Source of the DNA: Lysobacter sp.
GTDB lineage: Bacteria > Pseudomonadota > Gammaproteobacteria > Xanthomonadales > Xanthomonadaceae
DNA: 33,333 bases
Direction: 5' to 3'
Assembly (NCBI GenBank): GCA_026786005.1
Contig: JAJAYW010000073.1
Location: 1-33,333, forward strand
Part shown: piece by piece, positions 1-33,333 of the stretch
Layout: each line of letters starts with the position of its first letter
How positions within the stretch are numbered: the first letter of the stretch is position 1
The notes under the pieces: generated by a model
Database searches by the model: none
The model's input: the letters and a program-made list of their open reading frames with translations, nothing else
Told to the model about the DNA's origin: nothing
Made by a program: the position numbers and the translations under genes

Positions 1-194
1 AATTGAAGTACAACGCTGGGCAGGCGCCGCCACCCGCCGCCAGGAACTCGACGGCCATGGATGCATCCGGTCATGTTCGCCCCACCGTCCGCATCCCGCG
101 CGCCATCTGGGCGCTGGGCGCAGCACGCGCGGCATCAGGCAAGTGGTAACAACGACAGGCCGACGATCACTCGGCGGCCCGCCGTGAGTTGCGG

Positions 195-632
195 CTACTT
201 GAACACCAACTCGCGCAGCATTTCCGAGCCCAGGATGGTACGCATGGACGTGCGCTTGCCGGCAGCATCTTCGCGCTGCGACAGGTTCATCTTCAACGCC
301 TTGGCCATGATCGGATCCATCTTTTCGGTCATGCCGTCGAACATGGCCATGTTCGGATACGTCGTCACCAGATACAGGTCGGCATCATCCTCGCGCCGTG
401 GCGATGCGTCGTAGACGCGATAGCTGACGATCACGCCCGCTTCCTTCGAGGCTTCCTGCGTCCGTCGCCAGTCCCTGGCGAGATAGTTCATGTAGTTCAC
501 CAACTGGCCATCGGCGACCTTCACCGAAGTGACCACGGTTACCGGTCCCTCGGTGTAGGTCCGGTCCTGTGCACCCGCCATGCCGGCCAAGGCAAGCAAC
601 CCTGCAACGCAGCATGCTCGAAAGATAGTCAT
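195..632 (-). CDS. Secreted hypothetical protein (N-terminal signal peptide, 145 aa)
   Basis: Internal ATG of ORF 195..1664(-); MTIFRACCVAGLLALAGMAGAQ looks like a Sec signal with AxA-type cleavage. The upstream part of the long ORF is antisense to exonuclease III. Confidence 0.75.
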   Translation of the reverse strand: MTIFRACCVAGLLALAGMAGAQDRTYTEGPVTVVTSVKVADGQLVNYMNYLARDWRRTQEASKEAGVIVSYRVYDASPRREDDADLYLVTTYPNMAMFDGMTEKMDPIMAKALKMNLSQREDAAGKRTSMRTILGSEMLRELVFK

Positions 633-785
633 GATCGCTCCTGGAAAAGCAGTGCCACGCGGGCGCTCCCTCGCGGCACGGACGCCGATCCCACCGGGCT
701 TCCGCATCCATGTAACGCGTTTGCTTGCGCACGCCGGCCAGAGCAGCGACCGTACTTGTTCCTGTATCGCGAACGAGACCAACGA

Positions 786-1652
786 TTGAGCAAGCTCAGG
801 ATCGCCACCTTCAACGTCAACGGCATTCGTTCGCGCCTGCCGCACCTGCTGCAGTGGCTGGCGCAGGAGCAGCCCGACATCGTCTGTCTGCAGGAACTTA
901 AGGCGGTGGATGGCAGTTTTCCGATTGGGGTCATCCGCGATGCGGGCTACGGCGCGTTGTGGCAAGGGCAGCCCTCGTGGAACGGGGTCGCCATCCTCGC
1001 CAAGGGCATGGACCCGCTGGAGAGCCGCCGCGGCCTGCCGGGCGATGCTGCCGACATGCAGAGTCGTTACCTGGAAGCGGCCGCGCACGGCGTTATCGTC
1101 GGCTGCCTGTACCTGCCCAACGGCAACCCGCAGCCGGGGCCGAAGTTCGAATACAAGCTGGCGTGGTTCGAGCGCTTCATCAAGCATGCCGCCACGTTGT
1201 ACAAGAGCGGCCATCCGGTGGTGCTGGCCGGCGATTACAACGTCATCCCGACCGACCTGGACGTCTACAACCCGCGGTCGTGGTTGAAGGACGCGTTGAT
1301 GCAACCGGAAAGCCGCGAGTGCTACGCACGGCTGCTTGCGCAAGGCTGGACCGACGCGATCCGCGAGTTGCATCCCGATGAGCGCATCTACACGTTCTGG
1401 GATTATTTCCGCCAGCACTGGCCACGCAATGCGGGACTGCGCATCGACCATTTGTTGTTGAGCGCCGATCTTGCACCACGACTGAAAGCGGCTGGTGTCG
1501 ACAGCTGGGTCCGCGATCTTCCGAAAGCCAGTGATCACGCACCGACGTGGGTGGAACTGGGCATGGTGGCGGGGAAGAAAAAAGCGGCTGCCAAGCGTGT
1601 ATCGACTGCAGCGAAGAAGCGTCCCGTGACGCGCAAAGCGAAGAAGCCCTGA
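786..1652 (+). CDS. xth: Exodeoxyribonuclease III (EEP superfamily)
   Basis: LSKLRIATFNVNGIRSRLPHLLQWL...DIVCLQELK...GDYNVIPTDLDVYNP...RIDHLLLS...SDHAPTWVEL motifs; likely TTG start at 786; lysine-rich C-terminal tail. Confidence 0.9.
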   Translation: MSKLRIATFNVNGIRSRLPHLLQWLAQEQPDIVCLQELKAVDGSFPIGVIRDAGYGALWQGQPSWNGVAILAKGMDPLESRRGLPGDAADMQSRYLEAAAHGVIVGCLYLPNGNPQPGPKFEYKLAWFERFIKHAATLYKSGHPVVLAGDYNVIPTDLDVYNPRSWLKDALMQPESRECYARLLAQGWTDAIRELHPDERIYTFWDYFRQHWPRNAGLRIDHLLLSADLAPRLKAAGVDSWVRDLPKASDHAPTWVELGMVAGKKKAAAKRVSTAAKKRPVTRKAKKP

Positions 1653-1709
1653 ATAACTCGTCATTGCTGCTCTTGGCCGGATGATCTGTTTCGGAAGCTC
1701 CGATCTCGC

Positions 1710-2324
1710 TCATTGCCTGGAAACCACCCAGTGCCAACGCAACACTGCACCGGGCAACAGTGGCTCGAGGTCGATTCCCAATGCCGCATACGCATCCAGC
1801 GCATCGCGCGCCACGCGTTGATTGAGCGTGGTCATTTCATCTGCCACACTTTCGAGTTCTCCATGCGACAACATCGCTTCGGTCCACGAATACAACAAGT
1901 CACTGCGCGCCACCAACGCATCGCGTAACCAGGACCGCAGCGGGTCGTGCACCACATATCCGCCCTGCGACAGCGCGACGGCCGCTTCGGCCAGTTGCTG
2001 ATACGCGCCGCGATACCATTCGGTGTGTCCACCGGCTTCGCGCCGCACCGTCAGCGGCGCAGGCGCGTTGTGCGCGACGAGTTGCCGTCGCAGCGACAAT
2101 TCCAGCGCACGCGCATCGCGCACCGTTTCGGTTTCGACCAGGAATGCGCGGTCGAGATCGAAGACTTCGAAGTAACGCCGGTGTAGCGATTGCATCCGAT
2201 CCAGCGGGTTGCGCGAGAAGCCAAGTTTCAACTGGTCCTCGAACGCGCATGGCAGCACGTACAGGAAGCAGCGGCCGCGGCTGGGAATGCGACCGGTTTG
2301 ATCACGACGGTCGATGGGTGCCAT
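1710..2324 (-). CDS. GIY-YIG nuclease family protein
   Basis: CFLYVLPCAFEDQLKLGFSRNPLDRMQSLHRRYFEVFDLDRAFLVETETVRDARALELSLRRQL resembles the GIY-YIG fold (T5orf172-like). Confidence 0.65.
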   Translation of the reverse strand: MAPIDRRDQTGRIPSRGRCFLYVLPCAFEDQLKLGFSRNPLDRMQSLHRRYFEVFDLDRAFLVETETVRDARALELSLRRQLVAHNAPAPLTVRREAGGHTEWYRGAYQQLAEAAVALSQGGYVVHDPLRSWLRDALVARSDLLYSWTEAMLSHGELESVADEMTTLNQRVARDALDAYAALGIDLEPLLPGAVLRWHWVVSRQ

Positions 2325-2351
2325 GTCGACCAGCTCAAGAGCGTTACGTTT

Positions 2352-3209
2352 TCAATCCATCTCGGCCGCAGCCTCGCGCCCCTGCTGACGGATCAGTGCT
2401 TCCTCGCGCGCATCGTTGATCGCGTGGCGAATGGCGTCGAGGTCGATGTCGCGTTCGTCTGGCGTGTAATCACCGGTCAGCACGCTGTCAGGGCGCAATT
2501 CACCGGTCTCGAATAGCGCCCACATCTCCTCGGCGTAATACGTCTCCAGCAGTTCCGGCGCGAAGCGGCCGAGACAGGCGGTGAGGTTGTTGACGTCGCG
2601 TTGCAGCATCGCGCGTGCGGCATTGTTGCCGGCGGCGCTGACCACCTGCGGCAGGTCGATGATCACCGGGCCTTCCGGCGCGACCAGCACGTTGTACTGC
2701 GACAGGTCGCCATGGATCAGTCCGATGCACAGCATGCGCACGACCTGGCGCACCAGGAACGCGTGGTACTCACGGGCGACATCCGGCGCCAATTCCACCT
2801 CGCCCAGCCGCGGCGCGGCGAAGCCATCGGCGTCGGTCACCAGTTCCATCACCAGCACGCCGTGGAAATAACCGAACGGCTGCGGCACGCGCACGCCGGC
2901 ATCGACCAGCTGGTAGAGGGCATCGACCTCGGTGTTCTTCCAGGCGTCCTCCTGCTGCTTGCGCCCGTACTTGCTGGCCTTGCCGATCGCGCGCGCCTCG
3001 CGGCTGCCGCGCACCTTGCGTCCTTCCTGGTATTGCACGCGCTGCTGGAAACTGCGCTGCGTCAGATCCTTGTAAACCTTGGCGCAACGGATCTCGTCGC
3101 CGGCGCGCACGACGTAGACCGAGGCCTCTTTGCCGCTCTTGAGCGGCCGCATCACTTCATCGATCACGCCATCGTCGATGAGCGCGCGCAGGCCAATGGG
3201 GGTTTTCAT
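2352..3209 (-). CDS. RIO-like serine/threonine protein kinase
   Basis: MKTPIGLRALIDDGVIDEVMRPLKSGKEASVYVVRAGDEIRCAKVYKD...IHGDLSQYNVLV...IIDLPQVV: RIO-family P-loop, HGDLSxxN and IIDxPQ motifs. Start set at the internal ATG at 3209. Confidence 0.88.
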   Translation of the reverse strand: MKTPIGLRALIDDGVIDEVMRPLKSGKEASVYVVRAGDEIRCAKVYKDLTQRSFQQRVQYQEGRKVRGSREARAIGKASKYGRKQQEDAWKNTEVDALYQLVDAGVRVPQPFGYFHGVLVMELVTDADGFAAPRLGEVELAPDVAREYHAFLVRQVVRMLCIGLIHGDLSQYNVLVAPEGPVIIDLPQVVSAAGNNAARAMLQRDVNNLTACLGRFAPELLETYYAEEMWALFETGELRPDSVLTGDYTPDERDIDLDAIRHAINDAREEALIRQQGREAAAEMD

Positions 3210-3330
3210 GCAGTCTCTGGGGAGAAAAGTGATGCGGCGCGAAGGTTTCGTCGACACTGGATGGCCGATCGGGGGCGCTAGAGTGCCTGATCCTGACCGC
3301 GAGCACCCTTAACGCACGATTCCCTGTTCT

Positions 3331-3400
3331 TGTAGGAGCGCACTTGGGCGCGATGTGGCGTTACCGGAAAAGCCTCATCACGTTCATGTGCGCTCCTGCA
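3331..3400. repeat. REP/BIME-like inverted pair
   Basis: TGTAGGAGCGCAC (3331-3343) and GTGCGCTCCTGCA (3388-3400) are inverted complements (12/13), intergenic between the RIO kinase and a small ORF. Confidence 0.75.
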
Positions 3401-3429
3401 AAAATGTGGGCCGCTAAATACGATCCGGC

Positions 3430-3642
3430 TCAGTCCCACCGACCCCCTCCAGGGTACTTGCGCTTCTTCTGGTCGCCGCGATCGCCCTGCCCCGGTTTCA
3501 CCGTCGTCTTAGCTGCTTTCTTCACGTCTTGGGGCAAACTCTTGCCGAGGTCGTCGGATTCGGTGATCCGGGCCTTGTCATCGCTCCGGATCAGGCGCTT
3601 GTCGCCATTGGGTGCAATCAGTTCGCGCTTCTTCGTTGCCAT
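3430..3642 (-). CDS. Small basic hypothetical protein (70 aa)
   Basis: MATKKRELIAPNGDKRLIRSDDKARITESDDLGKSLPQDVKKAAKTTVKPGQGDRGDQKKRKYPGGGRWD; regular low-complexity charged protein with an ATG at 3642. Confidence 0.65.
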   Translation of the reverse strand: MATKKRELIAPNGDKRLIRSDDKARITESDDLGKSLPQDVKKAAKTTVKPGQGDRGDQKKRKYPGGGRWD

Positions 3643-3966
3643 GTCCGTACTCCGTGGAAGAGTCGCCGCAGCTTGTGGGGCGCGCCATGAACGCGTTGCG
3701 AAGCCGATATGGTCGCGGGCCGTCGCGCCGTTTGCAGGCTTGGAATCCACGAGGCATGGGCAATCGCCGCACTGTCCGCCCAATGCTCCAGGCGCCGCAG
3801 TCATTCGCTGCCGACAGATTTTTTCCAGACTCGGCCAGCATGCGTGTCGCTGCGATTCCGATTCGACCGGATGTCGATTTCGCTGACGTTCGCGCGGTCT
3901 TCCGTCATGCCGCTTTCACAGGAACGGTCCGACTGTGCGGTGATCCCCCATCCAGTGTGGTTTGCC

Positions 3967-4383
3967 ATGATCAGCGCCGCCGACATCTTGACTGCCCGGA
4001 TCCTGGTCGTCGATGACGACGCCGACGCTGCGCAGGTGCTGCAGCTGGTGCTGACGGGCGCCGGCTACACCGCCGTGTCCAGAACCACCGATCCCACTGC
4101 AGTGAGCGAACTGCATCGCACGCACGAATACGACCTGATCCTGCTGGACGTGCAGATGCCCCTCATGGATGGCTTCCAGGTGATGGAAAGCCTCAAGGAA
4201 TTCGAGCGCGACGGTTATCTGCCCGTACTGGCGCTCACCGCCGAACCCGGCCACCAAACGCGGGCGCTGCGATACGGGGCGAAGGATTTCCTGCGCAAAC
4301 CGTTCGATGTCGAGGAATTGCTGGTCCGCGTCCGCAACATGATCGAGGTGCGGCTGCTGTACAAGGATCGCTCCGCCGGTTGA
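3967..4383 (+). CDS. Single-domain response regulator (REC)
   Basis: RILVVDDDADAAQVLQLVL...YDLILLDVQMPLMDGFQVMESL...PVLALTAEP...GAKDFLRKPFD: DDD, phospho-Asp (LLDVQMP), Thr and Lys switch residues. Confidence 0.88.
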   Translation: MISAADILTARILVVDDDADAAQVLQLVLTGAGYTAVSRTTDPTAVSELHRTHEYDLILLDVQMPLMDGFQVMESLKEFERDGYLPVLALTAEPGHQTRALRYGAKDFLRKPFDVEELLVRVRNMIEVRLLYKDRSAG

Positions 4384-4406
4384 GGCGTGGGGCCGCGTGC
4401 GAGAAG

Positions 4407-7400
4407 TCACTGCGGGCGGAACAAGTCCGCATGTGTTTCGACGAGGCTTTCCGCACCCGTCTTGCTGGTCTTGCTTGCACCATCCTCCACCAGCCACGCA
4501 AATCGCTCGGCCGGTGCGGCCTGGCCAAACATCAGCCCCTGCATGCCGGTGCAACCCAGTTGCACCAGCGCTTCGTACTGCGCGTCGGTTTCCACGCCCT
4601 TGGCGATGACGCGATAACCCATGGCGTGGCCGATGCCCAGCATCACTTTTGTCACCGCGCGCGCTTGCGGGTCGTCGATGATGACGCGCACGAAGTCGCG
4701 ATCAATCTTCAACGTGTCGAATGCGAAATGCGCGAGCGCGCCGAGACTGGCCTGCCCGCTTCCGAAATCATCGGCCGCGACGCGCACGCCCCGCGCCTTC
4801 AACGCAGCCACCAGCGCCTGCGCGCGCGCGCCTTGCGCGAACAGCTGGGCACCCTTGAACTCGATCTCCAGCCCGCGCGGTTCCAGTCCCGTCTCGAGCA
4901 ACACCGCGTCCACATGCGCGAGCAAGCGCTCCGCATCGAAACGCACCAGTGAGACATTCACTGACACCGGCAGTGTCGTCATCCCCTGCTGCTGCCAGAG
5001 GACGCTTTGGCGACAGGCCTCGCGCAGTACCCATTCGTCGATCTGCACCACGAGACCGGTTTCCTCGGCGACCGGGATGAACTCCTCCGGCAGCGCCACA
5101 ACGCCGTCGAGCTTGCGCCAGCGCACCAGCGCCTCGACACCATCGATCCGCCGCTGCGGCAGTTGCACCTGCGGCTGCCAGGCGAGGAAAAAATCGCCAT
5201 TGGCCAGCCCGATGCGCAGGTCATGCTCGGTGCGCATCCGCTCCTCGGCGCTGGCGCCCATGATGTCGGTGAAGTAGCTGTAGCGGCCGCGGCCGCCCTC
5301 CTTGGCGTGGTACAGCGCGGCGTCGGCCTGCTTGGTCAGCGTGCGGGTATCGCGGCCGTCCTGCGGAAACAGTGCGATGCCGATGCTGGCCGAGATGCTC
5401 AACTCCTGGCCATCGACCTGGATCGGCTCCTCGATCGCGTTGATCAGTTTTTCGGCCACGCGCGCGGCGTCGCGCGGGTCGGCCAGGCGGACCAGCAACA
5501 GCACAAACTCGTCGCCACCCTGCCGGCTGACCGTGTCGTCCTCGCGCACCCCGGCGCGCAGTCGCGATGCGACTTCCTGCAACACGCGGTCGCCGACCGG
5601 GTGGCCGAGTTTGTCGTTGATCGGCTTGAAGTGATCCAGGTCCAGGTACAACAGCGCGCCCTTGTAGCCGCGCTCCTGCTGGGTCAATGCCTGGGTCAGG
5701 CGATCCTGCAGCAACACGCGGTTGGGCAGGCCGGTGAGATGGTCGTGCTGCGCCTGATGGGCCAGCGTTTGCGTCTGCGCTTGCGACTGGGTGACGTCGT
5801 GCAGCAGCAACACCGCGCCACTGACCGCGCCGAAACGGTCGCGGATCGGCGCCGCGGATTCGGCCACGGCCGCGCTTTCGCCATCGCGGCGTTGCAGCAG
5901 CCGGTCGCCTTGCTGGCGGACGACGGCATTGCTGCGGATCGCCTCACTCAGCAACGACGGCACGACGTCGCCACTGGCCGCGTCGACGAAACGCAGCACC
6001 TCATCGAGCGGTTGTCCCACCGCCTCGTCCACGGGCCAGCCACTGATGCGCGTGGCCGCCGGGTTGAACAGCGTGATGCGTTGCTGCAGGTCGCAGGCGA
6101 CCACGGCATCGCCGATCGCATCGAGCGTGACTTCCGCTTGGCGGCGCGAGCTGACCATCAACTGCTCCCACGCCAATCGCGGCCCGAGGTCATGGATCGC
6201 CACCACCGCCTGCACGCTGCGCCCACCCTCCATCATCGGCGCGAGGTGCAGCTCAACCGGGAAGGTGCTGCCATCGGCGCGTTTTGCATGCAGGTCCAGG
6301 CCGCGCACCAGTTTTTGCGGCTGCTGCTGTTCGCGCACCACCAACAAGGCCGCGGCCAACGGGGCGGCCGCGGGTGGCTCGAGCCACGCGGCGAGCGGCT
6401 GACCCAGCAACGCTGCACGCGACATGCCGAACAACACCTCGATCTTGTCATTGAGGCGGACGATCGTCCCTGCATGGTCCAGCACGACGGTCGGGTCGAA
6501 GGCTCCTGCCAGCATCGCCTCCATACTGCGCTCGTGTGCGGATCGCCAGCCGGCGTCCTGCGCCAACAGATGGACGCCGTCGACGGGGCCATCGGCGGCG
6601 AAACGAGGTTCGAAGCGCATATCCAGCTCACGGCCGTCCGGCATCTGCACCTGCCGGCGTTGCGACTGCCCGCTCAGCGTGTGGCGGATGGTGGCGGCCA
6701 TCGCGATGGCGGCGTCGCCATAGATTTCATGCAAGGAATGACCCATCACCTCCGCTTCGTCCTTGCCCAGCCACTGCAGGTAACCACGGTTGGCGAACTG
6801 ATGGCGCATGTCCGGGCCCAGCGTCGCCACCAGCGTCGGACCGCGTTCGGTCACCGCCGCGAGACGATCCTGCGCGACGGCCGAGGTGCGCGTGATGCGG
6901 TCGCGTTGCGTGGCCAGGATGGCGATGGCCAGCGCGGCAATGAGTGCGGCGGCGGCCGGCAAGGCCACGATGTCCGGCGCCACGTCATTGGCTGCGGCCG
7001 ATGCGCCGAAGGCGGCGATCGCAACACCGGTCGCAAGCGCCAACCATGCCGTGGCCCTTGTCCCGATGCGGGCCGCGACTGCGACCAGCGGCAACACACC
7101 CAGCAGCATCATGTCGGGGCGCGACCACAACATGGCTGGCACAGGCAGCCACGCCAGCACGGCCAGGAACAGACGCTGGCGGCGGTCCCCGGGCAAATCG
7201 AATGTCTCGGCCCGGTCGTCGACTGCGTTCGGCCAGGTCAACAGCCAGGGCAACATGGCGACCACGCCCACTGCACCAGCCAGCCATGCACGCCACAAGC
7301 CGGCAGCATTGCCCGTCGACCAGTCAAGATCGATCAAGCGGGCCAGCGCGTAGCACAGCGGCACCACTACGAGGCTGAGTGTCATGGTCTGGGCGAAGGG

Positions 7401-7874
7401 CGCCAGCTCGCGCAGGCCGGTCGCTTCACTCTGTTTGCTGCGCAACAGCGCATGTGCGATCAGCCCGCCCACCATCACGCCAGCGGCCTGGATCAAGGCG
7501 GAGACCGGCGCGGCGCCGGCCGCCAGCGCGCCACCGGCAAAGGCCGCGATCGCAACCGCGCCGCTGGCGGCCAACTGCCACCCAGCGGGTTTGCGCAACA
7601 GCAACAGGCCGAGCAGCAGGCTGGCCGACATCGCGGCGATGACATGCCCGAACCACGCGTCGTCCACCCACTGCGCCACAGCGGCCAGCACCAGAATGCC
7701 CGCGCCCATCCCGAGTATCGGCGCGAGTTGCCGCAGTTTTCCGGCGGCAGCCCACGTGGCCGCCATGCGGCTTTCAGGCTGCGTCTGCGTGACTATGCCC
7801 TCGTGTTTCGGTGTCTTCATCGCCTCGCGCCGCGTGCCCACGTCAGCAAGCCTCAGCTTGTCAGTGCTTCCCAA
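4407..7874 (-). CDS. Membrane-bound PAS-GGDEF-EAL protein with MASE1-like N-terminus
   Basis: Multiple TM helices, PAS segments, RxxD I-site and intact GGDEF (REDDTVSRQGGDEF), EAL domain (GVEALVRW...DDFGSG). Start could be 7874 or an internal Met (e.g. MKTPKHEG). Confidence 0.9.
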   Translation of the reverse strand: MGSTDKLRLADVGTRREAMKTPKHEGIVTQTQPESRMAATWAAAGKLRQLAPILGMGAGILVLAAVAQWVDDAWFGHVIAAMSASLLLGLLLLRKPAGWQLAASGAVAIAAFAGGALAAGAAPVSALIQAAGVMVGGLIAHALLRSKQSEATGLRELAPFAQTMTLSLVVVPLCYALARLIDLDWSTGNAAGLWRAWLAGAVGVVAMLPWLLTWPNAVDDRAETFDLPGDRRQRLFLAVLAWLPVPAMLWSRPDMMLLGVLPLVAVAARIGTRATAWLALATGVAIAAFGASAAANDVAPDIVALPAAAALIAALAIAILATQRDRITRTSAVAQDRLAAVTERGPTLVATLGPDMRHQFANRGYLQWLGKDEAEVMGHSLHEIYGDAAIAMAATIRHTLSGQSQRRQVQMPDGRELDMRFEPRFAADGPVDGVHLLAQDAGWRSAHERSMEAMLAGAFDPTVVLDHAGTIVRLNDKIEVLFGMSRAALLGQPLAAWLEPPAAAPLAAALLVVREQQQPQKLVRGLDLHAKRADGSTFPVELHLAPMMEGGRSVQAVVAIHDLGPRLAWEQLMVSSRRQAEVTLDAIGDAVVACDLQQRITLFNPAATRISGWPVDEAVGQPLDEVLRFVDAASGDVVPSLLSEAIRSNAVVRQQGDRLLQRRDGESAAVAESAAPIRDRFGAVSGAVLLLHDVTQSQAQTQTLAHQAQHDHLTGLPNRVLLQDRLTQALTQQERGYKGALLYLDLDHFKPINDKLGHPVGDRVLQEVASRLRAGVREDDTVSRQGGDEFVLLLVRLADPRDAARVAEKLINAIEEPIQVDGQELSISASIGIALFPQDGRDTRTLTKQADAALYHAKEGGRGRYSYFTDIMGASAEERMRTEHDLRIGLANGDFFLAWQPQVQLPQRRIDGVEALVRWRKLDGVVALPEEFIPVAEETGLVVQIDEWVLREACRQSVLWQQQGMTTLPVSVNVSLVRFDAERLLAHVDAVLLETGLEPRGLEIEFKGAQLFAQGARAQALVAALKARGVRVAADDFGSGQASLGALAHFAFDTLKIDRDFVRVIIDDPQARAVTKVMLGIGHAMGYRVIAKGVETDAQYEALVQLGCTGMQGLMFGQAAPAERFAWLVEDGASKTSKTGAESLVETHADLFRPQ

Positions 7875-8072
7875 GATATTTCATGACGGCATCGGGTGAA
7901 GACGCTTTCCATTCCTGCCTGCACCTGCGGATCTGTCCCGAAATGAATGCTGGCAAGCATTACACAGCATTGTCAGCGGCTGGCCGCGCAATAACTGTGA
8001 GCACGTCGCCAGCATGGCGATGCTATTGCGACTGATCGCTTCTATTTTCTGCCAGCGCAGGAAAAAAAACGG

Positions 8073-9389
8073 TCAGCCCGAGATCTCGCGCACGGCGCGC
8101 ACAGCGCGTTCCACCTGCTCCGGCGTGTTGACCAGACTGGGCGCAAGCCGCGCGTAAGTGATCGCATACGGGCTGGTGCTGGCGATGATGCGTTTGGCCA
8201 GCAATTGCTTGACCACGTCCAGCGGCTTGACGCCGGCAACTTCAAACGCGACCAGGCCCGCTGAGAGATCGCCGGACATCGGCGTGTGCAGCGTGACCTT
8301 CGGGTTGGCGGCGAGGCCGGCCTTGCACTGGTCGTTGAGGCTGCGGATGCGCGCGGCGACGCGGGCGCGGCCCATCTGTTTGTGCATGGCGAACGCGGCG
8401 GCGGTGGCCCACTGGTGTTCGTAGGCGTGGAAGCCACCGGGCATCATGCGGTTGGCGTTGTTGGGCGACGTGGGCACGATGTCTTGCTCCCATGCGGTGT
8501 ACTGGTCGAGATCGCTGAAGCTGGGGATCGTCGGACGCAGCCGCGCCCAGTTGTCGGCATTGGCCCACACCAGCCCGGTACCGCGCGGCGCGAACATCCA
8601 CTTGTGCGTGCCCGCGCAGAAGTAATCGCAGCCCAGCGTGGCGATGGTCTCATCGGTGGCGCCGATGCCGTGCACGCCATCCACCACCAGCACCAGCCCC
8701 GGGTTGCTGCGCGCACGCAACGCGCTCGCGATCTCACGGATCGGCAGGCGGATGCCGCTGCTGGAATGCACCCACGTCAGCCCGACCACGCGCGTCTTCG
8801 GGCCGATGTCCTTGAGCAAGGCGTCGATGATGGATTCGGTCGTGGCCGTGGCCGCTTCGTCGAACAGCTTGATCTTGCGCATGCTGGCGCCGGCGCGCGC
8901 GGTGGCCAGGCGGATGGATTCGTGATGCGAGTAGTGATCGTGCGTCGTGCACAGCACCTCATCGCCCAGCTGCAGCGGCAGGCCGTGATAGACCAGCGCC
9001 AGACCCGTGGTGGTGTTGCCGGTGAGGCAGACCTCCTGCGCGCGACCGCCGAGGTAATCGGCGATCTCCGTCTGCACCTGCAGCGGCACGTTGTGCGCAT
9101 CGTCCTCGAATAGGCCCTGCTCGATGATGTGGAAGGGATTGCGGTCCATCGCGCGCCGGTAACCGTCGATCGCCGCACGCACCGGCTCCGGATGGCTGGC
9201 GATGAAGAAGCTGGCGAAGTGCGCATACGACGGATCCAGCGTGAACTGCGCGCGGATGCGTTCCCAACTGGAAAGATCGGGCAGCGCCGGGGTTTCAGCG
9301 GCGACCGCGGCCAGCAGGCCGGTCGGCAGCAGCGATGTCGCGGCCAGCGCCGCGGGGGCCGCCAGGAATTCGCGTCGGGTGAGTGACAT
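8073..9389 (-). CDS. Tat-exported class V aminotransferase-fold PLP enzyme (isopenicillin-N-epimerase-like)
   Basis: Tat motif MSLTRREFLAAPAALAATSLLPTGLLA; class V features (GNTTTGLAL, VDGVHGIG, GTHKWMFAPRG with the putative PLP Lys). Confidence 0.85.
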   Translation of the reverse strand: MSLTRREFLAAPAALAATSLLPTGLLAAVAAETPALPDLSSWERIRAQFTLDPSYAHFASFFIASHPEPVRAAIDGYRRAMDRNPFHIIEQGLFEDDAHNVPLQVQTEIADYLGGRAQEVCLTGNTTTGLALVYHGLPLQLGDEVLCTTHDHYSHHESIRLATARAGASMRKIKLFDEAATATTESIIDALLKDIGPKTRVVGLTWVHSSSGIRLPIREIASALRARSNPGLVLVVDGVHGIGATDETIATLGCDYFCAGTHKWMFAPRGTGLVWANADNWARLRPTIPSFSDLDQYTAWEQDIVPTSPNNANRMMPGGFHAYEHQWATAAAFAMHKQMGRARVAARIRSLNDQCKAGLAANPKVTLHTPMSGDLSAGLVAFEVAGVKPLDVVKQLLAKRIIASTSPYAITYARLAPSLVNTPEQVERAVRAVREISG

Positions 9390-9494
9390 GACCGGTTCTC
9401 CGCATGCAGGCCCAATGGCCATCGATGGAAGAACGCGGTGGATTGCGACTGACGGCCAATCGTGAGCGTGCGAAATCTGTAGGGGGAAATCTGT

Positions 9495-9646
9495 AAGGCG
9501 GAATCGACGCAGTCGCTTCCGCCGGATGTGGTCAGGCTAGCTACATCTGAAATAACCGAGCCCGGGAATTCACGGTCATCGGAGCGACATGCGGCGGAAG
9601 CCGCTACGCGAAGCGCTGTTCAACAGGGAAGCTGGTCATTCTGCCC
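9495..9646. repeat. Dispersed intergenic repeat, copy A
   Basis: AAGGCGGAATCGACGCAGTCGCTTCCGCCGGATGTGGT ... GGGAATTCA ... GCGGCGGAAGCCGCTACGCGAAGCGCTGTTCAACAGGGAAGCTGGTCATTCTGCCC aligns along its length with 13262..13408. Confidence 0.8.
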
Positions 9647-9726
9647 TCGAGTTCTGGGCGTCCTTTGACACTCTGCGAGCTTGCCCGGACTGGATCCGGG
9701 GATGGGCGGTTGTTGTGTCTGACGGA

Positions 9727-9993
9727 TCAACGCAGCTGGCTGTCCTTGCTGCCGCGCCGGTTATAGCCGCCGAGGTGGCCCTGGTCGTGGTCGCGCGCTT
9801 CCTGGCACGACACACACAAGCGCACACCGGGCATCGCCTTGCGCCGTGCTTCCGGAATGGCCACGTCGCATTCCTCGCAATGCGTCAAGCCGGGACCCTG
9901 CGGCAACTGGCTGCGCACGCGCTCGATCGCGTCCTTGATGGTGGCGTCGATCTGATCCTGTACCGCACCATCGCCTGCCCAGCCAGTCGCCAT
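9727..9993 (-). CDS. DksA/TraR-family C4 zinc-finger protein
   Basis: LTHCEECDVAIPEARRKAMPGVRLCVSCQEARD: CxxC...CxxC with DksA/TraR signature; 88 aa. Confidence 0.88.
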   Translation of the reverse strand: MATGWAGDGAVQDQIDATIKDAIERVRSQLPQGPGLTHCEECDVAIPEARRKAMPGVRLCVSCQEARDHDQGHLGGYNRRGSKDSQLR

Positions 9994-10274
9994 GTCCGCC
10001 TCCGCAATACCGTTTCAATGTGTGTCGTCAAAGCATATCCAGACAGCGCTGAATGATCCGACGATGGTCACGCATGTCGCATCAAACACCGGCTCCGACC
10101 CCGCGCAGTCGCACTCCTCAGGGCGTATGTGGTGAGGCATGCATTTGAGATTACGAAGGCTGATTGCCTCCATCAACCAGGCCGCCGACGCCCCCTTAAC
10201 GCCGAGTCGCCCACAATAGACGCGTGATAGCCATAGTCGGGCGCGGCACCCCCTCCTCCACTCGCGAGATTCCA

Positions 10275-10760
10275 ATGAATACACCGCAAGAAATCGAACA
10301 AAAATTCTGGAAGGCCCTCAAGTCGGACAGGACCGTGATGTTGGGCCTGGACGGGATTGAGGATGGACACTCGCGACCGATGACCGCGCAAGCCGAAGAC
10401 GAGAAAGGGCCGATCTGGTTTTTTACCTCAACCGACAACGGCATCGTGCAGAAACTCAAGCCCGGATCGCGTGCGATTGCAGCCTTCAGCTCCAAGGACC
10501 ACGAACTCTTCGCCAGCATCCATGGCGCTATCGTGCTGGACAATGACAAGGCAGTGATCGACCGCTTGTGGAATCCGTTCGTCGCGGCCTGGTACGAAGG
10601 TGGCAAGGATGACCCGAAGCTGGCGCTGCTGCGGCTGGATGCCGAACAGGGTGAGGTCTGGCTCAACGAGAACAGTCTCCTCGCCGGCGTGAAAATGCTG
10701 ATGGGGATCGATTTGAAAAAGGATTACAAGGACAAGGTCGCGGAAGTCGACCTCCGCTGA
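10275..10760 (+). CDS. Pyridoxamine 5'-phosphate oxidase-fold / general stress protein 26-like
   Basis: MNTPQEIEQKFWKALKSDRTVMLGLDGIEDGHSRPMTAQAEDEKGPIWFFTSTDNGIVQKLKPGSRAIAAFSSKDHELFASIHGAIVL. Confidence 0.82.
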   Translation: MNTPQEIEQKFWKALKSDRTVMLGLDGIEDGHSRPMTAQAEDEKGPIWFFTSTDNGIVQKLKPGSRAIAAFSSKDHELFASIHGAIVLDNDKAVIDRLWNPFVAAWYEGGKDDPKLALLRLDAEQGEVWLNENSLLAGVKMLMGIDLKKDYKDKVAEVDLR

Positions 10761-10780
10761 GCAGACACTTCGCGCACATA

Positions 10781-10832
10781 CGCAGGGCGGGTTGACCAGC
10801 TTCGCTGTTGAAAGCCAACCCGCCTCATGCGC
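10781..10832. repeat. REP-like hairpin carrying a fragment of the dispersed repeat
   Basis: GCGGGTTG (10787-10794) pairs with CAACCCGC (10816-10823). The loop contains ACCAGCTTCGCTGTTGAAA, the exact reverse complement of TTTCAACAGCGAAGCTGGT in the 13.3-kb repeat copy. Confidence 0.7.
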
Positions 10833-11673
10833 GTCCATTCCGCCCTCTCACAACCACCAGTGCAATCCCTCCCAGCACCGCAACCGACGCCAGCGCCAGA
10901 CGCAGCGTCACGGCTTCTTCGAGGAAGATGATTCCGCCTATTGCTGCGATCAGCGGAACACTCAGCTGCACGGTGGCAGCCGTGGTCGCCTTAAGTGCCG
11001 GCAATGCGGAATACCAGATCGCATAGCCAATCCCCGAGGCCAGCGCGCCCGATGCAATCGCATACCCGACACCTGCATCGTCCAATGACATTTCCTCGAA
11101 CATCAAAAGACCCAACACCAATGCGATGGGAATCGTGCGCAGGAAATTGCCTGCGGTGACGCGCGTGGGATCCCCTGCCCCTTTGCCGCGCAAGGAATAA
11201 ATGCCCCACGCCACCCCGGCGCCCAGCATTAATACGGCGCCATGGAGCGGTGGCGCGGAAAGACCCGGTAGCAACAAACCGATAAGCCCTGCAAACGCCA
11301 GGATGAAACCGCCCACCTGTTGCCTGCGCAGGCGTTCGCCCATCCAGAGGCCGTGACTGATCATCGTGATCTGCACGGCGCCAAACAGCAGCAGCGCACC
11401 GGTTGCCGTGGGCAGGCTGACATAGGCGAACGAAAAACCGGCTGCATACGCAAACAGTGCAAGTGCCGATGGCCAGTTGCCTGCGCCCGTGCGTGCGCCG
11501 CCGCGCACCGTCACCACCAACCAAAGCATAGCGGCGCCGGAGATCAATCGAATCGCGGTGAAGCTGGCGGGATCGATCGTCGTGTGTTCGAGCGCGATCC
11601 GGCACAGCAGCGAATTCCCGGCGAACGCGATCATCGCAAGCAAGGTCAGGACGATGGTGCTTACTTGGGGCAT
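10825..11673 (-). CDS. EamA/DMT-family transporter
   Basis: About 10 hydrophobic helices in two EamA-like halves (MIAFAGNSLLCRIAL...; ...LSVPLIAAIGGIIFLEEAVTLRLALASVAVLGGIALVV). Confidence 0.88.
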   Translation of the reverse strand: MPQVSTIVLTLLAMIAFAGNSLLCRIALEHTTIDPASFTAIRLISGAAMLWLVVTVRGGARTGAGNWPSALALFAYAAGFSFAYVSLPTATGALLLFGAVQITMISHGLWMGERLRRQQVGGFILAFAGLIGLLLPGLSAPPLHGAVLMLGAGVAWGIYSLRGKGAGDPTRVTAGNFLRTIPIALVLGLLMFEEMSLDDAGVGYAIASGALASGIGYAIWYSALPALKATTAATVQLSVPLIAAIGGIIFLEEAVTLRLALASVAVLGGIALVVVRGRNGRA

Positions 11674-11826
11674 TCGATGTCCTGGTCAACACGCTAGCGC
11701 GCAATGGCACGCAGCCCGAAGTGTCTTCCATCCGGATCGCCCAGCTTGCCACGGCGTGCCGCTGCATCACGAACACGTCATGGCCCGCCCCTACCGTGGC
11801 GTCGTCCCCCACCACAGGATGCCGCC

Positions 11827-13179
11827 ATGCGCCTTCGCACCGTTTTCTGTTCTATCGCTTTCGCGCTTTCCCTGCCGGCCGCTGCAGCAGACTGGTCGCT
11901 CGTCGATGTCCTCCCGATCCCGGGCCGCAGCACGGACCGTGTCGCGCCCGGAACCAACTCGGCCAACATCAACCGGCTCGGCTTCTTCTCCGATCTCACC
12001 TACGACGCCCGCTCCCATACCTGGTACGCGCTCTCCGACCGCGGCCCGGGCGGCGGCGTGATCGGTTACGCGACGCGCTTGCAGCAGATGTTCATTCCGA
12101 TCCATCCGATCAACGGACGATTGCTGGGTAATCCCACCGTGCTGCGCACGGTCCTGTTCACCGATCGCAACGGCCAACCATTCAACGGACTCAACCCGAC
12201 CCTGCTCAACGGCACGCCGCACGTGCTCGGCCAAAGCTTCGATCCGGAAGGCCTGGCTGTGGGTCGCAATGGACATTTCTACGTTGCCGACGAATACGGC
12301 CCCAGCCTGTACGAATTCGACAAGCGTGGACGTTTCGTACGCGCGTTCACGATTCCGCAGAACCTGCGTCCGGTGCAGGCGGATGCGCAACCCAACTACA
12401 CCAATGGTCGGCCGACCATCGTCAATGGTCGCCAAGACAACCGCGGGTTCGAGGGATTGACCTTCAACACCTCGGGCACGCGGCTCTACGGCGTACTGCA
12501 GGATCCGCTGGTCAATGAAGGCGCCAGCAACGACGGCCGCCGCAGCCGCTGGGTGCGCATCGTGGAATTCGATCCGGTCTCGGGCACCAGCACCGCGCAG
12601 TACGCGTACCAGCTTGAGTCGATCGCCACGCTCAATGCGATCGATCCCGCGACCACCGACGATTTCTCCGCCACCAACCAGGGACGCAGCATCGGCCTGA
12701 GCGCGATCACGGCGCTGTCGGACTCCGAGTTCCTGGTACTGGAACGCGACAACCGCGGCTTGGGCGTCGAGATCACCGGCACGCCCTTGCACAAGCGCCT
12801 GTATCGCATCAACCTGGCTGGCGCGACCAACATTGCCGCGATTTCGCTCGCCGGCAGCAACGATCTTCCCGCTGGTGTTGCACCGGTCGGCAAGCAGCCG
12901 AAAGCGGATTTGCTGGCGGCATTGAAGTCAGTGGGCTCGGACATTCCCGAGAAGCTGGAAGGCGTCGCGTTCGGTCCACGCCTGCTGCGAGGTGGCGGCC
13001 GCGTGGCGCTGGTCGGCAGCGACAACGACTACAGCGTGACCCAGAGCGGTGCCGGCCAACAGTTCGATGTCTGCGTCAATCCGGATACCGGGGCGCGAAC
13101 CCAGGTTGCCTTGGACACGCCGTGCCCCGATGGCAGCAATCTCATTCCCGGCTACCTGCTGTCGTTCAAGGTGCGTTGA
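11827..13179 (+). CDS. Secreted esterase-like/phytase-like domain protein
   Basis: Signal peptide MRLRTVFCSIAFALSLPAAAA; GFFSDLTYDARSHTWYALSDRGPGG...FDPEGLAVGRNGHFYVADEYGPSLYEFD...NRGFEGLTF...KLEGVAFGP typical of the Phytase-like family (PF13449-type). Confidence 0.82.
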   Translation: MRLRTVFCSIAFALSLPAAAADWSLVDVLPIPGRSTDRVAPGTNSANINRLGFFSDLTYDARSHTWYALSDRGPGGGVIGYATRLQQMFIPIHPINGRLLGNPTVLRTVLFTDRNGQPFNGLNPTLLNGTPHVLGQSFDPEGLAVGRNGHFYVADEYGPSLYEFDKRGRFVRAFTIPQNLRPVQADAQPNYTNGRPTIVNGRQDNRGFEGLTFNTSGTRLYGVLQDPLVNEGASNDGRRSRWVRIVEFDPVSGTSTAQYAYQLESIATLNAIDPATTDDFSATNQGRSIGLSAITALSDSEFLVLERDNRGLGVEITGTPLHKRLYRINLAGATNIAAISLAGSNDLPAGVAPVGKQPKADLLAALKSVGSDIPEKLEGVAFGPRLLRGGGRVALVGSDNDYSVTQSGAGQQFDVCVNPDTGARTQVALDTPCPDGSNLIPGYLLSFKVR

Positions 13180-13205
13180 CGAGGATCAGCGCCTTGATGA
13201 CAACC

Positions 13206-13234
13206 GTAGGGCGGGCTCAGGCCCGCCTTGCGCA
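13206..13234. repeat. GTAGGGCGGGCT REP-like palindrome
   Basis: GTAGGGCGGGCTCAGGCCCGCCTTGCGCA; GGCGGGC/GCCCGCC stem, 26 nt after the phytase-like stop codon. Confidence 0.75.
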
Positions 13235-13261
13235 CGTCCAGGCAGTCCTGATGAAGTCCGC

Positions 13262-13408
13262 AAGGCGGAATCGACGTAGTCGCCTCCGCCGGATGTGGTG
13301 AAACGACACTGAAATGAGGTAGCAGGGAATTCAACGGCGGCCTGATCGACACGCGGCGGTAGCCGCTACGCGAAGCACTTTTCAACAGCGAAGCTGGTTA
13401 TTTCGCCC
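13262..13408. repeat. Dispersed intergenic repeat, copy B
   Basis: AAGGCGGAATCGACGTAGTCGCCTCCGCCGGATGTGGT ... GGGAATTCA ... GCGGCGGTAGCCGCTACGCGAAGCACTTTTCAACAGCGAAGCTGGTTATTTCGCCC; paralogous to 9495..9646 in the same orientation. Confidence 0.8.
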
Positions 13409-13531
13409 TATGTTCTGTTCCCCAAAGGACAAACCTCCGGATAACCCAGCGGCCTTGCGCCAGACGATGCCAAAACGTGGACGTGCGCAATATTGAGCCT
13501 GCTTCATTTTCCGACGGCTATGCTCTGGTGC

Positions 13532-14659
13532 ATGAATGAAACCACCCGACGCCAGCCCCGCCGACTCTTTCGAATCCTGCTGCTGACATCACTCGGAATT
13601 CTCGCCGGCTGTATCGACCAGCGACCCCCACCGCCCAGCCCCGAAGAAGTCCGCGCGCAAATCGTGCGCCTGCTGCCGGTGACCACCAACGATAGAAAAG
13701 GTTGGGCCACCGACATCTACGCCGCGTTCTCTGCGCTCAAGATCGAACCGACGCCATCCAACCTCTGCTCGGTGCTGGCGGTGACCGCGCAGGAGTCGAC
13801 CTTCGACGCCGACCCCGTGGTGCCAGGGCTGGGCAAGATCGCGCGGACCGAGATCGAGCGTCGTGCGCAGCGCCTGCATGTGCCGTTGCTGGTGGTGCGC
13901 AGTGCATTCCAGATCGAAAGGCCTGATGGCCGCACCTGGGACGAGCGGCTCGCCGTGGTGCGCACGGAAAAAGAACTGAGCACGCTGTTCGAGGAATTGA
14001 TCGACAAGGTACCGATGGGACGCCGCCTGCTTGCAGGCGCCAACCCGGTGCGCACCGGCGGGCCGATGCAGGTCAGCATCGCGTTCGCAGAGCGGCACGC
14101 ACGCAACGCGTCCTATCCCTATCCAGTGGAGGGATCGATCCGCCATGAGGTGTTCACGCGACGCGGCGGCATGTACTTCGGCATCGCGCACCTGCTCGGC
14201 TATCCGGCGCCGTACGACAAGCCGCTGTATCGCTTCGCTGACTTCAACGCCGGCTGGTACGCCAGCCGCAATGCCGCCTTCCAGAATGCTGCGAGCCTGG
14301 CCTCGGGGATTGCGCTCACGCTCGACGGCGACGTGCTCCGCGAGCGCGGCGGCCGCGACGCCGGCGATGTCGGCCCCACCGAACTCGCGGTCCGCGCGCT
14401 GTCGGCCAACCTCGGCATGGACGATGCGCAGATCCATCGCGCGTTGCAGAAAGCCGGCCGCGCCGACTTCGACCGCAGCACGCTCTACCAGCGCGTGTTC
14501 GCGCTCGCCGAACAGATGCAACGCCGCAAACTGCCGCGCGCGATGATCCCGCGCATCACCCTGCAAAGCCCCAAGATCACCCGCAAGCTCACCACCGAAT
14601 GGTTCGTTACGCGCGTGGATCAACGCCACCGGCAGTGCATGGCGCGTGCCAAGAGTTGA
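13532..14659 (+). CDS. DUF1615 family lipoprotein
   Basis: Lipobox LGILAGC; VLAVTAQESTFDADPVVPGLGKIA...PVRTGGPMQVSIAFAE...GGMYFGIAHLLGYPAPYDKPLYRFADFNAGWYASRNAAFQNA as recalled for DUF1615. Confidence 0.82.
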   Translation: MNETTRRQPRRLFRILLLTSLGILAGCIDQRPPPPSPEEVRAQIVRLLPVTTNDRKGWATDIYAAFSALKIEPTPSNLCSVLAVTAQESTFDADPVVPGLGKIARTEIERRAQRLHVPLLVVRSAFQIERPDGRTWDERLAVVRTEKELSTLFEELIDKVPMGRRLLAGANPVRTGGPMQVSIAFAERHARNASYPYPVEGSIRHEVFTRRGGMYFGIAHLLGYPAPYDKPLYRFADFNAGWYASRNAAFQNAASLASGIALTLDGDVLRERGGRDAGDVGPTELAVRALSANLGMDDAQIHRALQKAGRADFDRSTLYQRVFALAEQMQRRKLPRAMIPRITLQSPKITRKLTTEWFVTRVDQRHRQCMARAKS

Positions 14660-14665
14660 GGACTC

Positions 14666-14700
14666 GTAGGGCGGGCTCAAGCCGCCTTGCGCGGCTTGCG
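14666..14700. repeat. GTAGGGCGGGCT REP-like palindrome
   Basis: GTAGGGCGGGCTCAAGCCGCCTTGCGCGGCTTGCG, 6 nt after the DUF1615 stop. Confidence 0.75.
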
Positions 14701-14806
14701 ATGGCCTGCGCGCGCAGCCCTTGGCGTAGCTTAACAACGTCCCACCCGATCCTGGCGCGATGCGCCATCCCGCCGTGGCGACATCCCCCACCACCGGAGA
14801 CTCTCC

Positions 14807-15289
14807 ATGCAATTCGCCAAGCCATCGGGCCTGCTGTGCTGCGCCCTGCTCGCCCTCGCGTCCTCGACGCTGTTCGCGGGCAACGCTGCGTCTTCGCCGG
14901 AGTCGGCCTTGCGCGCCGGCACGGTGGCATGGATGGAGGCCTACAACGCCGGCGACGTCGAGCGCATCGTCGCCATGTATTCCGATGACGCCATCGTCAT
15001 GCCGCCGGATGCTCCGCCGGCCACTGGCGTTACGGCGCTTCGGACATTCCTCACCGGCAATATCGCCGGGATGAAGGCGGCGGGATTGCGCTTGCGCGAC
15101 GGGAGCAGCGACGTCGGAACCTCGGGCGACCTGGGCTGGCATGCGGGCACGTTCGCGGTGGTCGACGCGGCCGGCAAGACCGTCGGCGCCGGTAAGTACA
15201 TGGAGATATGGCAGAGACGAAACGGCAAGTGGGTGATCATTCGCGACATCTGGAACAACGATGCGCCGGCCGCCCCGGCCGGAAGCTGA
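14807..15289 (+). CDS. Secreted SnoaL/NTF2-like (DUF4440-type) protein
   Basis: Signal peptide (CCALLALASSTLFAGNA) then WMEAYNAGDVERIVAMYSDDAIVMPPDAPPATG...YMEIWQRRNGKWVIIRDIWNNDAP. Confidence 0.85.
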   Translation: MQFAKPSGLLCCALLALASSTLFAGNAASSPESALRAGTVAWMEAYNAGDVERIVAMYSDDAIVMPPDAPPATGVTALRTFLTGNIAGMKAAGLRLRDGSSDVGTSGDLGWHAGTFAVVDAAGKTVGAGKYMEIWQRRNGKWVIIRDIWNNDAPAAPAGS

Positions 15290-15383
15290 AAGAAACAAGC
15301 GGTCGCCGATCCACGTAAATACCCCGGCCAATGTCCCGCGTTGGCCGCCGCGATTCGGGCAAGGATTCGACCAAGGGATAGCG

Positions 15384-17497
15384 ATGCGCTATCGCGCCTT
15401 CATCAGCTACAGCCACACCGATCGCCTCTGGGCCAGCTGGTTGCATCGAAGCCTGGAAGGCTATCGGGTGCCCTCGCGCCTGCGCGGCACCCGTGGCGAG
15501 TTCGGCCCGCTGCCCGATCGACTGCTGCCGATCTTCCGCGATCGCGAGGACCTGGAAAGCGCCGGCAAGCTCGGGCCCAAGATCGAGGCCGCACTGGCCG
15601 ATTCCGAAGCGCTGATCGTAATCTGTCGCCCGATGCCGCGCGCTCGGCGTGGGTCAACCAGGAAGTGCTCACCTTCAAACGCACCGGCCGGGCCAACCGC
15701 ATCTACTGCCTGATCGTCGCCGGGAAGCCTCATGCCGGCGGCGAGCGCGAGTGTTTCGTGCCTGCGCTTCGCTTCGAACTCGATGCCGATGGCGAACTCG
15801 GAACGCAGGCGGCCGAACCGATCGCCGCCGACGTGCGGCCCGGCACCGACGGCAAGACGCTGGCGCGGCTGAAGCTGCTGTCGGGCCTGCTCGGCGTCAG
15901 CCTGGACAGCTTGCGACAGCGCGAGGCCGCGCGACGACATCGGCGCATGCTCGCCGTCACCGTGCTGTCGCTGCTGGTGATGACGCTGACCAGTTACCTG
16001 GCCATGCAGGCGGTGATCGCGCGGCACGCTGCCGAGCGACGACAGAAGCAGGCGGAGGCGTTGGTCGATTTCATGCTCGGCGATCTCACCGACAAACTGG
16101 CGCAGGTGTCGCGGCTGGACATCCTGGCGGCGGTGAACGACCAGGCGATGGATTATTTCCGGGCGACTCCGCCTTCCGATGTCACCGACGAGTCGCTGGA
16201 ACTGCGCGCCAAGACGCTGGTGAAGATCGGCAATGTCCGGCTCGATCAAGGCCATCTGCCCGAGGCGTTGCAAAGTTACCAGGCCGCCGCCGCGCTCGGG
16301 TCGCAGCTGGCGCGCGCCGCGCCCGCTGATACCGAGCGGCAACTGGCGTACGCCGACGTCCTCGCCTTCATCGGCACCGTCCATTGGTATCAGGGCGAGC
16401 TGGATCAAGCCGAGACCAGCTTCAAGGCGGCGCAGGGCGTACTGTTTCGGACCAGGGAAATCGCACCGGCGAATCTGCGGTTGCTGTTCCAGCTGTCGAC
16501 CATCGACAACAACATCGGCCATGTCCTCGAAGGCCGCGGCCGCCTGGACGAGGCGCTGGTGCAATACCAGAGCATGCTCAAGCTTGCCCAGGAACTGGTG
16601 CGGACCGACCGTGGCAACCGCGACTGGGTCGCGCAGTTGGGGCTGGCGCACAACAACCTCGCCAAGATGGCCTTGCTGCGCGGCGACCTGGTAACCGCCA
16701 TCGCCGAGTATCGCGCCGATGTCGCGATCGAACTCGACCTTGCCAATCGAGATCCCCGCGACAACGCACAGGCGGAAAAACTGCTGCTCGCGCGCGCCGC
16801 GCTCGGACGCACGCTGGCGCTGACCGGCGACGTCGAAACCGGCATTGCGCAGTTGCGACAGGCGCTGGACCAGGCGAAACGCCTTGTGGCCATTGAAGGC
16901 AACAGCACGTCGTTCCAGGAGGATGTCGGGTTGTATTCCACGCAACTGGCCCGCTGGCTGCGCGTGAGTGGCGACACGCAGGCTGCCAGCACGCTTGCCA
17001 GGCCGGGAGTCGACGCCTTCGAGCGGCTGACCAGGCAGGAGTCGGGCAACAGTGGTTGGCGGCGGGCATTGGCGGAAGCCAGGATCGAACAGGCGGAGCA
17101 GGCGCGCGACAGCAGGCGCAGCGACATCGCGCGCGAACAGGCGCAACGGGCGCTCGCAATTCTCGAGCCACAACTGGCCGAACAAGCGGAGGATCGCGCG
17201 ACCGTGCTGGCGACGGTCAGCGCCCGCTTGTTGCTGGCTGCAGCCATCGGCGATGGCGACACCGCGACCACACTGCGCGAGCAGGCCCTGCGGACGACGC
17301 AGGCGCAAACCTCCGGCCGCAACGATCCACGGCTGCTTGCACTGCAGATCGAGGCCTTGCTGGCGCTGGGGCGCCGGCGCGAAGCGCTGCCTCTGCTGCC
17401 CAGGCTCTGGAACACGGGCTACCGCGACCCGGCCTTCGTGGACTTGCTGCGTGAGCACCGCATTCCGATACCTGCGCCGGCTCTCCGCAACAGTTAA
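15384..17497 (+). pseudogene. TIR domain - TM helix - TPR protein, interrupted by an apparent 1-nt deletion near 15626
   Basis: Frame 3 (15384 to ~15626): MRYRAFISYSHTDRLWASWLHRSLEGYRVP...LPIFRDREDLESAGKLGPKIEAALADSEALIVIC. It continues in frame 2 as (S)PDAARSAWVNQEVLTFKR..., TM (LAVTVLSLLVMTLTSYLAMQAV), then TPRs to 17497. Confidence 0.82.
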
Positions 17498-17824
17498 AAG
17501 CGTTAACCGAGTGCGGCAGCCCGGATGACCCGCACGCTCGCGCACCGTATATCCCGCCAGAACGCACTGCATCCACCCCCTGCCCTTCGTAGTCTGGAGC
17601 TTGCTCCGCTGCTCTTGCTTTTACATGACCGGAAAACCATCCATAACCGCCTTGGTCATTGCAGCAACGGATCGTCCCCTGTCGCGAATTGGTTCAATTC
17701 TTGCGTAACAAAAATCTGCACGACGTCGCCTGCACGCAGGAGTACGCTGCGGTTTCGACGGCCACGCGGCGTGCCGTTCGAGCGCGACACCCTCGCCCAT
17801 CGTCGCCCTTTCCAGGAGCACGAC

Positions 17825-17977
17825 ATGAGCGTAGCGCACCCCGATGAGTTCGAAGAAACCATCGACAACCAGGACGCCCAGGGTAGTAATTCAAACCAGC
17901 AGGATGCGAATGCCCCGGCCGAGTCTGCGGGCGGACGCGACAGCGAGGCGAACAACCCGATCATCATCAACAAGTAG
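17825..17977 (+). CDS. Small acidic N/Q-rich protein of unknown function (50 aa)
   Basis: MSVAHPDEFEETIDNQDAQGSNSNQQDANAPAESAGGRDSEANNPIIINK; AGGAG 6 nt upstream of the ATG; followed by a large hairpin at 18005. Confidence 0.5.
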   Translation: MSVAHPDEFEETIDNQDAQGSNSNQQDANAPAESAGGRDSEANNPIIINK

Positions 17978-18004
17978 GCAACTGCTGCCGACTTGAAAGA
18001 AGTC

Positions 18005-18046
18005 GTTCGATACGAGTGCCGCCGGATCGGCGGCCTCGTATCGAAC
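18005..18046. terminator. Strong inverted repeat/hairpin, possible terminator
   Basis: GTTCGATACGAG-T-GCCGCC-GGATC-GGCGGC-CTCGTATCGAAC: 12-bp outer and 6-bp inner perfect arms with one bulge. It lies 27 nt after the small ORF stop and has no following T-tract. Confidence 0.6.
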
Positions 18047-18260
18047 GGGGTCGACAACCCAGCAATCCGCGTAAGCGCGAAGCATCGAATGTCTCAAGGA
18101 CCCTGTTCGCCAAGCTTGAGAGGCAATGCCCGCGCTGTAGCAACGAAAAGTTTCCCGATGCCTGCACTCGGTAACCAGATGACTCACCGACGGAAGGCTA
18201 TGGACTGCCGGTCCCGCAAGGGCGACCATACAAGTCAGGGGAACAAGCACAGGAGTTGCG

Positions 18261-19712
18261 ATGCGTACTTCCCTCATGCAATTGGTCCTGGCCTGCACCC
18301 TCGGGGTGTTGGCCGCTCCCGCCGCGCTCGCGCAGCAATGTCCGCCTGCGGTCCCTGTCCAAGGCGCGCCCCTGGCCGGTCCGTTGCCGGTGTTCCCAGC
18401 CGACAACTGGTGGAACCAGGACATCAGTGCCGCGCCCGTGGATGCGGCCTCGGCCAACTTCATCACCTTCATCGGCGCCACCCGGGGCCTGCATCCCGAC
18501 TTCGGGGGCGAAGAGTCGCCCGGCAGCGTCAATACCTATGGCTTCCCGTACGCGATCGTCAACGGCGCCCAGCCCAAACTGGCCGTCACCTTCAATTACT
18601 GGGACGAGAGCGACGGCGTCAACCAAGCCAACGGGCAAGGCATTCCGTTCTATCCGATTCCTAGCCAGGCCATCACCCAGCCGCACTGGATCGAAGGCGG
18701 CCCGCCCGGCAACATCGACGCACGCAACCAGGGCGATCGCCATCTCTTGATGATTGATTGCACCAACAACCATCTGTATGAACTGGTCGCCGTCTTCTAC
18801 AGCGGCGGCCAATGGATCGCGGGGTCCGGTGCGTTCTTCGACATGAGTCGCAACGACCGCCGCCCCGAGGGCTGGACCTCCGCGGATGCCTCGGGCATGG
18901 CGATCTTTCCCGGACTCGTCCGCTATGACGAAGCCGCCAACACGGCGGTCGCCGAGATCCAACACGCCTTCCGGGTCACCGTGCGCGCGACCAATGGCTA
19001 TGTCTACCCGGCCTCGCATGTTGCCGGCTCGAACTCGAGCGCGCTGCCATTGGGTGCGCGACTGCGGCTCAAGACCAGCGTCAATGGCGCCGATCCGGCG
19101 CTGCGCACCAGCGACCCGACCGCGCGCAAGATCTCCCGGGCCATGCAGAAGTACGGCTTGATCGTGGCCGACAACGGCTCGGACATGTACATCTCGGGCA
19201 CCTTCGACACGCGCTGGAACAACGGCGTCCTCAACCCCGCCTTCTCGACCATCAAGGCCAGCGATTTCGAGGTCATCCAGCGCGGCTGGCGGCCATCCAC
19301 GCCACCGCCCCCGGCAGCACTCAATGCGGTCAGCGCCAGCCCCAACCCCGTGGCGGGCGGCGCGTCGTCCACCGGCACGGTCACGCTGACCGCGGCAGCA
19401 CCTGCCGGCGGCGCGCAGGTCGCATTGTCCAGCCCGATTTCGGCATTCGCCGTCCCGGCGAGCGTCACGGTGTCGCAGGGCGCGCAGAGCGCAACCTTCC
19501 CGATCACGACATCCTGGGTGCCAACCACGACCATGGGAACGCTCTCGGCTTCGTACAGCGGGGTGACCAGGACGACCACGTTCACGATCAAGCAGAAGTC
19601 CGGGCGGCCGGCACAGGGATTACCACCGACAACACCGACCCGGCAGATGCCCGGGCGGCCGGCACAGGGTCCGCCACCGACAACACCGACCCGGCCAACG
19701 CGTCCACAGTGA
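18261..19712 (+). CDS. Secreted protein with conserved NWWN...DRHLLMIDC domain of unknown function and a C-terminal Ig-like region; C-terminal tail probably out of frame
   Basis: Signal peptide ...GVLAAPAALAQQ; FPADNWWNQDIS...DRHLLMIDCTNNHLYELVAVF...WTSADASGMAIFPGLVRYDE...YGLIVADNGSDMYISGTFDTRWNN; C-terminal beta-sandwich-like segment, then a 17-aa tandem repeat. Confidence 0.75.
   Translation: MRTSLMQLVLACTLGVLAAPAALAQQCPPAVPVQGAPLAGPLPVFPADNWWNQDISAAPVDAASANFITFIGATRGLHPDFGGEESPGSVNTYGFPYAIVNGAQPKLAVTFNYWDESDGVNQANGQGIPFYPIPSQAITQPHWIEGGPPGNIDARNQGDRHLLMIDCTNNHLYELVAVFYSGGQWIAGSGAFFDMSRNDRRPEGWTSADASGMAIFPGLVRYDEAANTAVAEIQHAFRVTVRATNGYVYPASHVAGSNSSALPLGARLRLKTSVNGADPALRTSDPTARKISRAMQKYGLIVADNGSDMYISGTFDTRWNNGVLNPAFSTIKASDFEVIQRGWRPSTPPPPAALNAVSASPNPVAGGASSTGTVTLTAAAPAGGAQVALSSPISAFAVPASVTVSQGAQSATFPITTSWVPTTTMGTLSASYSGVTRTTTFTIKQKSGRPAQGLPPTTPTRQMPGRPAQGPPPTTPTRPTRPQ
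19601..19702. repeat. Two tandem 51-bp units
   Basis: CGGGCGGCCGGCACAGGGATTACCACCGACAACACCGACCCGGCAGATGCC followed by CGGGCGGCCGGCACAGGGTCCGCCACCGACAACACCGACCCGGCCAACGCG. Confidence 0.9.
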
Positions 19713-19970
19713 CGGCCTGCGCCTTGCACGCATAGCAGCGCGCTGGCAGGCCCGTTGGGTGGGCCCAACAAGCCCGCCCCCTCTCAGCGCCGTCACCAGC
19801 GCCACGATCGGCGATGGCCAGGCGACCGGGACGATCCTCAACAACGACTGATGAAGCCGTAACGACACCTGCCCGCTGAATCGACATCGAGCTCAGACCC
19901 ACAATAAGAATGCGGCAAGGGCAGACTGTCCGCAGGGCCACGTTCCGGCAGTTTGGTGGAGGGTTGCATC

Positions 19971-20994
19971 ATGATCACCTGGGTGATCGCCGCGGCTCTG
20001 GCTCTCCCCGCACCCATTCCCGTTTCCGTCCTCGATGCCGGGGCTCCGCGCCGCGGTTGTCAGCAAGAGCCCTTTGGACAAGCGCCGCCTGGATCTGCTG
20101 GTCGATTTCCTGATCGATGCGAAAGGCCTGGGCATGGAATACCAGTACGACGCCACGTACACGGTCGAACAAGCCTTCCGCGCCCGCAAGGCCAATTGTC
20201 TTTCCTTCACCTTGGTGTTCCTGGCGCTGGCACGCGAAGCCGGGCTGGTCGCGTACGCGCAGGAGATCGAGGAAACGCTGGCGTGGCACCAGAGTGAAAA
20301 CACCATCTACCGCATCAACCACATCAATGCCGGCATACGAGTCGACGGGCGCCGGTTCACGGTGGACGTGGGCGGGGACGCGGCGATCGCACTGCATCAC
20401 CCCAGGCCGGTTTCAGATCAGCGCGCGTTGGCGCATTACTACAACAACCGGGCTGCCGAGCTGATGGCGCAGGGCAAAGTGACGGCGGCCATGCCCTACA
20501 TGCAAACGGCGATCGAACTCGATCCGGTGTATGCCACCACCTGGAGCAATGCGGGTGTCCTGTACCTGCGCAATGGCGACCTGGTAGCGGCGGAACGCGC
20601 TTACGCCAGGGCGCTATCCCTGAATCCCTTCCATGCCGGCGCGCTGTCCAACATGGTGGGGTTGTACAAGCGCACCGGGGAGCGCACGCACGAAGCGGAT
20701 TTCCACCGGCGGTTGGAAAAGGTGCAGCGGAAGGATCCCTTCCATCAGTTCCTGCTGGCGGTGGACTACGAAAAACACGGCGACTACAGGCGCGCCGCAA
20801 GCCATTACCAGCGGGCCATCCGGCTCCATGGCACGGAACACCGTTTCCATTTCGGCCTGGCCCGCGCCTATCTGCAATTAGGCGACACCCGTCGCGCCGG
20901 CCTGGCACTGGCCCGCGCCCATGCACTCAGCGACGACGGCACGCGTGATCTTTACCAAGCGAAGCTCGATCGCCTGCAGCGGGAGTCGCAATAG
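19971..20994 (+). pseudogene. Transglutaminase-like/TPR protein, apparently frameshifted at a GGGG run (20040-20043); alternative intact start at ATG 20035
   Basis: Frame 3 signal peptide MITWVIAAALALPAPIPVSVLDAG, then frame 1 LRAAVVSKSPLDKRRLDLLVDFLIDAKGLGMEYQYDATYTVEQAFRARKANCLSFTLVFLALAREAGL (transglutaminase-like Cys), H (NHINAGI), D (VDVGG), then TPRs. Confidence 0.75.
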
Positions 20995-21101
20995 CGGCTC
21001 GCGGGGATTTCGAAACGTCTGATCGTATTGTGTTTGGCGGCCGATTCTTGCGCGCGACTGTTTTTGTATTGCGATCGCATGCCATCGAGCCTTGAGAGTC
21101 C

Positions 21102-21130
21102 GTAGGGCGGGCTCAAGCCGCCTTACGCAA
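21102..21130. repeat. GTAGGGCGGGCT REP-like palindrome
   Basis: GTAGGGCGGGCTCAAGCCGCCTTACGCAA between two convergent gene ends. Confidence 0.75.
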
Positions 21131-21131
21131 G

Positions 21132-22052
21132 TTATCGGTGCCCCAACGCGAAATCGATGCCCGCGCGCACCGCCGCCACCTGCGCGGCGTTGCATTGCTC
21201 GGCCGTGGCGCGCGGGCTGTCGGGGTAGAGCTCGGTGGTCGTCTTGTAGAGCGCGTCTGTCATGCCCGCACACAGCCCGAGCTCACGGAACGCGTACTCG
21301 ATGACGCCCGGCGCGACCACGGGCGAGCCGATGATTTCGCCGTTCTCGTCGGCCGGGGCGATGTGGGTCACCTTCGCAACGGCGGCGATCATCGCCTGCT
21401 GGAATTCTGGCTGCGGGTTGGCGCTGTCGTCCACCAGGTAGAAGCCATCGGGAATTGCGCCGGGCTCGTAAGGGTTGCCATCGCGCGCGGCCAGCGCAGG
21501 ACGGAACTCGGTCTCGTCGGTATCGGTGGTCTCGTGCAGGTCGATGTGCACCAGCACGCGATCGCGCAGCGGCGCGACCAGGCGCATGAGCGCTGCCGAC
21601 TCCGGCGCCGGGCTGTCGTCGCGGAACGAACGGTTCGGATCGATCGCGTCGGGATTCCAGCGATGCACCCGTTCATAGGCCCATGGACTGACGCATGGCG
21701 CGACCAGCAGGTTGGCCCGACCGTCATAGCTCGCTGCATGTTCCTCGACGAACCGCAGCGCGCCGTGCACGCCGCTCGTTTCGTAGCCATGCACGCCGCC
21801 TGTCACCAACACGATGGGCAAATCGTCGAGCCAATCGCGGCTTCTGATCGCAAACAGTGGATAGGTGCCGGCGTCATGTTGCAGGCGGCCGTACTCGACC
21901 ACGTCGAAGCGCGAACGCAGTCGCCCGATGACGCTGAGCACGTCCGCCTCGTAGCTGCGCTTGCGGGTCTGTCTCGATCGCCAGGCAGAGACTTCGGCGG
22001 CGCCCCACGGAAGCCCGGGAGTGCCGATTGGATAAGGTGCGTCGATTGTCAT
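21132..22052 (-). CDS. M14-family metallocarboxypeptidase / succinylglutamate desuccinylase-like
   Basis: VLVTGGVHGYETSGVHGALRFVEEH (HxxE) ... HIDLHETTDTDETEF (His ligand and downstream Glu) ... VSPWAYERVHRWNPDAIDPNRSF. Confidence 0.85.
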   Translation of the reverse strand: MTIDAPYPIGTPGLPWGAAEVSAWRSRQTRKRSYEADVLSVIGRLRSRFDVVEYGRLQHDAGTYPLFAIRSRDWLDDLPIVLVTGGVHGYETSGVHGALRFVEEHAASYDGRANLLVAPCVSPWAYERVHRWNPDAIDPNRSFRDDSPAPESAALMRLVAPLRDRVLVHIDLHETTDTDETEFRPALAARDGNPYEPGAIPDGFYLVDDSANPQPEFQQAMIAAVAKVTHIAPADENGEIIGSPVVAPGVIEYAFRELGLCAGMTDALYKTTTELYPDSPRATAEQCNAAQVAAVRAGIDFALGHR

Positions 22053-22094
22053 GAAGTCGCTCGCCTTGCGGTGGCATCACGGAAAACAAAGACA

Positions 22095-23240
22095 CTACAG
22101 CGAGGAATCGTCGGTGGCACCCATGACCGGTGCCGATGCAGGCGTCCGCTGGCTAATCCCACCAACGCTGGGGGACGCGTTGCGCCGGCTCCAGACTTCC
22201 AGCAGCAAGCGCGTGATGGCGAAGATCAGCGGACCCAGGATCAGGCCCGACGAACCAAACAGGATCAGCCCGCCAACGATCGAAACAAATGCAATGACGG
22301 TGTGCATCTTCAGCCGCCTCCCCACCAGCATCGGGTACAGCAGGTTGTCGATGCCGCCGACGACGATACCGCCCCACAGCGCCAACAGCAGCGCCTTCCC
22401 GCCGCTGCCATCCAGCAACAGGAAGATCGCGGCCGGTATCCAGACGATGAAGGCGCCCAGCACCGGCACCACGGCCAGCAGCCCCATCACGATGCCCCAG
22501 AGCAGTGGCGCCGGCAGGCCAAGCCACCAGAACATCAATCCACCCAGCGTCCCTTGCACCACTGCCACGGCCAGCGTGCCGTAGACCGTCGCGTGCACCG
22601 TGTCGCCCACATCAGCGAACAGCCGGCTCATGTCCGTTTCGGACAACGGCAAGAGCGACCGGAGCAAACGGAGGATCGCGCGCCGGTCGCGCAGGAAATA
22701 GAACAGCATGTAGAAGGTCAGCACGACGCCGATCAGCTGCAACACCGATTCGCGGGCCAGCGACGCGGCGGTATTGGTCAGCCACGCGGTCACGTTGTTG
22801 ACCATGCCGGGCAGGTCGAACTGCCGCTCGATCCAGTGGCCTGCCGGCGCGAGCAGCGGATAGGCCTCGAGGTTGCGCCGCCATTGCCCGGAGTCGACCA
22901 GCGCGGTGATCGTTTCCGCGCCGCTGATCGCTTCACTGATGAGACGATCCCCGATGAAGGTCGCTGGCAACACCACGATCACCGCCACAATCAGCACATT
23001 GATCGTGGCGGCCACGCTGGGGTACTTCAATTTCGCCTCGAGCCAGCGCTGCGCTGGCGCGAACAGAACGGCCAGCGCCAAGGCCCACGCCAGCGCCGGA
23101 AGAAAGGGTGATGCCAACCGGTAACAGAGATAGAGCCCGCCAAGGGTCAGCGCCATCAACACCAGCGCATGCATCTGGCTGCTGGAACCCCAGCCGTTGG
23201 CAACGGGGGCGGACGCTGGTGTGGCTTCGGGATCGGTCAT
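22095..23240 (-). CDS. AI-2E family transporter (PerM/DUF20-like permease)
   Basis: Eight-helix permease; VVQGTLGGLMFWWLGLPAPLLWGIVMGLLAVVPVLGAFIVWIPAAIFLLL typical of the family. Confidence 0.9.
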   Translation of the reverse strand: MTDPEATPASAPVANGWGSSSQMHALVLMALTLGGLYLCYRLASPFLPALAWALALAVLFAPAQRWLEAKLKYPSVAATINVLIVAVIVVLPATFIGDRLISEAISGAETITALVDSGQWRRNLEAYPLLAPAGHWIERQFDLPGMVNNVTAWLTNTAASLARESVLQLIGVVLTFYMLFYFLRDRRAILRLLRSLLPLSETDMSRLFADVGDTVHATVYGTLAVAVVQGTLGGLMFWWLGLPAPLLWGIVMGLLAVVPVLGAFIVWIPAAIFLLLDGSGGKALLLALWGGIVVGGIDNLLYPMLVGRRLKMHTVIAFVSIVGGLILFGSSGLILGPLIFAITRLLLEVWSRRNASPSVGGISQRTPASAPVMGATDDSSL

Positions 23241-23474
23241 GGTTGCACTGACTCGGACGTGGATCGTGAGCGCATTCGCCCATGCATCGTACGGGTTCTA
23301 AAAAGTGGGCAGGTTCATTTCTGCACGCGCGGCAGGAGTCACGTCGCGAGACGGCCAAGGTCATTGGACAAATGAAGCTGGCCCTTTTTCTCCCCGTTGT
23401 TCGCGGCCGCTGCAGCCCGGTCCTGGCGTTGTTCCGGACGCCTGTACCCGATCACTGACGCCTGGAGGCGTGCC

Positions 23475-24116
23475 ATGGCCGACCAAGTTCGTTTTAGCCG
23501 CCGCACCGCGCTGCAAGCCGCCATGGGCGGTCTGGCCTTGTCCGTCACCGCGGCGTTGCCGGCCGCCACGCCCACGCAGACCGCAGGTCCTTTCTTCCCC
23601 AAACACGACCAGGCCGACAAGGACCTGGACCTGACCCGTATCGAAGGTCACGCCAAGACCGCACGGGGCGAGGTGATCGTGGTCGAGGGCCGGGTACTCG
23701 ACGAGCAGGGCCAGCCCGTGGCCGAAGCCCTCGTCGATGTCTGGCAGGCGAACATGCACGGCCGCTACGCGCACGAGGCTGATACCAGTACCGCGCCGCT
23801 CGACCCCGACTTCCAGGGTTGGGCGCGCCTGCGCACCGACGCCGACGGGCGCTTCCGCGTGCGCACCATCAAGCCGGGCGCCTATCCGGTACAGGCCAAC
23901 TGGTCGCGGCCGCCGCATATCCACTTCAAGGTGGCGCGGCGCGGCTTCCATGAACTGACCACGCAGATGTACTTCGCCGGCGATGCACTCAACGACATCG
24001 ACCGCTTGCTGCTGGCGGTTCCCGAGGCCGATCGTCCGAAGCTGGTGGTGGCCTTCACTGACGGCGTCGAGGGTGCAAAGGCGGGCACGTTCGAGATCGT
24101 GTTGCGGCGTGCGTGA
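23475..24116 (+). CDS. Tat-exported intradiol ring-cleavage dioxygenase (protocatechuate 3,4-dioxygenase-like)
   Basis: Tat-like SRRTALQAAMGGLALS; TQTAGPFFP; DVWQANMHGRYAH; PGAYPVQANWSRPPHIHFKV: Tyr/Tyr/His Fe(III)-ligand motifs. Confidence 0.87.
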   Translation: MADQVRFSRRTALQAAMGGLALSVTAALPAATPTQTAGPFFPKHDQADKDLDLTRIEGHAKTARGEVIVVEGRVLDEQGQPVAEALVDVWQANMHGRYAHEADTSTAPLDPDFQGWARLRTDADGRFRVRTIKPGAYPVQANWSRPPHIHFKVARRGFHELTTQMYFAGDALNDIDRLLLAVPEADRPKLVVAFTDGVEGAKAGTFEIVLRRA

Positions 24117-24128
24117 GGGAACGCAATC

Positions 24129-24196
24129 GGTGGGCCAGGACCCACCCTACGACGATGCGTGAGTGTGTAGGGCGGCCTCAAGCCCGCCTTGTGCGG
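24129..24196. repeat. Two REP-like palindromes in opposite orientation (BIME-like)
   Basis: GGTGGGCCAGGACCCACCCTAC (24129-24150, reverse orientation) and GTAGGGCGGCCTCAAGCCCGCC (24167-24188). Confidence 0.75.
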
Positions 24197-24409
24197 GTTG
24201 ACGATAGAGGATGGCTATCGCTCCAATCCAAACATTCGACTGTCTCCATGGTCCGCCGCGGTTTAAGTTGTAGAGGTCGACAACCTTGCAGCTGCTGCCG
24301 ATGGAGCGCGCTGAGCCGCGTGCCTGAGGTCTGACACCTTGGTCTATTGCCGGGTCACCGATTGGACACTCAAGCGTATGGCCCACCGCCATGCGTACCA
24401 TCGCATTGA

Positions 24410-26659
<2,250 letters not shown>

Positions 26660-26672
26660 AGCTCACCACATG

Positions 26673-26693
26673 GGCGGGCGCAAGCCCGCCTTT
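26673..26693 (+). terminator. REP-like GC hairpin followed by TTT, downstream of katG
   Basis: GGCGGGC-GCAA-GCCCGCC-TTT starting 13 nt after the katG stop. Confidence 0.6.
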
Positions 26694-26739
26694 CGCGGTT
26701 AAGTGAGATCATGCGCTCGCATTCGATGCCTGCCAGACC

Positions 26740-27249
26740 ATGTCCGCCTCCCCTGCACGCCATGCCGACGATCCTGCAAGCCGCATCCTTGCCACGCTGG
26801 AAAAGGATGGCGTGCACGCTGCACTTCGCCTGCTGAACGAGCGCGCGCCGCACCGCTTCACCGGTATCTATCGCTACGACGGCGACATGTTGCGCAACGT
26901 CATCCTGTTTGACGTGCACGACCCGCATCTGCGGCGTGGCGGTGACATCCCCATGCAGCACTCGTACTGCGCGCTGTTGCAGGACAGCGATGCTCGAACA
27001 CTCGAGTTCGATGATCCGCGCAGCCATCCGCCATCGGTGGCGCGCTCGCACCTCACGCCGGTCGTGTCCTATTGCGGCGTGGTGCTGGTCGATGCTGCAG
27101 GCCAGCCGTTCGGCTCGCTATGCCATTACGATCTCAATCCCTGCCAGCCACGCACCAGCGACCTGGCCATGCTGCGATCACTCGCGCCGCAGTTCGCGTC
27201 GGCCGCGATTGCGATGGAAATGGCAGAAATCGGGGGTAGCCCAGTTTAA
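26740..27249 (+). CDS. GAF domain-containing protein
   Basis: ALRLLNERAPHRFTGIYRYDGDMLRNVILFD...MQHSYCALLQDSD...VSYCGVVLVDAAGQPFGSLCHYDLNP...DLAMLRSLAPQFASAA. Confidence 0.78.
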   Translation: MSASPARHADDPASRILATLEKDGVHAALRLLNERAPHRFTGIYRYDGDMLRNVILFDVHDPHLRRGGDIPMQHSYCALLQDSDARTLEFDDPRSHPPSVARSHLTPVVSYCGVVLVDAAGQPFGSLCHYDLNPCQPRTSDLAMLRSLAPQFASAAIAMEMAEIGGSPV

Positions 27250-27517
27250 TTTTCCGGGACCCCTTGACGTCATATTTACGCGCCGCCAATGGCCATGCAA
27301 CGCACCATCGCGCAGATGCTCGATTCGATACTCGCAAGCCGAATAAAGGGCCAAGTTGATTTATCGAAAGCCTGATAAATGAACCTCACTTTTTTTGCGG
27401 CGATGGAAGGGGGTCAGATACGTTGCGACGGTCAGCCCGTCCGGCCGGCACCGATCAACATGCAGTCGAGACGTTCGTCCGACGCATGCATGCGGCAGCT
27501 TCCGGGGCGGCGACACT

Positions 27518-28285
27518 TCAACGGTATTCGGGATTGGGATGGTCGAAGCGGCAACCCGCATCCCAGGCGGTGCGTTGGTTGCCGTGCGCAGGGATGCCAC
27601 CGGCGTCCTTGAGCAAACGCGCCAGGTGCATCAGGTTCCACGCCATGAACGTGGTGTTGCGCTGGGTGAAGTCGTTGTCGTAACCGATGCCGTCGTCGCC
27701 GTACGAGGGGCCCGGCCCGGCTTCACCGATCCAGCCGGTGTCGGCCTGCGGCGGGATCGTGTAGCCGATGTGCTGCAGCGCGTACAGCAGGCTCATCGAG
27801 CAGTGCTTGAGGCCATCCTCGTTGCCTGTCACCAGCGCGCCACCCACGCGGCCGTAATACACGTACTGGCCGGCGTCGTTGGTCTTGCCGGATTCGGCGT
27901 ACAGCCGCTCGATCACCCGTCGGCACACCGAACTTTCCTCGCCGAGCCAGATCGGCGTGCACAGCACCAGGATGTCGGCGCCCATCACCTGCTTGCACAG
28001 CTGCGGCCAGTCGTCGCGATCGAAACCATGCTCGGTCATGTCGGGCTGCACGCCGGGCGCGAGGTCGAGGTCGACCGGACGCACCATGTCGACATGCACC
28101 TGGTTGGCGCGCATGACTTCGGCGGCGACATGGATCAGGCGTTCGGTGTGCGAGGGTTCGCTGTGCTTGCCCTCGCCGCTGCGCTTGAGCGTGCAGTTGA
28201 GGAACAGAGCGCGCAGGTCGTCGTAGCGCGCCGGCGGCCGTGGCGGCGATGGCGATCCAGAGGCCGATGGTGCCTTGCCCGTCAT
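27518..28285 (-). CDS. Flavodoxin-fold NAD(P)H-dependent FMN reductase-like protein, third gene of the egtBD operon
   Basis: RALFLNCTLKRSGEGKHSEPSHTERLIHVAAEVM...ADILVLCTPIWLGEESSVCRRVIERLYAESG...GGALVTGNEDG; starts 13 nt after egtD. Confidence 0.85.
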   Translation of the reverse strand: MTGKAPSASGSPSPPRPPARYDDLRALFLNCTLKRSGEGKHSEPSHTERLIHVAAEVMRANQVHVDMVRPVDLDLAPGVQPDMTEHGFDRDDWPQLCKQVMGADILVLCTPIWLGEESSVCRRVIERLYAESGKTNDAGQYVYYGRVGGALVTGNEDGLKHCSMSLLYALQHIGYTIPPQADTGWIGEAGPGPSYGDDGIGYDNDFTQRNTTFMAWNLMHLARLLKDAGGIPAHGNQRTAWDAGCRFDHPNPEYR

Positions 28286-28298
28286 GGCCACTGCACCA

Positions 28299-29276
28299 TC
28301 ACCGCGGTTCCAGCATGCGCAAGCCGAACCAGTCGCGCGGGTCGTTCCAGCCATCGACCACTTTGAGGTCGGCGCTGGCCACCAGCTGCTCGAAGCCGGC
28401 ATCGGTGTACTTGTGACTGTATTCCACCAGCATCGCCTCGGCGGCGGCGAAGTGGAAACGCTGGCCGGCGACGGTGACCTCCTGCGCGCGCTGGCTCACC
28501 AGGAACGTCTCGATGCGGCCACGCTCGCGCGCAAACACCGCACGGTGGCGGAAGCCGTCGAGATCGAAGTCACTGCCGATCTCGCGGTTGAGTCGTGCCA
28601 GCAGGTTGAGGGTGAACTGCGCTGTGACGCCCGCGTTGTCGTTGTATGCGGCCTCCAGCGTGGCGGTGTCCTTGTCCAGGTCGATGCCGATCAACGCCTG
28701 GCCGCGCCGGCCCATCGTCGCGTGCATCGCGCGCAGCAGCACGACCGATTCGTGGTGGGTGAAATTGCCCAAGGTCGAGCCGGGGAAGAACATCTGGATA
28801 TGGCGCGGTTCGCGCGCGGGTTCCGGCAGTTCGACCGGCCGGGTGAAGTCGGCGCACACCGGCAGCATCTCGATCTTCGGGAACAATTGCGCCAGTCGCG
28901 CGGTGCTGGCGAGCACGGTGCTGCGCGAGATCTCGATCGGAGTGTAGGCGACCGGATCGTGCAGGCATTCCAGCAATTGCTCGGTCTTGCGGCCGCTGCC
29001 GCTGCCGTATTCGACCACGTGCGCCTGCGGGCCGATCGCGTAGGCGATGTCGGCCATGCGCGACTCCAGCAACGCCATCTCGACGCGGGTCAGGTAGTAC
29101 TCGGGCTGGCGGGTGATCGTCTCGAACAGCTGCGACCCACGTTCGTCGTAGAAATACTTCGACGGCAGCTGCTTGGGTGACATCGCCAGTCCGGCGAGCG
29201 CGTCCCGGGTGATGTCGCCCGGGGTCGGGCGCAGGTCGGTGAGCGAGGCTTCGGTGCGGGCGAGGACAGCGTTCAT
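28299..29276 (-). CDS. egtD: L-histidine N(alpha)-methyltransferase
   Basis: LPSKYFYDERGSQLFETITRQPEYYLTRVEMALLESR...VEYGSGSGRKTEQLL...MFFPGSTLGNFTHHESVVLLRAM...GIDLDKDTATLEAAYND; ATGA overlap with egtB. Confidence 0.95.
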   Translation of the reverse strand: MNAVLARTEASLTDLRPTPGDITRDALAGLAMSPKQLPSKYFYDERGSQLFETITRQPEYYLTRVEMALLESRMADIAYAIGPQAHVVEYGSGSGRKTEQLLECLHDPVAYTPIEISRSTVLASTARLAQLFPKIEMLPVCADFTRPVELPEPAREPRHIQMFFPGSTLGNFTHHESVVLLRAMHATMGRRGQALIGIDLDKDTATLEAAYNDNAGVTAQFTLNLLARLNREIGSDFDLDGFRHRAVFARERGRIETFLVSQRAQEVTVAGQRFHFAAAEAMLVEYSHKYTDAGFEQLVASADLKVVDGWNDPRDWFGLRMLEPR

Positions 29277-30625
29277 GGCAGGTCCTTGGCGAGCCGCAGG
29301 CCGGAGAACTGCCAACGATCGCGGGGATAGAAAAAATTGCGGTAGCTGGCGCGGATGTGGTCGCGCGGAGTGACGCAGCTGCCGCCGCGCAGGATCCACT
29401 GGCCGCACATGAACTTGCCGTTGTATTCGCCCAGCGCGCCGGGCAACGTGCGGAAACCGGGGTAAGGCGTGTACGCGGTGGAGGTCCATTCCCAGATGTC
29501 GCCGAACAGTTGTTGCAGTCCGACCTGCTGCCGGCCGGCGCGCTGCAGACCGGTGTGTCCGCTGCGCGACGGCTGCGGGTGCAGGGCGTCGTCTTCGACG
29601 AAATGACCGGTGATCGCTTGTGTCGCCGCGGCCGCTTCCCACTCGGCCTCGGTCGGCAGACGCGCACCGGCCCAGCGCGCGAACGCGTCGGCTTCGAAGT
29701 AGCTCAGGTGGCACACCGGCGCGTGCGGGTCGATCTCGCGCAGGCCGCCGAGGGTAAACACGCGTTGCAGGTCTTCGTCCCAGTACAGTGGACGCGACCA
29801 GGGTTCGCTGTTGACCTTCGCCCAACCCTCGCTCATCCACAGCGCCGGGTTGCTGTAGCCGCCGTCGTCGATGAAGGCGCGGTAGTCGGCGTTGCTGACC
29901 GGCCGCTGCGCGAGCGCATGTGCGTGCACCAGTACGCGGTGGCGCGGGGATTCGCTGTCGAAGGCGAACGAATCTGACGATCCCGGCCATGCCGGCGCGC
30001 CGATCTCGACGATGCGCTCGTTCTGGGTGATCCATTGCAGGCCGCGCTGATCCCGATAAGTGTCGTCGCTGCGATGTTCGAACAGATCGTCGCGGTACGC
30101 CGGCTTGAGCGGGTTGCACGCGAACGCATGCTTGATGTCGGTGAGCAGCAGCTCCTGGTGCTGTTGCTCGTGATGGGTTCCGAGCAAGAGGGTATCCAGC
30201 GCGGTGTCGTCAAAGTCGCCGGCTTGGAAACCCTCGGCCATGCGTGCATCGATGGTGTCGCGGTAGTCCAGCACCTCGGCCAGCGTTGGCCGCGACAGCA
30301 GTCCGCGGTGCGGGCGCGCGTGCATCGGCCCGGCACTCTGGTAGTAACTGTTGAACAAGTAATCCCAGTCTGGATTGACCGCGCGATAACCGGCATCGCA
30401 TCCGAGCACGAAGCGTTCGAAGAACCATGTGGTGTGCGCGAGGTGCCATTTCGCCGGACTGGTGTCATCCATGCTCTGCACCATCGCATCATCGGGCGAC
30501 AGCGGCGCGGCCAGCGCAAGGCTGCGCGCACGCACTTGCTGGTAGCGCAAGCCCAGCGCCACCGGGGAGTGCGGTGCATCGGCGCGGAGCGGTGCGGGAA
30601 TCGACGTGGCGGGCGTCAACGACAT
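29273..30625 (-). CDS. egtB: Ergothioneine biosynthesis iron-dependent sulfoxide synthase (DinB-FGE)
   Basis: HTTWFFERFVL...THHEQQHQELLLTDIKHAF (DinB-type His motif) and FGE domain WEWTSTAYTPYPGFRTLPGALGEYNGKFMCGQWILRGGSCVTPRDHIRASYRNFFYPRDRWQFSGLRLAKD. Confidence 0.95.
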   Translation of the reverse strand: MSLTPATSIPAPLRADAPHSPVALGLRYQQVRARSLALAAPLSPDDAMVQSMDDTSPAKWHLAHTTWFFERFVLGCDAGYRAVNPDWDYLFNSYYQSAGPMHARPHRGLLSRPTLAEVLDYRDTIDARMAEGFQAGDFDDTALDTLLLGTHHEQQHQELLLTDIKHAFACNPLKPAYRDDLFEHRSDDTYRDQRGLQWITQNERIVEIGAPAWPGSSDSFAFDSESPRHRVLVHAHALAQRPVSNADYRAFIDDGGYSNPALWMSEGWAKVNSEPWSRPLYWDEDLQRVFTLGGLREIDPHAPVCHLSYFEADAFARWAGARLPTEAEWEAAAATQAITGHFVEDDALHPQPSRSGHTGLQRAGRQQVGLQQLFGDIWEWTSTAYTPYPGFRTLPGALGEYNGKFMCGQWILRGGSCVTPRDHIRASYRNFFYPRDRWQFSGLRLAKDLP

Positions 30626-30727
30626 CGTTGCAGGATACCGACGCACGACGATGGCTAGGTGACGACGAGGTGACGCGTGCGCTCTACAGGGCACTGCATG
30701 CGTTGCGTCTGGCGATCGAGATCAAAC

Positions 30728-30842
30728 GCAACTCTCCCCAGCCCTTCCTGACAAGAGGCGAGCCAAGAGCGCAAACGTGGGATTTCCGTTTCTGTTTGAC
30801 GTCACCGCTCGCTTTGGCAAAGAGGGGTCGGGGCAGATTTGC
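30728..30842. repeat. MITE-like element with imperfect 36-bp terminal inverted repeats
   Basis: Left GCAACTCTCCCCAGCCCTTCCTGACAAGAGGCGAGC; right arm reverse complement GCAAATCTGCCCCGACCCCTCTTTGCCAAAGCGAGC (22/36 ungapped identity, outer ends best conserved). Confidence 0.55.
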
Positions 30843-30874
30843 TCTTCCCCCGCATGCAGCACTCCGGCGCGCCA

Positions 30875-31969
30875 TCACTTCTGCCGCGGCGAATGCAACT
30901 CCGCTCCGGCTTCGTCGATGCCGCCACGCAATTGCGCGACCCGCTCGACCAGCGCACGCGCCGCGTTGCGGGTTTCCTCGACCACCGCTTCATCGTCGTC
31001 CAGCGCCACATGGCTGGTCGCGTACGGCGCGTAGTAACCGATATAGCGGTCGAGTTGCGACGGCGCACCGGCGTCGACCAGGCCCATGCCGCGCAACCAG
31101 TCCGCCAATGCGTGGCGCAGTGACTGCACGCCTTCGCTGTCGCCGTGCACGACCAGTCCGAACGCGCGGCCGGCCAAGTGTTGCGGGTAGTTCCAGTCGT
31201 CGAGTTCGATGCGCTTGGCGCGTGTCGGATCCTTGCCGTGGGTCGTGGTCGGATCGGGGTTTCCGCCGTCTGCGCAGACCAGCCGGTCCATCATCAGCTT
31301 GAGCACCGATGGCGCCTGGTTCCAGTGCACCGGCGTCACGATCATCACCCCGTGCGCGGCGGTCCAGCGCTCGTATATTTCTCCCATCCAGTCCGGCGCC
31401 TGGCCGAGGCTGTGGTTCGGGTAACACGAACACGGCCAGTGGCAAAGCGGCATCGCGGTCGACACGCAACCCTTGCACGGATGGATCGTGCGGCCGTATT
31501 CGGAGGTCAGGCGGTTGAGTTCGAGTACATCGCATTCGACGCCGCTGCCGGTGATGACGGCACGCACGGTTTCGACCAGGCGGTAACTCTTGGACATCTC
31601 GCCTGGGCAGGTGTGCTCGCTGCGCGGCGAAGCGCAGACCAGCAAGATGCGCGACGGCGTGGCGGGATCGCGTTGGCGGCGTTCGGCCTGCTCCAACGCG
31701 TCGTGGGTGGCGCGCCACTCGTCGGACAGGTCGTAGTCCGGATCGGCGAAGCCTGTGCCGGCCGGATGCGTGTGCGGGGACTTCCGGCCTTCGTCGTAGG
31801 CATCCCAGGCGACCGCGGCGAGACGGGCGATCTCAGTTTCCAGCGGCGCGAACGCGGGGTCGTGGAAACGCAGGCGAAAGCGTGCGTCAAACTCGGCGCG
31901 GGTCAGCCTGGGATCGGGTTGACCGGTGCGCGGTTGAAGCTGCGCCCGGGTCGGATCGCTCTTCGCCAT
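30875..31969 (-). CDS. Flavodoxin-fold NADPH-dependent FMN reductase-like protein with N-terminal extension and Cys-rich loop
   Basis: RILLVCASPRSEHTCPGEMSKSYRLVETV...IHPCKGCVSTAMPLCHWPCSCYPN...GVMIVTPVHWNQAPSVLKLMMDRLVCADGG; GGAGG SD 5 nt upstream of ATG 31969. Confidence 0.85.
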   Translation of the reverse strand: MAKSDPTRAQLQPRTGQPDPRLTRAEFDARFRLRFHDPAFAPLETEIARLAAVAWDAYDEGRKSPHTHPAGTGFADPDYDLSDEWRATHDALEQAERRQRDPATPSRILLVCASPRSEHTCPGEMSKSYRLVETVRAVITGSGVECDVLELNRLTSEYGRTIHPCKGCVSTAMPLCHWPCSCYPNHSLGQAPDWMGEIYERWTAAHGVMIVTPVHWNQAPSVLKLMMDRLVCADGGNPDPTTTHGKDPTRAKRIELDDWNYPQHLAGRAFGLVVHGDSEGVQSLRHALADWLRGMGLVDAGAPSQLDRYIGYYAPYATSHVALDDDEAVVEETRNAARALVERVAQLRGGIDEAGAELHSPRQK

Positions 31970-31972
31970 GGT

Positions 31973-31991
31973 GGCCTCCGCTGCGGAGGCC
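31973..31991 (-). promoter_or_regulatory. Perfect 9-bp-arm palindrome covering the Shine-Dalgarno of the 30875..31969 gene
   Basis: GGCCTCCGC-T-GCGGAGGCC on the + strand; on mRNA GGCCUCCGCAGCGGAGGCCACCAUG, with GGAGG inside the 3' arm. Confidence 0.5.
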
Positions 31992-32280
31992 ATAGTGAAG
32001 CGGAGCGACTGTGAAGGATGCGTACGCGGGTCGTGATCAACTTCTGCCATGGAAGCGCAGGAACTCGGTGCGGGTGCGTGCGTCCGGTTATTGGGCCCTA
32101 TGCCCGTGATATTTTCCTTCTCGAACAGAAAACCCTTCCATGTGCCCAGACCTCGATCGCACCATTTGCGAACGCTATCCATCCATCTTCGCCGAACGAA
32201 ATCAGCCGGGGAGCGGCTTTGCGATGCGCCGGATATCCGCACGGTAGGAAGTTCCCTTGGGTAATTGCGCCCGAAGCGGA

Positions 32281-32829
32281 TTACTCCGCCGACGTTGGCG
32301 CGGCCAGTCCCTTGCTGTAGATCCCGGACCGGTCAAAACAACAGGCACGGCGTTTGCCGGACGCGAGCATGTCGCAGGCAGTGTTGATGCGCCGCTCGCG
32401 AGTCTCCGCCTTCTTCCCGGAAGTAATCCAGTGGATCCAGTCCCTGCGCGCGACGGGCGAGAGGCTGGACCACTGCGTCTGTGCGGCGGGGGCGGCGGCG
32501 AGCGCTTTTCGCAGATCGACGGGAACACGGGGCTCCGGTTCCACCGCCACCGGTGTGATCTCAAGCGCGACGGTGTCGCCCACGACGACGCCGGCAGCTT
32601 CCCGCAGCGCCCTGCCCACCTTCAACCAATGGCTGCCATGGCCATCGGGTTCGAGCGTGGCCTGGAAACGATGGCCATCGATCGTGCCGTCCACTGTCGT
32701 CATGCTCCGCGTCGGCAGCTTTGCGCTGGCGTCTGCCGGCAGCACGAGGAAGGTCCACGCGGCACCCTTCGGATTCTCGGGCCGCAGCAGCTTCGCCTTG
32801 AAGCGAATGTTGGTAGTGGTCTTGGCCAT
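32281..32829 (-). CDS. YdeI/OmpD-associated and DUF1905-domain protein
   Basis: IRFKAKLLRPENPKGAAWTFLVLP...TTVDGTIDGHRFQATLEPDGHGSHWLKVGRALREAAGVVVGDTVALEI (DUF1905) plus VARRDWIHWITSGKKAETRERRINTACDMLASGKRRACCFDRSG. Confidence 0.88.
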   Translation of the reverse strand: MAKTTTNIRFKAKLLRPENPKGAAWTFLVLPADASAKLPTRSMTTVDGTIDGHRFQATLEPDGHGSHWLKVGRALREAAGVVVGDTVALEITPVAVEPEPRVPVDLRKALAAAPAAQTQWSSLSPVARRDWIHWITSGKKAETRERRINTACDMLASGKRRACCFDRSGIYSKGLAAPTSAE

Positions 32830-32970
32830 GGCGGCAACGTATCAGAAAAATAAAAGAGGTCGGAGCACGAAACAATATGGCTGGTCTGTCGATTCCCGCG
32901 CCCGTGATTCGTCGCTTGGGCAAGGGCACGCAATCAGCGGCTTGAAATCCGAACCCTCAGGAGATTTGTC

Positions 32971-33333
32971 ATGAGTAAGACGATCAACAAGAACACGCTC
33001 TGCCTCTGGTACGACGGCACGGCGCTTGATGCCGCGACGTTCTATGCCGCGACCTTCCGGGACAGTACGGTGGGTGCGGTCCATTGCGCGCCAAGCGACT
33101 TTCCTTCGGGCAAGCAGGGTGATGTCCTGACGGTCGAATTCACCGTGCTGGGAATCCCGTGCCTCGGCCTCAACGGCGGGCCGCAGTTCAAGCACAGCGA
33201 GGCCTTCTCGTTCCAGGTCGCGACCGACGACCAAGCGGAAACCGACCGCCTTTGGAACGCGATCGTCGACAACGGTGGAGAAGAAAGCGCATGCGGCTGG
33301 TGCAAGGACAAGTGGGGCCTGTCGTGGCAGATC
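32971..33333 (+). CDS. VOC-family protein (PhnB / 3-demethylubiquinone-9 3-methyltransferase-like), truncated by window end
   Basis: MSKTINKNTLCLWYDGTALDAATFYAATFRDSTVG...GDVLTVEFTVLGIPCLGLNGGPQFKHSEAFSFQVATDDQAETDRLWNAIVDNGGEESACGWCKDKWGLSWQI; open to the window edge, so absent from the ORF track. Confidence 0.88.
   Translation, partial: MSKTINKNTLCLWYDGTALDAATFYAATFRDSTVGAVHCAPSDFPSGKQGDVLTVEFTVLGIPCLGLNGGPQFKHSEAFSFQVATDDQAETDRLWNAIVDNGGEESACGWCKDKWGLSWQI

What the first reader, a model, noticed from the sequence alone, without database searches (positions are those of the whole stretch)
15384..17497. TIR-TM-TPR gene broken exactly at the conserved S-P motif before the putative catalytic Glu
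The TIR N-terminus runs in frame 3 to ...ADSEALIVIC (tgt at 15624-15626), and the rest (PDAARSAWVNQEVLTFKR..., TM helix, TPRs) is in frame 2. Restoring one nucleotide (tgt[t]cg ccc gat) gives an uninterrupted VICSPDAARSAWVNQEV. As sequenced, translation loses the WVNQE Glu expected to matter in TIR NADases, plus the whole TM/TPR sensor. This may be an assembly indel, a real null allele or phase variation. TIR-TPR membrane proteins are candidate immune or signalling NADases, so the intact form merits attention.
Basis: partly seen in the sequence, partly recalled or inferred. Interest (0 to 1): 0.62.

Follow-up and report, generated by a model that had tools for sequence, protein, structure and literature searches.

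The report
Frame-broken bacterial TIR receptor gene
A bacterial immune-type TIR receptor gene is cut in two by a one-base loss seen in no relative examined, and comparing its intact relatives shows that the receptor normally comes with a small partner protein bearing a conserved tail, which may be a new detail of how such receptors work.

Summary
The TIR half (15384-15626, frame 3) and the TM/TPR half (15626-17497, frame 2) meet exactly where more than 30 relatives read through in one frame. A coding-frame HMM, not told about the site, places a frame break at 15620. The break is private to this genome, a draft assembly (231 contigs, 89.5% complete). I found no repeat for phase variation and no in-phase slippery site. 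Sequencing or assembly error and a recent null allele cannot be separated without reads.

The context is more interesting than the break. In all 25 other loci with enough downstream sequence, the TIR-TM-TPR gene is followed by a small ORF with a conserved C-terminal tail ([D/G/N]-P-x-[I/V]-x-N). Background is 13 of 17,343 ORFs. Many loci add a SLOG/SLATT-like membrane protein. One genome has a kinase-TPR gene followed by a DP-EP gene, so the partner seems to follow the TPR part. The window retains only a 50-aa tail peptide (17825-17977). A complete intact cassette sits at contig C201 of the same genome. Best reading: a degraded or mis-sequenced copy of a Thoeris-like modular TIR receptor system.

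The parts
15384..15713 (+). N-terminal TIR piece as sequenced: 81 native residues (to 15626), then 28 out-of-frame residues and TGA
   Evidence: (TIR_2 29 bits)
15618..15632 (+). Frame break (net loss of one base relative to relatives)
   Evidence: contiguity of both pieces in one frame in relatives; HMM frame change at 15620
15626..17497 (+). Rest of the gene in frame 2: end of TIR, hydrophobic TM stretch, TPR array
15662..15664 (+). Codon of the putative catalytic Glu (WVNQE), invariant in 22 aligned relatives, not in the TIR reading frame here
15947..16027 (+). Hydrophobic stretch MLAVTVLSLLVMTLTSYLAMQAVIARH, presumed single transmembrane helix
   Evidence: helix in model of L007 orthologue; no TM predictor run
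16205..17366 (+). TPR region (helical hairpin array)
   Evidence: Pfam TPR hits, model m00dbde7ad9e4 pLDDT mostly above 90 here, Foldseek TPR matches
17825..17977 (+). 50-aa acidic ORF ending NNPIIINK*, the short tail-bearing partner; AGGAG upstream of its ATG

Best explanation
The locus is one copy of a modular receptor cassette of Xanthomonadaceae: a membrane-anchored TIR-TM-TPR protein plus small partner proteins that share a conserved C-terminal tail ([D/G/N]-P-x-[I/V]-x-N), often beside a SLOG/SLATT-like membrane protein. Shown: the architecture, the genetic linkage, and the uniqueness of the frame break. Inferred: the TPR array recognises the partner or its tail, or is held off by it; when released, the TIR domain consumes NAD+ and makes an ADP-ribose-type signal; where the SLOG/SLATT-like protein is present it binds that signal and permeabilises the membrane, in the manner of Thoeris. 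In this window the receptor is disabled as sequenced, because a private one-base loss separates the first 81 residues from the Glu-bearing TIR end, the membrane helix and the TPRs. The loss is either a recent null mutation at a locus that has also lost its larger partner, or an indel in the draft assembly. It is neither programmed frameshifting nor repeat-based phase variation. The genome keeps an intact cassette at contig C201.
For: Relatives carry one open frame across the break. Both window pieces keep family residues and coding composition. The downstream tail ORF is present in 25/25 other evaluable loci, against 13/17,343 background ORFs. SLOG-like genes lie beside the TIR gene in L007, L010, L011, L013, L005, L025, L027 and L030, with weak DUF4231 and YAcAr-SLOG Pfam matches. 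In G023 a kinase-TPR ORF is directly followed by an over-cut-off DP-EP gene, so the partner tracks the TPR part. The Glu is invariant in 22 relatives, and the TIR profile matches plant TIR structures.
Against: No activity, binding or phage-defence data exist. The TPRs would be periplasmic if the N-terminus is inside, while the partners show no obvious signal peptide, so direct TPR-tail contact is not assured. SLOG/SLATT assignment rests on weak profile scores and motif recall. PADLOC finds no defence family apart from a generic weak TPR match. The partner bodies are divergent and may not all be homologous.
Confidence: 0.6

Rival explanations
1. The break is a sequencing or assembly indel; the organism carries an intact gene.
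For: The genome is a draft in 231 contigs, 89.5% complete with 4% contamination. Other conserved genes in it also appear frame-broken, e.g. mutS and, by reading, a TamA-like protein and a LuxR-type regulator, several near contig ends. Only this genome has the break; the gene is otherwise well preserved.
Against: The raw rate of HMM frame events (30 in 1.24 Mb) equals that of a single-contig relative (10 in 0.40 Mb), so the assembly is not indel-rich. There is no homopolymer at the site. The locus has also lost its larger partner, which fits real decay.
Confidence: 0.5
2. A real, recent null allele: the TIR gene is a young pseudogene in a decaying cassette, made dispensable by the intact paralogous cassette at C201.
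For: The window is the only one of 26 evaluable loci without the larger partner gene and also the only one with a broken TIR frame. The complete paralogous cassette is in the same genome. The mutS gene is frame-broken too; if real, that would raise the indel rate.
Against: No further lesion anywhere in the 1.87 kb downstream piece; divergence from orthologues is not raised (55-63% identity against 52-71% among relatives).
Confidence: 0.45
3. Regulated frame break (phase variation or programmed frameshifting) makes a short TIR form and, at low level, the full receptor.
For: The break falls between two long, well-preserved coding pieces, as a regulated site would.
Against: No tandem repeat or homopolymer longer than 3 at the site; the only slippery-type heptamer (15573) is out of phase; all relatives are unbroken.
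Confidence: 0.03
4. The tail ORFs are secreted or modified peptide precursors and the TIR-TPR protein is their processing or export accessory, not an immune receptor.
For: The short acidic peptides look like RiPP-type precursors in size, and the conserved segment is the extreme C-terminus, where some export signals lie.
Against: No maturase or transporter family was found next to the scanned genes; the peptide-modification cyclase family TIGR04510 lies elsewhere in the genome, with no tail ORF in its locus.
Confidence: 0.12

Closest known systems
Thoeris antiphage systems (ThsB TIR + ThsA SIR2-SLOG or TM-macro)
   Same: A TIR protein encoded next to a protein with a SLOG-like signal-binding region; inferred NAD-derived messenger (PMC7272460, PMC11204291)
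   Different: The TIR is membrane-anchored and fused to TPRs; the SLOG-like partner carries SLATT/DUF4231-like helices instead of SIR2 or macro; extra tail-bearing small partner; at the window locus no SLOG gene at all
Predicted TIR-SLATT nucleotide-centric conflict systems (PMC9503650, PMC7159879)
   Same: TIR domains beside a 2TM SLATT protein predicted to be an ADP-ribose-derivative-gated membrane effector
   Different: The passages read in those papers do not describe the TIR-TM-TPR receptor or the conserved C-terminal tail partner
Pfam DP-EP (PF08985)
   Same: The L029 partner matches its C-terminal half weakly (18.7 bits, cut-off 25); a true DP-EP gene sits directly behind a kinase-TPR gene in G023
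   Different: Most partners do not match the model; function of DP-EP unknown to me
Putative peptide modification system cyclase (TIGR04510)
   Same: A signalling domain with TPRs in the same bacterial family; an intact copy lies in this genome (C102)
   Different: Different N-terminal domain; no tail ORF near it
SARM1 and plant TIR NADases
   Same: TIR fold with a conserved W-V-x-x-E type motif (PDB profile matches to L6, RUN1, ROQ1; SARM1 comparison from memory)
   Different: Bacterial, membrane-anchored, TPR-fused; activity untested

Membership tests
TIR domain (Pfam TIR_2, PF13676) | Profile score over the curated cut-off | tested here: met
   29 bits against 28 for the N-terminal piece; the genome-wide scan gave 23.8, the domain being cut by the break
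TIR NADase | Conserved Glu in the WxxxE-type motif | tested here: inconclusive
   Invariant in 22 relatives; in the window present in DNA but out of the TIR frame
TIR NADase | NAD+ cleavage | not testable with these tools
   Needs an enzyme assay
Thoeris | TIR gene adjacent to a SLOG-containing gene | tested here: inconclusive
   SLOG-like gene adjacent in several relatives and at C201, SLOG identity weak (YAcAr 0.013 in one member); no such gene in the window locus
Thoeris | SIR2 or TM-macro effector domain in the partner | tested here: not met
   No SIR2 or macro domain in the scanned neighbours; no PADLOC Thoeris match
SLATT-type membrane effector | SLATT family profile match | tested here: inconclusive
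   DUF4231 matched in 4 of 8 members, best E 9.5e-4, below the curated cut-off where shown; no named SLATT model
DP-EP (PF08985) | Score over 25 bits | tested here: not met
   Best tail partner 18.7 bits; the over-cut-off copy in G023 is next to a kinase-TPR gene
This TIR-TPR family's partner tail | ORF behind the receptor ending P-x-[IV]-x-N within 8 residues of its C-terminus | tested here: met
   Window 17825-17977 ends NNPIIINK*

The most novel reading that the evidence does not exclude
A modular bacterial receptor family in which exchangeable effectors (TIR, kinase) are joined through a membrane helix to a TPR sensor that is governed by a co-encoded small beta-sandwich protein through a conserved C-terminal DPxIxN tail, with the TIR product opening a SLOG/SLATT-like membrane effector: a Thoeris-like system with a self-encoded peptide-tail switch.
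Probability: 0.25. Interest if true: 0.75.

Novelty: new variant of a known kind. Interest (0 to 1): 0.42.

Why it matters
The broken gene alone is ordinary. What it led to is a constant pairing, within the loci examined, of TIR-TPR receptors with small proteins that vary throughout their body but keep the same last residues. I found no description of this pairing in the open-access papers searched. It gives a concrete, testable idea of what the TPR part of such receptors senses, and it suggests that TIR output may be coupled to membrane-permeabilising effectors outside the known Thoeris types.

Tried and rejected
Programmed -1 frameshifting: the only heptamer of the right form (15573) is out of phase and relatives have no break. 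Phase variation: no repeat at the site. Indel-rich assembly: raw frame-event rate same as in a single-contig relative (24 against 25 per Mb), although many events are ordinary gene overlaps and several own-genome ones hit conserved genes. Two-gene organisation in relatives: rejected. Known defence annotation: PADLOC and NCBIfam gave nothing useful. PDB sequence search with one full-length relative: nothing; with the full profile TPR proteins dominate. Link to TIGR04510 peptide-modification cyclase: elsewhere in the genome, no tail ORF nearby. Decayed larger partner between 17498 and 17824: permissive tblastn found only the tail and noise. Foldseek of the beta partner: Ig-like sandwich, no match below E 1e-3.

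Full report
Observation. The window is a whole contig (C73, 33,333 bases) of a draft genome with 231 contigs, 89.5% complete and 4% contaminated. ATG 15384 opens a frame that reads a TIR domain start (MRYRAFISYSHTD...SEALIVIC) to 15626 and then 28 unrelated residues to a TGA at 15711-15713. From 15626 the next frame reads SPDAARSAWVNQEV, a hydrophobic stretch (15947-16027) and TPR repeats to 17497. The Glu codon of WVNQE lies at 15662-15664, outside the TIR frame. The first start codon in the second frame after the break is GTG 15665, directly behind it, so re-initiation would not give a catalytic TIR.

It is not chance. Relatives were found in the genome collection and across the family: 94 of 299 genomes match the C-terminal piece, many of them only through TPR similarity. 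In every relative whose locus shows both halves, the 81-residue and 623-residue pieces are adjacent in one open frame with no gap. A coding-frame HMM that was not told of the site puts a frame change at 15620. Both pieces have coding-like codon-position GC, the downstream piece has no second lesion, and identity to orthologues (55-63%) is within the range among orthologues (52-71%).

Cause of the break. No homopolymer longer than 3 lies within about 30 nt, no tandem repeat covers the site, and the one heptamer of slippery form is out of phase, so phase variation and programmed frameshifting are unlikely. To weigh assembly error I took 1.24 Mb of this genome and 0.40 Mb of a single-contig relative and counted same-strand frame changes by HMM: 30 and 10, i.e. 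24 and 25 per Mb. Many are ordinary gene overlaps. The assembly is therefore not indel-rich by this measure. However, a handful of own-genome events cut conserved genes: mutS, verified with Pfam on both halves, and, by reading only, a TamA-like protein, a LuxR-type regulator, a thioredoxin-like gene and an EamA-like gene near a contig end. Without reads I rate error and real null as about equally likely. In favour of a real null, the window is also the only evaluable locus lacking the larger partner gene described next.

Context. The first ORF behind the receptor was read in 31 loci including the window. In 26 there is enough sequence to judge, and all 26 have an ORF whose extreme C-terminus fits [D/G/N]-P-x-[I/V]-x-N or a close form: CDPMIINRFD, NDPVIRNRPS, CDPVIRNQPTR, LDPRIVNKPSS, CDPMIHNEPRG, GNPIIIND, GGPIIINKKQ. 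In L012 the first partner ends GGGIIINK and only its second fits the pattern exactly. The remaining five loci are cut off, three of them (L011, L031, L043) inside a matching sequence. The same pattern ends 13 of 17,343 ORFs of at least 35 aa elsewhere in the held genome sequence. A stricter tail search over 1.93 Mb in six frames hit only ORFs behind TIR-TPR genes plus one 12-residue fragment. The partners are mostly 110-185 aa and beta-rich; in the subclade nearest the window a second, acidic peptide of about 50-70 aa shares the tail. The window keeps only that peptide (17825-17977, with AGGAG ahead of its ATG). A permissive search found no trace of the larger partner.

Several loci also have a roughly 600-aa gene beside the receptor (upstream in L007, L010, L011, L013; downstream in L005, L025, L027, L030). 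Its N-terminus resembles SLOG proteins and its C-terminal half has SLATT-like helices; this is motif recall supported only weakly by Pfam (DUF4231 in 4 of 8 members, best E 9.5e-4; YAcAr-SLOG in one at 0.013). The same genome holds a complete cassette at contig C201: intact TIR-TPR (830-codon open frame), partner ending DPMIINRFD, and SLOG-like gene.

Which part does the partner go with? In genome G023 the only gene whose TPRs match this protein is an 853-codon frame with a protein kinase domain and no TIR. A DP-EP family gene over the curated cut-off lies at the position expected right behind it. The L029 partner matches the C-terminal half of DP-EP weakly. One case is modest evidence, but it suggests that the partner follows the TPR module and the effector domain can be exchanged.

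Mechanism. Shown: linkage, tail conservation, architecture, invariance of the Glu in 22 relatives, similarity of the TIR profile to plant TIR structures, and a confident TPR array in the model of an orthologue (mean pLDDT 81.8; Foldseek TPR matches). Inferred: TPRs read the partner or its tail, the TIR domain then cleaves NAD+, and its product gates the SLOG/SLATT-like protein. Thoeris works through TIR-made cADPR isomers that activate SIR2-SLOG ThsA effectors (PMC11204291), and SLATT has been predicted to be an ADP-ribose-derivative-regulated membrane effector (PMC9503650). Unexplained: with a single membrane helix and a positively charged N-terminal flank the TPRs would face the periplasm, yet the partners have no obvious signal peptide. 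The beta partner model (pLDDT 73.6) is an Ig-like sandwich without a confident fold match.

Verdict. The conserved partner tail is the more interesting outcome. I did not find it described in the open-access papers searched, but most subscription papers are not held, so novelty is provisional.

Noticed in passing
L088:12689-15342 (G000 contig C15, break near 33879): mutS is split by a frame break, with MutS I-III in one frame and III-V in another. If real, the strain would lack mismatch repair; if not, it marks assembly indels.
   Followed up: partly
window 19971-20994: The TPR/transglutaminase-like gene at 20035 is preceded in another frame by a signal-peptide-like stretch (MITWVIAAALALPAPIPVSVLD); possibly a second frame break in this contig, not flagged by the HMM.
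   Followed up: no
window 19600-19850: A Calx-beta-like protein end (GDGQATGTILNND*) follows the 483-aa ORF 18261-19712, whose own C-terminus is low-complexity; possible frame break or repeat collapse.
   Followed up: no
G000 contig C102 (L169), near 5238-7697: Intact putative peptide modification system cyclase (TIGR04510, 1041 bits).
   Followed up: partly
L007:4116-5227: Three tandem tail-bearing ORFs behind one TIR-TPR gene, ending NPIIINR, DPVIINR and QPVIINR.
   Followed up: partly
G023:C1:1380797-1383534: Kinase-TPR gene followed by a DP-EP family gene: the same TPR-partner pairing with a different effector.
   Followed up: partly
window 24413-26659: 748-aa protein with two Pfam peroxidase stretches, the size of a catalase-peroxidase (KatG).
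   Followed up: no
L128:6968-8703, L161:3646-4334, L115:1082-1478: Further apparent frame breaks in conserved genes (TamA-like, LuxR-type response regulator, thioredoxin-like) in the same assembly.
   Followed up: partly
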